This document shows positions 1 through 64,000 of a stretch of DNA of 64,000 nt, in pieces. How positions within the stretch are numbered: the first letter of the stretch is position 1; each line of letters opens with the position of its first letter. The notes beneath the pieces are model-generated. The model saw only the letters and a program-made list of their open reading frames with translations, had not been told where the DNA came from and searched no databases. The stretch is from Hymenopus coronatus (Eukaryota; Arthropoda; Insecta; Mantodea; Hymenopodidae). Location: NCBI GenBank assembly GCA_030762935.1, contig CM060883.1, forward strand, positions 49,215,001 through 49,279,000, written 5' to 3'. The position numbers and the translations under genes were made by a program.

Positions 1-418
1 TCCAGATGTATTTTGCATGACTGATAAACCGTAAGAGATAAATGAAATATTGCTACACAAAAATTGTAGATCTCGTCAAAACACCTATACATTTATGTTG
101 TAGAGCTAGACATTTCCTTGTTATTAGTTTCAATTTTAAAATGCTTATACTTTTGTCAGACAGGAAGTCGCCGGTATTTCTTTTGTTTTACTTCTGCCCA
201 ATTTTTCAATGACAATCGCATACCCACAGCGTTTACAATATTTGGCTATCGCTTTAGTATAGTGTATTCCTTTTGTTCTCTTCTACTTATAAGGAACCAA
301 GTATTAAGAGCATTCTGCTAATGCTTTTCTCGATCATGGTGTGGAAAGAAGAATAATCTTTAGTAAGAAGTTTGTTTGTAAAACAGCTAGAGAAAGTGAG
401 TAACAAATCAGATTTTTT
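1..418 (-). repeat. Family H copy, 5' half, cut by the window edge
   Basis: Read on the minus strand it starts at AAAAAATCTGATT (near 418) and runs through the body to the conserved block that reads AAACCGTAAGAGAT on the plus strand (near 28-41), then leaves the window. The hairpin half is not seen. Confidence 0.8.
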
Positions 419-424
419 AATTCA

Positions 425-690
425 CGAGTCAAACATGCTGTTTGAGAAATTCTGGATATCCATTTTTAGTGGAATATAATACATACTTTCTCCACCTATC
501 AGATATGTTTTAGAGGAATTTCATTTTCGCTTACGTGTTTAACTTTTTGTTGAAATTGCTATAGTAAGTTTTTGTCTCTCTCCTATAGTTTACCAATATA
601 CGAAATTCAATCATAATGAAGAGGGCTTCATAATCAAATTCGTTAAGAATAATATTTACACAAATTAAAAATAACGAACATTTTTCAAAG
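425..690 (+). repeat. Degraded family H fragments
   Basis: Short blocks recall family H. One near 460-510 resembles the pre-hairpin region, and one near 530-640 resembles the central block that contains TAAGTTTTTGTC. They are too diverged to place exact ends. Confidence 0.4.
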
Positions 691-721
691 TGAATTGTAT
701 CTTCATTTGCAGTGTTTTCTC

Positions 722-1603
722 AAAAATCTGATGTGCACCCTTCACATGACTTTCTCTATATCCCTGCAACAAATTATTCTTAAAAAGCTTATACTTCTAT
801 TTACTTTATGCTAATCAATAAAAATTAGCAGAAATAGTTTTACTACTTGCTTGCTTGTAAGTAGAAGCGAAATAAGGGACTACCATAGGTTAAAGTGATA
901 GTCAAAAGTGGTTGCTATGTCAATGAAGTTCCTTTGTTTATATGGATAGGAGTTGACAAGTTCCTGTATGAGAAAAGTGCAAGTTTTTCATAGCAGAAAC
1001 CAAAAATAAGGAATGTCTCAAAAACGACGAACTCCACGAAAAAAAATGTATATAACATAAATTGTGTGTTTTAACGTGCTCTATTTTTATGTAGCAAGCT
1101 TTTGTCCATCTCTTACGGTTTAGCAGTTATACAAAATTCAGTAAAATTCATCCAGAATAAACTACTCTTCAGAGGCAATTCCCAGAAAATTCAAGATATA
1201 CATTTTATTTGTCAGGTAAATATCTTTAATATGCGATATTTTAATCAAAATCGTTAGAGCCATTTTTGAGAAAATCAAAATTTTCGAAAAAAGTTCCATG
1301 CAAAGGGTAGTTGAGGGTGGGAGGATTTTTCTCAAAATCTTCGTGTTACATCCCTGGAAGATACTAAACTTAAATACCACGTTTGGTATTTTACCGACGT
1401 TTCGTTTTTGAGTTATCGTGTTCACGGACACACGGACACACCACACACACACACACACACAGGACCTTTTTGTGAAAATGTTTTTTTGGATATTGGGGAC
1501 CCTAAAACATATATTTCCGGCGAAATCTCGGTATCGAATTTTTTGGTGAGTGCAATACCTTCTCTATACACTATGTACATAGTGCGTATAGAGAAAGTAA
1601 AAA
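722..1603 (+). mobile_element. Family H element, full-length reference copy (HINE-like)
   Basis: This is one of the most complete copies, about 880 bp. In order it has the start AAAAATCTGATGTG, a short inverted pair ATGTG/CACAT, the subterminal ACTTTCTCTA (near 750), an A+T-rich body without a meaningful ORF, the small palindrome region near 1380, a CA microsatellite (1438-1461), the block CGGTATCGAATTTTTTGGTG, and a terminal hairpin at 1561-1594 centred on CTATGTACATAG. It ends in GAGAAAGTAAAAA. The 3' stem motif TAGAGAAAGT is the reverse complement of the 5' ACTTTCTCTA. Family knowledge: paired subterminal inverted repeats, an internal microsatellite and a 3' palindrome characterise Helentron-derived HINE/DINE-1/MINE-1 elements. 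The assignment is inferred. A TIR transposon is less likely because the outermost ends are not matched and no TSD is seen. Confidence 0.7.
1438..1461. repeat. CA microsatellite inside family H
   Basis: About 11 CA units directly after ACGGACACACC, at the position where all long family H copies carry a CA/GT tract. Confidence 0.9.
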
Positions 1604-2099
1604 TCTAGTTCAAACAGCAGATATTCAAGCAATCAATCAGGTAAACAGTTTCCTTGAATATCACGTATATTTTGCATGATTATGACTCCTTGTGATTTCT
1701 CCTGAAGATGACTGCCGCAATGCGGTCCGAAACACCCAACTCTTGAAGAAATCAATTCCTAACGCACAGTGGTAAACATTTTCCCTCGACAATACCAATA
1801 TATCTCCCTATGTATACCAAGACAGATTAAACCGCAGGGACGAATCGAAGCGGGCAATTTGGGACCGTTGCCAACTGTAATCAGTTCCGGTAGCTGAAGA
1901 CAAAAGACCGTAGTTCTATTCTTAAAGCGAACTTGCAACCTTCACTGCACAAACTAAGCATGTCCTGCATCTTGTGCAATGTCTTCTTCCTTCATTACAC
2001 AACACACAAATGCTATGCCATTACCTTACATAACATATACCTGCTGCAAATCAGTTAGCATAGTGTATCTTATACACCTAGGATAATAATTTTAAACGC
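1604..2099. other. Unassigned stretch with a hammerhead-like core
   Basis: No coding signal is seen. At 1702-1733 the plus strand carries CTGAAGA, a stem built around CCGC/GCGG, and GAAAC, which resembles the catalytic core layout of hammerhead ribozymes found in Penelope-like element ends. The cleavage triplet and stem I are not evident. Confidence 0.3.
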
Positions 2100-2159
2100 A
2101 TTAAAACACAATCTTAAAGCTCAATGAACATTTGAGCTTTTTAGTTTACATTAACTGTA

Positions 2160-2380
2160 GGTGTGTTTTAACTACATATACACTAAGATTTTCTATATTT
2201 TTATAGTTTGCAAGTTATACGTTTTGAAATACTACCAATTTGAACCAAAATCATTGAGAGCAATTTATGAACAAATTACAATTAACATAAATTAAAAGAG
2301 GTTTTACCTGGGGGAAGGGCGATTTTTTTGCAAATCTTGAAGTGTCCCATTTTTAGAAGATGCTGAATTTAAGTATTACC
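2160..2380 (+). repeat. Old, diverged family H fragment
   Basis: Recognisable blocks include GTGTTTTAAC, a degraded TAAGTTTTTGTC region, CAAAATCATTGAGAGC and a G-rich block followed by CAAATCTTGAAGTG. There are no terminal motifs. Confidence 0.45.
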
Positions 2381-2544
2381 AGGTGGCCCAACAGCACAGT
2401 ATTTATCAGGTGTAGATAACCCTTCGCGCGTTCTACAAATTGCCGTATTTCACGGGGTAAATCAAGCATACGCCGGTCAGTGGCGTTGTAAGAACTTAGG
2501 TCGCTCTCGCTTCTTCTGTTACATGTCAGCGTAAAGTTTGAAGA

Positions 2545-2790
2545 ATGCCGGTCCCCATGGCCGCACTCGCAAAAGCGCCTAGCTTTGGTGCTTCGCGGCG
2601 CAGGGGATTGTGGGTTCGAGTCCCGCCGTGGGCATTTGTGTTTGTGTGTTTTAAATGTGTATATGTCTGTGTATTTGTAAGTAAAAATAAAACAGTAAAT
2701 AAATAGGTCAACAAAGTAAATATACGAAATGGAAAATTGGGGAAATAAAGCATACAGCGCAGGAGTTCCCATAAGACTCCGGAACTGTAA
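2545..2790 (+). repeat. SINE-2, tRNA-derived
   Basis: A box-B-like GGTTCGAGTCC at 2613-2623 sits in a tRNA-like T-arm context and is followed by a T/G-rich and then A-rich 3' region ending near 2790. The minus-strand reading GGTRTHNPL here is the familiar artefact of translating this tRNA-like motif and is not a protein. The 5' limit is uncertain. Confidence 0.5.
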
Positions 2791-3009
2791 ACTGTATTTT
2801 TTTCATTAAATTTAAAAAAGAAGAAGAAAGGAATGAGAGGTGGTTTCAAGACTTGTACTAGAGCCCTTGATGCACAAGAACAGTGTAAACATACATCCTT
2901 TCCACTTCAATTGCACAATCTTTATAAAGTCTAATAGATTTTTTAATTACTTGTGAAGCTAGAAGTTGACTTTATTCTCTAAAAACTAAAGACTCTGTAC
3001 GTACAGTTT

Positions 3010-3238
3010 AATGTCCTTTAGTCATATCGGACGATGAATGAAATTGGCGAAACAATGCTCAAATGATCTAGGGGTCCATGGAGCTTAAAGTTACTGACAT
3101 TCGTCTTCTAAGGATAAGGGACAACCTCGAAAGAAACCTTACCCTTATCCGGGTAACTCACCCTAAGCGAGAGTCGAACTCGCGACCTGTTGAATGTGAA
3201 GCAGACACGCTACTACCGCACTACCCAGCGGGTTATTA
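3010..3238 (-). repeat. SINE-1 copy, full length
   Basis: On the minus strand: a tRNA-like head with box B GAGTTCGACTC (near 3173-3185), then a body with CTTATCCTTAGAAGACGAAT, CCATGGACCCC and CATTCATCGTCCGATATGAC, ending in AAAGGACATTAAAC. The 3' end is shared with seven other copies in the window. Confidence 0.7.
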
Positions 3239-3559
3239 GTTTTGTAATTGTTTAATACGCTATTCTTATTTAATATTAGAGACTAAACCCACTAAAGGGT
3301 TAAAAGAGAAAAAAGAAAAACACAAGTCGTCGTAACAAAAACCATGCAAGAGAGCACTAATTATTTCACGCGAAAAAACGCGCCGTTGGGCCACCCGGCA
3401 TGTTGGGTATTTATGCAACGTTTCATTTTGAATTATGTTTTCTTTCTCTCTCCGGTTCTCTCTCATAGAAACACTCACACACGGACTTTTTTTTTTCTAA
3501 AATCGTATTGTTACATTCATATGACCTTCTGGATCCAATCGTATAAAACTATTCTTAAA

Positions 3560-3872
3560 CATATCTATAATCGAAATTATACAAAATTCCTTCCAAATGA
3601 TGAGGACTTCGAAGGCTATTCCCAAGAAGTTCAGGACTAAAATTTTATATGTCGTGTAGATACCTGAAATATACAGTATTTTAATCAAAACAGTTGGAGT
3701 AAGTTTAGAATATCAGAACTTATAAACACTTCAGTTTGAATCATGGTGAATTTTGTAGAAAGTCTTTGACACCACCCCCTAGGAAAATGTTGAAGTTACC
3801 AAGTTTGGTATTCATCCAACTTCTTGTTTTCGAGTTATGCTGCTCACAGGCATACATGCACTGATGTTTTTT
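3560..3872 (+). repeat. Diverged family H fragment
   Basis: Contains the blocks GGCTATTCCCAAGAAG, TTTTAATCAAAACAG and CCAAGTTTGGTATTCATCC, then the post-microsatellite region. The start and hairpin are missing. Confidence 0.55.
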
Positions 3873-4282
3873 AAATATCTGTTACATTCACATGACATCC
3901 ACGATCCATTCGTCTATAAATTATTATATGTATATCTAATCGTTCTATTTACGTGATATTGAGATAAGCTTTGAAAAAATATCTGTATTGCAGTTATTTT
4001 ATAGGTACAGGAAGCCGAAGCAAAAGTCAAATGTTTAAAAACTGGGTCAAATTGTGATGGTTTTCAAATTTTAAGCTTTTACCATGAACGAAAGGAAAAC
4101 ATAAAGGACTTTCCACTTGAAAATTGTGTATGTATTTGAAAATATACACCAATAATAACGAACATCTTGGAAATGGTTAGCACCAAAAGAATTACTGGAC
4201 ATAAATTTGTGTTTTAATAAGATGTGCTATTATTTTTGTGGCAAACTTTTGTTTACTTATTGTTTACCACTGCTCCATAAGT
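3873..4282 (+). repeat. Diverged family H fragment, 3' truncated
   Basis: Begins with a degraded start (ATCTGTTACATTCACATGAC) and ends in the central block near TGTGGCAAACTTTTG, where a LINE fragment follows. An 11-bp repeat TTTACCACTGC (near 4264 and 4286) lies at this junction. Confidence 0.5.
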
Positions 4283-4858
4283 TTTTACCACTGCGAATGT
4301 AGGGATAGAAGCATGTTGGACGCTACTGGCAGGCACGGAAAACATGGACGGGCTAGGTAAATTTATACTTAAGGCAAGACAGCTGAGATCTGAGGAGGCT
4401 GCCAATAGAGAAGGGGGGGGATAAGATCAACTATACAAAAGTGACTACAATGTTCTACATACATATATATTATGTCATACTTAGGTTACTGTTGTGCTAG
4501 GGTTGTATATATTATGTGTATATATGTCTTTGTGTAATTATCTATTATAAGAGGGTGCATTTATGAAGGTGTACTCTGTGCTGTAAATTTAAATTGCTAT
4601 ATTTGAATATCTTTGTATCTTTATTTTCGGATTCACTCTTAATTCTTTATTGTTGTTTAATAATGGTTTGGACTGTGTATTTCCTTTGTCTTTTTATTTT
4701 CGTGTTTACTCTTTCAATTCTTTGTTGTGGTTGTTGTTTTAATATTGATTGTAATGTGTATTACAAAAGCACGTACGGTCTGTGGACCCGTGCGACTGTT
4801 GAAATTCTATGTATGATATTGCTATGTTAATAAATACACTTATTCATTCATTCTTTCA
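4283..4858 (+). mobile_element. 5'-truncated non-LTR retrotransposon 3' end
   Basis: One plus frame between about 4310 and 4425 reads a tail containing WTLLAG and GKFILKARQLRSEE, which resembles the extreme C-terminus of non-LTR ORF2 proteins. It is followed by an A+T-rich 3' region containing AATAAA and an ATTC-type tail near 4845-4858. A 5'-truncated insertion of this type is normal for target-primed reverse transcription. The clade is not assignable from this much. Confidence 0.45.
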
Positions 4859-5640
4859 AGTAATCATAAACAATTCAAAATATGCTTTATTAGACATAAA
4901 AAAAGCGTTTCCTTGTTAGAGATAATTTGAAGTGAGATAATATTCTGGAAAACATTCCTGTCGATAACACATACAAACAGGTACTTTCTCTAAAAACCTT
5001 TTTCTTTTCTTTCTTTTATTTTTGGCCAGGTATCTCAAAAGATCTATTTCTGATGAAAAATTGCGACTGAATTTTTGAATGGAATACAATACTTCCTATC
5101 CTACTATAGGTAGACATGATGACAAAAAACCAAACCAATAAACGATGTTGTAATCGATATGAAATGAAGTGGGTAGTTCGGTTGCCGCCTCTATGATTGG
5201 TACACAAGGAAAAGCTAAAGCAACACGACATGATTCGGCCATCTGGAGGAACGATGTACAATAATATTTACATGCATCGTTCAGCTGGACAACATTTATA
5301 TGACAGTTTTCTTAGCGACATGGAGAGGAATATCAAAATTACTGACGCTTTCGAATGACTATAAGAAATCCTGCATTTAAAGAAAACTGTAGTATAGCGA
5401 TAAAATACAAGGTTTGATTGTTAAAGGAATAAGACGTTTTAAAATTCTTAAGCGTCTTTATTTTATGTTTTTATTATATTTTGTATTTATGCTTATTTAA
5501 ACAAACCATTGCCTTAACAATACTCTGCCAGTAAGAACAAAGAAAACTAGCTTGTAATATTATCTTCGGCAGTTCGATAATATTTTGGGAAGGTAAAGTA
5601 CCCTGCAATTCAGTGGTTAGAATTTATTATGCTCAAGGAA
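4859..5640. other. No recognisable feature
   Basis: A+T-rich sequence with several short accidental ORFs. The 81-codon minus ORF at 5016-5261 has no motif I recognise. Confidence 0.4.
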
Positions 5641-5988
5641 CAGAGGGTGGGGTTAGGTTTGACATTACCAACATAAACAGCCGTATTTCATAATGGGCCA
5701 TTTCTTATGTACGTCAGTGTATGTGGCAGAGAAATAAAAACATATCCTGACTTTTCGTGGGACACGGTGTATATGTTATCGTTTCAAAGATGTGTTTATT
5801 ATCAATCTGGCCTGGTTATGATTTATACTAATGCATTTTCTGCTAATGTTTTGAGAGCATTAGTATCCATGACAACGAATTACCATGAGAATGCGGATCT
5901 GTTGCGTCAACTGTTTAACATTTAATTGCATCATTATGCCATCTATAAACTAGGAAATAAACAATTTGCATTCGGGATGACAATCCTG

Positions 5989-6309
5989 CTAGTTCCAAAA
6001 ACGTGTTACAGGGTGTGCTGTGGTATCATTTACAAATCCGGTGTGATTAATGACGATTGGCTGCTGGTAACAATGGATAACAGTCGTAGGAGCTTTAATA
6101 CAAGCATTAAGTGCCCATATGCGTGCTTTGTCTGCCTCATGCTCTGTTATGTCCCTAGTTCGCATCTCTGTTGACGTACTTGCCAACTTCTTGAACTGGA
6201 CCACGTAAAATGTTCTCTCGTCCAGCAAAGATGAACGTAATAATTTTGTGATGGCATCAAAATTGGAATACGACAAATGCTCAATAATTACGTAAAAGTA
6301 AATGGGCAT
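5989..6309 (-). other. Unassigned open frame of 106 codons
   Basis: The longest open frame in this non-repeat patch starts MPIYFYVIIEHLSY and has a charged central part (STEMRTRDITEHEADKARIW). I recognise no domain. Opposite-strand frames at 5707-5925 and 5926-6174 are also open, so composition alone may explain it. It could be a fragment of a transposon protein or an exon, but nothing in the sequence decides this. Confidence 0.2.
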
Positions 6310-6655
6310 TCCGTTTTATAAGAAAGCTTCAACTAGAATATTGCTTCTTTCTGTGCACGTTTAGAAATTCTTCTGCTGCCACAATAAACATATGTTAAAA
6401 TAAAGAAAATCTACCAGGTAGTCCAACTGCCCTGCAATTGACGTGTGCGTTAAAAAGAGTTGCAGAACTCAACGGGGCTATTTCAAGTTGAGGTAATGCA
6501 TCTGTGGAATTGGAAAATTCACATTATGTAATATATCTTATTGAAATGTATACCAGTTATTATGCGTAATAATAGTGATATTTTCCCCATGTATCAAAAT
6601 TATAGCTTAAATGGTTATTTATCTAATAAATGTTTTCTCAGTTCATTGTTCTAAT
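6310..6655. other. No recognisable feature
   Basis: A+T-rich. A short block near 6410-6440 (ACCAGGTAGTCCAACTG) weakly resembles the sequence near 2380, which may mark a further repeat. Confidence 0.3.
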
Positions 6656-7459
6656 AAAAATCTGATGTGTTCCACTCACATGACTTTCTCTACATCTCTG
6701 CAACAAATTATTGTTAAAAAGCTTATGCCTCTATTTACTGCATGCTAATCGAGAACAAATTAGCAGAAATAGTCTTTACTTGTTTCCTTGTACGTAGAAC
6801 GAAATAAGGAAGTACATTAGGTTAAAATGATAATCAAAACCAGGTTGCTATGTGATTGAAGTTCCCATGTTTGTATGGACAGGAGTTGACAAATTCCTTT
6901 ATGAGAAAAGTATATGTTTTATAAAGCTGAAACCAAAAACAAGGAATATCTCAAAAACGAGCAACTCCACGAAAAAAATGTATATAACATAAATTGTGTC
7001 CTTTAACGTGCTCTACATTTTTGTGTGGTACGTTTTTATCCATCTCTTTAGCAGTTATGGAAAATGTCGTAAAATTCATCCAGAATAAAGAGTCTTCAGA
7101 AGTTATACCCAGAAAATCCAAGATATATATTTTATTATGAGGTAAATATCTTTAATATACGGTATTTTAATCAAAATCGTTAGAGTCATTTTTAAGAAAA
7201 TCAAAATTTTCGAAAAAATGTTTCATGTAAAGGGTAGTTTGGGGTGGGTGGATTTTTCTCAAAATCTTCGTGTCGCATCTCTGGAAGATACTAAACTTAA
7301 ATACAAACACGGACTTTTTTCTGAAAATGCTTTTTTTTTTTGGTTACAGGGGACCCTAAAACACATACTTCCTGTGAAAACTCGGTATCGAATTTTTGGG
7401 TGAAGTGCAATGCCTTCTCTATACACTCTGTATATAGTAGGTGTAGAGAAAGTAAAAAT
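6656..7459 (+). mobile_element. Family H copy, microsatellite region deleted
   Basis: Both ends are intact (AAAAATCTGATGTG and the terminal hairpin near 7419-7449, ending GTAAAAAT). The palindrome and CA tract are lost: the sequence jumps from ACTTAAATAC directly to AAACACGGACTTTTTTCTG. Confidence 0.8.
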
Positions 7460-7474
7460 GTGGTATACTTAAAA

Positions 7475-7557
7475 AATTGTTCAATGTAAACGGTAGTATG
7501 GAGTTGAGAGGATTCCCTAAAAATCTTCGTGTCGCATCCTTGAATATACTAAATTTT
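7475..7557 (+). repeat. Short family H fragment
   Basis: Matches only the block from the GGGTAGT region through AAAATCTTCGTGTCGCATCC to the start of ACTAAA, directly after a complete copy. Confidence 0.6.
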
Positions 7558-7740
7558 TAGAGATGATTATAAGCAAGCTTACTACGGTATGAGGTAAATA
7601 GTAACTTGAATGGCACTTCACGTATTCCACTTAGAGTTATACCAAGAGTTTTCATGAACCCAATGCACACAGCATGTGCTCCTTAAGTGGGAAACCTTGT
7701 GGATAACACCGTGCACTCGAACGGAAATCATTAACAAGAG

Positions 7741-7977
7741 TTTATAAGCCCGCCAGGGTACTGTGGGGGTAGCGAGTCTGCCTCACATTCAACGGATCGC
7801 GAGTTCGAATCTCGAGTGAGTTACCCGGATAAAGTTTTTGTTTCGGGGTTAACCCTTATCCTGAGAAGACGAATGTCAAGCTCCATGGACCCCGAGACCA
7901 TTTGAGCATCGTTTCACCGATGTCATTCATCGTCCGATATGACCAATCAGGTTAAAGGACGTTAAGCTACCAATAAA
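7741..7977 (+). repeat. SINE-1 copy, full length
   Basis: The tRNA-like head has a box-A-like GGTAGCGAGTCTGCC and box B GAGTTCGAATCTC (near 7802-7814). The body has CTTATCCTGAGAAGACGAAT and CGTCCGATATGACC, and it ends in GGACGTTAAGCTAC plus an A-rich tail. The tail runs straight into the next family H copy. Confidence 0.75.
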
Positions 7978-8870
7978 AAAAATCTGATGTGTACCATTCA
8001 CATGACTTTCTCTATATCCCTGCAACAGATTATTCTTAAAAAGCTTATACTTCCATTTACTTCATGCTAATCAGTAAAACATTAGCAGAAATAGCCATAT
8101 TACTTGATTCCTTGTAAGTAGAGGTGAAATAAGGGAGTACCATAGGCTAAAGTGATAGTCTTAAGCTGTTTGCTATGTCACTGAAGTTCCTTTGTTTGTA
8201 TGGACAGCAGGTGACAAATTCCTGTATGAAAAATGTGTCAGTTTTTCATAGCAGAAACCAAAAATAAGGAATGTCACAAAAACGACGAACTCCACGAAAA
8301 AAAGTATATAACAAAGTGTGTGTTTTAACGTGCTCTACATTGTTTGTGTAGTAAGTTTTTATCCTCTCTTACGGTTTTGCAGTTATTCAAAATTCAGTAA
8401 AATTCATCCAGAATAAACTATTCTTCAGAGGCTATTCCCAGAAAATTCAAGATATACATTTTATTTGTCAGGTAAATATCTTTAATATAAGAAATTTTAA
8501 TCAAAATCGTTAAGAGCCATTTTTGAGAAAATCAAAATTTTTGAAAAAAGTTCCATGTAAAGGGTAGTTGTGGGTGGGGGGATTTTTCTCAAAATCTTCG
8601 TGTCGCATCCCTCGAATATATTAAACTTAAATACCAAGTTTGGTATTTTACCTACTTTTCGTTTTTGAGTTATCGTGTTCACAGACTCACGGACGCACGG
8701 ACACACGGACGGACAAACACACACATGAACCTTTTTCCGAAAATGCTTTTTTTAGATAAAGGGGACCCTAAAACACATATTTCCGGTGAAATCTCGGTAT
8801 CGAATTTTTTGGTGGAGTGCAATACTTTCTCTATACACTATGTAGATAGTGCGTATAGAGAAAGTAAAAA
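7978..8870 (+). mobile_element. Family H copy, complete
   Basis: Starts in the A-run after SINE-1 and ends in the hairpin near 8831-8863 (one base of the central palindrome changed: TATGTAGATAG) and AAGTAAAAA. The CA tract is short and interrupted. Confidence 0.85.
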
Positions 8871-8879
8871 TAGAAAAGC

Positions 8880-9095
8880 GAGTTTATATCACATTCAGAA
8901 GCGTCACGAGTTCGAGTTTCATTCAGGGTGAGTTAACCAGTAAGGTTTATTTTTTCTCCTGGGTTTTATTTTCCCTTATCCTGAGAAGACGAATGTCGAG
9001 TAACTTTAAGCTCCATGGACCCCGAGATCATTTGAGCACCATTTCACCGATTTCACTCATCGTTCGATATGATCATTGAAGTTAAAGAAAGCTTT
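8880..9095 (+). repeat. SINE-1 unit 1 of 3, head-truncated
   Basis: Starts near TATCACATTCAG just upstream of box B (GAGTTCGAGTTTC) and lacks the box A half. The body and 3' motif match the other SINE-1 copies. Confidence 0.65.
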
Positions 9096-9099
9096 AAAA

Positions 9100-9318
9100 A
9101 ATACATATCACATTTAACAGGTCACGAGTTCGAATCTCGCTTAGGGTGTATTACCCGGATAAGTTTCCTTTTTCCTCCTGGGGTTTGTTTTCCCTTATCC
9201 TGTTAAGACGAATGTCGAGTAACTTTAAGCTTCATGGGTCGTAGATCATTTGAGTATCATTTCACCGATATCATTCACCGTCCGATATGACCAACCTGGT
9301 TAAAGGACGTTAAGCTAT
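9100..9318 (+). repeat. SINE-1 unit 2 of 3, head-truncated
   Basis: Starts at the same internal point as unit 1 (ATATCACATTTAACAGG), then box B GAGTTCGAATCTC, and ends in AAAGGACGTTAAGC. Confidence 0.65.
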
Positions 9319-9324
9319 ACACAC

Positions 9325-9548
9325 ACAAATAATTTATATCGCAGTGAACCGATCACGAGTTCGGATCTCGTTAGGGTGAGTTACCCGCATAAAGTTTTTT
9401 TTCTTTTTTCTCCTGGGTTTTGTTTTCCCTTATCTTGAGAAGAGGAATGCAGATAACTTTAAGCTCCATGGACCCCGAGATGATTTGAGCTTCATTTCAC
9501 CGATGTCATTCATCCTCCGATATGACTAACCAGGTTAAGAGACGCTAC
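9325..9548 (+). repeat. SINE-1 unit 3 of 3, head-truncated
   Basis: Again begins near TTATATCGCAGTGAAC, upstream of box B (GAGTTCGGATCTC), and ends in AAGAGACGCTAC plus a run of A (9549-9564). Confidence 0.65.
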
Positions 9549-9602
9549 AAAAAAAAAAAAAAAATTATAGTCAGGAACCAAACATGACTAACTTGCACAT
9601 GG

Positions 9603-9616
9603 TTCTTCTTCTTCTT

Positions 9617-9676
<60 letters not shown>
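9603..9676. repeat. TTC then TTA microsatellite
   Basis: About fifteen TTC triplets pass into about ten TTA triplets, then TTTCTTTTTAC of the next family H copy. Confidence 0.95.
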
Positions 9677-10567
9677 TCTTTTTACTTTCTCTATACCTAC
9701 TATGTACATAGTGTATAGAGAAGGTATTGCACTCCACCCAAAAATTCGATACCGAGGTTTCACCAGAAATGTATGTTTTAGGGTCCCCTGTATCAAAAAA
9801 AAAAAAAAAAAGCATTTTCAAAAAAAGGTCCATGTGTGTGTGTGTGTGTGTGTCCATGTGTCTGTGAACACGATAGCTCAAAAACGAAATGTTAAAATAA
9901 CAAACTTGGCATTTAACTTTAGTATCTTCTAGGGATGCGACATGAAGATTTTGAGAAAAATCCCCCAACCCCAAACTATCCTTTACATGGAACTTCTTTC
10001 GAAAATGTTGATTTTCTCAAAAATGGCTCTAACGATTTTGATTAAAATTTCGTATATTAAAGTTATTTACTTGACAAATGAAATGTATATGTTCAATTTT
10101 CTGGTAATAGTATCTGAAGACTACTTTATTCTGGATGAATTTTACGGAATTGTTCATAACTGTTAAACCGTAAGAGATGGACAAAAACTTACGACACAAG
10201 GAATATAGACCACGTTAAAATACACAATTTATCTTGTATACATTTTTTTCGTGGAGTTGATCGTTTTTGAGATCCTCCTTGTTTTTAGTTTCAGCTTTAA
10301 AAAACATACTTTTCTCATATACAGAAATTTAACAATTCCTGTCTATACAAACAAAGGAATTTCAGTCACATAGCAACCAACTTTTGTCTATCACTTTAAC
10401 TAATAGAACTACCTTATTTCGCTTTTACTTACAAGGAAGTAATAGGACTATTTCTGCTGATTTTTTTCTCCGTTAGTATGAAATAAATAGAAGAACAAGC
10501 TTTTTAATAATAATTTGTTGCAGAGCTATAGAGAAAGTTATGTGAATGGAGCACATAAGATTTTTTT
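9677..10567 (-). mobile_element. Family H copy, complete
   Basis: The hairpin end is at 9688-9722 (with the core ACTATGTACATAGT), the GT tract at 9834-9853, and the start end at about 10540-10567 (plus strand: AGTTATGTGAATGG and TAAGATTTTTTT). It abuts the TTC/TTA microsatellite. Confidence 0.85.
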
Positions 10568-10619
10568 AGATTATCTTGTAAACATCTGACTAAGGACTCA
10601 AGTTTTCTTTACCCCTCAT

Positions 10620-10843
10620 GTAGGTATCTAAAGCGAAGCGTGTAGACTGAATCATTAGTCGAGAGATCAGCGAAGTTCCGGGTTCATTTCTCGGCCGTGG
10701 AAATTAGTGTAATTAGGATTATTCTCTACCTTCCACAAAGCCTGGTAGTGTGAATGTGCGTGTGGAAAACCTACAGTAAAAGATCAGAGCCTAATACACC
10801 AATTTCACAGTCAAAAGTTCTCGATATAACCACAGGGGCCTAT
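10620..10843 (+). repeat. SINE-3 candidate, tRNA-like
   Basis: Contains a box-B-like GGGTTCATTTCTCGGCC near 10680, with a possible box A region upstream (GAATCATTAGTCGAGAG), and a body with CTACCTTCCACAAAGCC. It is a single copy here, so the limits are approximate. Confidence 0.4.
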
Positions 10844-10845
10844 AG

Positions 10846-11197
10846 AAAAAAAATCTCATGTGTTCCATTCACATAACTTTCTCTACATCTCTGTTGCAAA
10901 TTATTGTTAAAGAGCTTAGGTACCTATTCTTCTATCTATTCATTCTAATCGCGATAAAATTAGCAGAAATGGTCTTATTACTTGCTTCCTTGTAAGTAGC
11001 AGCAGGGAAATACGCTAAAGCAATATTTTAAAAGCTATTGATTGAAAGTCCTTCGTTTGTACGCCTAGGAGTCGACAAATTCCCAAATGAGAAAGGTTAA
11101 GTATTTTAAATCTGAAACCAATAACAAGGAATACCCCAGAAATATATATTGACAAATTATGTATTTTAACGAGATCTTCAAGTCTTTGGTGAAATAA
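10846..11197 (+). repeat. Family H copy, 3' truncated
   Basis: The start end is intact (AAAAATCTCATGTG). The match stops in the central block near AGTCTTTGGTGAAATAAG, where a G-run and a mariner relic follow. Confidence 0.7.
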
Positions 11198-11213
11198 GGG
11201 GGGGGGGGGGGGA

Positions 11214-11542
11214 AACAAGTACTGGCGGATCGTTCTTCAACAAGACAATGCGAGCATTCACACATCTCGTCTAACAACCGACTATTTGAACACTCAAAAA
11301 AACGAATTGATGACTCATCCGTCGTACAGTCTTTATTTGGCACCCAATGACTTCTTTTTATTACCGAACATCAACAATAAAATGCGCGGACAACTATTTT
11401 CGTCCGCAGAGGAAGTCGCTGATGCGTCCAAAAACCATGTTTAGGAGGCGTCTCAAGCAGGTTGGACAAATCCTACGACAAATGTTTCGAACGCATGCAC
11501 GAGTATATTGATAATACAGGAGAATATTTCGAGAAGCAATAA
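11214..11542 (+). pseudogene. Mariner transposase relic, C-terminal part
   Basis: Plus-frame translation gives QQDNASIHTS, a HPSYS segment, LAPNDFF and MRGQLFSS. After a stop (near 11440) and a frame change it gives KCFERM and GEYFEKQ followed by TAA at 11540-11542. These are the second-D, third-D and C-terminal signatures of mariner transposases. The spacing from the D of QDNA to the D of APND is 34 residues, as in the DD34D triad, and both are retained. The first D and the N-terminal DNA-binding part are absent. The usual SPD before LAP is changed to SLY. A family H truncation lies upstream and a complete family H copy starts 14 bp downstream. No inverted repeats are recognisable. Confidence 0.75.
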
Positions 11543-11555
11543 CGCAATTTTTTAT

Positions 11556-12404
11556 AAAAAATCTGATGTGTACCATTCACATGACTTTCTCTATATCCCT
11601 GCAACAAATTATTCTTAAAAAGCTTATGTTTCTATTTACTTCATGCAATCTAGAAAAATTAGCAGAAAAGAAATAAGGGAGTAGCATAGCTTAAAGCCAT
11701 AGTCAAAAGCTGGTTACTATGTGACTGAAGATCCTTTGTTTGTATGGACATGAGTTGACAAATTCCTGTATGAGAAAAGTTAAGATTTTCGACCCTGAAA
11801 ACAAAAACAAGGAATATCTCAAAAACGACCAACTCCAAGAAAAAAATGTATGCAACATAAATTGTGTGATTTAATGTGCTCTACATGTTTTGTGTGGTAA
11901 GTTTTTGTCTATCTCTTACGGTTTAGCAGTTATACAACATTCCGGAAAATTCACTCAGAATAAAGTAGCCTTCAGAGGCTATTCCCAGAAAATTAAAAAT
12001 ATACATTTTATTTGTCGGGTAAATATCTTTAATATACGATATTTTAATCAAAATCGTTAGAGCCATTTTTTAGAAAATCAAACTTTTCAAAAAAAGTTCC
12101 ATGTAAAGGTTACTTTGGGGTGGGGGGATTTTTCTTAAAATCTTCCTATCGCATTCCTGGAAGATACTAAACTGAAATACCAAGTTTGGTATTTTACCGA
12201 CTTTTCGTTTTTAAGTTATCGTGTTCACAGACAAACGGACACACACACACGTGCGCGCGGACCTTTTTCTGAAAATATTTTTTTTTTAGATAAAGGGGAT
12301 TCTAAAACATATATTTCCGGTGAAATCTCGGTATCGAATTTTTTGGTGGAATGCAATACCTTCTCTATACACTATGTACATAGTTTGTATAGAGAAAGTA
12401 AAAA
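11556..12404 (+). mobile_element. Family H copy, complete
   Basis: Has the start AAAAAATCTGATGTG, a CA tract near 12238-12250 passing into GTGCGCGCGG, the hairpin near 12363-12395 (one stem arm mutated to TAGTTTGTAT), and the end AAGTAAAAA. An internal deletion in the 5' third removes the conserved segment between GCAGAAA and AAATAAGGGAG. Confidence 0.85.
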
Positions 12405-12454
12405 TTAAGTGTTTTTATTATTATGCTATATATAGCATATGTATATTTTGGTCA

Positions 12455-12750
12455 TATAACTATAATATTTCGAATTTTAGTCAAAATCGTTAAGAGTTAG
12501 TATGGGAAATTACAAGATATATAACTCTTCCAGGTAAAGGGTAGTTTGGTACTCATCCGACTTTTCACTTTGAGTTTGCTTTACACAGACGTAAACAAGC
12601 GCGAGCGCGGACCTTTTTTTTTTAAATTTCTTTGTCTGTATTCAGGGGGCCTGTAAACATCTAATTCCAACAAACTCACGGTATAAAATTTTGGGTGGCA
12701 TGTAATACTTCCTCTGCCTAGTAATGTATGTAGTAGACAAGTAATAAACT
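12455..12750 (+). repeat. Diverged family H 3' half
   Basis: Matches from the TTTTAGTCAAAATCG block through GGGTAGTTTGG and the pre-hairpin region. The hairpin is degraded (CTAGTAATGTATGTAGTAG). It appears to be an older subfamily, abutting the previous copy. Confidence 0.55.
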
Positions 12751-12829
12751 TTGAAAGAATAGTTTGTAGAAGATATGTAAAAACAAGCGGTAGTATGCAT
12801 AGAAAGTCATGTGAATGTAAAACCTATAA

Positions 12830-14080
12830 TTTTTACTTTCTCTAGCTCTTATATACAATGTACATAGTGGATAGAGAAGGTATTGTATGCCACTCAAAAA
12901 TTCAATGTTGAGATTTCTCCGTAAACACTTGATGTCCCCTGACACCGAAAAATCACTTTTAGAAAAAAACCCGTGTGTGCATGTGTGAGTCTATGTCTGT
13001 GGGCAGCATATGTCAAAAACGAAAATAACTGTTAAACACCAAACTGAATATTTATCTTTAGTATCTTCCAAGGATGCGACACGAAGATTTTCAAGAACCC
13101 CCCCCCCCACCACAAACTACCCAATACATGGACATTTTTTTTGAAAATGGCTCTAACGATTTCGATTAAAATGTCGTATACCGTAATACATCACAAATAA
13201 AATTATATTTTGAATTTTCTGGGAATACCTCTGAGGACATCTTTTTATTCTGGTTGAGTTTTGCATAACGGTTAAACCATAACACATAGACAAAAATTGA
13301 TTACACAAATAAACTTATTCCTCGATAAAGTACATAATTTATACCATATATGTTTTTATGTAGAGCTGACCGTTTCTGAGATATTCCTTGTTATTTGTTT
13401 CAATTTTGAACTACTTATACTTTTCTCAAACGGGAAGTAATGTTTCGTTTCATCTCTCTTGTTATACTGCAGGCCATGCAAAGCGAACCGAACTTCAATT
13501 GTTCCCTAGTACCAGCTTTTAAAATATTTGACTATCGATTTGGCCTAGTGTATTTCCTTGTGGCCGTTGTGCTTACAAGGAAGCAATAATAAGATTTCTG
13601 CTAATGTTATTTTAATTGCGTTTTCACACAATTTTTCAGTCTGACTCTACCTATCCAGCTCCTGTCCTACATAAGGCCTGTATGAAAAAACAATTAAATA
13701 ACACTAAAATTAAAATAACAATAATTGATCATAATACTATGAAGCCGGGACTCAAAGTACTTAGGATATAGTAAGTCGCCATTGGGGTACGTCATCTCAA
13801 AATAATTTGAGATCACCTTGTGGTTTAGCGGGATACATGCAGGTCAGTTGAGAAATTTAATGCCGTGCCGGCGTTTTACCATGGTACCAACCGGCTAGAG
13901 ACGGGAGGTTCGTGGTTCAAATTCCGGCTAGGCATTGAGTTTTTCAATCTGACTCTTACCTATTCAATTTATGTCATTGTATAACTTGATTAGCATGTCG
14001 TAATAAAAGAATAATCTTTTATAAGAAAAGTTGTTGGGTAACAGCTACAGAAAGTCGTATGAATGGGACAAATCAGATTT
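12830..14080 (-). mobile_element. Family H copy interrupted by SINE-4
   Basis: The hairpin end is at 12830-12885 and the start end at about 14050-14080 (plus strand: CGTATGAATGGG and AATCAGATTTTT). Body similarity stops near 13615 and resumes near 13987 (GATTAGCATG), so the 370 bp between them were inserted later. Confidence 0.75.
13615..13986 (+). repeat. SINE-4, tRNA-like composite repeat nested in family H
   Basis: Contains the tRNA-like box B GGTTCAAATTCCGGC near 13914-13928. The motif TTTTTCARTCTGACTCT occurs both near its left end (13632) and right end (13940) in direct orientation. Internal marks are CCTGTCCTACA, TACTATGAA and CATCTCAAAATAATTTGAG. The second locus at 59.3-59.7 kb confirms that it is a dispersed unit. 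Confidence 0.6.
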
Positions 14081-14958
14081 TTACTTTCTCTATACGCACT
14101 ATGTACATAGTATATGAAGAAAGTATTGTTTTGCACCCAAAATTCCATACCGATATTTCATTGACGATATGTTTTGAGACCCCCTGATTACAAAAAAAAA
14201 GAATTTTTAAAAAAAAAAATGTCAACGGCGCGCGTGTGGGGAGGGGGAGAAGGCAGCATAGCTCAAAAAACGAAAAGACCGTTGAATACCAAACTTGGTA
14301 TTTAAGTTTGGTATTTTCCAAGGATGCGACACGAAGCTTTTCAAGAAAATTTCCACACCCCCAACTACCCTTTACATAAAACTTTTTTCGAAAATTTTGA
14401 TTTTCTTACAAATGGCGCTAACGATTTTGATTAAAATATCGTATATTAAAGATATTTACCAGACAAATAAGATGTATATCTTGAATTTTCTGGAAATAGC
14501 CTCTGAAGACTACTTTATTCTGGGTCAATTTTATGGAATTTTGCATAACTGCTAAACCGCAAGAGATGAACAAAAACTTAACACACAAAAAATGTAGAAC
14601 AAGTTAAAATATACAATCTATGTAATATACATGCTTTTCGTGGAGTTGATCATTTTTTAGATATTCCTTGTTTTTGTTTTCAATTTTGAAAAACTTATAC
14701 TTTTCTCATATAGAAATTTGTCAACTTCTGTCCATACAAACAAAGAAACTTCAGTCACATAGCATCCAGCTTTTGAGTATCACTTTAACCTATGGTACTC
14801 CCTTATTTCGCTTCTACTTACAAGGAAGCAAGTAATAAGACTTATTTCTGCTAATTTATTCTCGATTAGCATGAAGTAAATAGAAACATAAGCTTTTTAA
14901 CAATAATTTGTTACAGAGATGTAGAGAAAGTCATGTGAATGGAACACATAAGATTTTT
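14077..14958 (-). mobile_element. Family H copy, head-to-tail with its neighbour
   Basis: Its hairpin end shares the T-run of the previous copy's start end (AATCAGATTTTTACTTTCTC). The GT tract is replaced by a G-rich piece (GCGCGCGTGTGGGG near 14228). The start end is at about 14935-14958. Confidence 0.85.
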
Positions 14959-15375
14959 GGAACATGTTATTGCCAAGGCACCTTAAATCACATCTGATCT
15001 CCATTTATCTCGAGATATTTACAAAACAAGAAGCAGGCATATGGTATGCAATATAGAGAATGCCCTGACTGCACTGTAGCGTGTAATCTACCTTAACAGC
15101 TGACGGCACATGTTCGCTCCCAGCACATAAACATAGCAACACATGATATTAATGTTAGCATGTTGTGCTGACGAACAAAACACGACGTAATGATCACAGA
15201 GATTTGGTCGACATCCAAACAGTGCCGAAACCTTTACATCTAACTTTACTTTTCAATTCATTTCCTGTTAAACACGTTATATACTGCATTGAAATGCAAT
15301 CAATTACAAAACACGTACACGAGGAACGAATTATATTGTTGTATGCTTTATTTTACTGACTCAATGGCATACTCA
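14959..15375. other. No recognisable feature
   Basis: Non-repetitive within the window, A+T-rich, with two short overlapping ORFs lacking motifs. Confidence 0.4.
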
Positions 15376-15379
15376 ATAA

Positions 15380-16193
15380 GTACGTACTATGTACATAGTG
15401 TACAGAGAATGTATTGCTTTTACGCCAAAAAATTCGATACCGAGAGTTCACCGGAAATATACGTTTTAGGGTCCCCTGTATATAAAAAAAAAGTATTTTC
15501 AGAAAAAAGGTCCGTGTGTGTATGTGTGTGTGTGTCTGTGAACACGACAACTCAAAAACGAAAAGTCTGTAAAATACCAAACTTGGTATTTAAGTTTAGT
15601 ACCTTCCAGGGATGCGACATGAATATTTTGAGAAAACCACCCCACCCCAAACTACCCTTTACAAGGAAAAACAATCGAAAATGTTGACTAAAATCTATTA
15701 TATTTAAGATATTTATATGACAAATAAAATGCATGTCTTCAGTTTTCTGGGAATAGCTTCCAAAGACATGTTTATTCAGGATGAATTTTGCGTAAGTTTG
15801 CATAACTGGTAAACCGTAAGATACAGACAAAAACCTACCACACATAAAAATTAGAGCTCACTAAAACACTCAATTTATGTTGTATACATTTTTTTCATGG
15901 AGTTGACCATGTTTGAGATATTCCTTATTATTAGTTTTTCTCATACGCCAATTTGTGAATTCCTATCCATACAAAGGAACTTCAATCACATAACAACCAG
16001 CTTTTAAAAGATTTGACTATCAGTTTAGCCTAGTTTATTTCCTTATTTCCCTTCTACTTACAAGGAAGCAGGTCATAAGACTCTTACTGCCTATTTTTTC
16101 TCCATAGAAAAGTAAAGAGAAGAATAAGATTTTAAATACTAATTTGTTTCAGAGAAGTAGAGAAAGTCATGTGAATGGAACACATCAGATATT
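15380..16193 (-). mobile_element. Family H copy, nearly complete
   Basis: The hairpin core ACTATGTACATAGT is at about 15388-15401, but the outermost TTTTTACTTTCTCT is missing, so the hairpin end is slightly truncated. The start end is near 16165-16193. Confidence 0.8.
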
Positions 16194-16199
16194 TTGCGT

Positions 16200-16480
16200 A
16201 ACAGGTATAAATATTGGCCGAGTGGTTAGAATGTTCGCCTCTAATCTGGGAGGCTCGGGTTCGATCCCTAGGGTTCTCCACCAATAGTGCCATAGTTGTA
16301 TTTCCTTTCATCCCTTTCCTCGTTTTCATACCAGGAATCGAGCTGATCACCCATCCTGGCTGCCTTCTCTGAATCAGAGCTGTGCTCAATAGGTGTCCGT
16401 CTCCAGGCGCGGGCTTTTAAGCCCAGGAGGTATACGTCTACAGACGAGGAGGATAAACAGGAAAAGAAGAAGAGGTTATA
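16200..16480 (+). repeat. SINE-5, tRNA-Ser/Leu-like head
   Basis: The head reads GGCCGAGTGGTTAGAATG, then a loop and box B GGTTCGATCCC at 16258-16268, as in a long-variable-arm tRNA. The body ends in a purine-rich tail (GAGGAGGATAAACAGGAAAAG). It lies 6 bp downstream of a family H copy. Confidence 0.65.
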
Positions 16481-16589
16481 AATACTCTTTATATTTTGTC
16501 ATGAGTGGTATACAAGCGACGTTTTAGACAATCCTAGCAATATAAATATACATTAAATATCGCGTCACTACTAAGGACTTCACTTCTGG

Positions 16590-16680
16590 TCATATACACT
16601 ATTTACATAGTAGTGCAGAGAGAATAAAAATAATTTTAGGATAAAGGAGTGGCGTGGTGTGGTACACGCGCGCTAGGGTG

Positions 16681-16749
<69 letters not shown>

Positions 16750-17078
16750 TAATATCATAACTCAAAAACGTAAAGTCGGATATATACTTGATATTTAAGT
16801 CATGTATATTCCAAGGCTGCGAAACCAAAATTTTCAACACAATTTCCCCTACCTCAATGGCCTTTTACATGGAACATGTTTTTGAAATGGTTGATTTTAT
16901 CAAAAATGGCTGCAAGAATTCTTATTAAAACACCATATGTTTAAGATATTTTTATTAAAATGAAATGTATAATCTTGAATTTTCTGGGAATATCTTCTGA
17001 AGTTCTCTTTATTCTGGATGACTTTGCATAAACGTGGATATCGTCAAAACTGTAATTTATGTCAAATACTTTTTTCTG
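16590..17078 (-). repeat. Family H copy, start half missing
   Basis: Begins with a degraded hairpin (ACTATTTACATAGT), contains the longest GT tract of the window (16684-16735, then CG repeats), and stops near GTCAAATAC, where the next copy begins. Confidence 0.75.
16684..16744. repeat. GT microsatellite with CG end
   Basis: About 26 GT units followed by GCGCGCGCG, at the fixed microsatellite position of family H. Confidence 0.95.
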
Positions 17079-17955
17079 TATTTTTACTTTCTCTAGCCCC
17101 GTATGTACAATGTACATAGGGATTGAGAAGTTTTGTAATCCACCCAAACATTAGATGTCGAGATTTCACCGGAAATACATGTTTTAGGACCCCCTGAATC
17201 CAAAAATAGCATTTCCAGAAAAAGGTCCGTGTGTCTGTGAACACCATAACTCAAAAACGAAAAGTAGCTAAACTACCAAACTTGGTATTTAAGTTCAGTA
17301 TCTTCCAGGGATGCGACAGGAAGATTTTGAGAAAAATCCCCCCCAAACTACCCTTTACATGGAACTTTTTTCGAAAATTTTGATTTTCTTAAAAATGGCT
17401 CTTAACGATTTTGATTAAAATATCGTATATTAAAGATATTTACCTGACTAATAAAATGTATATCTTGAATTTTCTGGGAATAGCTTCTATGACCTGTTTA
17501 TTTTGGATGAATTTTGCTTAATTTGGCATAACTAGTAAACCGAATGAGATAGACAAAAACTTACTGTACAAAAAATGTAGGCCTTGTTAAAATACACAAC
17601 TTACGTCAGATACATCTTTTTTCGTGGAGCTTACAGTTTTCGAGATATTCATTGGTATTAGTTTCATTGTGAAGTACTAATACTTTTCTCAGACGAGTGT
17701 CCGTTTTTCTTTTGTTCTACTCCTGGCCAAGAAAAGAAGCGATTTGTAACGACAGTCGCATAAAGACAGCTTTTAAAACATTTAACTATCGATTTAGCCT
17801 AGTGTATTCCCTTATTGTCTCCCTACTTATAACGAACTAAGTAATAAGAACATTGTGCTGAATACCTCGATTAGCAAAGTGCAGAAAGAAGAATAATCTT
17901 ATGTAAGAAGTTTGTAGAACGGCTAGAGAAAGTCATGTGAGTGTAACACATATTT
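17079..17955 (-). mobile_element. Family H copy, nearly complete
   Basis: The hairpin end TATTTTTACTTTCTCTAG is followed by a diverged core (GTATGTACAATGTACATAGG). There is no GT tract, only CCGTGTGTCTGTG. The start end is near 17920-17955. Confidence 0.8.
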
Positions 17956-17956
17956 T

Positions 17957-18299
17957 TTTTTAACTTAATCATTTCCGAAGTATTCATTTTTATTTGTTTC
18001 AATTTTCCCATACTTATAATTTTCTCAAATAGGAAGTCCTTATTCCTTTTTCTTTCTACTAGCAAAGACAACGGAATTTTAAAGTAATCACATAGAGACT
18101 AGCTCTTTGAAGATTTGACCATCACATAAGCCCACTGTATTACCTTAACCCCATTGAATCTACAAGGAAATGTGTAATAAAAATATTTCTGCAGATGTTT
18201 ATCTCGATTAACGTAAAGTAGATTGAAGAAAAAGCTGTTATAAAGATAGGTTTGCTAAAGAATGAGTACAGAAGGTCATGTGAATGTATATAAGATTTT
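17957..18299 (-). repeat. Family H copy, start half only
   Basis: Abuts the previous copy. It begins in the central block (TCATTTCCGAAGTATTC) and ends in a degraded start end (GGTCATGTGAATG). Confidence 0.65.
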
Positions 18300-18760
18300 A
18301 TGGACTTTTGCTCCAAAGAGAAAAGGCCAGAAATAGAAAGCTGTTGGTAGGTACCAAACATTTAGCATCAATGTTCTCAAGCTCATTGGAAGGTGTTGAC
18401 TATGCTCAAGGTACATATTATGATGACCGAACGTTTTCTTCCTCTGGGTCAACGACTCGCAAGTAGACGAAGTTTCGCCAGTCGAGTAAACATTTCAGCC
18501 ATGTTGGCCCCAAGTTTTTTTGTTGTTTTTTTTTTCTCCCAGTTCTGCGACATGTTATTGGATACTTGCCTCACGTGTTTTCTTGCATAATTTTATTAGT
18601 TCCACAGGTTCTTATTACCCAACAACTTTTTGTACTTACAGAAGGTTCACATTTAGTCAAATTATAGCACTACTGAATGTTTACCTCACGAGCGAAAATA
18701 ACTCACTAATGTATACGAGTAGCATAACAAAATTACACACGAGCTGAAGAAAATGTTAAT
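18300..18760. other. No recognisable feature
   Basis: Three short overlapping plus ORFs without motifs and a T-run near 18521-18535. Nothing is assignable. Confidence 0.4.
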
Positions 18761-18970
18761 AAAAAAAATCTGATGTGTACCATTCACATGACTTTCTCTA
18801 CATCTCTGCAACAAATTATTGTTAAAAAGATTATGCTTCTATTTACTTCCTGCTACTCGAGAACAAATTAGCAAAAATAGTCTTATTACTGTTTCCTTGT
18901 AAGTAGAAGCGAAATAAGGGAGTACTATAGGTTAAAGTGATAATCAAAAGCTGGTTGCTATGTGACTGAA
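18761..18970 (+). repeat. Family H copy, first 210 bp only
   Basis: A well-conserved start end, cut after GGTTGCTATGTGACTGAA, where a SINE-1 fragment follows. Confidence 0.8.
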
Positions 18971-18972
18971 TA

Positions 18973-19078
18973 TTTCAAGTTTTCTCTTATCCTGAGAAGA
19001 CGAATGTCGAGTAACCTTAAGTTTTATGTATCCCGAGAGCATTTCATCGATTTCATTCATCGTCTGATATAAATTCAC
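18973..19078 (+). repeat. SINE-1 3' fragment
   Basis: Starts at CTTATCCTGAGAAGACGAAT and ends at CATCGTCTGATAT. The head and the last 30 bp are missing. Confidence 0.65.
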
Positions 19079-19109
19079 CGTGCGTGATCTACTGTTTATT
19101 GTGCTGTCA

Positions 19110-19300
19110 CGTCCTCCATTTTACCGGATCTGACTCCTAGCGACTTTACCACATTCGATTCAATAAGAGGTCTGAGGGGGGGGGGGGGGTAAAAGGTTCA
19201 TCACCAATGACGAACAATATACAGTTGTCCATCAGTAGCGGCGGGATACCCCCCCAAAGAATTGTTTATTATGCAATTACGGAAGCTGTCAGAACGATGA
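19110..19300 (+). pseudogene. Second mariner/Tc1-type transposase relic
   Basis: One frame reads LPDLTPSDFTTFDSIRGL near 19128-19182. This is the third-catalytic-D region (PDLTPSDF) of an IS630-Tc1-mariner transposase. After a G-run (near 19175-19190) another frame reads RFITNDEQ. It is too short and broken to assign a subfamily, but it differs from the relic at 11.2 kb. Confidence 0.5.
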
Positions 19301-19304
19301 CGAT

Positions 19305-19478
19305 GAACTTGAAATATCAAGTTTGGTAATTAACCGACTTTTGTTTTTGAGTTATGTTGTTAACACACACATACATATTTTCCTAATTGTGCTATTAAGG
19401 AGTCCTCAAAACATGAATTTCCTATATCGCTTTCGAGTTTTTGGGTGGCATTGCAATAACGTACTTGGCAGAGAAAAC
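19305..19478 (+). repeat. Diverged family H 3' fragment
   Basis: Runs from AATATCAAGTTTGGTAATTAACC to the pre-hairpin region, with the hairpin degraded. Confidence 0.55.
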
Positions 19479-19541
19479 AAAAAGTGTTTCATTCATCGCC
19501 TGATATGATCAGTCAGGTTAGGGATCGTTAAGCTACAAAAA
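19479..19541 (+). repeat. SINE-1 3' tail fragment
   Basis: TTCATTCATCGCCTGATATG, then CAGTCAGG and GATCGTTAAGCTAC plus an A-rich tail. With the fragment at 18973-19078 it may be one SINE split by the intervening 400 bp. Confidence 0.55.
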
Positions 19542-19703
19542 GAAAAATAATAAATAAATAAATAAAATAAAAATAAAATTCTACCATAATTTTATGGTAT
19601 CTCTCCGTGAATAAAACTATTACGAAAACCGTATGAATTATTTAACTCATTAAAATTTAATTCAAAATCTTCTCGGGCTTCTAGCCAGGTAAAAACTTGG
19701 CTT

Positions 19704-19744
19704 GACACCAACGTTTCGAAGAAGTGCATCTTCCTCGTCTTCAG
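19704..19744 (-). ncRNA. Hammerhead-ribozyme-like motif (candidate)
   Basis: On the minus strand: CTGAAGA (19738-19744), one extra C, a 7-bp stem GAGGAAG/CTTCTTC (one G-U pair) with loop ATGCA, GAAAC (19713-19717), and a GTC triplet at 19704-19706. Known hammerheads in Penelope-like elements have CUGANGA, stem II, GAAA and a short stem III before UH. Here the extra C and lack of an evident stem I make self-cleavage doubtful. Confidence 0.35.
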
Positions 19745-19868
19745 GGTGAACTGATGGTTTGAGCTTGCGGAGACTCTTATTTATAAGAGCTGGGATGAAG
19801 CTAACATCTGATTGGTTCGCGTGATATTATGGCCTGGTATTTAAGATGACTGAGACAAGCGGCTGGCC

Positions 19869-19920
19869 AAGGTAAGCAGCATCGGGCCTGGTCCCTCTCT
19901 GGGTGGGTGACCACTCAGGT
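19869..19920 (+). ncRNA. 5S-rRNA-like segment (pseudogene or SINE3 promoter)
   Basis: Contains AAGGTAAGCAGCATCGGGCC and GGTGGGTGACCACTCAGG. These resemble the internal pol III promoter half of metazoan 5S rRNA (box A, intermediate element and box C region). The 5' third of 5S rRNA is absent, so this is not a functional rRNA gene. Confidence 0.5.
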
Positions 19921-20168
19921 AGGTAAGCCAGCCCGCACCGGCTGCACAGAGGGAAACACCCTGCCCACATTACTTCGACACAGACAAAAACGCTTGCACA
20001 AGACTACATCTTTTATATCACACGGGTAAATCCGCGAGAAAAGCGGATAGGTACCGTGGTGATTTGCCCCCGCCCGAGTACACTCGGGCGACTAGTTCCT
20101 GCTCCTGACTCCTGACATGGGCACATGAGTTTTTACCTGGCTAGAAGCCGGAGAAGATTTTGAATTAA

Positions 20169-20709
20169 TACGTCGCCAGGAAAGCTTCAGTTCTTATTTC
20201 ATTAAATTTTGTTTAATATTGAAACATTTGGATATACTCATGTAACCTATCTTTGTCGCTCACTTTTACTTTTGGCATGATTACACTAAAATAAGGTCTT
20301 TACCATACACATGACTGGAGAGCCAATTTTCTGAACTGAATTCCTAAAACTCTAAATTGGTAAATAATTTGAACAGCTTTCCTTCCTGTTAACTAGTAGG
20401 TCTTATTTGTACTAATACACATTAGAAAGACACAAAATTGGAAGGCATATGCGTAAGAATGGCCTAACCCTACAAAAAAAAAAAAACATGATCAGTGTAT
20501 GCGTCTCTTGTTTGGGACAAATAATGATTTATGGATGATCTAACGCAAAAACAAAACGATTTTATTTCTTACAATCATGTGACCTTACCACCTAAGTACG
20601 AAAATACTGTTCAATTAAGCTCCTCTAATTTTTAATGAATATAATGTTTCATCTGTGACTGGTAAAGGTTCATAAAGAAGAGCCAGTTTGGCTTCCCTAA
20701 TTTTGACTG
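20169..20709. other. No recognisable feature; pre-insertion flank of the retrotransposon
   Basis: A+T-rich with no ORF or repeat match inside the window. It ends at the 14-bp target-site duplication. Confidence 0.4.
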
Positions 20710-20723
20710 AGGTCTGACTTAGA
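20710..20723. repeat. Target-site duplication, copy 1
   Basis: AGGTCTGACTTAGA, identical to 26591-26604. It flanks the 3' end of the minus-strand retrotransposon. Confidence 0.85.
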
Positions 20724-20743
20724 TGATGATGATAATGATGTTT
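20724..20743 (-). repeat. 3' tail of the retrotransposon, ATC-rich
   Basis: The minus strand reads AAACATCATTATCATCATCA and then joins the duplication. Short tandem 3' tails instead of poly(A) are usual in the I superfamily. Confidence 0.7.
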
Positions 20744-20778
20744 AAGGGCGCTCAACTGCCGAGGTCATAAGCGCCCTT
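20744..20778 (-). promoter_or_regulatory. 3'-terminal stem-loop
   Basis: AAGGGCGCT (20744-20752) and AGCGCCCTT (20770-20778) form a perfect 9-bp stem around a 17-nt loop, directly before the tail. By analogy with other non-LTR elements it is a likely recognition site of the reverse transcriptase on its own RNA. That role is inferred. Confidence 0.65.
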
Positions 20779-20962
20779 ATGATTAAAACTTGACAATAGG
20801 CAGTAAGAAAATACCAAACAAAAGGGTAAACACAAGTAAAAGAGCTGACACAGTTGAAACGGAAGTAACAGAACTGTCCAGCCCTCTAACCAGAGCTGGA
20901 TATAAAACTCCATCTAAAATCAACACATTAAAACCAAAAGAGTTTAAAAAACCGCTATCACA
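20779..20962 (-). other. 3' UTR of the retrotransposon
   Basis: Non-coding, between the TGA of ORF2 and the stem-loop. Confidence 0.7.
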
Positions 20963-23900
20963 CTAAAACGTCAAGGTTAAAGAAACTTTTGCTAAAAATT
21001 TAAAAACCCTGTCCACTGCTCTTGGGTCATCTGCCAGGACCTCAGCAAGAGAGGCCGGCATGCCCATAGATGATCTAATGTGTGCCAGGTGACCACACTC
21101 CAGCAACACATGACGAACTGTCTGTGTCTCCCCACAGAGCGCACAGACAGGAGCAGGTTCACGTTTAAAAAGGTAACTGTGAGTAAAAATACAGTGGCCA
21201 ATTCTTAGCCGAGCTAGTACTACCTCCTCCCGGCGGAATAAACGAGAAGAGGTTACCCAGTTGACAGGGAGGTCCTTCACCTCTCGCAGCCTATTACCAC
21301 GAAGAGCCGACCACTCCGCATGCCAAGTCGAAAAAACGGCTTTCCGTACAGCCACTCTAAAATCTTCTGCTGTTGAATGGGTAATCGTAACACTGGGCGC
21401 TGTGACTGCCGATTTCGCTGCCAAATCCGCCGTGTCATTCCCTGGCAGGCCAACGTGTCCAGGAATCCATGCGCACTCCACATTAAAACCAGAAGCGTGC
21501 AAAATGTGGAGAACGTCCTGGATGCGCTGCACCAAAGGATGGTAATTGTACAGCTCACGAATGCTCTGAAGGGCACTAAGGGAATCACTAAGAATAAGGC
21601 AGTCACCTAATTTTCGACGTCGAATATACAGAAGGGCTTGATAAATAGCATATAGCTCGGCAGAATATATAGATGTGCAACTAGGCAAACCGTATGTAGA
21701 AGTTGCGGTGCCAGTGACAAAGGCACATCCAACACCGTCGGGGCTCTTACTACCATCGGTGTAAATACAAATACGGCCACTGTATTTGGATAAAAATTCT
21801 AAAAAACAACGACGAATACTATCAAGAGGCGTAACAGATTTCCCGTAGAGCGTCATCCCGAGATTGACATGGGAGGTAGCGCGTAACCAAGGGGGGTGTA
21901 TATTCTCTCCCTTGGATAACAGCCGAGGAATGTCAACATGGTGCTGGCGTAGAAGCTCACGGAAACGAAAACCTGCTGGCCTGGGGCTCAGAGAGCGGAG
22001 GCGGTATCGTTCGTGCAGCTCAGGGGAGAAAAACGCGTGATAAGTTGGATGCCCAGGCATACACTTCAGCCCACAGCCATAATTAGCAAGCAGGAGATCA
22101 CGCCGACAACGCAGAGGAGGTTCTCCCGATTCGGCGTAGAGACTAACAACTGGGCTCGTTGGAAAAGCTCCAACGGCCACACGGATGCCCTGGTTATGGA
22201 CTGTGTCTAACCTTCTGAGCACTGAAGGTCGAGCTGAAGAATACACAATGCTGCTATAGTCCAACTTCGAACGAATCACAACACGATAAAGACGGAGCAA
22301 TGCCGTCCGATCCGCACCCCAAGATTTGCCACTTAGTATCCGTAAAATATTTAGAGAACGGTCACATCGTGCTCTAAGCTGTGCTATTTGTGGTGCCCAA
22401 CAAAGTTTCCGATCGAAGATCAAACCAAGGAATCTCGCCTCGTCTGCGAAAGGAAGTAAATCTGGCCCGAGTCGAAGAGACGGCGGCATTTGCCACTTAC
22501 GGCGCCAGAAGTTAACGCAGACTGTCTTCTCAGCGGAGAAACGAAAACCGTGTTTCGAGCTCCAAGCATAGAGATTGTCCAAACACCGCTGGAGACGGCG
22601 TTCCAAAAACGGTGTACGCTGAGAAGTACAGAAGATGGCAAAGTCGTCCACGAATAAACAGGAAGAGACACCTTGAGGCACACATAGTGATATGGAATTT
22701 ATCGCAATAGCAAATAGAGTCACGCTGAGTACCGAGCCCTGCGGCACTCCGTTCTCTTGAATAAAATGGTTAGAAAAAAACCGAGCCCACCCTCACTCGA
22801 AAAACGCGGTCCCGCATAAACTCCTGAATGACCAACGGTAGGCGTCCACATATGTTCCAGTTGTGCAGAGAACGCAATATTCCCGCCCGCCAACACGTAG
22901 GCCTTCTCGAGGTCAAAAAATATCCCAACTGTGGGGCTGTTCTTAAGAAACCCGTCCATAATCTGAGTTGACAGAGAGACAAGGTGGTCAGCAGTTGAAC
23001 GTCGTCGTCGAAAGCCACACTGGATGTTCGTCAGAAGATTGTGGGATTCCAGCCACCACACCAACCGTCCATTGATCATGCGTTCCATCACCTTGCACAC
23101 GCAACTGGTGAGGGAAATAGGACGGTAACTGGAAGGAAGATGGCGGTCCTTTCCAGGTTTAAGAATGGGTATGATGGTGACCTCCCGCCACTTGTCTGGA
23201 AAAATGCCATCAACCCAGACACGATTATAGACCTCGAGTAGGAAATCTTTGCCATCAGGAGAGAGATGTTGCAACATTTGGACGTGGATACCATCTGGAC
23301 CTGGTGCTGAGTGTCGTGAAGAGGAGAGTGCATTGTCTAGCTCTGCCAGGGTGAAAAGGCGATTGTAATCCTCAAGGTTGCCAGAAAGAAACGAGAATTC
23401 TTGAGATTCCACCTGATTCTTAACTGTAATAAACTCAGGGGAATAATTGCCTGAGCTAGACACCTGAGCGAAAGCACTGCCTAAAGTATTCGCCACGTCA
23501 AATGTATCAACAACAGTATCAACGGTAGGTGTTTTGAGACCGGCGATGGGCATATGGTTCAGTTTCCCAGCCACACGTCTTAACTTATCCCATACGACAG
23601 AGGAAGGTGTATGTCGATTAAAGGAACCCACGAATTTATTCCATGACATCTTTTTGCTATTCTTAATAACCCGCCTAGAATGTGCACGCATCCGTTTATA
23701 GTGTATCAGGTTATCCAGTGTAGGAAAACGCTGGAAAACCCGTAGAGCTCGTCTGCGAGCGCGAATAGCATCCCGACAGTCATCGGTCCACCAAGGTACC
23801 GGAAATCGACGGCTGTAGCCAGTCGAACGCGGAATGGATTGCTCAGCAGCAGAAAGAATGGTCCCTGTGAGATGTTCGACCAAGTGGTTCACAGAGTCGT

Positions 23901-24652
23901 GCTCTTCGTAGCTAAATTCAGCCACGTGGGAGTACAGTTCCCAGCTGGCGTGGTCTAGGCGCCAACTAGGTAAATGGGTGGAACATACAACGGGTGTCAA
24001 GACACTAATACGACAAGGAAAGTGGTCACTAGAATGCAAATCCGAGATGATATTCCAGCATAAGGTGACTGCTAGCTGAGGGGAACAAATTGCAATGTCA
24101 ATATGTGAAAAACTATTAAATGCGTCAGAAAGAAAGGTGGGCTCTGCGGTGTTCAAGAGAGCAAGATTCTGACTATCCAAGAAGTCTTTTAAGTAGCGTA
24201 CCTCTCGCACAAGCCCGAGGAGAGCCCCAAAGAGGGTGATGGGCATTCACGTCGCCTACCAATAAAAAGGGTGGTGGCAACTGCGAAATGAGGTGTTCTA
24301 AGTCGCTCTGCGAGAGGTCCGCAGATGGAGGCAAATAGATACTGCAAATGGTGAATAAAGCGGAGGGTAGCTTAATGCTGACAGCAACGGACTGGATTGC
24401 AGATTGTATGGGTACGGAGTTGGCAAAAATATCATCCCGAATAAGCATCATAGTGCCCCCATGTGCCGGGACACCGTCCTCCGGGGATAAATCACATCGT
24501 ACGGAGGAGTACTGCCTGATGGTAACGGTGTCCTGTGGACGGAGCTTCGTCTCTTGTAAGCATACAGCCAAGGGTTCATGCTGGCGTAGCAACAAGTCAA
24601 GCTCTGGTCGATGTGGTCGAATTCCGCGTATGTTCCAATGGAGGATAGCCAT
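20963..24652 (-). pseudogene. ORF2: endonuclease / reverse transcriptase / RNase H, three frame breaks
   Basis: About 1,230 codons. The start ATG at 24652 begins MAILHWNIRG, 22 bp after the ORF1 stop. The endonuclease has N7, the QET glutamate at residue 34 and GDVNAHH (D134). After the first break come SHID and SSDH. The RT fingers and palm carry APGPDG, YRPISLTS, GFRRRRST and FFDLEKAY. The palm continues PQGSVL and LFVDDFAIF (catalytic DD near 22648-22643). RNase H has TDGSKS (D near 21757), SAELYAI (E near 21658), SDSLSAL (D near 21586) and PGHVGLPGNDTAD (H near 21457, D near 21427). A terminal C-X2-C-X7-H-X4-C lies near 21145-21095. All catalytic residues seen are intact. The breaks are an extra base in an A-run (plus T-run 24187-24190), a loss of about five bases right after EKAY (22893-22897), and an extra base in a T-run (plus A-run 22774-22780). 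The product would be a cytoplasmic-to-nuclear RNP enzyme performing target-primed reverse transcription. Confidence 0.9.
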
Positions 24653-24674
24653 TGGGTATATTATGGGATAAGTT

Positions 24675-26132
24675 TCAAATCGAAAGACGCTTCTGCAGAT
24701 TGGGATTAGCTGGTCGGTTCAATTTGTTCTTCTTAGGCGTTGGGCTAGTACTATTTTCAGGAGCACGATCCTGCCGTTTCCGCACTGTCCCTCTGGCAGT
24801 GGCGGCAGAATCCTCCTGGTCCATCTCCTCCACAAGGGAGGTCCCTTTTTCAAGAGCAAATTTCGGTCCGAGAAGTTCGAACCGATTAGATGTGCTGATC
24901 GGCGAAGACGGCCGTCGCCGATTCACGCCCTCCTCCCCAGATGACCCTTCAGAGGAGGATACACGTGTGGAGTTGCGTGTACTTTTCTTACCCTTAGATG
25001 ACTTGGTAATAGATTGCACATTCTCTTTCAAGAAGTCTTGTCGTACATACTTGGTCTTAAACTGTTTTTCCGGGGCAGAAGACGTCGTGAATTTACCAGC
25101 TTTAGTTCCCGAGGTCGAGGCTTTCGGTGACAAGTGTGCAGGACTATTCTGTAAGCTGGCGGATTTGGCAGATGTTGATACCAACTTGGGTGTAGGTGCC
25201 GAAGGCTTTGGCAGCGCTTGGGCTAAAATAACCTTTTCCGCAATTGTAGCCCCGTTCATATCGCCGGTCTGTGTTGCGATTTCCCGACGCGGTACCGGTT
25301 TAGCTGCAACTGAGCTATAGGTACCGGACCTCGGGGCAGAGGGTTGGCGGAGTCGCAGGAGCTTCCGGGCTTCCAAGAAGGACACCTTCTCTTTCACCCG
25401 TATCTCCTGGATCGCTCGTTCCTCTGCAAAACGGGGGCAGTCTCGGGAACTAGATGGGTGTTCCCCGTTACAATTCACACAGGATGGAGCTGAAGTACAA
25501 GCCCCATCGTGGGAGATGTCACCGCAGTGCACGCAGGTGGACTTGCCGGTACACAGCTCACTAGTGTGACCATAACGTTGGCATTTAAAGCACCTCAGCG
25601 GATTGGGTATATAAGGCCGAACTTCGATGACTTCATACCCTGCCCTAATCCTTTGAGGGAGGTCAACCCGATCAAAAGTAAGAAACAGGGTACGAGTAGG
25701 CAGGAATTCACCGTTGACCTTACGTTGTACACGATAAACAGATGAGACACCCTGAGTCGCTAGATTTTCTTGGATCTCCTCAATAGACAAACCGTCCAAC
25801 GCGCGGGTTGTTACTACACCGCGGGAGGAGTTCAGCGACTTGTGCACCTCGACCTTCACTGGATAGCTGGCTAACATGGTGGCTTTAAATATCCTTGCAG
25901 CTTGCGAGGCGGAGTTGGCTTCGACAAGAAGTGTACCATTGCGAGCTCGAACGCAAGATTTGACCGGACCAGCAATGGCATCGAGACCCTTTTGGATAGT
26001 AAAAGGGCTCACCGTAAGGAACTTCTTACCTTCCTCTGTCCTATGAATAACCAAGTAGCGAGGACCACATGACTCGACTACTTCCTTTCCAACGTCTGCA
26101 TTTAAATTAAGGGGTTTTGGTTTTGGTGCCAT
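24675..26132 (-). CDS. ORF1: gag-like RNA-binding protein with three zinc knuckles
   Basis: 485 codons, uninterrupted. It starts MAPKPKPLNL at 26132, the first ATG after the G+C-rich leader. Residues 25-110 look like an RRM-type fold region (YLVIHRTEEG, TLLVEANSASQAARIFKA). Three CCHC knuckles follow: C181-C184-H189-C194, C200-C203-H208-C212 and C218-C221-H225-C232. The C-terminal 230 residues are low-complexity, Ser/Thr/Pro/Lys-rich and basic (KNKLNRPANP near the end). Proteins of this layout coat the element RNA and form the RNP with ORF2 in the I, R1 and Jockey groups. The open frame contrasts with the broken ORF2. Ribosomes would reach ORF2 by reinitiation, since the two ORFs do not overlap. 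Confidence 0.9.
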   Translation of the reverse strand: MAPKPKPLNLNADVGKEVVESCGPRYLVIHRTEEGKKFLTVSPFTIQKGLDAIAGPVKSCVRARNGTLLVEANSASQAARIFKATMLASYPVKVEVHKSLNSSRGVVTTRALDGLSIEEIQENLATQGVSSVYRVQRKVNGEFLPTRTLFLTFDRVDLPQRIRAGYEVIEVRPYIPNPLRCFKCQRYGHTSELCTGKSTCVHCGDISHDGACTSAPSCVNCNGEHPSSSRDCPRFAEERAIQEIRVKEKVSFLEARKLLRLRQPSAPRSGTYSSVAAKPVPRREIATQTGDMNGATIAEKVILAQALPKPSAPTPKLVSTSAKSASLQNSPAHLSPKASTSGTKAGKFTTSSAPEKQFKTKYVRQDFLKENVQSITKSSKGKKSTRNSTRVSSSEGSSGEEGVNRRRPSSPISTSNRFELLGPKFALEKGTSLVEEMDQEDSAATARGTVRKRQDRAPENSTSPTPKKNKLNRPANPNLQKRLSI

Positions 26133-26590
26133 AAAAAATGGTATAAATTCATCCCCCAGTGCTCCCCACCCACCACGGAGCCCAACGAGGGGTCACCCCA
26201 CTGGGGTGACAGGGCTACACAGGGGATATAGCGGGCTCGCCGTCCCACTCACCCTGGAGTTCGGTGTAATACCTAGTCCTGGCCGATTGACTAGGGGTGG
26301 GTTAGTCCCTTGCCTCCCGTTTAGGCAAATCAGAAACCAAAGCGGTGTATTAGGCTGCGCACCCTCCCCAGTTACTGAAAGACAGAAGCCCAGGCTCAGG
26401 TACGCAACCCTCAACCAACCAGGATATTCGTTTTCACCGACACGGGTCTCCACGCACGGCCTACACGTGGGTGGGCATTTTGACCTACTGACTCCCTCAC
26501 CACTCTGAGGTTGCCCACAGAGGGAGTCAAGGTGGCTCGGGACCCCGGGTGCGCCTAACCCGTACCTACCGTAGTAGGCCCCTGGGGGGA
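26133..26590 (-). promoter_or_regulatory. 5' UTR of the retrotransposon, presumed internal promoter
   Basis: 458 bp, G+C-rich. On the minus strand it begins TCCCCCCAGGGGCC, then a small hairpin CCTAC/GTAGG. Full-length non-LTR elements carry their promoter here, but no specific core motif is certain. Confidence 0.55.
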
Positions 26591-26604
26591 AGGTCTGACT
26601 TAGA
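26591..26604. repeat. Target-site duplication, copy 2
   Basis: AGGTCTGACTTAGA, identical to 20710-20723, at the 5' end of the element. Confidence 0.85.
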
Positions 26605-26879
26605 CTAAGTACGTTTTCAAAGGCAGCTTTATAATTAATTTCTAATAAATACTAAAGTAGTAATCTAAATTTAATGTGTAAGTGTGTTTTGGTTAATAAC
26701 AATTAAAAGGTATGCCTCCAAGTTATGCTTCGGTCAGAATAAGGAATATTAATTTTGTTATTTTCATGTTTTCTTTTACAAACAGAATACAACAGCTTAA
26801 AATATAGCATATTTCAAAAGTCACTTCAAACTTTAAACCAATATAAATATAATATTGATAAGAAGTCACATACTGGTCA
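26605..26879. other. No recognisable feature
   Basis: A+T-rich flank. The short ORFs here have no motif. Confidence 0.4.
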
Positions 26880-27080
26880 AACAGTGGGGTGTTATAAAAC
26901 ATTGAGAAGATGCCCTCCGTTCTCTTGTTCAACGTATACTAATCCTTCTCGAACTCCATACACAGCATTTTGGACATGATGTCTTGAAATATTAGCAATT
27001 TCTTACGAGAGGTAAATCCACCATCAATAGTCAGTAGGATTAAGATCTGCAGATCGCGGCGGCCACTTTGTTGGAACTTC
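26880..27080 (-). pseudogene. DDE transposase relic (WPPRS type), C-terminal
   Basis: A minus frame reads TKWPPRSADLNPTDY (27020-27075), which keeps the third catalytic D of a Tc1/mariner-superfamily transposase. The rest, to about 26880, matches the C-terminal segments at 28.8 and 29.3 kb at the DNA level (ACACAGCATTTTG, CGTTCTCTTGTTC), with stops. Confidence 0.6.
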
Positions 27081-27391
27081 GTGAATGAAACATGCGCCTG
27101 CTCTTTAATTGCTAAGAATTCTAAATGTTCTCAAACCTTGAAAAAAATCCTCTAGCTTTCAAAATAGCATTTCATTGTATTCTATCATCTAGTGATAGAG
27201 CCATGAATTGTAACTTATGAATTCTTAGTATGAATAAAAAATACTGATGTTTCATTCATCAAAACTGTTTCCATGGTAACGGCGAGTTGAAAAGAAAAGC
27301 AAAAGGAAACCAACCCCAATGTTTGCCCAGTATATAACATTTTCTATTTGTATCCTATCTCAAATATAATATTTATAGAGGTTTGGAGTGA
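27081..27391. other. No recognisable feature
   Basis: A+T-rich. It may include more of the transposase relic upstream of the recognisable part. Confidence 0.35.
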
Positions 27392-28229
27392 TTTTATCTG
27401 ATGTGATCCTTTCACGTAACTTTGTCTCATCGCTGCAACAAATTATTGTAAAAAAGCGTTTTCTTCTATTTAGTTCATGCTCATCGTGAAAAAATTAGCA
27501 CAAACAGTCTTATTACTTGTTTCCATGCAAGAAAGAGGGAAATGAGGGAGTAGTATAGTCAAAAGCTAGTTGCTATGTGATTCCTTTATGGACAGGAATT
27601 GACAAATTCCCGTATGAAAAAAGTATTTTATAGCTGAAACCAATAACAAGGAATATCTTAAAAAAAAAAAAAAAAAAAAAAAAACATGAAAAATGCATGT
27701 AACATAAATTGTGTGTTTTAACGAGCTCTGTATTTTCTATCAGTAAGTTTTTATCTATCTCTTACGGTTTACCAGAAATGCAACATTTTTTAAAATTCAT
27801 CTAGAATAAAGATGTCTTCAGAGGCTATTCCCAGTAAATTCAAAATACACACTTTACTTATCGTGTAAATATCTTTAATATACGACACTTTAATCAAAAT
27901 CGTTAGAGGCATTTTTGAGAACATCAAAATTATCGAAAATGTTTCTATGTAAAGGGTAGTTGAGGGTGAGGAGATTTTCTTGTAAATCTTTGTGCCGCAT
28001 CCTTCGAAGATACTGAACTTAAAATACTGAGTTTTGGTATTTAACGGATTTTTCGCTGAGCTATGCTGCACGCACACACACACACACACACACAAGGATA
28101 TTTTTCGAAAAATGATTTTTTTAGTTCCAGGGGGTCTCAAAACATAAATCTCGGTATAGACTTTTTGGATGCAATTCAAAAACCTTCTCTATATATCATG
28201 TACATAGTATACGAGTAGATAAAGTAATG
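27392..28229 (+). mobile_element. Family H copy, complete but diverged
   Basis: The start ATTTTATCTGATGTG is changed, there is an A-run at 27660-27684 and a CA tract at 28070-28094, and the hairpin near 28185-28222 is imperfect. Confidence 0.8.
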
Positions 28230-28779
28230 AGATTGAGGGGAGTGCACAAAACTCTATTTTTCTTCAAAAATTAGAGTTAAACTGTTTTTATGTAAATGCC
28301 TTCATTTGTTTGTTTATAAACAAACCACTCATTCCGATTTTGACAATTCTTTCGTCATTGCAAATCCTAATTCGCTCTGTCGGACATGGAACTATAGACA
28401 TCTAATTTCATTTTATAATCTACTAAAAGATTAAAAAGAATTTACAAAGGTCTTGTACTTCAATATGAACACACTGGATTGTAAAAGAACATGTTTGCCA
28501 AGAAGCCCTTGACATTTAGTTGAGAATGCCATGAAGTTGAAACTAGTTGTTACTTCACAGAGTATAAAAATAATTGCTGCACAGAAGTACCTGTAATAAA
28601 ATGTAACAAAAGTCGGTTGCATATTTTTTGTGATGAATATAGTGTTTTTCAACAGTATAAAACCGCTTTAAATATAATAATATTTGAGATGTGAAAGAAA
28701 AAATAAAACATCAAAGTGTCGGAAAACAATGAAGTTTAAATCATTGGCAAAATGTCCAAAACATCAAAGTTGAACAAAT
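28230..28779. other. No recognisable feature
   Basis: A+T-rich with a small ORF (28431-28652, minus) without motif. The inverted TTTGTTTGTTTATAAACAAAC near 28305-28327 is a simple palindrome. Confidence 0.4.
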
Positions 28780-28925
28780 AATGGAGTTTACAAAACCTTG
28801 GAAAGCTGTCCGTCGTTCTCTTATTCAGCATAAAACATTCTCTTTACACACCATGCACAGCATTTTGCAGAAGTCTTGAATTTTGGCAATTTCTGCAAAA
28901 TGGCGTCTTTTAGTTGGACTGGGGT
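28780..28925 (-). pseudogene. DDE transposase relic (WPPRS type), last part only
   Basis: DNA similar to the C-terminal ends at 26.9 and 29.4 kb (CACAGCATTTTGCAGAAG, GTCCGTCGTTCTCTTATTC). It ends in the frame reading ENDG. No catalytic residue is included. Confidence 0.5.
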
Positions 28926-29114
28926 TGTTGCTTCTTCTTTACGGTAACCTCTTCTATGGTTAAGAAGCTCTGCAACATGCTGTAGTAGTGCTCCCCGTTT
29001 ACTCTAACGGTCTATCTTATTCCATTATTGTATTCTTCGAAGAAATATGGGCTAATGATGAATTGTGAAGTGAAACAATTACACATGTTAACTCGATTGA
29101 GGAATCACAATTTG

Positions 29115-29415
29115 AAAAATATAATCTTCATGCAAGTTGGCGCTCCACCCCTCATCTACAACGCTGCAGAACGATTAATTACGTAGATATTTGGCGATCG
29201 TGTCATCTGTAGACGCTTCTCAACAATGTGGCCTCCGCGATCCTCAAATCTCAATCCGGCCAAATTTTGGTTCCCTTAAAAAAAATGGGTTTTCCTGACA
29301 CATCCAATAACCCCAGTGAAATCGAAAAGATTCCATCTCGCAAATATTCACAATATTCCAAGAATGATATACATTGAACAAGAAAACGACGGACATTTTC
29401 CCAATGGCTTGTAAA
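29115..29415 (+). pseudogene. DDE transposase relic (WPPRS type), catalytic core to C-terminus
   Basis: The plus strand reads QVGAPPLIYNAAERLIT, a stop, FGDRVICRRF, WPPRSSNLNPAKFWF and, after further stops, NIPRMIYIEQENDGHF. These are the QQDGAPPH and WPPRSPDLNP-type blocks of a Tc1/mariner-superfamily transposase. The D of QDGAPP is V and the D after LNP is K, so it is catalytically dead. It is oriented opposite to the two relics on its left. Confidence 0.65.
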
Positions 29416-30084
29416 CCCAATTGTTTGCCCAAGATGCTATTTTTTCTATCTTAAATACTATGTTTAGAGCGATTTAATGTCTGAACTTACTTTTGAGAGA
29501 CCTCATACATAGCTGGGCATAATGAAAACACTGTAGCAAAAGAAGACAAAATCAACAATCGATCCTGTATTATATTTGTTCCTTACTTGTCATTTATCAA
29601 ATATTGCAGATGTGTCTGTAACGGAGCACTGCAAAAATCTCTGCATACTCTTTGTTCTAATCCTATAAGTACATGTATTGAAATTTCTGGTAGCCAAAAC
29701 GTTCTAATAACCCTTGTGTAAGAATATTTTATTTATTTGTTTTGTATTTATGTTGTAATCAAGTTCGTTACCAGGGTATGCTAAATAATTATATAAGGAG
29801 AATAAACTGCTTACATTAGATACTGTAGCATATGAGGTGTTAGTCAGCCTAAGTGTAAAGCATATAGGAGGTTAATTAGTATAAGTATTATATTAATGAC
29901 AATTATAAATCGTTGAGGAACGTTAGTCTAGTTGGGTCGATTATTTTGTTGCACGCCAAGTTGGGCAGGCAATAGCAGGTTTGGTTACAGTTCTGTCCAG
30001 TACCGCGCATGCGCACCAGACAATTTAACGGTGCTAGACAAAACGACCCAGGCAGGCATAGGGTGATTCTGCTAGCTATATATA
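29416..30084. other. No recognisable feature
   Basis: A+T-rich, becoming less so near 29930-30050 (GTACCGCGCATGCGCACC). No ORF or RNA gene signature. Confidence 0.4.
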
Positions 30085-30288
30085 ACTTTATCCTGTTTGG
30101 TCATTAGGGACAATAACTGAAATCGGTGAAATAATGCTCAAAGTTACTCGACATTCGTCTTTTTGGGATAAGGGAAAACCCCCCTAAAATCCTTATCCAG
30201 GTCACTCAGCCTGAGCGAGATTCGAACTCGCGACCTCTGGAATATGAGGTAGACACGCTGTCCCCATACTACCACGATGGGCCGATTA
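30085..30288 (-). repeat. SINE-1 copy, full length
   Basis: On the minus strand the tRNA-like head is at the right end (box B GAGTTCGAATCTC near 30220). The body has GGATAAGGATTTTAGGG and the tail side is CTAATGACCAAACAGG near 30095. Confidence 0.7.
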
Positions 30289-30323
30289 CATTTGTTTCTT
30301 CTATTGATACGTTCATGTTAAAC

Positions 30324-30470
30324 TTTCACTTTCTCTAATACGTATTTACAGTGGTTATGGCATTGAATTTCATCCAAAAATTCGATACCGATATTTCACC
30401 GGAACCCTGAACCTCCCTCTCTAAAAAAAAACATCTTTAGCAAAATGTCCAGGTGTGTGGGCGCGCGCGC

Positions 30471-30521
<51 letters not shown>

Positions 30522-31210
30522 TGTGTAGCATAGCTCAAAAACGAAAAATCGGTTAATACCAAATTTGGTATTTAAGTATAGTATCTACCAACGATGCGAC
30601 ACGAAGATTTTCAAGAAAATCCCCCCACCCCAATCACCTTTTACATAAAACATTTAGGACAATTTTTATTTTCTCAAGAATGGCTCTACAATATTCATTA
30701 AAATGCCATATGTTTAAGATATTTTCATGACAAACGAAATGCATATCTTGAATTTTTTGGGAATATCCACTGAAGTCCTCTTCATTCTGGAGTTAGACAA
30801 AACCTTAAAACACAAAAATTTAGATTTCATTAAAATTCATGATTCATCATATATAATTTTTGTTGAGTTAACTTTTTCTAAGGTGTTCTTTGAAATTGAT
30901 TTAAATTTTAAACTACCTATTTTCTCATATGGGAGAAGTTGTCTTTAGTTTCACGGCTCTTTTGTTTTACTCCTAGTCACGCAAAGAGAACCGAATTTCA
31001 ACTGCTACTCGCAGCGATAGCGTTTAAAAGATTGTGTAAGCCTAGTGCATTCCCTTATTTCTCTCCTACTTACAGGGATGCAAATAATAAAAATGTTCTG
31101 CAAATGTTTATCTTGATTAGTAAGATGTAGATAAAAGAATAACCTTTTGTAAGAATACGTAGTTAGTTCATAGAACAGGTAGAGAAAGTCATGTAAATAG
31201 AACACATTTT
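30324..31210 (-). mobile_element. Family H copy, complete
   Basis: The hairpin end ACTTTCACTTTCTCTAAT has a degraded core. A GCGCGCGCGC then GT tract lies at 30460-30526. The start end near 31190-31210 has AAGTCATGTAAATAG. Confidence 0.8.
30475..30526. repeat. GT microsatellite inside family H
   Basis: About 25 GT units with one TA interruption, preceded by a GC dinucleotide run. Confidence 0.95.
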
Positions 31211-31315
31211 TAAACATATTTTGTTAAATGATATACCGATAGCATATTGTAATCCTTCGACCGTGTCAGGTATTATTACCACTCGTCTGTAAATAGATAT
31301 TTCTGAACCGATACT

Positions 31316-32031
31316 GAAAAATCTGATGCGTTCCATTCACATGACTTTCTCTAAATCTCTGCAAAACATATTGTTAAAAAACTTATGTTTCTATTTAGTT
31401 CATGCTAATCGAAGGAAAAAAAATAGCGGAAATAGTCTTATTACTTGCGTCCTTGAAAGTAGAAGCGAAATAAGGGAGTACAATAGGTTAAAGTGATAGT
31501 CAAAATCTGGTTGCTATGTGACTGAAATTCCTTTGTTTGTATGGACAGGAGTTGACAAATTTCTGTATGAGAAAAGTATAAGTTTTTCATAGCTGAAATC
31601 AAAAACAAGGAATATCTCAAAAACAATAAACTTCACGAAAAAATGTGTTTAACGTAAATTGTGTGTTTTAAAGTGCTGTACATTGTTGTGTGGTAAGTTT
31701 TTGTCTACCTCTTACGGTTTAGCAGTTATGCAAAATTCCGTAAAATTCACCCAGAATAGTCTTCAGAGGCTATTCCCAGAAAATTCAAAATAAATATTTT
31801 ATTTGTCAGGCAAATATCTTTAATATACGATGTTTTAATCAAAATCATGACAGCCATTTTTTTATAAAATCAAAAGTTTCGAAAAAAGTTCCATGTAAAG
31901 GGTAGTTTGTGGTGGGGGGATTTTTCTCAAAATCTTCGTGTCGCATCCCTGGAAGATACTAGACTTAAATACCAAGTTTGGTATTTTACCGACTTTTTAT
32001 TTTTAAGTTATCGTGTTCTCAGACACACGGA
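31316..32031 (+). repeat. Family H copy, 3' truncated at the microsatellite
   Basis: The start end is intact (AAAAATCTGATGCG). The match stops at GTGTTCTCAGACACACGGAG, exactly where the CA tract normally starts. Confidence 0.8.
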
Positions 32032-32491
32032 GTTTATAATCAAGGTAAAGAGATATTAAACAATACAGTTTATACTAAATTTAATAAAAGTAAAACACCC
32101 ATCTAAACTCAAATGCAAGAATTCCTCAACAGCCTCCTTAATACCGCGAAGGAACAGGTAGGACCAGAAAAGGAGAGGATGCAACGATGTAACTAAGCTA
32201 TGTATTTGAGTATATCAACAATGTTGCTAAGTTTTGAGTTTGACTCAACAGCGCATTATTTGAAAATATGGCATTTGTAAATCAAAAATAAAAATATATC
32301 TGTTATATATATAATCCACTTATTCAAAGTGAAAACATTAATAAACTATATACTTTATAAATTTGGTCTCACCTAAGCAGCTTAGTTTTGGGCAGTTTGA
32401 AAATCCACTGTCACCAAAAGTAAAACTGGATTCTTACCTGGAACAAAAGAAAACAAAATGTAAAACGTATGCCATAAAATAATAATAATTT
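32032..32491. other. No recognisable feature
   Basis: A+T-rich. It separates two family H pieces and could be sequence inserted into one copy, since the next piece begins only slightly upstream in the element. Confidence 0.35.
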
Positions 32492-32732
32492 TCGTGTCGC
32501 GTCCTTAAAGAATCTTAAACTTAAATACCAATTTAGTGTTTAAGACTTTTCGTTTTTGGGTTTTGCTGCCCACATACACACACACACTTTTTGTCAAAAT
32601 ACTTTTTTGAATTCCTGGTACCTCAAAACATGCCTCTGCTGAAATCTCGGCATTGAGATTTTTGGGTGGAATACAACACCTTCTCTATCTACTATGTTGC
32701 TATATATTACTTGGCAGATAGAGAAAACAAAC
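32492..32732 (+). repeat. Family H 3' fragment
   Basis: From TTCGTGTCGCGTCCTTAAAG to an altered hairpin (CTCTATCTACTATG ... CAGATAGAGAAAAC) with a short CA tract near 32573-32585. Confidence 0.65.
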
Positions 32733-32761
32733 CCTTGCTATGACCTGAGAAGCTACACAAA

Positions 32762-33375
32762 ACACAATAGCTCAAAAAAGTAAAAATCTGCAAAATACCA
32801 AACTTGGTGTTTAAGTTTAGTGTCTTTAAAGGGTGCAGCACGAAGATTTTGAGAAAAATCCCGCACCCCAAACTATTCTTTACATGGAGAAAATTTCGAA
32901 GTGTTTTTGTTTATAAAATGGCTTTAACAGTTTCAATTAAAATATCGTATATTACAGATATTCACATGACAAATAAAATTAATATCTTGAATTGTCTGGG
33001 AAGATATCTTATTCTGGATGAATTTTGCTGAATTTTGCGTAACTGGCAAACCGTAAGAGATTCACAAAAACTTACTACACAAAACATGCAGCTCTGGTTA
33101 AAATAAACAATTTATGTTACATACATATTTTTCGTTGAGTTGAGCATTTCTAGAATATTCCTTGAAATTAGTTTCAGTTTGAAAGCATTTAAACTTTTTT
33201 CATGCGGGAATTTGCAACTCCTTGCCATGCAAAGAAACAGATTGCAACCAGCTTTTAAAAGATTTGACTATCGCTTTAGCTTATTGTACTCCCTTATTTC
33301 CCTCCTGCTTCACAAGGAAGAAAGTAATAAGATTATTTCTGCTAACGTTTGTCTCGATTAGAATGAAGTACATTG
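32762..33375 (-). repeat. Family H copy, hairpin end missing
   Basis: Starts at the ACACAATAGCTCAAAAAAG block and runs to the GTCTCGATTAGAATGAAG block. Both terminal motifs are lost. Confidence 0.7.
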
Positions 33376-33379
33376 AGTG

Positions 33380-33552
33380 TCTTGTGAACACATTAACTTA
33401 ACAACAAAGAGTCAATAAAATACTAAACTTGGTATTAAAATTTAGTACCTTCCAAGAGAGCAACACAAATGTTGGGAAAAATCCCCTCACCCAAAATTGC
33501 CTTTTACATGGAAAAAACTTCAAAAACTTTGTCTCAAAAATGCTCTAACATG
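33380..33552 (-). repeat. Family H internal fragment
   Basis: Covers TGAACACATTAAC through ATACTAAACTTGGTATTA to TCTCAAAAATGCTCTAAC. Confidence 0.65.
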
Positions 33553-33827
33553 TATTACACTGAGACTGAAGTATTACAATTTGAAATGAAATTGGGAATT
33601 TTGGAAATTTCACAGATGTACATCCTTAACATTATCTGTTAAAGCAACTCTTACAATATAATGGCAGTGGTCAAGGAAAGGACTGCGTGATGCGTATCGG
33701 AAGTAAATGTTAGTCCCACGGGTAATTGGATGCTGCCCCTCAAGTGCTGTTTGTAGGCCACACACAAAAACTGGAAGGCAACACACAGTTTCTTCCCACA
33801 GGAGTAAACTTTCCAACAGCTGCTAAC
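33553..33827. other. No recognisable feature before a minisatellite
   Basis: Less A+T-rich. The last 50 bp (CTTCCCACAGGAGTAAACTTTC) resemble the end of a minisatellite unit. Confidence 0.35.
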
Positions 33828-34420
33828 AACCAGAGAGTATCGGCTAGTCTTTCAGCACCACGTCAGGGAAATATACTCAAGTGTACAATGAGGGACATTA
33901 AACTTCCCTACAGTTGATAACCAAAGAGTATCGACTAGTCTTTGCGTACCATGTCAGGGAAACATATTCAAGTGTACAATGAGGGACATTAAACTTTCCT
34001 ATGATAACCAGAGAGTATCGGCTAGTCTTTCAGTACCATGTCAGAGAAACCTATTCAAGAGTACAATGACTTCCCTATGATAACCAGAGAGTATCGGCTA
34101 TTCTTTCAGAAACACATAAGGATAACCAGAGTGTATAGGCTCTTTTTAGGACGTCAGTGGAAATTGTACAATGAGGTACATTAACAGGGCCATCCTAACA
34201 GCAGTTAGTAATTGTGGACTATCGTTTCTCCTTCACTATCACGTCACGAAAGAATATTCGAGTGACACTAAGGTATAGCAATTGCTAACAATAAGAATGT
34301 ATCGCCTAGTGTTTCAGCACCACGGCAGGGAAGCATTTAAGTGCATAACGAAGGACAGCTATGGGATCCCTTTCAACACCACTTTAGGAAGTATTTTTGT
34401 CAAGTGTACAATGGGGGACA
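33828..34420. repeat. Degenerate minisatellite, ~90-bp units
   Basis: Units begin AACCAGAGAGTATCGGCTAG at 33828, 33919, 34006, 34082 and 34124, with internal CATGTCAGGGAAAC and GTACAATGAGGGACATTAAA. Unit lengths shrink (91, 87, 76 and 42 bp) by internal deletions. A diverged unit sits near 34287-34355. Confidence 0.85.
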
Positions 34421-34814
34421 GTAATTCATCTTGATATTGCTAACTTAGGGTGTTTATATGAAGAATATTGCCTCTTTGTCAGAACGGAACTGTTGTAAAC
34501 TTACTGGTGTTTTAACTTGGTAAAAAAAAAAAGTCAATACGTGCTCGAGAAAGTGTGACTCAAGTGTCATAGAACCTGTTTTCACTACATATGGAAACAG
34601 CATTCAAATGCTTATTTGTGTCAACAAGTTCTTGCAACGGATAAGGAAGAAAGAATGAATCAATCAATCTATGACGGAGTATGAGTCGTAAATATTCAAG
34701 CAATTCCTTTAGGTGACGCTTAATAAAGCTCAAACTTTCAACGCCGAATATTTCGCGAAAGTTCACACATACTAAGTATTTTAATGACTTCATGTTATCC
34801 TTAAGTAAAAAGTT
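34421..34814. other. No recognisable feature
   Basis: A+T-rich. The 77-codon minus ORF (34560-34793) has no motif. Confidence 0.35.
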
Positions 34815-35065
34815 TTGTATGCCTTTTATAGGTTTCCTATTTGGGTATACAAAATTATAGGAAAAAATAGTTTAAAAAATGAAATTGAATAGTCCAGAAA
34901 ATTTAAGGTATATCATTTGATATCTCGTGTAAAGATATTAAAAATATGTCATTTTAATCAAAATCCTTTAAGTGGCAAGAAAATAAAATATTAGAACATT
35001 TCCGGTGAAAACTCGACACCCAATTGTGGAGTATAGTGCAGTACTTCCTCTGCCTAAAAATATTC
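34815..35065 (+). repeat. Old family H fragment
   Basis: Blocks include AGTCCAGAAAATTTAAGG, TTTTAATCAAAATCC and ATTTCCGGTGAAAACTCG. The internal segment with the palindrome and CA tract is deleted. Confidence 0.5.
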
Positions 35066-35871
35066 TATTTCTTACACTTTTGGAAATAAAAGCGATTCTT
35101 GAGCCAGTACAAACATTTTCAATGAATCATTATAAGTTTGTACTTGCATCAAAATATCAAACTGATTGATGCAACTTACTGATTTTATCTTCATTGATGA
35201 AGTTTGAAATCATGACAGAATTGCCAACTTATGAACCATGCGCAGTGTTTTAAGGAAATACTGCATCGTGATCTGCTAATCTGTTCAAATCTGTAATTTG
35301 AATCAGATGAGTCTGAGGTTTCATCTTATCTAAACTACCTCGAATGATGCAGATTTAAAGGGCAATTTTAAACCCCGAGATGTGAAATGCAGCGCTAGCA
35401 CAGTGCCCCCCACTCCCAACCGAAAGCAAACACCACGTTGGCGTCCTAGCGCTTTGAATTAAACCCCTCTCATATCGCTAACGGGTTTAACATGCGCCGA
35501 GTGTCTGAAACCTCGCTTAAAAAACATTAATTTTATGGCTCGTATAAACTAATAAGAATACGCGCATGTTTCGACTTTAATTGCCCATGTCGTCCACGAG
35601 TTTCACATAAAAACGTATACATGCTCATGCAAGTGTCGAAGTCAAAGACTCGATACAAAATCCTAACACATTGTTTCCAATATCGTCAGATGACATACGT
35701 TCAAGAAAAGCTGTTCAAAACTCTCCAAGTCAAAAATTATTTTTACTATCGCCGTCTCTACTAGGTCACAGGAAGCATTATATCTCAAACATAAAAATCG
35801 AATCAATTGAAATACACGACCTCAATCCCCTGAATCCCCCCCCCCAAAAACCTCATTGTCCATTTTTGTGT
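35066..35871. other. No recognisable feature
   Basis: A moderately G+C-rich patch near 35370-35520 (GCAGCGCTAGCACAGTGCCCC). No box A/B pair, ORF or repeat partner is seen. Confidence 0.4.
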
Positions 35872-36870
35872 CTGGACACTTTATATAAATACCAATCTTT
35901 GTATTAAATTCAGTATTTTGCGAAGATAAGAGACAAAAGATTTTCAGGAAATTCTCCAATTTCAAACTGCCCTTCATATACAACATTTTTATTTTCTCAT
36001 AAATGCCTAACAGTTTTGATTAAAATACCACATATGAAACATATGCACTAGACAAATAAAAGATTATCTTGGATTTTCGGGAACAACTTGTGAAATCTAT
36101 TTTGCTCGGAACGTATTTTGTATAACCTTGTATAACTGGTAAATGTTAGGCGATACACGAAAACGTACCAAATAAAGAAAACAAAAAAGGTAAAATATTT
36201 TCAAAATGCTTCTATTTCAAATAAAATTTTTGTGACATAAGGCATTACCGAAATCATTCTCGCGGCGCTACAGCCGGCGTCGTGCCTGGGCCAGGCTTCC
36301 GACTGCCGGCCTCACGCTCACTTACGCACGGCAGATAATGTCGATTCACCCCAATGATACGAGCAGATGTAGTTGACATCATCATCTCCCAGCCAGAAAG
36401 TGAGCATTTGAGGGTGAGACCGCTGCCTATCGAATATCCTCGTGACGTTGAGTAGGCACCACTCCTATACCCGGGACTAAAACAATCCGCACCCATATGG
36501 GTGGAATCGAATAAAAATGCATTCCATGGCTAGAAACCAGAGCAACACCCTGTAACCTTCAGCGCAAGGGACATTACCAAGATATGCGTTATTAATAGTT
36601 TGTCAATTTTTAAATATTCAGTTGTTTCTCGCGGGGAAAAGTCACGGAATGTTAAGGCCACCATACAGCGTCCAGTTATTAAATTTTTGACTATTCATCC
36701 CTTTGTATCTATAACGAAATATACCCTGTAGTTATTTCAGCAAAGGCTTATCTCCATCAAAATGAATAGTAAGTAAAATAAGATTTCACAACTTTAGTTT
36801 GTATATACTCTAATACATGACAGAGGGTAGAGAAAGCCATGAGAAAGCAACACCAACAGATAGTTTCTGA
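35872..36870 (-). repeat. Old family H copy split by a 320-bp insertion
   Basis: Body blocks run from AAATACCAATCTTTG to CATAAGGCATTACCG, then resume at about 36585 and end near AGAGAAAGCCATGAG. The hairpin end is missing. Confidence 0.6.
36255..36571. repeat. G+C-rich retroposon-like insertion
   Basis: About 317 bp flanked by an imperfect duplication (CATTACCGAAAT near 36243 and CATTACCAAGAT near 36572). It contains no clear box B. It could be a SINE of unknown head or a fragment of a larger element. Confidence 0.45.
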
Positions 36871-37058
36871 TTGGGTGTATAACTGAGACAGAAAAACTCC
36901 CCTATGAATTATCACTTATTTAAAACTGCAACCGCATCTGAAAAGTAAAAGGGATTTTCAGTACAAAATTATATTTGATATTTTCTCTATCTTACGACAT
37001 AATAGATAAAGTATTCCATTCCACAAAAAATTAGACGAGAATACACCAGAAATAGTTG

Positions 37059-37200
37059 AGCGAGGTGAATTCCGCGGTAACGTGCGAAAGGTCCTGGGTT
37101 CAATCCTCTTCGGGGCAGCTTCGATTTTTTCATGGTTTCTCCGGGTCGTTAAGAAAATGTTGGGGTTGTCCCTCCTCTACCACGAATTTCTTCTGATTAA
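37059..37200 (+). repeat. SINE-6, tRNA-like head
   Basis: Box-B-like GGGTTCAATCCTC near 37096-37108, preceded by a tRNA-like stretch (GAGGTGAATTCCGCGGTAAC). The body has CATGGTTTCTCCGGGTCG. The 3' limit is uncertain. Confidence 0.5.
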
Positions 37201-37431
37201 TTTTCTTTCACATGTTCCAGAATTATAGAGCCAGGCGATGGAGGTTGACGTGTTGCGGCATATAGTGGAATTTGTACTCTGGAAAGATTTTTTTTCCTGG
37301 AAGCTCTCTCGCCTACACTCGAGATAACCAGGTTGTTGGCGGCTATGGGAGGTACACCTTGAGTCAAAATTGCTGGGTGCCATGTTTGAATAGTTTTGGA
37401 AATGGAAATAGCGTGTTATTTATGGACGCTC
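37201..37431. other. No recognisable feature
   Basis: May be the remainder of the SINE-6 body. No independent repeat partner is seen. Confidence 0.3.
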
Positions 37432-37665
37432 TTTAACTGCTCTGGTTCTTAGCGTCCCATTCTATACTGGGCGTGAAAGATCGCTTAATTTTGCTCAGAG
37501 GCCTCTGTATCAGGCTTGAGGTTCTTTTACGTGCCGTAAATCTACGACACGAGACCCACGGCTTTACTTCCCTTCCGAGGGAAGCCATGCTAAGGATTTT
37601 TACGCCCGAAAAAATCCATTGTCCTCTGCCGGGTTTGAACCCACGACTTTGGGTATAAGAAGAAT
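37432..37665 (-). repeat. SINE-7 copy
   Basis: On the minus strand: tRNA-like GGGTTCAAACCCGGC near 37642-37628, then TTTTTCGGGCGTAAAAATCC, TAGCATGGCTTCCCTCGG, CGTGGGTCTCGTGTCGTAG, and an end near GGGACGCTAAGAACCAG. It shares this order with 60.4-60.96 kb. Confidence 0.65.
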
Positions 37666-37837
37666 ATTTTTGGACCCTGTTCTTGGCAATGCATATCGCG
37701 TCCGGATCTGTCAACCTTTGGATCTCCTTTTCATTATCTTCTCCCAAGATTCACGTTAGAAGCACAAAGGGCCAACTGCGATGTTGTATGCTCAAGTTAC
37801 TGGAGACTCCTCTGTCTGACTATTCTCAACCTATAAT
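37666..37837. other. No recognisable feature
   Basis: Short segment between SINE-7 and the resumed family H copy. Confidence 0.3.
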
Positions 37838-38015
37838 CCCAAATGCATGTTTTGAGAACCCTTAAATAAAACCTGTTTGTAAAAGGTCAGTGTGTGTGTA
37901 TGTGAACAGAGCAACTAAAAATCGAATGTTCCATAAATACCAAACTTGGTATTTAATTTCGGTGTTTTTCAAAGATGCGCCACGAATATTTTTTCAATAT
38001 AACCCCTCCCCACCC

Positions 38016-38055
38016 CCACCACCACCACCACCACCACCACCACCACCACCACCAC
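38016..38055. repeat. CCA trinucleotide repeat inside family H
   Basis: About 13 CCA units, grown from the C-rich CCCCCACCCC block that all family H copies carry on this strand. A second microsatellite-prone site of the element. Confidence 0.9.
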
Positions 38056-38362
38056 AAACTGTGCTTTACACGATTTTTTTTCCGAACATTGTCCATTCTT
38101 TCAATAATGTTTCTAATGATTTTAACTAAAATATGAAATATTTAAGATATTTGCATTGCATACAAAACGATTATCTTATATTTACAGGGCAATAAAAAAG
38201 GGGAAGTTTGCACATCTTGCAAACCGTAAGGTACGGATAAAAAGCAACAAACAGAAAAAATAGCTTTCATCAAGATACACGGTTCATGTCAAATATTTGT
38301 GACATTAACCATTTCCAAAATAGTTTTATTGGTTTCAGTTGTCAAGTACTTCACAGGTAACT

Positions 38363-38803
38363 TTTTATACTTTCCTACACGCACTATGCACAGAGTGTAT
38401 AAAAGAGGTATTGCTTTCCACCCAAAAATTCGATACCGAGATTTCACGAAAATACATGTTTTGTGTCCCCCTGAATGCAAAAAAAAAACAAACACTTATT
38501 TGGAAAAACATATTTGTGTGTGTGTCTGTGGACAGCATAGCTCAAAAAAATAAAAAGACCGTTAAATACCAAACTTGATTTTGATTAAAATCTCTAATAT
38601 TTAAGATATTTATATGTCAAATAAAATGTATATCTTGAATTTTCTGGGAATAGCCTCTAAAGACCTCTTTATCCTGTATGTTTTTATTGAGTTTTGCATA
38701 ACTGGTAGGCCGTAAGAGATAGACAAAATCTTGTTATACAGAAAATGTAGATCACAATAAAACACATAATTTATGTCATGTATATTTTTTCGTGGAGTTG
38801 ATC

Positions 38804-38839
<36 letters not shown>

Positions 38840-39938
38840 TTCTTTGATATTGGTTTCATCTTTAAAAACATTATTTTCTCATACAGGAATTTGTCAACTC
38901 CTGTCCATTCAAAAAATCTGAGGTGTTCCATTCACATGACTTTCTCTACATCTCTGCAACAAATTATTCTATTTACTCACCTAATCGAGAAAAGATTAGC
39001 AGAAATAGTCTATTATTTGCTTTCTTTTAAGTAGAAGCGAAATAAGGGGGGTACTATAGGCTAAAATGATAGTCAAAAGCTGGTTGCTATGTGACTGAAG
39101 TTCCTTTGTTTGTATGAACACGAGTTCACTAAGTCGTGTATGAGAAAAGTATGTTTTTATAGCTGAAACCAAAAACAAGGAATATCTCACAAACAATCAA
39201 CTCCACGAAAAAAATGTATATAGCAAAAATTGTGTGTTTTAAAGTGCTCTACATTTGTTGTGTGGTAAGTTTTTGTCCAGCTCTTACGGTTTAGTAGTTA
39301 TGCAAAATTCCATAAAATTGCCCCAGAATAAAGTAGTCTTCAGAGACTATTCCCAGAAAATTCAAAATATACGTTTTATTTGTCAGGTAAATATCGTTAA
39401 TACACGATATTTTAATCAAAATCGTTAGCGCCATTTTTTAGAAAATCAAAATTTTCGAAAAAAGTTCCATGTAAAGGGTAGTTTGGAGTGGGGGGATTTT
39501 TCCCAAAATCTTCGTGTCGCATCCCTGGAAGGTACTAAACTTAAATACCAAGTTTGGTATTTTACCAACTTTACGTTTTTGAGTTATGGTGTTCACAGAC
39601 ACATACACGGACCTTTTTCTGAAAATACTTTTTTTTTTAACACAGGGGACCCTAAAACATATATTTCCGGTGAAATCTCGGTATCGAAATTTTTGGTGTG
39701 GAGTGCAATACCTTCTCTATACACTATGTACATAGTACGTATAGAGAAAGTAAAAAGGAACTTCAGTCACAAAGCAACCAGCCTTTGATTATCACTTTAA
39801 CCTATGGTACTTCCTTATTTCGTGTCTACTTATAAGGACGCAAGTAATAACACTAATGTTTTCTCGATTAGCATGAAGTAAATAGAATTTGTGGCAGAGA
39901 TGAAGAGAAAGCCATGTGAATGGATCACATCAGATTTT
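38363..39938 (-). mobile_element. Family H copy interrupted by another family H copy
   Basis: The hairpin end at 38363-38410 has a diverged core (ACTATGCACAGAGT). An internal deletion removes the block between AAACTTG and ATTTTGATTAAAAT. A T-run lies at 38805-38836. The match stops at CTCCTGTCCATTC (38909) and resumes at GGAACTTCAGTCAC (39757), ending near AACACATCAGATTTTTTG-like sequence at 39938. Confidence 0.8.
38910..39756 (+). mobile_element. Family H copy inserted into a family H copy
   Basis: A complete copy (AAAAAATCTGAGGTG to hairpin 39715-39749 and GTAAAAA). The host element's uninterrupted sequence is known from other copies (GTCCATACAAACAAAGGAAC), so the insertion point lies in an A-rich run and no duplication other than A residues is visible. 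Confidence 0.85.
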
Positions 39939-40654
39939 TTGAACTCCTAAATCGTTCCTTTCTCTTGATCAAGCAAAAACAGTGGAATTTTAAAGCCATA
40001 ACCCACTTTAAAACATTTGATTATCGCTCAAGCTAAACCTTTGCAACACACAACAATACAATGTAGGATTTTACCAGTTTAATTATGTCAGGAGAAATGG
40101 TTTCCTCTGGTTGAATGTGTAATATAGCTTCTAAAGCTACATCTGACATGTTTCATCTTCTTTTTGACTTATGAAACCTCATAGAATTAATAGCTATTAC
40201 ATTTTGGGAGATAGAATTATATTTTTATTTGGATTGTATGATAAACAATTTAAGAAAAATTGATAATTCAATACATTTTGAATGAAAAGCAAATTTAACT
40301 ATTGATAATATTTGTTTTAAAACATGCGGTGAGGCAACATTGCAGGCAACTCGGCAAGAATACAACGTGTCACATATACCGCAGGCGGTTCCAGCGAATG
40401 AGATGGAAAGAGGGAATGCCTAGTGAAACTGACGTGGTGGGGACAGTTCTGAGCCAAGCCTCGAGCCGGTTCAGAACTCGATGACTCGATGACCGTAAGC
40501 TGACAAGATATGTCTACTTATTCACCCTTGTATACACAAATAAAAGTGTACTAAAATAATTTTGAAATGTTTGTCCAAATAGCCTGAAACAGATAGAAGA
40601 ATAGGCCATTATTTTGCAAGAATACTTTACAGAGGTGTGGGTATAACAAGTGGT
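39939..40654. other. No firm feature
   Basis: The first 80 bp may be more degraded family H. The rest (including CTTCTAAAGCTACATCTGAC near 40130 and a less A+T-rich block at 40320-40500) has no repeat partner in the window. Confidence 0.35.
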
Positions 40655-41545
40655 GTTAAGATTTTTATTTTCTCTGTCATTGGAAGAAATACCTATTGAC
40701 ATTGAATAAACGTAAAACAAAATCAATGTCGGTATCTTCCAAAGATGCAACCCTAAAATTTTCAAGGCAATCCATAACCCCAAATTACGCTTTACATGGA
40801 ACATTTTCCAAATGTTTTTCTCGAAATTGTCTTTTTTTATAGTGTTTCATGCCCGTTTTACTACTTGTGGCACCGCAGGCGATGACACTGGTGATACATG
40901 AAGATGGAGCACCGGTGAAATGCGATAGCAAAGAACCCGGAGAAAACCGCCCTTGCACCGCTTTGTCCACCACAAATCTCACATGCGGTCGCTTGGGATC
41001 GAATCCGGTGTGAGGCGAGTGATCTAAACACTCGTCCATGGCGCAGCCCTCGAAAATGGGTACAACTACTTTAATTAAAACATAGATTTACGACAGTCAG
41101 ATGTCCAATGTAGATAGGAGTATCCTGAATATTCTGGAAATAGTCTGGGAAGTCTTCATTAATTCGGAAGGAGTTTTGCACAAGTAGTGAACATTAAGCA
41201 ATATATGAAAACTTGCTAACCAAAAATTTTTAAAACCCACCATTTATTTGAATTATTCTTTTGAGGCAAAACTGTTTCCAAGATACTGTCATATAAGTCC
41301 TATTGATATTCATTTGTTTCTCCTGATTGCACGAAGAATATAGAACTTTGATTCCAAAACATTGCGTCCATTTCTTCAACATTTGACTATCGCTTTCCCC
41401 TTTGTACGAGTAACTAACATGAAGTGAGTAATGCAGCTATTTCTCTATAGTTTTGTATGGGTTAAAATAAATGGATAGGAAAAAGCTTTTTCGTAAGATG
41501 AAAACTAAGCTTTCGTAAGAATAGTTTATACATTCACCAATAAGC
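40655..41545 (-). repeat. Old family H copy with nested SINE-8
   Basis: Diverged blocks (GTATCTTCCAAAGATGC, TACGCTTTACATGG) stop at CTCGAAATTG and resume at CTCGAAAATG after the SINE, then run to near AAAGCTTTTTCG. Confidence 0.6.
40830..41048 (-). repeat. SINE-8 with target-site duplication
   Basis: On the minus strand: a tRNA-like head with box B GGATTCGATCCC near 41000 and GACGAGTGTTTAGATCACTC upstream of it. The body contains CTTCATGTATCACCAGTG. The tail is A-rich (plus T-run 40831-40837). It is flanked by CTCGAAATTG (40820-40829) and CTCGAAAATG (41049-41058). Confidence 0.65.
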
Positions 41546-41635
41546 GATAGAGGGCAGTGAAAATCAATTAATTATTTATTTTAGAGGTGTGGGCAGGAAA
41601 ATTTCGCATTTATTTTGTGTACGTGAAGTAGTAAA

Positions 41636-42459
41636 AAAAAATCTGATGTGTTCCATTCACATGACTTTCTCTATATCTCTGTAACAAATTATTGTTAATA
41701 AGCTTATCTTTTATTTATTTCATGCTAATCGAGAAAAATTAGCAGAAATAGTTTTATTTCTTTCTTTATTGTAAGTTAAAGTGAAAGCCAAAAGCTGGTT
41801 GCTATGTGGCTGATGTTCCTTTGTTTGTATGGACAGGAGTTGACAAATCCCTGTATGAGAAAAGTATAAGTTTTTCAAAGCTGAAACCAAGAAAAAGGAA
41901 TATCTTAAAAACGATCAACTCCACGAAAAAAAAGTATATAACATAAATTGTGTGTTTTAACGTGCTCTACATTTTTTGTGTGTTAAGTTTTTGTCCATCT
42001 CTTACGGTTTAGTAGTTATGCAAAATCCATCCAGAAAAAGTAGTCTTCAGAAGCTATTCCCAAAAAATTCAAAATATATATTTTATTTGTCAAGTAAATA
42101 TCTTTAATATATGATATTTTAATCAAAATCGTTAGAGCCACTTTTTAGAAAATCAAATTTTTCGAAAAAAGTTCCATATAAAGGGTAGTTTGTGGTGGGG
42201 GGATTTTTCTCAAAATCTTCGTGTCGCATCCCTGGAAGATACTAAACTTAAATAGCAAGTTTGGTATTTTACCGACTTTTCGTTTTTGAGTTATCGTGTT
42301 CACAGACACACGAACACACACGGACCTTTTTCTGAAAATACTTTTTTGGATACAGAGAACCCTAAAACATATATTTCCGGTGAAATCTCAGTATAGAATT
42401 TTTTGGTGGAGTGCAATACCTTCTCTATACACTATGTACATAGTACGTATAGAGAAAGC
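41636..42459 (+). mobile_element. Family H copy, complete
   Basis: The start end lies in an A-run (AAAAAATCTGATGTG) and the hairpin at 42421-42455 is near perfect, ending GAGAAAGCAATA, so the terminal A-run is mutated. The CA tract is short. Confidence 0.9.
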
Positions 42460-42552
42460 AATATGCATACGTCACAGGTGACTGCTAGGAGATTTTGCTT
42501 ATTGCCGGTTATCACTAGCCTGCCAGTGAAGATTCACACAATCCGCTTAGTA

Positions 42553-43366
42553 AAAATCTGATGTGTTACACTCACATGATCTTCTCTAGCTGCTCTACAA
42601 ACAAACTTCTTACAAAAGATTATTCTTCTTTCTATACCATGCTAATGGAGATAAATATTAGCAGAATGTTTCTATTACTTAGTTCCTTATAAGTAGAAGG
42701 AAACTAAAGGAATGCGTTAGCTAAAGTGATAGTCAAATGCTTTAAAAGCTGTCGTTATGAGATTGTTATTGCAAACCGCTTCTTTGCTTGGCCAGGAGTA
42801 GAATAAAAGCAAAACGGACACTTCCTCTCTGAGAAAGTATAAGTACTTTACAATTGAAATCAATAACAAAGAATATCTCGAAAACGGTTACCTCCACAAC
42901 AACTAAATGACATAAATTGTGTGACTTGACAAAATCTACATTTTTGTGCATTAAGTTTTGCGGTTTAGCAAAATTCGGCAAAATTCATCCAGAATAAAGA
43001 CGTCTTCAGAGGCTAATCCCAGAAAATTCAAGATATACATTTTATTTGTCATATAAATATATTTAATATACGAAATTGTAATCAAAATCGTTGCAGTCAT
43101 TTTCTAAAAAATCAAAATTTTCAAAACTTTTTCCATGCAAAGGGTAGTTTGTGGTGGGGGAATTTTCTTGGAAATTTTCGTGTTGCACCCTTGGCAGATA
43201 CTGAACTTAAATACCAAGTTTGATACTCAACGATCTTTCCGTTTTTGAGATAAGCTGTCCACAGACACATATTTCCGGTGAAATCTCGACTTCGAATTTT
43301 GGGTAAAATACAATATCTTCTCTATCCACTATGTACATTGTACATGCGGGCTAGAGAAAGAAAAAT
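42553..43366 (+). mobile_element. Family H copy, microsatellite region deleted
   Basis: Belongs to the subfamily with GCTGTCGTTATGAGATTG and GGCCAGGAGTAG. It jumps from CTGTCCACAGACACA to TATTTCCGGTG. The hairpin core is ACTATGTACATTGTACATG. Confidence 0.85.
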
Positions 43367-43764
43367 AGGTGATGACACATCGTACTCGTTTATCATTTCT
43401 CAGTACACCGGATAGAAGTTCATATTGCAGTGCTTTCCTTCGCCGCTTATTCTAGAAACTTATCGACCACAGGATAATATTGACGATAAAAATCGTTTAA
43501 ATGATATCGCGATTTCCGTCTTCAGATTGAGGAACGAGGATGTGGTCAATCAACTTTTCTTTGCTTCCTTCCTTTTCAACACCAATTAAGTGGACAACAA
43601 ATAGAGGAAGATGTCCTTAGAGCTGGTCATTGACCATGCGCAAATAACGGTCTTTGTAATTAAGTACTTGGTCAGAAGTCAAACATCCTACACAGGCATC
43701 CTATTCTAAACCATGCAAAAGTCACGACTTCACATTATCACTTGCGATGAAGCCACTAAGCAAT
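43367..43764. other. No recognisable feature
   Basis: Mixed composition with no open frame or motif. Confidence 0.4.
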
Positions 43765-43832
43765 ACATTGCGAGATAGCTCACGCCGTAATATCAGTACG
43801 GAAGATCACGGGTTTAAATCCCGTGGAACAGA
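43765..43832 (+). repeat. tRNA-like sequence (SINE-9 head or tRNA pseudogene)
   Basis: GAGATAGCTCACGCCGTAA resembles box A, and CACGGGTTTAAATCCCGTG forms a perfect T-arm with box B. The anticodon arm and acceptor stem do not pair properly, so it is not a functional tRNA. Confidence 0.45.
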
Positions 43833-43849
43833 TAACTGAAATGTTCCAG

Positions 43850-44553
43850 TTTTTACTTTTTCTACACGTACAACGTACATAGTGTACAGAGAAACTATTG
43901 TATTGCACCCAAAAATTCGATACCAAGATTTCACCGGAAATACATGTTTTGAGACCCCCTGAATCCAAAAAATATATTTTTAGAAAAATGTGTGTGTGAG
44001 CGTGTGTCTTATTTAAGTACAGTATCTCGCAAAGATGCGACACGAAGATTTTGGCCACCCCAACTACCCTCTACATGGAAAAAAATTCAAAAAAGATTTA
44101 CATGAGAAACAAAACGTATATTTTCCATATTCTGGGAATAGCCTCTGAAGACATGTATATTCTGCATGAATTTTGGATAAATGGTAAACCATAAAAGATA
44201 CGAAAAAAATTATGAAACAAAAAATGTAGATCTCGTCAAAACAATTGATGTTATATGCATTTTTTTTCGTGAAATTTACGCATTTTTAGATATTCCTTAT
44301 TATTTTCAGCTTTAAGATACTAATTATATTCTCATACGGGATTTACAACTCCTGTCCATACAAACAGAGGTACTTCGATGACATAATAACCAGCTTTTAA
44401 AAGACTTAACTATCGATTTAGCCTATGGTACTCCCTTATTTCTACTTACAAGAAAGCACGTAATTGACCCTTTCTGCTAATTTTTCTCGTAGCATTAAGT
44501 AAACAGAAGAATAAGCTTTTTAACAATAATTTATTGCAGAGTCATGCGAATGG
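43850..44553 (-). repeat. Family H copy, nearly complete
   Basis: The hairpin end GTTTTTACTTTTTCTACACG has core ACGTACATAGTG. The GT tract is short. The start end is cut at GAGTCATGCGAATGGAAC, where the next copy begins. Confidence 0.8.
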
Positions 44554-45385
44554 AACTTTCTTTATACGTACTATGTACATAGTGTATAGATAAAGTATTG
44601 AATCCCACCCAAAAATTCCATACCGAAATAGAAGTTTTATAGTCCCAGTATTCAAAAAAAGCATTGTTAGAAAAACGTCCATGAGTAAGTGAAACCGTGT
44701 GTCTGTGAACACGATAGCTTTAAAACAAAAATCCAGTAAAATACCAAACTAGGTATATAAGAATAGTAACTTCCAAGGATGCGACACGAAGATTATGAGG
44801 AAAATACTCCCACCCCAAACTACCCTTTACATGAAACATTTTCGAAATATTGATCTTCTCACAACGATTTTGATTAACATTTCTTATATTTAAGATATTT
44901 ATATAGCAAATAAACTTTATATTTTGAATTTTCTGAAAATAGCCTCTAAAGACCTCTTTATTCTAAAAGAATTTTGCGTAACTGGTAAACTGTAAAAGAT
45001 AGACAGATACTTACTATACAAAAATTTAGAGCACGTTTAAATACACAATTTGTAATATATCCTTTTCTTGTGGAATTGGTCATTTCTGAGATATTCCTTG
45101 TTATTTGTTATAGGATTAAATTACCTAACTTTTCTCACATGAGAAATTGTAAAATCCTGAACGGATTTCAACCACATGGTAACCAGCTTTTAAAATATTT
45201 TACATTCGTTTTAGCCTAGTGTATTCCCTTATTTTCCTCCTACTCTCAAAGAAACAAGCAATTAAGATAAATTTCTGCTAATTTTTAACTCGATTATCAC
45301 AAATTAGATACAAGAACATACATTTTAACAATAATTTGTTACTGCGATGTAGAGAAAGTCATGTAATGGAACACACAAGATTTTT
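44554..45385 (-). mobile_element. Family H copy, complete, in a chain
   Basis: The hairpin end ACTTTCTTTATACGTACTAT joins the previous copy directly. The start end is near 45358-45385. Confidence 0.8.
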
Positions 45386-46116
45386 AGAAAAAGGTCCGTG
45401 TTCGTCAGTGTGTCTGTGAATACGATAACCAAAAACAAAAAGTCGGTAAAATACCGAACTTGGTATATAAGTTTAGTATCTTCCAAAGATACGACACGAA
45501 GATTTTAAGGGAAATCCTCCCACCACAAACAACCCTTTACATGGAAAAATGTTCGAACATTTTGATTTTCTCAAAAATGAGTATCAATTCTGATTAAAAT
45601 TTCGTAAATTAAAGATATTTACATAGCAAATGGAATGTATATTTTGAATTTTCTGGGAATAGCCCCTAAAGACCTCTTTATTCTGGATGAATTTTACTGG
45701 ATTTTGCATAACTAGTAAACCGTAAGAGATAGACAAAAACTACTGCACAAAATATGTAGATATCGTTGAAGCACACAATTTAAGACATACCTTTATTCGT
45801 AGAGTTGTCCATTTTTGAGATATTCCTTGTTATTGGTTATAGTTTTAAAATGCCTACTTAAAACTTTTTTACATATGGGAATTTGTCAACTCCTTGCAAT
45901 GCAAAGAAACGGGTTTCATTCACATGGCAACCAGCTTTAAACGATTTGACTATCGTTTTAGCCTACTGTATTCCATTATTTCCCTTCTACTTAACAGAAG
46001 GGATTTCTGCTAATGTTTATCTCGATTAGCATGAAGTAGATAGAAGAATAAGCTTTTTATCAATAATTTCTTACAGAAATGCAGAGAAAGTCATGTGAAT
46101 GGAACATATCAGATTT
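45386..46116 (-). repeat. Family H copy starting at the microsatellite flank
   Basis: Lacks the hairpin and pre-hairpin blocks. It begins AGAAAAAGGTCCGTGTTCG immediately after the previous copy's AAGATTTTT. Confidence 0.8.
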
Positions 46117-46289
46117 TTACTTTCTCTACACATACTCTCTATCGTGTATAGAGAAGGTATTGTATCCCACACAAAAATTCGATACCGTGAATTCACTGGA
46201 AATACATGTTTTGGGTCCCCCTGAATCCAAAAACAGCATTTTTGGAAAGCGGTCTGCGTGTTGCTGCAGGTGTTAGTGTGTGTGTATGT

Positions 46290-46328
<39 letters not shown>

Positions 46329-47036
46329 TATGGACAACATAGCTCAAAAACGAAAAGACCATTAAATACCAAACTTGGTATTTAAATTTGGTGTCTTCCA
46401 AGGATGCGACACGAAGATTTTCAAGAAAATCCCCCCACCCCGAACTACCCTGTACAAGGACATTTTTTCGAACAATTTTATTTTCTCAAAAATAACTAAC
46501 GATTTTGGTTAAAATATCGCATGTTAAAGATAATTACCTGACAATGACAAATAAAAGGTGTATCTTGAATTTTCTGGGAATAGCCTCTGAAGGCTACTTT
46601 ATTCTGGTTGAATTTTACGGAATTTTGCATAACTGCCAAACCGTAAGAGATGGACAAAAACTTTCCACACAAAATTTTAAAGCACATTAAAACACAGAGT
46701 GTATGTTATATGCATTTTTTGGCGGAGTTGATCGTTTTTAGATATTCCTTTTTATTGGTTTCAGCTTTAAAAACTCACTTTTCTCGTACAGGAATTTGTC
46801 AACTCCTGTCCATACAAACAAAGGAACTTCAGTCACATAGCAACCAGCTTTTGACTATCACTTTAACCCACGGTACTCCCTTATTTTGCTTCTGTTTACA
46901 AGGAAGCAAGTAATAAGACTATTTCTGTTAATTTTTTCTCGATAATTTGAAGTAAATAGAAGCATAAGCTTTTTAACAATACTTTGTTGCAGAGATGTAG
47001 AGAAAGTCATGTGAATGGAACACATCAGGGTTTTTT
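46113..47036 (-). mobile_element. Family H copy, complete, in a chain
   Basis: Shares the junction ATCAGATTTTTACTTTCTC with the previous copy. The hairpin is shortened (CATACTCTCTATCGTG). The GT tract is at 46275-46327. The start end is at 47006-47036. Confidence 0.85.
46275..46327. repeat. GT microsatellite inside family H
   Basis: About 25 interrupted GT units (GTATGTGTGTATGTG then pure GT). Confidence 0.95.
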
Positions 47037-47315
47037 TTTAATTTACTTTATATAGCACCTCTATGATGGCTTTTGCTTTAGATACAACTGCTGGTATTTT
47101 CTCACTGAACTTTATGGTTTCTTAGCGTTGATATTTTCAGTTTTGAACTATTAAACATACACTCACACACAGTCACTCTCAAGTGCATACTTCCAGACTC
47201 TGTGGAGGATAGATAATAATTCCAGTTTAAGAAAAATTCTAGCCCCATCCGGGAATCGAGCCTGTGGCCTCATGTGACGCCGAACACTCGGCCGCAGAGA
47301 CAGTCCCATGGTTAA
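47034..47315 (-). repeat. SINE-10 copy
   Basis: On the minus strand: head with CTGCGGCCGAGTGTTCGGCG, box-B-like GCTCGATTCCCGG (near 47250), body GAATTATTATCTATCC, GAAGTATGCACTTGAG and GTGTGTGAGTGTATG, and an A-rich tail at the junction with family H (T-run 47031-47040). Confidence 0.65.
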
Positions 47316-47719
47316 TTGTATTGCATATTTAATATTCATATTGAATGTTTAATATCAGAACTCAAAGCTCCATACACAGAACAAAAGTGATAAAATAGAT
47401 GTACAAGCAGACAATTACATAATACTAAACTTGTAGTTGAGGTCGTCGAGGCACGGACTCGTGAACGGCAGGTCTGTGATTAAGATACCGCTCGTCTTCC
47501 CTGAGGGTTTCCCCGATTTTCCCTTGTCCTTGTAAACGAAAAATAGTGTAAAACAGAACCAAACAGAACGCATGTCAGCGCAACAGCGAGAGCAGAGGTT
47601 AGATATAATGTTGCTCTGCCATGTCGCCACAATCTGTCCACCGTGTATTACAGAGGATGTGTATGACGTCTATGGTAATTTATAAAATATGTGGAAATTA
47701 TTCGCACAGATTATCTAGA
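47316..47719. other. No firm feature
   Basis: Includes a less A+T-rich block at 47435-47660. It has no repeat partner here, and the 71-codon minus ORF lacks motifs. Confidence 0.35.
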
Positions 47720-47867
47720 AGATTTTTACTTTCTCTGGACCGTATGTAGAATATACAAAGTGGATAGAATATACACGCAAAAATTCGATACCAAGATTTC
47801 ACCGCAAATATATGCTTTGAGGTCACCCGAGTCCGATAAAAGCATTTTTAGATAAATATCCGTGAGT

Positions 47868-47916
<49 letters not shown>

Positions 47917-48538
47917 CTCTCTCTGTGAACAGCATACCTCAATAACGAAAAGACCGTTAAATACCAAACTGGGACACGAAGATTTTCAAGAAAATCCCCC
48001 TTACCCTTTACAAGGAACATTTTTTTTAAAATTTTGATTTTCTCAAAAATGGCTCTAAGAATTTTGATTAAAATAAGATGTTTTTATGACAAACGAAATG
48101 TTATCTTGAATTTTCTGGGAATAGTCTATGATTATCCTGGATGACTTTTGTAGAGTTGGCAAACCGTAAGAGATATACAAAAACTTACTAAACTATGATA
48201 TTTCGAATTATTGGTTTCAATTTAAAGGCAATTCGACTTTTCTCAAACGGGAACATAGTTTTTTTCTTCTCGCTTTTTGTTCGTTTAATCCTGTCAAGCA
48301 AAGAGATTGGAATTTCAATTGTTTCACATAGCGACCGGCTTTTAAAGGACTTGATTACAGATTTAGCCTAGCGTATTCTCTTATTTTTCTCCTACATACA
48401 GGGAAGTAAGTAATAAGACCATTTCAGTTAACGTTTATCTAGATTAGCATGACATGGATAAAAGAATAATCTTTTGTAAGAAAATTTTGTCTGTGGAACA
48501 ACTAAAGAAATTTATGTGAATACAACACATAAGATTTT
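47720..48538 (-). mobile_element. Family H copy, complete but with internal gaps
   Basis: The hairpin end ATTTTTACTTTCTCTGG has a degraded core. A GT then GC/CT tract lies at 47865-47923. The AACTTGGTATTTAAG block is deleted. The start end is near 48515-48538. Confidence 0.8.
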
Positions 48539-48678
48539 ACATTTAACAAATGTATAAATTATTGTTATGCTAAAATTGCATAAAACGTTGCATGTAAATG
48601 CTCATATAATGTCACAGTAAGAGTCGTAAAAGTTAACGCGTGAGCGAAGTCACAATCAGTCAGTTTATTCACTAGTTA

Positions 48679-49512
48679 GTAAAATCTGATGTGTTCCATT
48701 CACATGACTTACTCTACACCTCTTTAACAAATTATTGTTAAAAAGCTTATGCTTCCATATACTTCACGTTAATCAAGAAAAAATATAAGAAATAGTCTTA
48801 TTACTTGCTTCCTTGTAAGTAGAAGCAAAATAAGGGAGAACCATAGGTTAAATTGACAGTCAAAAGCTGGTTGCTCTGTCACTGAAGTCTGTATGGATAG
48901 GAGTTGACAAATTGCTGTATGAGAAAAGTATAAGTTTTTTAAAGCTGAGGCCAATAACAATCAACTTCACGGCAAAAAAAAAAAAAAAAAAAAAAAAAGG
49001 TATACAACATAAATTGTGTGTTTTAACGAGCTCTACATGTTCTATTATATAAGGTTTTGTCTATCTCTTACGGTTTGCCAGTTAAACAAATTTCCGTAAA
49101 ATTCATCCAGAATTAAGTAGTCTTCAAAGCTTACTCCCAGAAAATTCAAGATGCGCATTTTATTTGTCTTTAATATACGATATTTTAATTACAATTGTTA
49201 GAGACATTTTTGAGAACATCAATTTCATGTACAGGTAGTTGGATGTGGGGGGGATTTTCTTAAAAGTCTTCGTGTCGCATCCTTGGAAGATACTGATCTT
49301 AGATACTAAGTTTGGTATTTAACGGACTTTTCGGTTTTGAGCTATGCTGTCCACAGTTACACACACGGACCTTTTTCCAAAAATGTTTTTTTTGGATACA
49401 GGGGGACCCAAAACATGCATTTCCAGTGAAATCTCAGTATCGAATTTTTGGGTGCATTACAATACCTTCTCTGTGCACTATGTACATAATACGTGTAGAG
49501 AAAGTGAAAATA
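48679..49512 (+). mobile_element. Family H copy, complete
   Basis: The start AAAATCTGATGTG follows non-repeat DNA. An A-run lies at 48974-48998. The hairpin near 49470-49503 has core CACTATGTACATAATAC, and the end is GTGAAAATA. Confidence 0.85.
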
Positions 49513-49943
49513 ATTATTATTACGAAAAGCAGTTGGTTAAAAAGTATATGAAAATTCGCAGAAATAAAATGGAGAAGGCATCAAAGAACCCGCATAACCA
49601 AAGAGATTGCCATTAAACTGTCTGCCGCACATGAAACCGTGTGTGTCTGAAAAAGCAAAGCTGAATTTATTCATTCTAGTTAACAGAGATGTAAATGTCG
49701 ACACATAAAGTTGGTAGTGTTATAAATTTACTGGACACAGAAAATGACAGGGTTGCGTGTCAGTAATTAGCAGCATATCGTTGTATTAAGTACACACTCA
49801 TGTTATACGGGCGTTATTAAATGTTAGCTCACGAGTTCAATGCTTTTACACTGCCTATTTATTTAGCAGCATTCTTAAGTCCCTCGGTGGTCGTTAAAGG
49901 TAACGGGAATCAATTTGACCACAATAGGTCAAAAAATCTAAAA
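49513..49943. other. No recognisable feature
   Basis: A+T-rich without ORF or repeat signature. Confidence 0.4.
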
Positions 49944-50706
49944 CCCCTTTTTACTTCCTCTACATGTACTATGTACATAGTGTACAGAGAAGGTATTGTA
50001 TTGCACCCAAAATTTCGTTCACTGGAAATACACGTTTTAGGGTTCCCTATTTCCAGAAAAAGGTTCGTGTGTCTGCGAACACGATAACTCGAGAACAAAA
50101 AGTCGATAACACTTCAAACTGCCCTCAACATGGAACTTGATCGAAAATTTTTATTTTCTCAAAAATTACTCTAACGATTTTGATTAAAATATCACATATT
50201 AAAGATATTTACCCAACAAATAAAATGTATATCTTGAATTTTCTGGAAATAGCCTCTGAAGACTACTTTGTTCTGGATGAATTTTACGGAATTTTGCGTA
50301 ACTGCTAAACCGTAAGAGATGGACAAAAACTTACCACACAAACATGTATAGCATGTTAAAACACACAATTTATGTTATATACATTTTTCTCGTGGAGTTG
50401 ATCATTTTTTAGTGTTCCTTCTTTTTTATTTCATCTTTAATAAACATACTTTTCTCATAGAGGAATTAGTCAGCTCCTGTCCATACAAACAAGGAACTTC
50501 AGTCACATACCAACCATCTTTTGGCTTTCATTTTAACCTATGGTACACCCTTATTTCACTTCTACTTACAAGGATGCAAGTAATAAAACTATTTCTGCTA
50601 ATTTTTCCTCGATTAGCATGAAGTAAATAGAAGTATAATTTTTTTAACAATAATGTATTGCATAGATGTAGAGAAAGACATATCAATGGAACACATCAGA
50701 TTTTAT
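49944..50706 (-). mobile_element. Family H copy, internally shortened
   Basis: The hairpin end has the core ACTATGTACATAGTG. The GT tract is reduced to GTGTGTC and the block between AAAGTCGAT and CAAACTGCC is deleted. The start end is at 50676-50706. Confidence 0.8.
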
Positions 50707-51379
50707 GAAGGTTCGTGTGTGTGTCCGTGTGTCTCTGAACACGATAACTCAAGAACGAAAAGTCAGTCAAATATCAAACTTGGTATTTAAGTTTACTATC
50801 TTCCAGGGATGCGACACGAAGCTTTTGAGAAAAATCCCCCAATCCCAAACTAGCCTTTACATGGAAACAATTTCGCAAATTTTGATATCCACAAAAATCT
50901 CTCTTAACGATTTTGATCAAAATATCGTATATTGCAGATATTTATATTGCAAATAAAATGTTTAATTTGATTTTTCTGGGAATAGCCTCTAAAGACCTCT
51001 GAATGAATTTTGCGTAACTGCTAAACCGCCGCAAGAGATAAAACAAAAACTTAACTTCATAAAATATGTAGATCATCACATTATAACACACAATTAAGTC
51101 ATAAACGTTTCTTCGTGTCATTTATGTGACATTTACTGTAATTTGTTTCAGATTTAAAGCACTTAAACTTTTCTCACACGAAAGATGTCAACTCCTGGCA
51201 ACTTTAGCCTAGTGTATTCCCTTATTTCCCTTCTACTTACAAGGAAGCAAGTAATTAAGACAATTTCAGCTAATGTTTATCTCGATTATCATAAAGTAGA
51301 TAGAAGAATATACTTTTTAACAATAATTTGTTACAGCGATATTGAGAAAGTCATGTGAATGGAAAATATCAGATTTTTA
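50707..51379 (-). repeat. Family H copy starting at the microsatellite flank
   Basis: Begins GAAGGTTCGTGTGTGTG immediately after the previous copy's CAGATTTTAT, the same kind of junction as at 45386. The start end is near 51348-51379. Confidence 0.8.
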
Positions 51380-51869
51380 TAGCAAATGGTTGTTGGAACG
51401 TTTGGACATCTATTGAGAAATCTCCTTGCTTCAGACTCTACAGCTATTTATAGATCGTACAATATACAGTCTCCTAGCATAAAAACCAAGGTTTTTCTCA
51501 AAACTACATTTTCACACTTTCAAAATACTACGTGCGTCTCAGTTTTTGTTTAAATACAGCTAACATTTCCCAAAATATGCAGATGTGTCTATTGTAATAT
51601 TATAAGCGGCAAATTATCGTAATTCCAATTGTAAATTTAAACAAATATTAGACATTAAAATTTCTACATTATTCAAAAAGTGTATCATAATGCAGGCACA
51701 AAGTTATTGAATAATCAACGCGCAACATTTTTGTGCGTATTTCAAAGCTCAATTTAAAAAAAATAAAACTAATTCACTCAAATTGTTTGGAACGCGTATT
51801 ATGCAATATATAATTATCTACTTATAAAATTTCTAGTTAGTTATTTCTTTTTGCATATTAGCCTAACAG
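51380..51869. other. No recognisable feature
   Basis: Very A+T-rich, no ORF. Confidence 0.4.
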
Positions 51870-52221
51870 CTATGCAAACTATGTTACCATGGTTCAAAAT
51901 ATACATTTTTCTTGGGATGTAAATATCTTTAGAGCCATTTTTCAGAAAATCTAAATTTTCGAAATTATTTCCATTTAAAAGGTAATTTGGGGTGGGGGAA
52001 TTTTTCTCAAAATCTTCGTGTCGCATCCCTGAAAGATACTAAATTTTGTATTTTATCGACTTTTCGTTTAGGTGTTATCGTGTTCACAGGCACACGGACA
52101 CATACGCACCTTTTTCTAAAACGTGTATTTCCGCTGAAATCTCGGTATGGAATTTTTGGATGGAATGCAATAGGTACCGTCTCTATACACTGTGTACATA
52201 GTACGTGTAGAAAAAGTAATA
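51870..52221 (+). repeat. Family H copy, 5' truncated
   Basis: Runs from the AGCTATGCAAACT block to a hairpin (CACTGTGTACATAGTACG) and AAAAAGTAATAAAA. The CA tract is short. Confidence 0.75.
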
Positions 52222-52699
52222 AAATGTTGTAGAAGCGAAAATAAAAAAAACAAGAGATTTTCATGACAATATCATTCGTTTCTGATCCCTGGCTTAAATA
52301 TGAACTATTTGTACAAAAGTTCCTCAAATATTTACTGGGTATACATTTTATAGCGCATATGCAACGTTTGGTGAGTTTTGTTGCGTACACACAGACAGAC
52401 CAATCCGACTCAACTTGGATGGTTAGAGGCAGTGACCTCGAAAACTTTATGTCTTCTTCGGAGGGTAATTAAATCTCTGCATAAAGAAGGTTCCTGATTC
52501 CATGTGCAGTTGTCTTACGTAATTCTTACGGATTCTGTTTTAATGACGTTCATTAGCTAGTGCAGATAAATTGGTCAGTAATTCTGCCAATTGTCATTTA
52601 TTAATTACCGGAGTTGACCTTCGTATACATATTACATCAGCTTGTCTCTGAACAGTTGTGTGTGTTTCCGTGGCTACTCGCACTGTTTTCAGAACTGCA
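52222..52699. other. No recognisable feature
   Basis: Short open frames only. No motif. Confidence 0.4.
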
Positions 52700-53433
52700 T
52701 CTTGTTTCTGTGGTTAGCAAGAAGGGAAATATAGGAATGCACTATGTTAAACTGATAGTCAAATGTTTTAAAAGCTATCGTTATGCGATTGTCATTGCAA
52801 ATCGCTTCTTTGCTTGGCCAGGAGTAAAACAAAACAAAACTCTTCCTATCCGTTTTTGTTTTGTGAAGAGTATAAGTACTTTACAATTGAAAACAATAAC
52901 AAGGAATATCTCGGAAACGGCTACATCGACAAAATAAATTGTATATTTTGACGAGATCTACATTTTTTGTGTAGTAAGTTTTTGTCTATCTCTTACGGTT
53001 TAGCAGTTAAGCAAAATTTGGCAAAATTCATCCAGAAAAAAGGGGTCTTCAGAGGCTATTCCTAGAAAATTCAAGATATACATTTTATTTGGGACCTAAA
53101 TAGCTTTAATATATGGGATTTAATCGAAATCGTTAGAATCGTTTTAAAGAAAATAAAAAATTTCGAAAATATTCCATAGTTTGTGGTGGGGGGATTTTCT
53201 TAAAAAATCTTCGTGTCGTGTCGTGTCCTTGGAAGATACTAAATCTAAATACCAAGTTTGGTATTTAACGGTCTTTTCGTTTTTCATTATGCTGTCCACG
53301 CACACACACGAACATTTTCCTAAAAATGTTTTTTTGGACTCAGGGGACCCCAAAATATATATTTCCGGTGAAACCTCGACATCGAATCTCTATCATTATA
53401 TACATTGTACATGCGGGCAAGAGAAAGTAAAAC
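52700..53433 (+). repeat. Family H copy, 5' truncated
   Basis: Starts near the GGGAAATATAGGAATGCAC block and belongs to the subfamily with GCTATCGTTATGCGATTG. The hairpin is degraded (TATATACATTGTACATGCG) and the end is AGAGAAAGTAAAA. Confidence 0.75.
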
Positions 53434-54308
53434 TCTGGTGCTTTCCATTCATATGATTTTCTCTATATCTCTGTAACAATTTTTTTTTTTATTTTTTTTT
53501 AATTGCTTCATTTGTACCATTTAACATCAAGGTCATATCGGGGGCTTTCACTTGTGAAACTGTAGGTTCAGAACATTAGGTTAAACTTAATATTACTAAA
53601 CACACGCACATTCACTCTCGCATCCATACTTCCAGGGAATAATTCCGGTTAAAGAAAAATTCCCCGCCCCAGCCGGGAATCGAACCCGGGAACTCCGGGT
53701 GAGAAGTCAGCTCGCTGACCACTCGACCACGGAGACAGTCTTAACAAATTATTGTTAAAAAGCTTAACCTTCTCTCTTCTTCAATCTAATCGAGATAAAT
53801 ATTAGCAGAAATACTTTCTTGTAAGCAAAAAAGTAGTAAGGGAATACACTAGGCTAAAACGACATTAAAAGTTGGTTGCCATGTGGGTGAAACCCGTTTC
53901 TATGCTTGCCTGAGTTAAATACCCATAGGTGAAAAGTTTTAGATTTTAAAACTGAAACAAATAACAGAAAAAATGGTGAGCTCTACTAAAAAAAAAAATG
54001 ATATGACATGAATTGTGTGTTTTAAATCTACATTTTTTGTGTAGTAAGTTTTTGTTTATACCTTACTGTTTACCACTTACGCAAAATTCACTAAAATACA
54101 TCCAGAATAAAGAGGTCTACAGAGGCTATTCCCAGAAAATTTAAAATATAAATTTTATTTGGCATGTAAGTATCTTTAATATACGGTATTTTAATCAACG
54201 TCTTTAGTCTTTTTTGAGAAAATCAAAATTTCGATTTTTTCTCCGTGTAAAGGGTACTTTAGGTTGGGGATTTTTCTCAAAATCTGCATGTCACATTGGA
54301 AGATACTA
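53434..54308 (+). repeat. Family H copy with nested SINE-10, 3' truncated
   Basis: The start end TCTGGTGCTTTCCATTC is at 53434, the SINE interrupts after CTGTAACAA, and the body resumes at TTAACAAATTATTG and runs to GGAAGATACTAAACTTA at 54308. Confidence 0.75.
53480..53741 (-). repeat. SINE-10 copy with short duplication
   Basis: Flanked by TAACAA at 53474-53479 and 53742-53747. On the minus strand the head reads CTCCGTGGTCGAGTGGTCAG (a tRNA-like box A) with box B GGTTCGATTCCC near 53690-53679. It has the same body as 47.03-47.3 kb and a T-run (A-tail) at 53480-53500. Confidence 0.75.
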
Positions 54309-54309
54309 A

Positions 54310-54987
54310 ACTTACCTATATACCAAGTTCGGTATTTAAGTTTAGTATCTTCCAGGGATGCGACACGAAGATTTTGAGAAAAAATAACCCCACCTTAAAC
54401 TACCTTTTACACGGAACTTTTCGAAAATTTTGATTTTCTAAAAAATGGCTCTAACGATTTTGATTAAAATGTCGTATATTAAAGATATTTACCTCACAAA
54501 TAAAATGTATATTTTGAATTTTCTGGGAATAGCCTCTGAAGATTACTTTATTCTGGGTCAATTTTACGGAATTTGGCATAACTGCTAAACCGTAAGAGAT
54601 GACAAAAACTTGCTACATAAAAAATGTACAGCACTTTAAAACACACAATTTATGGTATATAATTTTTTTTCGTGGAATTGATTGTTTTTGAGATATTCCT
54701 TGTTTTTGGTTTCAGCTAGAAAAACATACATTTCTCATACAGGACTTTGTGAACTCGTGTCCATACAAACAAAGGAACTTCAGTTACATAGCAACCAGCT
54801 TTTGAGCATCACTTTAACCTATGGTACTCTCTTATTTCGCTTCTACTTACAAGGAAGCAAGTAATAAGACTATTTCTGCTAATTTTTTCTCGATTAGCAG
54901 GAAGTAAATAGAAGCATAAGCTTTTTAACAATTATTTGTTACAGAGATGTAGAGAAAGCCGTGTAAATGGAACACATCAGACTTTTT
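54310..54987 (-). repeat. Family H copy, hairpin end missing, inverted against its neighbour
   Basis: Starts at CCAAGTTCGGTATTTAAG, almost the same internal point where the left-hand plus copy stops, so the two copies form a long inverted repeat. The start end is at 54958-54987. Confidence 0.8.
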
Positions 54988-55284
54988 TATGTGTAACCCA
55001 GTTGAGTAACATGTTACATGCTGTCTTGTACAACATTTATGCAGCAGGCTGTACCTGCTCGGACGCTAGTGTCTGTCTTCATTATGCCCTTCACCACATT
55101 TCTACCTCACTTGATATGCTTCAACAAAAACACCGAGTAGGATTCATTTCTAAAACTCGGTGCTACATCTCGGTATACAAAAAGAACGAATGTGAATACG
55201 CGGTAAAGTTTTATTATAAATAACCTACATCGGCACGATGATAACAGTCCTGATTTTGAGCTCTCTTTAGCCTGAAGATATATA
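54988..55284. other. No recognisable feature
   Basis: Slightly less A+T-rich. The overlapping plus ORF has no motif. Confidence 0.35.
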
Positions 55285-56041
55285 GTTTTACTTTCTCTAC
55301 ACGTACTATATACATAGTGTCTAGGTAGTGCATTCCATCCAAAAATTCGATACCGAGATTTAGTTTAGATACAGGTCCGTGTGAGAGTGTGTCTGTGATA
55401 CAAGTCAAAAACGAAAAGTTGGTATATGTCCAAAGATGCAACACAAAGATTTTGAGGAAAACCCCGCACTACAAACTACCCTTTATATGCAAAAATTTTC
55501 AAAACTTTTGTTTTTCTCAAAAATGACTCCAACGATTTTGATTATATGCTGTATATAAAAATATTTACACGACAAATAAAATCTATATCTTGAATTTTTT
55601 GGGATAGCCTTTGAAGACCTCTTCATTTTAGATGAATTTTGCTGGATTTTGCATAACTAGTAAACCGTAAGAGATAGACAAAAACTTACTGCACAAAATA
55701 TGTAGATCTCGTTGAAACATGCAATTTATGTCATATTTTCTTCGTGGAGTTGTCTGTTTTTGAGATATACTTTCTTATTGTTTCAGTTTTAAAATACTTA
55801 TACTTTTCATATACGGGAATTTGTCAACTACAGGCAATGCAAAGATCGGATTTCATCAACATGGCAACCAGCTTTAAAATTTTTGATTATGTTTTAGCCT
55901 AGTGTATCCCATTATTTCCCTTCCACATAAAAGAATGCATTTCTGCTAATGTTTATCTCGATTAGCAAGAAGTAGACAGAAGAAAAAGCTTATTAACAAT
56001 AATTTGTTACGAGAATGTGAATGGAACACATCAGATTTTTG
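55285..56041 (-). mobile_element. Family H copy, shortened near the hairpin
   Basis: The hairpin end TTTTACTTTCTCTACACG has core ACTATATACATAGTG. The block carrying CCGGAAATACATG and part of the GT region is deleted. The start end is at 56015-56041. Confidence 0.8.
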
Positions 56042-56130
56042 TGGTTCATGATTACTAACGCAATTTTCCTACTTTGTCTTATTTTGTACTACAAGCTTAT
56101 GATTTATGTTTCTGTACATTGAACACAGTT

Positions 56131-56795
56131 GATTTTACTTTCTCTACCTCGTACACTACATAGGCAGAGAAGGTATTGCATTCCATCCAACATTTCGATA
56201 CCGGGATTTCGTTGGAAATATGTGTTTTAGGGTCCTAACGGCTTAAAAAAGCCGTTTCAGGAAAAGAAAAAAAAAAAAAAAAAAAGAGGTTTGTGCGCGC
56301 GCGTGTGTGTCTGTGTGCGCACGCCTGTGAACAGAATCACTCAAAAACGAAAACTGATTAAATGCCAAATTTAATATTCAAATTCAGCATCTTCCAAGGA
56401 TGCGACACGAAGATGCGCATGAAACTTATCCTTTACAGAGAAAAACATTTCTAAAATGTTGATTTTCTCAAAAATGTCTCGAATGATTTTGATTCAAATG
56501 CCATAGATGTATTAAACATACTTACACGACAAATAATAAAATGCATATCTTGAATAACCTCCAAAACCCTCTTCATGCTGACTGAATTTTGCAAAACATG
56601 ACTTTTGCATAAACGCAAAAGATGGATAAAAACTTATTAAACAGAAAATGTAGATCTGTTAAAACACACAATTTATGTAATTTTCTCACATTATGTCAAA
56701 AACAAATTGGTTTTGTTCAGTTAACTATTTCCGAAATAATCATTGTTATTATTTACAATTTTAAAATATTTAAACTTTACCCAAACAGGAAGTCA
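56131..56795 (-). repeat. Family H copy, start end missing
   Basis: The hairpin is shortened (CCTCGTACACTACATAGG), an A-run and GCGCGCGTGTGTG tract lie near 56264-56325, and the match stops after CCAAACAGGAAGTC. Confidence 0.7.
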
Positions 56796-56986
56796 TATAT
56801 ACTAATGCTACCGGTTCATGAGCTAATATCGCTCTACTTTTTCTCCCTGAGGAATTGAAGATTCTGCTTCAGATCTTCAAAGTCGCAATTATCTACTTTT
56901 AATAATTCAAGGAATATGCAACTCCGGTAGTTGTTTTCTGAAAACATTATAAATGATATCTAAAGCCTCTTTTGAGTGGCAGAGAG

Positions 56987-56990
<4 letters not shown>

Positions 56991-57040
<50 letters not shown>

Positions 57041-57225
57041 TTTTTTAAACAGACCGACTCCGGCGCTGTATCCCCTGTTTACATTCCCCCCCCCCCCTAA
57101 ATTTACTGTATGATTACTGATTTTTACTGTTCCTTTACACAAATATATACACATTGCACAAACATATAACAAAGCGAGACGCCTTAGCGAGCGTGGCCAT
57201 GACCGGCTGAGCTATCCAAGCAAAT
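56991..57225 (-). repeat. SINE-11 with long poly(A) tail
   Basis: On the minus strand the head GGATAGCTCAGCCGGTCATG has a good box A (TAGCTCAGCCGG). Box B is not seen. The body ends in a 44-nt A-tail (plus T-run 56991-57034) with a second shorter A-run. A long pure tail suggests a recent insertion. Confidence 0.5.
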
Positions 57226-57450
57226 TTTCAAGAATACCCGTCCAACTCAAAAATTTTTTATAAGGAAACATTTTTACTAATGTTTTATTTTATCAAAAAT
57301 GACTAACGATTTTAACTAAAATGCCATTTCTTTAAGATAGCTTCATGATATAACTCCAGATTTATGGGAATAGCCTCTTAATTCCTCACATTCCTAAACG
57401 GCTTTTGTTTAACTGGTAAGCCGCAAGGGATTCACAAACTCTTATTACAC
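57222..57450 (-). repeat. Family H internal fragment
   Basis: From the TTTTCAAGAATACCC block to AACCGCAAGG-like sequence and TTATTACACAAAAAA, where a plus-strand copy begins in the same A-run. Confidence 0.65.
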
Positions 57451-58227
57451 AAAAAATCCTATTTGTTCCATGCACATGAGTTTCTCTACATCTCTGCGAC
57501 AAATTATTGTTAAAAAGCTTATGCTTCTATTTACTTCAGGCTAATCGAGAAAAAAAAAAAAAAAAATAGCGGAAATAAGTATTATTACTTGCTTCCATGT
57601 AAGTAGACGGGAAATAAGAGGGTACCATAGATTAAAGTGATAGTCAAAAGCTGGTTCCTTTGTTTTGTATGGACAGGAGTTGACAAATTCCTTATGATAA
57701 AAGTAAGTTTTTTAAAGTTGAAACCAATAACAAGGGAATATCTCAAACACGATCAACTCCACGAAAAAATGTATATAACATAAATTGTGTGTTTTAACAA
57801 GCTCTACATTTTCTGTTGAGCTATTTTTTGTCTATCTCTTACAGTTTATCAGTTATGCAAAATTCAGTACAATTCATCCACAATAAAGTAGTCTTCAGAG
57901 GCTATACCCAGAAAATTCAAGATATACCTTATATTTGTCAGGTAAACATCTTTAATACCTATATGATATTTACGAAAAATTTTCCATTTATAGGGTAGTT
58001 GGAGGTGGGGGGATATTCTTGAAACTCTTCGTGTCACATCCTTGGAAGATACTGAACTTAAACACACAAGGACCTTTTTCTGATTTTTTTTTTTTTTTTT
58101 TTTTTGCATCCAGGGAGTCCTAAAACATACATTTCCGGTGAAATTTCTGTATCGAATTTTGGGTGCAATACAATACCTTCTCTATAGGTACACTATGTAC
58201 ATAGTAAGTGTAGAGAAAGTAAAAAAC
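57449..58227 (+). mobile_element. Family H copy, complete with internal deletions
   Basis: The start AAAAAATCCTATTTG is mutated. A-run at 57549-57566, T-run at 58084-58105. The palindrome and most of the CA tract are missing. The hairpin at 58180-58215 contains an inserted GGTA. The end is GTAAAAAA. Confidence 0.8.
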
Positions 58228-58589
58228 TAATTTCCTGCTTCACAAACAGGTTGTTACTATTTATTTATCTCTCCGGAAGCAGACGGTGTGGAATCAGAAT
58301 TAGGATAGAACTCGAAGGGAAGTTTGCAGCTGTTGATTCCCGGATATTTTGACAGCTGGCCGATAACTGATAGGTACAACTTAGCGAAGCCATTAAGATT
58401 TTAACAGTTCATGAACAATGCGCAACAAAGTGGTATCTTCGCCACCGATCTTCACTACAACAAAACTTCCCAGAAAATACAGAAGCGTTTATCTTCGATC
58501 TCTCTCCCTCTCTCATTTACTGACAAGAAAACTGTTATGCTCATGAAAGATAATAACCTTTTCTTATCGTACTGTGATTTCAGTACAAG
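58228..58589. other. No recognisable feature
   Basis: No ORF beyond chance and no repeat match. Confidence 0.4.
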
Positions 58590-58602
58590 ATAGAAAACAA
58601 AC

Positions 58603-58907
58603 GCGGGAGACCTGGGTTCGATCCCCAGTACCGGCGTGGGGATTTTTTCCCCGCTGGGAGACCTGGACCGGGGTGCACTCAGCCTCGTGAGGTCCCTGGG
58701 GGGCCAATTGAGGAGCTACTTGATGAAGAAGTAGCGGCTCCAGGTCGTGAGGACCGCATTAACCGGCCGGGAGGGACTCGAGACGCTGACCACGTCTCAC
58801 CCTCCAATACTGCACCCCATCCATGACGTCTGTAGTGGACCGAGATGGGGGACGCAGCGGCCGGGCGGTAGGCCAAGGCTCCCCGTGAGCTGTCGTGCCA
58901 TGGAGCT
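58603..58907 (+). repeat. SINE-12, G+C-rich, with perfect 13-bp duplication
   Basis: Flanked by ATAGAAAACAAAC at 58590-58602 and 58908-58920. Box B GGTTCGATCCCC lies near 58615, only about 12 bp from the left end, so the box A half is missing. The 305-bp body is strongly G+C-rich (CCGGCCGGGAGGGACTC) with no A-tail. Confidence 0.65.
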
Positions 58908-58920
58908 ATAGAAAACAAAC

Positions 58921-59284
58921 CCTTTCAGTAATTTATAACTGCTCCTGTATTCCTGAGTCTACATCTGAACTAATATTATGTAGAGAGAGTCAATTTCTGT
59001 GTTAGTGTAAATAGGATAACCTCAAAACTTCTCAATCATCAACTTTTCGATAATTCTTACATCATTGAAAAGGCTTGTTCTTCTATATTAGGTTTCCAAC
59101 ACTTTGAAAACTGGGCGATTAAGGATTTTTTTTTTTTCATATTCATATCAGCAATTCTTATTCCCATTTCGTTGAATATAGATATCAGAGGCTTCTTTTA
59201 GCATTTTATTGCAAATCTGTCAGATTTTAATGCCTTCGAACCGAAAAGATGTATGAGGTCTTAAATTGAGATATATATTAGGGA
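58921..59284. other. No recognisable feature
   Basis: A+T-rich, T-run near 59131-59139. Confidence 0.4.
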
Positions 59285-59592
59285 TTTGGATAGGTAGAGT
59301 CAAACTGAAAAATGCAACACCTTAGTCGGGATTTGAACCACGGATCTCCCAGCGGTTGCCCTACCACAGGACTACTAGACAACATACCGGCATAGCACTA
59401 AATTTCTCAATTGTCTCGCATGTTTCCCGGCAAACCACAAGGTGATCTCTAATTATTTTGAGATGACAACCCCAATGGTGACTTACAATGTCGTAAGTAC
59501 GTTAAGTCACAGGTTTCATAGTATAGCCAACTATTATGGTCAATTAGTATTGATTTAATTATTCTTTTCACACAAGCTGTGTGTAGGACAGA
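59285..59592 (-). repeat. SINE-4 copy
   Basis: The reverse complement matches the 13.6-kb copy: TGACTCTACCTATCC end, box B GGTTCAAATCCCG (near 59335-59323), GTCATCTCAAAATAATTAG and TACTATGAAACC. Confidence 0.7.
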
Positions 59593-59712
59593 CTGATAGG
59601 GTCAGATCCGTGGTTTAAATCCCGGCTATGGAATTGAATTTTTCAGTCTGACTCTACATATCCAACTCCTGTCCTACACACGCCTTGTGTGAAAAAACAA
59701 TTAAATCAATAT
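59593..59712 (+). repeat. SINE-4 fragment, inverted against its neighbour
   Basis: Starts just before box B (GTGGTTTAAATCCCGGC) and continues through TTTTTCAGTCTGACTCTACA and CCTGTCCTACACACG to AACAATTAAATCAAT. Confidence 0.7.
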
Positions 59713-60399
59713 TAAGGAGTACTTATCTTCATAGTGCCATATTTACTTCACATTTCATTTAAGTTTTATCAGGTAATATTTTTGGTATAATTCTGACAAA
59801 ACCGGATTCTAGAAACTGACAAAACTGACAAGTTACCCTTACATTCAATCCTTATTTTCCACCTCTTTATGACAATCAACATTCCTAGTCCTATTTAAGT
59901 GAAACTTTGTACGCTACTCCAGGACCATTTATGCTACATAAGAACTATAAAAAAACTACCCCTACATATTTTCAATCCCTTATATAGGAATATCCACTAC
60001 AGACAAAATATTGTACAATTATACCATAGGAGATAAAAATCATAGCTTAAGCTACAACTTCCAAAAGTCACATAATATTTACTTTGAATGATATAGTATC
60101 CGAAATTATTAAAAGTTACTCTTGCTTATTTCAAAACTTATAGATAAAACTATAGTTTAAGTAAACAAGGGCTCAAATTTTTGCGCTTGCACTATAGGAC
60201 TTGGTAAAAATTCTCCAATACAGTTTCAAAAAGACATACACACCCATATTTTTCAAACCCTCTTGTACAAACTGTCACTATTTGACCAATCTATACAAAA
60301 CATTTGTTTTAGGTTCAGTTTACAAACTACTTAACAACTTACAGAATAATTTTATTGTTTTCAACCCCATACTTTCCAATGCCCAAAGTTGTGGTTTCA
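59713..60399. other. No recognisable feature
   Basis: A+T-rich. A 77-codon plus ORF (60201-60434) runs into the SINE and has no motif. Confidence 0.4.
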
Positions 60400-60650
60400 A
60401 ACTGGTCCTCCGTGATCCACGGGTAACATGTTAGCCTCTAGTTTCCAAGATCGTGGGTTCAAAGCCGGTGGAGTGATATATTTTTTCGCGCGTAAAAATC
60501 CTTAGCATGGGAAGTAAAGCCGTGGGTCTAGTGGCATAGATTTAGACACGTAAAACAGCTTCCAAGTCTGAGAAAGCGGCTTCTAATCAAAATTGCAGGT
60601 ATTTCACGCCCTATATAAAATGCGGCGCTAAGAATCAAAGCAATTCAATT
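60400..60650 (+). repeat. SINE-7 copy
   Basis: Head with CCACGGGTAACATGTTAGCC, box B GGGTTCAAAGCCGG near 60455, then CGCGCGTAAAAATCCTTAGC, GGGAAGTAAAGCCGTGGGTC, ending in GCGGCGCTAAGAATC. Confidence 0.7.
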
Positions 60651-60651
60651 T

Positions 60652-60955
60652 ATTTTATTTATTTTTGCGGGTTAAAACCCGGCGGAGGATTATGGATTTG
60701 TTTACTCGAACGTAAAAACCCTTAATATGGCTTTCTTCGGAAGGGAAGTAAATCCGTTGGCCCCGTGTAATGTTTATTTCCATGTAAAAGAACCCCATAC
60801 CTTCATAGAAAAGGTGCCTAGGCTAACTTCGCCATGTTTCGCGTCCACAAGTCGTGATTTCGTCCTGTATTTCTAGGGCGAGAGTGCCACCATGTGCACA
60901 GTGGCGAACTCGCAAACTAGAAATTCTCTGTTCAAGAAAACCACTGCAAAAGTTA
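60652..60955 (+). repeat. SINE-7 copy, diverged
   Basis: GGGTTAAAACCCGGC, CGTAAAAACCCTTAATATGG, GAAGGGAAGTAAATCCG and CATGTAAAAGAACCCC repeat the SINE-7 order. The tail is unclear. Confidence 0.55.
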
Positions 60956-60959
60956 CCCA

Positions 60960-61700
60960 ATAGATTAGATAGACAGACAGATAGATAGATATGATAGACA
61001 GACAGATAATTTATTCATCTTGTAAATCGTACATTGTACATGGGTGGTATGATATAATACAAGTCAAGTTATTAATTTACAATTATAGTTGATTACAGTA
61101 ATTATTTACAATAAATCCCAGGAAAATGTAATAAGGACTTAAAAACTTATAACTATTTACAAAGTTTGAAAGGCCAATATTATAATACACAATTTAATTC
61201 AGAAATATTAAATTATTGAAATCTTTCCATGAATTCATTAACAGAGTAAACGCAGTGGTGAAGCAATTAGGTATGCCAAAACTGCCTTTTTAAATACTGT
61301 AAATTTGCAAATGTTTTTATTGGCTAGAGGCAATTTATTAAAAAAAGTTATTCCTAAGTTAACTACACTGTTTTAATGAGTAGACTTGTGATACTTTTCT
61401 GCAGTTGAATATCCATTCTCTGTCCAGTATTAAGGTTATGAATAATTTTCTTGAAGGTATAATGGTCATTTCCGTTCATTAAATTTAAATTCGTAAATTT
61501 TAACATTTCAAAAATGAAAAATACAGGGGAGAGGTAAGCCTTTGTATTGTTTAATCAATCGTTTGCAAGTGGATCTTGGTTTAGCTTCTCCCATTATTCT
61601 TAGAATATATTGCCCACTTGGCATGATGGAGCTGGAATGAATAGCTTACGAGACTGTATCAATGCAAAGCTGGGTAAGACAGTACGCTACATTCAAGAGG
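60960..61700 (-). pseudogene. Decayed non-LTR retrotransposon, ORF2 C-terminus and 3' UTR
   Basis: Minus-strand frames read LRIMGEAKPRSTCKRLIKQY and LPLPCIFHF (near 61620-61520). After stops they read GITFFNKLPL and VFKKAVLAYLI (near 61360-61250). These resemble the C-terminal tail after the RT domain in Jockey/CR1-type elements. The 3' UTR ends in a GATA/GACA repeat (60961-61008), which may be the tail of the element. It has many stops and no catalytic residues. Confidence 0.55.
60961..61008. repeat. GATA/GACA microsatellite
   Basis: Mixed AGAT and AGAC tetranucleotides at the 3' end of the decayed LINE. Confidence 0.9.
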
Positions 61701-61946
61701 GTAGATAAGATATAGATATCATTCTAAGTAACAAATCAAACGCAGTGACTTCATGGCCCTCAAATGTGCTTCAATGCACTGCTTGTTTTCACTACATAAT
61801 AGCTAAAAACGAGTATACAAGATATAACATAAGATTCAAGATGGACTATCGATTACATAACAAATTCCTCTAAATGGAACATAATACTGCCAAATTACAG
61901 ATCATAACTACTAATCCTCAAACTTCAAACTTTTCCAATAAAAATA
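61701..61946. other. No recognisable feature
   Basis: A+T-rich DNA between the LINE relic and a family H copy. Confidence 0.4.
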
Positions 61947-62800
61947 AATTTGATTTTTACACTCACATGACTTTCTCTAGCTACTCTACAAATAAACTTC
62001 TTACAAAAGATAATTCTTCTTTCAACACCATGCTAATCGAGATAAACATTAGTAGAATGTTATTACTTAATTCCTTATAAGTCTAAGGCAATGCACTAGG
62101 CTAAAATGATAGTCAAATGTTTTAAAAGCTGTCGTTATGCAATTGTCATTGCAAATCGCTTCTTTGCTTGGCCTGGAGTAGAACAAAAGAAAAACGGACA
62201 CTTCCTGTCCCAAAGAAGTTTTAAGTACTTTACTCTTGAAATCAATACCAAGGAATAACGCGGAAACGGTAACCTCCACAACAAACATGAAAAGGACATT
62301 AATTCTGTCTTTTGATGAGATCTACATTTTTTTGTGCGGTAATTTTTGGGTATCTCTTACGGTTTAGCAGTTAAGCAAAATTCTGCAAAATTCACCCAGA
62401 ATAAAGAGGTCTTCAGTGGCTATTCCCAGAAAATTCAAGGTATGCCTTTTATTTGGGATGTAAATACCTTTAATATGCGGGATTTTATTCAAAATCGTTA
62501 GCCATTTTTGAGAAAATCAAAATTTTCGAAAAATGTTTCATGTAAAGGGTAGTTTGTAATGGAGGGATTTTCTTGAAAAACTTCGTGTCGCATCCTTGAA
62601 AGATACTAAATTTAAATGCCAAGTTTGGTATTTAACGGTAATTTCGTTTTTCAGCTATGTTGTCCATAGATAGCACACACAGGGCCGTTTTCTAAAAATG
62701 CTTTTTTCGGACTCAGGGGATCCCAAAACATCTATTTTCGGTGAAATTTCGACATCGAATTTTTTAGTGGAATACAATACTTCTTTATCCCTAAGTACAT
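61947..62800 (+). mobile_element. Family H copy, hairpin lost
   Basis: The start AAATTTGATTTTTACACTC is mutated. It is a subfamily with GCTGTCGTTATGCAATTG. The body is complete, including CCAAGTTTGGTATTTAACGG. The terminal hairpin is replaced by TTTATCCCTAAGTACATTTC. Confidence 0.8.
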
Positions 62801-63101
62801 TTCACCAAGCTTCAGTAACATTTTAATGATTCATTAGCATGTTTACTGATTCGTTAATATTTATTTACATTATAATAGTCTAATAAGCCACGTGTAATAT
62901 ACAACGTTTTATCATAGCCTAATATTAACTGAAATATTCTATTTATTAATATTAATATTATTAGAGTCGTCATTACGAGAAATTGAATTTTAGACGTGAC
63001 GTAGGGGTGCTTTGTTTGTTCGTTGGTGCGTAACCTCACCGGAATAAACAGTTTCATTTCTAGTTGTTTAAACTACTCCAAATAAATCAATAAATGAATG
63101 A
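62801..63101. other. No recognisable feature
   Basis: A+T-rich, no ORF of note. Confidence 0.4.
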
Positions 63102-63264
63102 AAATGGATGTTCCCGAAGGAGTTTTAGATTATGGTAAAAAAGCTGGACTTAATTTGCTACACGGCAAGTCGAAGGACTTAACAAGGAATTTTCATTATT
63201 AAAAGAATGGGGAGCTGCCAAAGGAGTTAAAATAATTTACAATGAAATAAAGTACTTCCTCTAA
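63102..63264 (+). pseudogene. Broken N-terminus resembling a Crypton-type tyrosine recombinase
   Basis: An ATG at 63102 opens MDVPEGVLDYGKKAGLNLL and GKSKDL. One frame change later the plus strand reads KEFSLLKEWGAAKGVK. The pattern (VP..IL..A...LLP.KS..LY.KE...F.EW...KGV) is what I associate with the N-terminal SAM-like core-binding domain of arthropod Crypton-like tyrosine recombinases. The catalytic R...H-R-H-Y part is absent here. Recognition is by eye and only moderately secure. Confidence 0.4.
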
Positions 63265-63492
63265 GTCAAGATGAAATAAAGACTCATTGTTGTTTCCTAG
63301 GATACATGAAATGTAAATGAAGTCTATAGGATAGGACACATAGGTTTTTATCCTACAGATTCTTGTAATAGACAACGTTGCTATGAAGAAACGACATAAG
63401 AAAACTTGGACATTAAATCAAGTGATAGTTATTAGCGCAACAGGAGGGATAAAGTAAACAAACTTCACTCGTTGCTCCGGTAACGAGTGGGA
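63265..63492. other. Spacer with a small hairpin
   Basis: Contains CACTCGTT/AACGAGTG (63466-63489), an 8-bp perfect stem with an 8-nt loop. No gene. Confidence 0.4.
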
Positions 63493-63630
63493 TTAAATAA
63501 ATAAATGGTTGATAACCACAAATTTTCTATAACCTTTTAACTCTTTTTCGTATAATAAAGCCTCAACTGTTTCTTTTGCTGCATTTAATATATCATTTGG
63601 AACCGATATACTAACGTTATCAACGTCCAT
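63493..63630 (-). pseudogene. Second recombinase-like N-terminal fragment
   Basis: A minus-frame ATG at about 63630 reads MDVDNVSISVPNDILNAAKE, then TVEALLYEKELKGYRKFV. It has the same spacing of VP, IL, A, LL and a K...Y motif as the fragment at 63102 but little DNA identity. The two fragments face each other. The frame is open upstream to 63729, but the MDV start matches the other copy better. Confidence 0.35.
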
Positions 63631-63730
63631 CGTAAACTTAATCAATTTGAAACTAGTAGCAATAAAAACAAAATTAGTATTCATACGTAGCCTACCATAT
63701 TTTCTAACTATAATAACGCCGAAATTCAAT

Positions 63731-64000
63731 GCCTTATTCCTTATTTAATTTATTACCATTATTATGCACTTGTAGAACTTAAAACGCTCCCCTTCGGATC
63801 CGTTTTAAATTGTTCTCCTCATGGTTAAACTCTCAGTTTATCCACTTGTATAATAAATAACTATTATAGCTGCTCACCAAGCATCTGTGGCAGTAACGAT
63901 TCGTAAAATACTCATTATGTTACTGAAATATTTGGCATTCAGTTAAGAATTGATGATTCAGTAAAAACCGTAGCACAAACGTTTCATTGCACAATTGTTA
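63731..64000. other. No recognisable feature
   Basis: A+T-rich to the window edge. Confidence 0.4.

What the first reader, a model, noticed from the sequence alone, without database searches (positions are those of the whole stretch)
722..1603. A very abundant family H with Helentron-like ends
About fifty copies share paired subterminal motifs (ACTTTCTCTA at one end, its inverse TAGAGAAAGT in the stem of a terminal hairpin at the other), an internal palindrome, a microsatellite and A-run ends, with no coding capacity. This is the plan of HINE/DINE-1/MINE-1 elements. The density in one 64-kb window suggests a major genome component, possibly an undescribed family.
Basis: partly seen in the sequence, partly recalled or inferred. 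Interest (0 to 1): 0.75.

Follow-up and report, generated by a model that had tools for sequence, protein, structure and literature searches.

The report
Huge Helentron-type non-coding repeat family

Summary
A profile of the family covers 32,001 of 64,000 bases in 65 fragments, 15 with both ends. Genome-wide, the 37-base end occurs 331,582 times (up to 3 mismatches; control 0). The consensus subTIR is 12 bp; there is a GT microsatellite and no coding. Nested copies give filled/empty sites: insertion is mostly into T-runs, and 14 copies show no duplication beyond T's. Genome-wide, five T's outnumber six on the 5' side (37,112 to 6,629), less so on the 3' side (16,946 to 10,720). Head-to-tail junctions number 5,255, tail-to-tail 9; 5'-to-5' was not counted. 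The 61 fragments measured are old (K2P at least 0.084). The genome holds decayed Helentron-type Rep genes, but the one family whose 5' end I could delimit lacks H's end, so the autonomous partner is unproven. Verdict: a very large HINE-type family, a new member of a known kind.

The parts
727..1603 (-). Copy of the H element given in the finding; 5' end at 1603, 3' end at 727
1599..1603 (-). Five T's at the 5' boundary (AAAAA on + strand)
   Evidence: genome-wide 37,112 ends with exactly T5 against 6,629 with exactly T6
1557..1598 (-). 5' terminal hairpin (42 bases) that opens with the 5' subTIR ACTTTCTCTA
   Evidence: z -6.64 for window:1557-1604:-
1589..1598 (-). 5' subterminal inverted repeat ACTTTCTCTA (12 bp ACTTTCTCTACA in the family consensus)
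1442..1461 (.). AC/GT microsatellite
749..758 (-). 3' subterminal inverted repeat TAGAGAAAGT
731..747 (-). 3' small hairpin, arms ATGTG and CACAT, followed by CAGA
   Evidence: fold of window:717-765:- weak (z -1.18)
722..726 (.). T-run (AAAAA on + strand) on the 3' side of the copy
   Evidence: compare
38912..39755 (-). H copy nested in another H copy (38577-38911 and 39756-39939); gives a filled/empty comparison
14079..14958 (+). H copy directly preceded, head-to-tail, by the 3' end of a fragment at 13966-14082
46115..47034 (+). H copy directly preceded, head-to-tail, by the copy at 45378-46118
7978..8869 (-). H copy inserted in a local tandem repeat; paralogous units without it at 8978-9443 align with gaps at the site, so they do not fix the exact bases

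Best explanation
H is a family of non-autonomous rolling-circle-type (HUH/Rep-mobilised) elements of the HINE/DINE-1 type. A Rep protein encoded elsewhere is thought to recognise the subterminal repeats and hairpins, nick at the ends, and place a single strand into T-rich target DNA. The element carries, or re-creates, five T's at its 5' boundary and stops at CAGA in front of host T's. Shown here: the anatomy, T-run targets, filled/empty sites, lack of duplications beyond T's in the copies parsed, head-to-tail against tail-to-tail polarity, abundance, age, and decayed Helentron-type Rep genes in the same genome. Inferred: the single-strand mechanism, and that a Helentron protein was the helper.
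For: 12-bp subTIR ACTTTCTCTACA, 4 nt in from the 5' end of the profile and 27 nt from its 3' end (five T's counted), 5' subTIR inside a palindrome, 3' palindrome, GT microsatellite, as in HINE (PMC4067079). Nested insertions at T-runs with readable empty sites; 15 of 18 H-into-H junctions at T-runs by my reading. Exact repeats flanking copies: length 5 in 10 of 14 copies against 9.5 from all pairings, length 6 or more in 0 of 14. T-runs: 5' T5:T6 = 37,112:6,629, 3' T5:T6 = 16,946:10,720. Head-to-tail junction 5,255 against 9 tail-to-tail places. GSPH, diagnostic of Helentron Rep, in 10 of 40 weaker PF14214 loci read; PF14214 and DUF6570 in one such copy.
Against: No autonomous element with H's ends was found. 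The Helentron-type family whose 5' end could be delimited starts TTAAATTACCG, and the H profiles find nothing below E 0.1 in L078-L081. In T-runs a TTTTT duplication cannot be told apart from carried T's. Among the locally parsed 5' ends only 28 of 48 have exactly five T's, and only T5 and T6 were counted genome-wide. The 5' hairpin shows no compensatory changes (0 double changes in 23 sequences; paired share 0.908 against 0.909 in shuffles): expected for decaying dead copies, but no positive support. The 3' hairpin of the 722-1603 copy does not fold better than shuffles. 3 of 18 H-into-H junctions do not fall at a T-run.
Confidence: 0.8

Rival explanations
1. H is a cut-and-paste (DDE) MITE-like element with a TTTTT target-site duplication.
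For: A run of five T's on both sides is common (10 of 14 copies), and a T5 duplication at the edge of a T-run would give the same letters.
Against: No terminal inverted repeats: the two ends differ, and the shared 12-mer sits 4 nt from one end of the profile and 27 nt from the other. No pair-specific duplication beyond T's (0 of 14). In the nested copy 38912-39755 the target reads TTCCTTT(G/C)TTTG in other copies, and the interrupting base is on neither side, unless that target copy had a T there. T-run lengths differ between the two sides.
Confidence: 0.1
2. H is moved by another HUH single-strand system (IS200/IS605-like Y1 or an undescribed lineage) rather than by Helentrons.
For: Hairpins at both ends, T's next to the 5' end and no other duplication also suit Y1-type insertion next to a fixed short motif (recalled, from no call); the delimited Helentron-type family has another 5' end.
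Against: No Y1_Tnp (PF01797) match in the genome at E 0.001, while the control rings in 5 of 14 genomes.
Confidence: 0.07
3. H is a retroposon (SINE-like) whose A-run is a poly(A) tail.
Against: The run next to the hairpin prefers five (37,112 against 6,629 with six); no duplication longer than five (0 of 14); in the window 27 fragments keep one end and 31 the other, so there is no strong one-sided truncation.
Confidence: 0.03

Closest known systems
HINE (Helentron-associated INterspersed Elements) of mite and mosquito (PMC4067079: abstract, Background, the first of three parts of Results, and the sections on other organisms and on classification seen; the rest not)
   Same: Subterminal inverted repeats of 12-15 bp close to the 5' end and palindromic, 3' palindrome, T-rich target, boundary T's (2 to 5) that belong to the element, no target-site duplication found, simple repeats in some copies, no coding.
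   Different: Here the 3' subTIR lies 27 nt from the profile end (about 38-60 bp in the mite); no Helentron with the same ends was found.
DINE-1/INE-1 of Drosophila (same paper)
   Same: SubTIRs, microsatellite, 3' stem-loop, TT target, dominant copy number.
   Different: DINE-1 has a 13-bp subTIR, a separate 5' inverted repeat and a conserved core; I did not align H to DINE-1.
Canonical Helitrons of the same genome (L009-L028)
   Same: Rolling-circle type; present in the genome.
   Different: GL[PL]H.H Rep motif in 14 of 20 loci; a GGCG..CGCC hairpin with CTAG in 6 of 20. H has neither TC...CTRR ends nor an A/T target.
Fossil Helentron-type family of this genome (L078-L080)
   Same: GSPH Rep motif in sister copies, PF14214 and DUF6570 in L078.
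   Different: 5' end TTAAATTACCG, no H end; its 3' end was not determined.

Membership tests
HINE/DINE-1 (Helentron non-autonomous) | Subterminal inverted repeats of at least 11 bp, 5' copy near the terminus | tested here: met
   12 bp ACTTTCTCTACA in the profile consensus; single copies often share only 10 bp
HINE/DINE-1 (Helentron non-autonomous) | Palindrome or stem-loop close to the 3' end | tested here: met
   ATGTG...CACAT then CAGA in the consensus; the fold of one decayed copy is not better than shuffles
HINE/DINE-1 (Helentron non-autonomous) | Insertion in TT/T-rich sequence | tested here: met
   15 of 18 H-into-H junctions (my reading)
HINE/DINE-1 (Helentron non-autonomous) | No target-site duplication | tested here: inconclusive
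   None beyond T's in 14 copies; a duplication made only of T's cannot be excluded
HINE/DINE-1 (Helentron non-autonomous) | No coding capacity | tested here: met
   for the 722-1603 copy
HINE/DINE-1 (Helentron non-autonomous) | Ends shared with a Helentron encoding Rep/helicase/endonuclease | tested here: inconclusive
   Helentron-type Rep present, but the one delimited 5' end differs; its 3' end and other families were not delimited
Canonical Helitron | 5' TC, 3' CTRR, insertion between A and T | tested here: not met
   Ends are TTTTTACTTTC...CAGA next to T's
DDE transposon MITE | Terminal inverted repeats | tested here: not met
DDE transposon MITE | Target-site duplication | tested here: inconclusive
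   None beyond T's; T5 ambiguous
IS200/IS605-like Y1 | Y1 transposase in the genome | tested here: not met
   PF01797: 0 matches at E 0.001

The most novel reading that the evidence does not exclude
H belongs to a rolling-circle lineage distinct from the Helentron-type family left in this genome. It carries its own five-T target motif at the 5' boundary and further T-runs inside, so that every insertion offers new targets. One gene-less family of this kind then built about a fifth of a 3-Gb genome and outlived its helper.
Probability: 0.12. Interest if true: 0.65.

Novelty: new member of a known kind. Interest (0 to 1): 0.42.

Why it matters
It is an extreme case of a gene-less rolling-circle-type family: 331,582 recognisable 3' ends in 3.13 Gb. 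A rough scaling from one window gives about 20% of the genome; for comparison, Helitrons make up 28% of the house-fly genome (PMC6327564, passages) and 7-20% of grasshopper repeatomes (PMC7486953, passages). The many nested copies make its insertion rule readable: T-run targets, a preferred count of five T's that is stronger on one side, and 5,255 head-to-tail against 9 tail-to-tail junctions. The missing partner leaves open which protein moved it.

Tried and rejected
Autonomous partner among the 20 best PF14214 loci (L009-L028): in 14 of 20 the motif reads GL[PL]H.H, in 6 of 20 it was not read, in none GSPH. Where readable they are canonical Helitrons. H fragments near them (9.0% of those 200 kb) need no link to explain them. 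L012 first looked like a Helitron with H ends, but its coding part ends in its own GGCG..CGCC..CTAG and abuts H fragments.

The endonuclease family PF14529 gave 150 scored of 19,195 candidates. A very long open frame among them (L037) was due to withheld stretches that read N; the readable part looks like a LINE to me (not searched). I did not pursue it.

Helentron-type family: the DNA search puts the 5' end at L080 position ~153 (5 rows start exactly at 153, 9 at 185). The stretch I hoped would hold its 3' end (L081) shows no helicase, endonuclease or H end that I could recognise, so its 3' end is unknown. Pfam recognised 2 of 6 fragments of this gene (DUF6570, PF14214) and nothing in 4. Of about 86 PF14214 loci by my count I read 60.

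Covariation in the 5' hairpin: none. Viral contigs (2 scans) and prokaryote genome contigs (1 scan): no exact match to the 3' end. Rfam: nothing in the window at gathering scores. PDB: nothing for one Rep fragment. Motif strings in papers: 63 papers hold one of three strings; none of the 15 listed holds the long 3' string, and they look unrelated by title; the other 48 were not seen. Self-targeting: 18 of 48 ends have H directly downstream, no more than H's 50% share of the window, so no special preference is claimed. Opposite 5'-to-5' junctions were counted only locally (0), not genome-wide.

Rows dropped: one search counted 14 of 30 two-ended copies (16 not parsed); one search used 23 of 59 ends (25 matched the pattern, 23 of them 42 long); one search used fragments longer than 300 bases; one search parsed 48 of 59 5' ends, and 30 3' ends.

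Full report
What is there. The window lies at C4:49215001-49279000 of an unnamed assembly of 3,126,739,099 bases in 384 contigs. The copy at 722-1603 is one of many: ACTTTCTCTA with up to one mismatch is ten times more frequent than in shuffled sequence (71 against 7.15). An iterated profile of the copies covers 32,001 of 64,000 bases in 65 fragments, on both strands; 27 fragments have the hairpin end, 31 the other, 15 both. No coding frame of note overlaps the 722-1603 copy.

Anatomy. From 5' to 3': TTTTT; ACTTTCTCTAYACNNACTATGTACATAGTGTATAGAGAAGGT, a 42-base hairpin that starts with the subTIR; about 100 bases; a GT microsatellite (position 144-159 of the 870-position consensus); about 670 bases; then TGTAGAGAAAGT, a small hairpin ATGTG-N7-CACAT, CAGA, and T's. 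The longest word shared by the two ends in inverted form is ACTTTCTCTACA, 12 bases. The 5' hairpin of the 722-1603 copy folds with z -6.64 and none of 200 shuffles folds as well; the 3' hairpin of that copy is not better than shuffles (z -1.18, 25 of 200). The 5' hairpin shows no compensatory changes among 23 copies, which is what independent decay of dead copies gives.

Boundaries and target. H copies sit inside other H copies, so empty sites can be read from uninterrupted ones. In L030 the consensus GC-TTTTTTT-GGAT became GC-TTTTT|H|TTTTTTTTT-AGAT. In L035 the consensus T7 became T5|H|T12. In the window the H copy at 38577-39939 reads TTCC-TTTTT|H|TTTTTTG where other copies have TTCCTTT(G/C)TTTG. 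Of 18 places where a 3' end abuts another H fragment, I place 15 at a T-run as read along the inserted strand (five of these are the T5 of a neighbour's 5' end) and 3 not (my reading of the coordinates). Exact repeats on the two sides do not exceed five T's in the 14 copies parsed: 10 of 14 share five, as do 9.5 on average when sides are paired at random, and 0 of 14 share six or more. Genome-wide, ends with exactly five T's before ACTTTC outnumber those with exactly six by 37,112 to 6,629. After CAGA the numbers are 16,946 and 10,720. Other run lengths were not counted genome-wide; among ends parsed locally, 28 of 48 5' ends have five, and 10 of 30 3' ends. The 5' side thus has a preferred number and the 3' side follows the host run more loosely. 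Published Helentrons also carry a string of 2 to 5 T's at their boundaries (PMC4067079, section read). Because target and boundary are both T's, a TTTTT duplication cannot be excluded by these data alone.

Polarity. Five abutting pairs in the window and in L029-L036 are all head-to-tail. Genome-wide the exact head-to-tail junction occurs 2,597 + 2,658 times, and the tail-to-tail one, even with a spacer of 0-6, at 9 places; 5'-to-5' was not counted genome-wide. This follows from strand-specific insertion at T-runs, from rolling-circle read-through, or both.

Abundance and age. The 37-base 3' end with up to three mismatches occurs 166,206 + 165,376 = 331,582 times; the backward-read control occurs 0 times. 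The window holds 17 of these, 2.5 times the genome's density of 6.8 per 64 kb. Scaling the window's 50% by that ratio gives about 20% of the genome, a rough figure from one window; 200 kb around Helitron loci hold 9.0% (18,081 bases, 3 counted ends). K2P distance to the profile consensus is 0.152 (median, 43 window fragments, minimum 0.095) and 0.122 (18 fragments in eight loci chosen for an intact end, minimum 0.084). No fragment below 0.08 was seen among these 61, so the burst looks old. Helitrons reach 28% of the house-fly genome and 7-20% of grasshopper repeatomes (PMC6327564 and PMC7486953, passages read), so the share is high but not without precedent.

Partner. PF14214 finds 112 matches. 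The best 20 loci are canonical Helitrons wherever the motif can be read (14 of 20). Of 40 weaker loci read, 10 show GSPH directly, one GCPH, and seven more by alignment or translation with one substitution in the motif. A protein search gives 56 matches; many hold stops and the longest open frame is 532 residues. One copy has a long N-terminal repeat array, DUF6570 and PF14214. Its 5' end, defined by five rows that start at the same base, is TTAAATTACCG..., without H's hairpin; nine further rows start 32 bases later. Its 3' end could not be found. So a Helentron-type Rep was present in this genome, but no link by ends to H is shown. No Y1 transposase was found at the threshold used.

Conclusion. 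The HINE criteria on subTIRs, 3' palindrome, T-rich target and lack of coding are met. Absence of a target-site duplication and shared ends with a Helentron are inconclusive. I call H a HINE-type family, a new member of a known kind, notable for its size. None of the 15 papers listed by the motif search holds its long 3' string, but a described family under another name, for example in a repeat database, cannot be excluded with these tools.

Noticed in passing
window 20963-26132, minus strand: A LINE with reverse transcriptase and RNase H matches and a sub-threshold endonuclease match, broken into several frames.
   Followed up: partly
window 8978-9443: Two units of about 230-250 bases in tandem, a third related unit being split by the H copy 7978-8869.
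   Followed up: partly
window 53664-53737: A tRNA-Val-like sequence on the minus strand between H fragments; may be the head of a SINE.
   Followed up: no
window 33828-34069: A 91-base tandem repeat, 2.7 copies.
   Followed up: no
L080 1-2970 and L078: Decayed Helentron-type gene with a long N-terminal array of repeats like ENYQELERVRNKEHKQQAR.
   Followed up: partly
L012 808-1195: A 64-base H 5' end followed directly by what reads like a fragment of a Helitron helicase C-terminus; probably a deletion junction.
   Followed up: partly
window 12831, 17082, 42552, 47724, 52701: Copies that look like a second H subfamily, with a different hairpin interior (ACAATGTACATAGTGGATAGAGAAGG type) but the same or nearly the same subTIR.
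   Followed up: no
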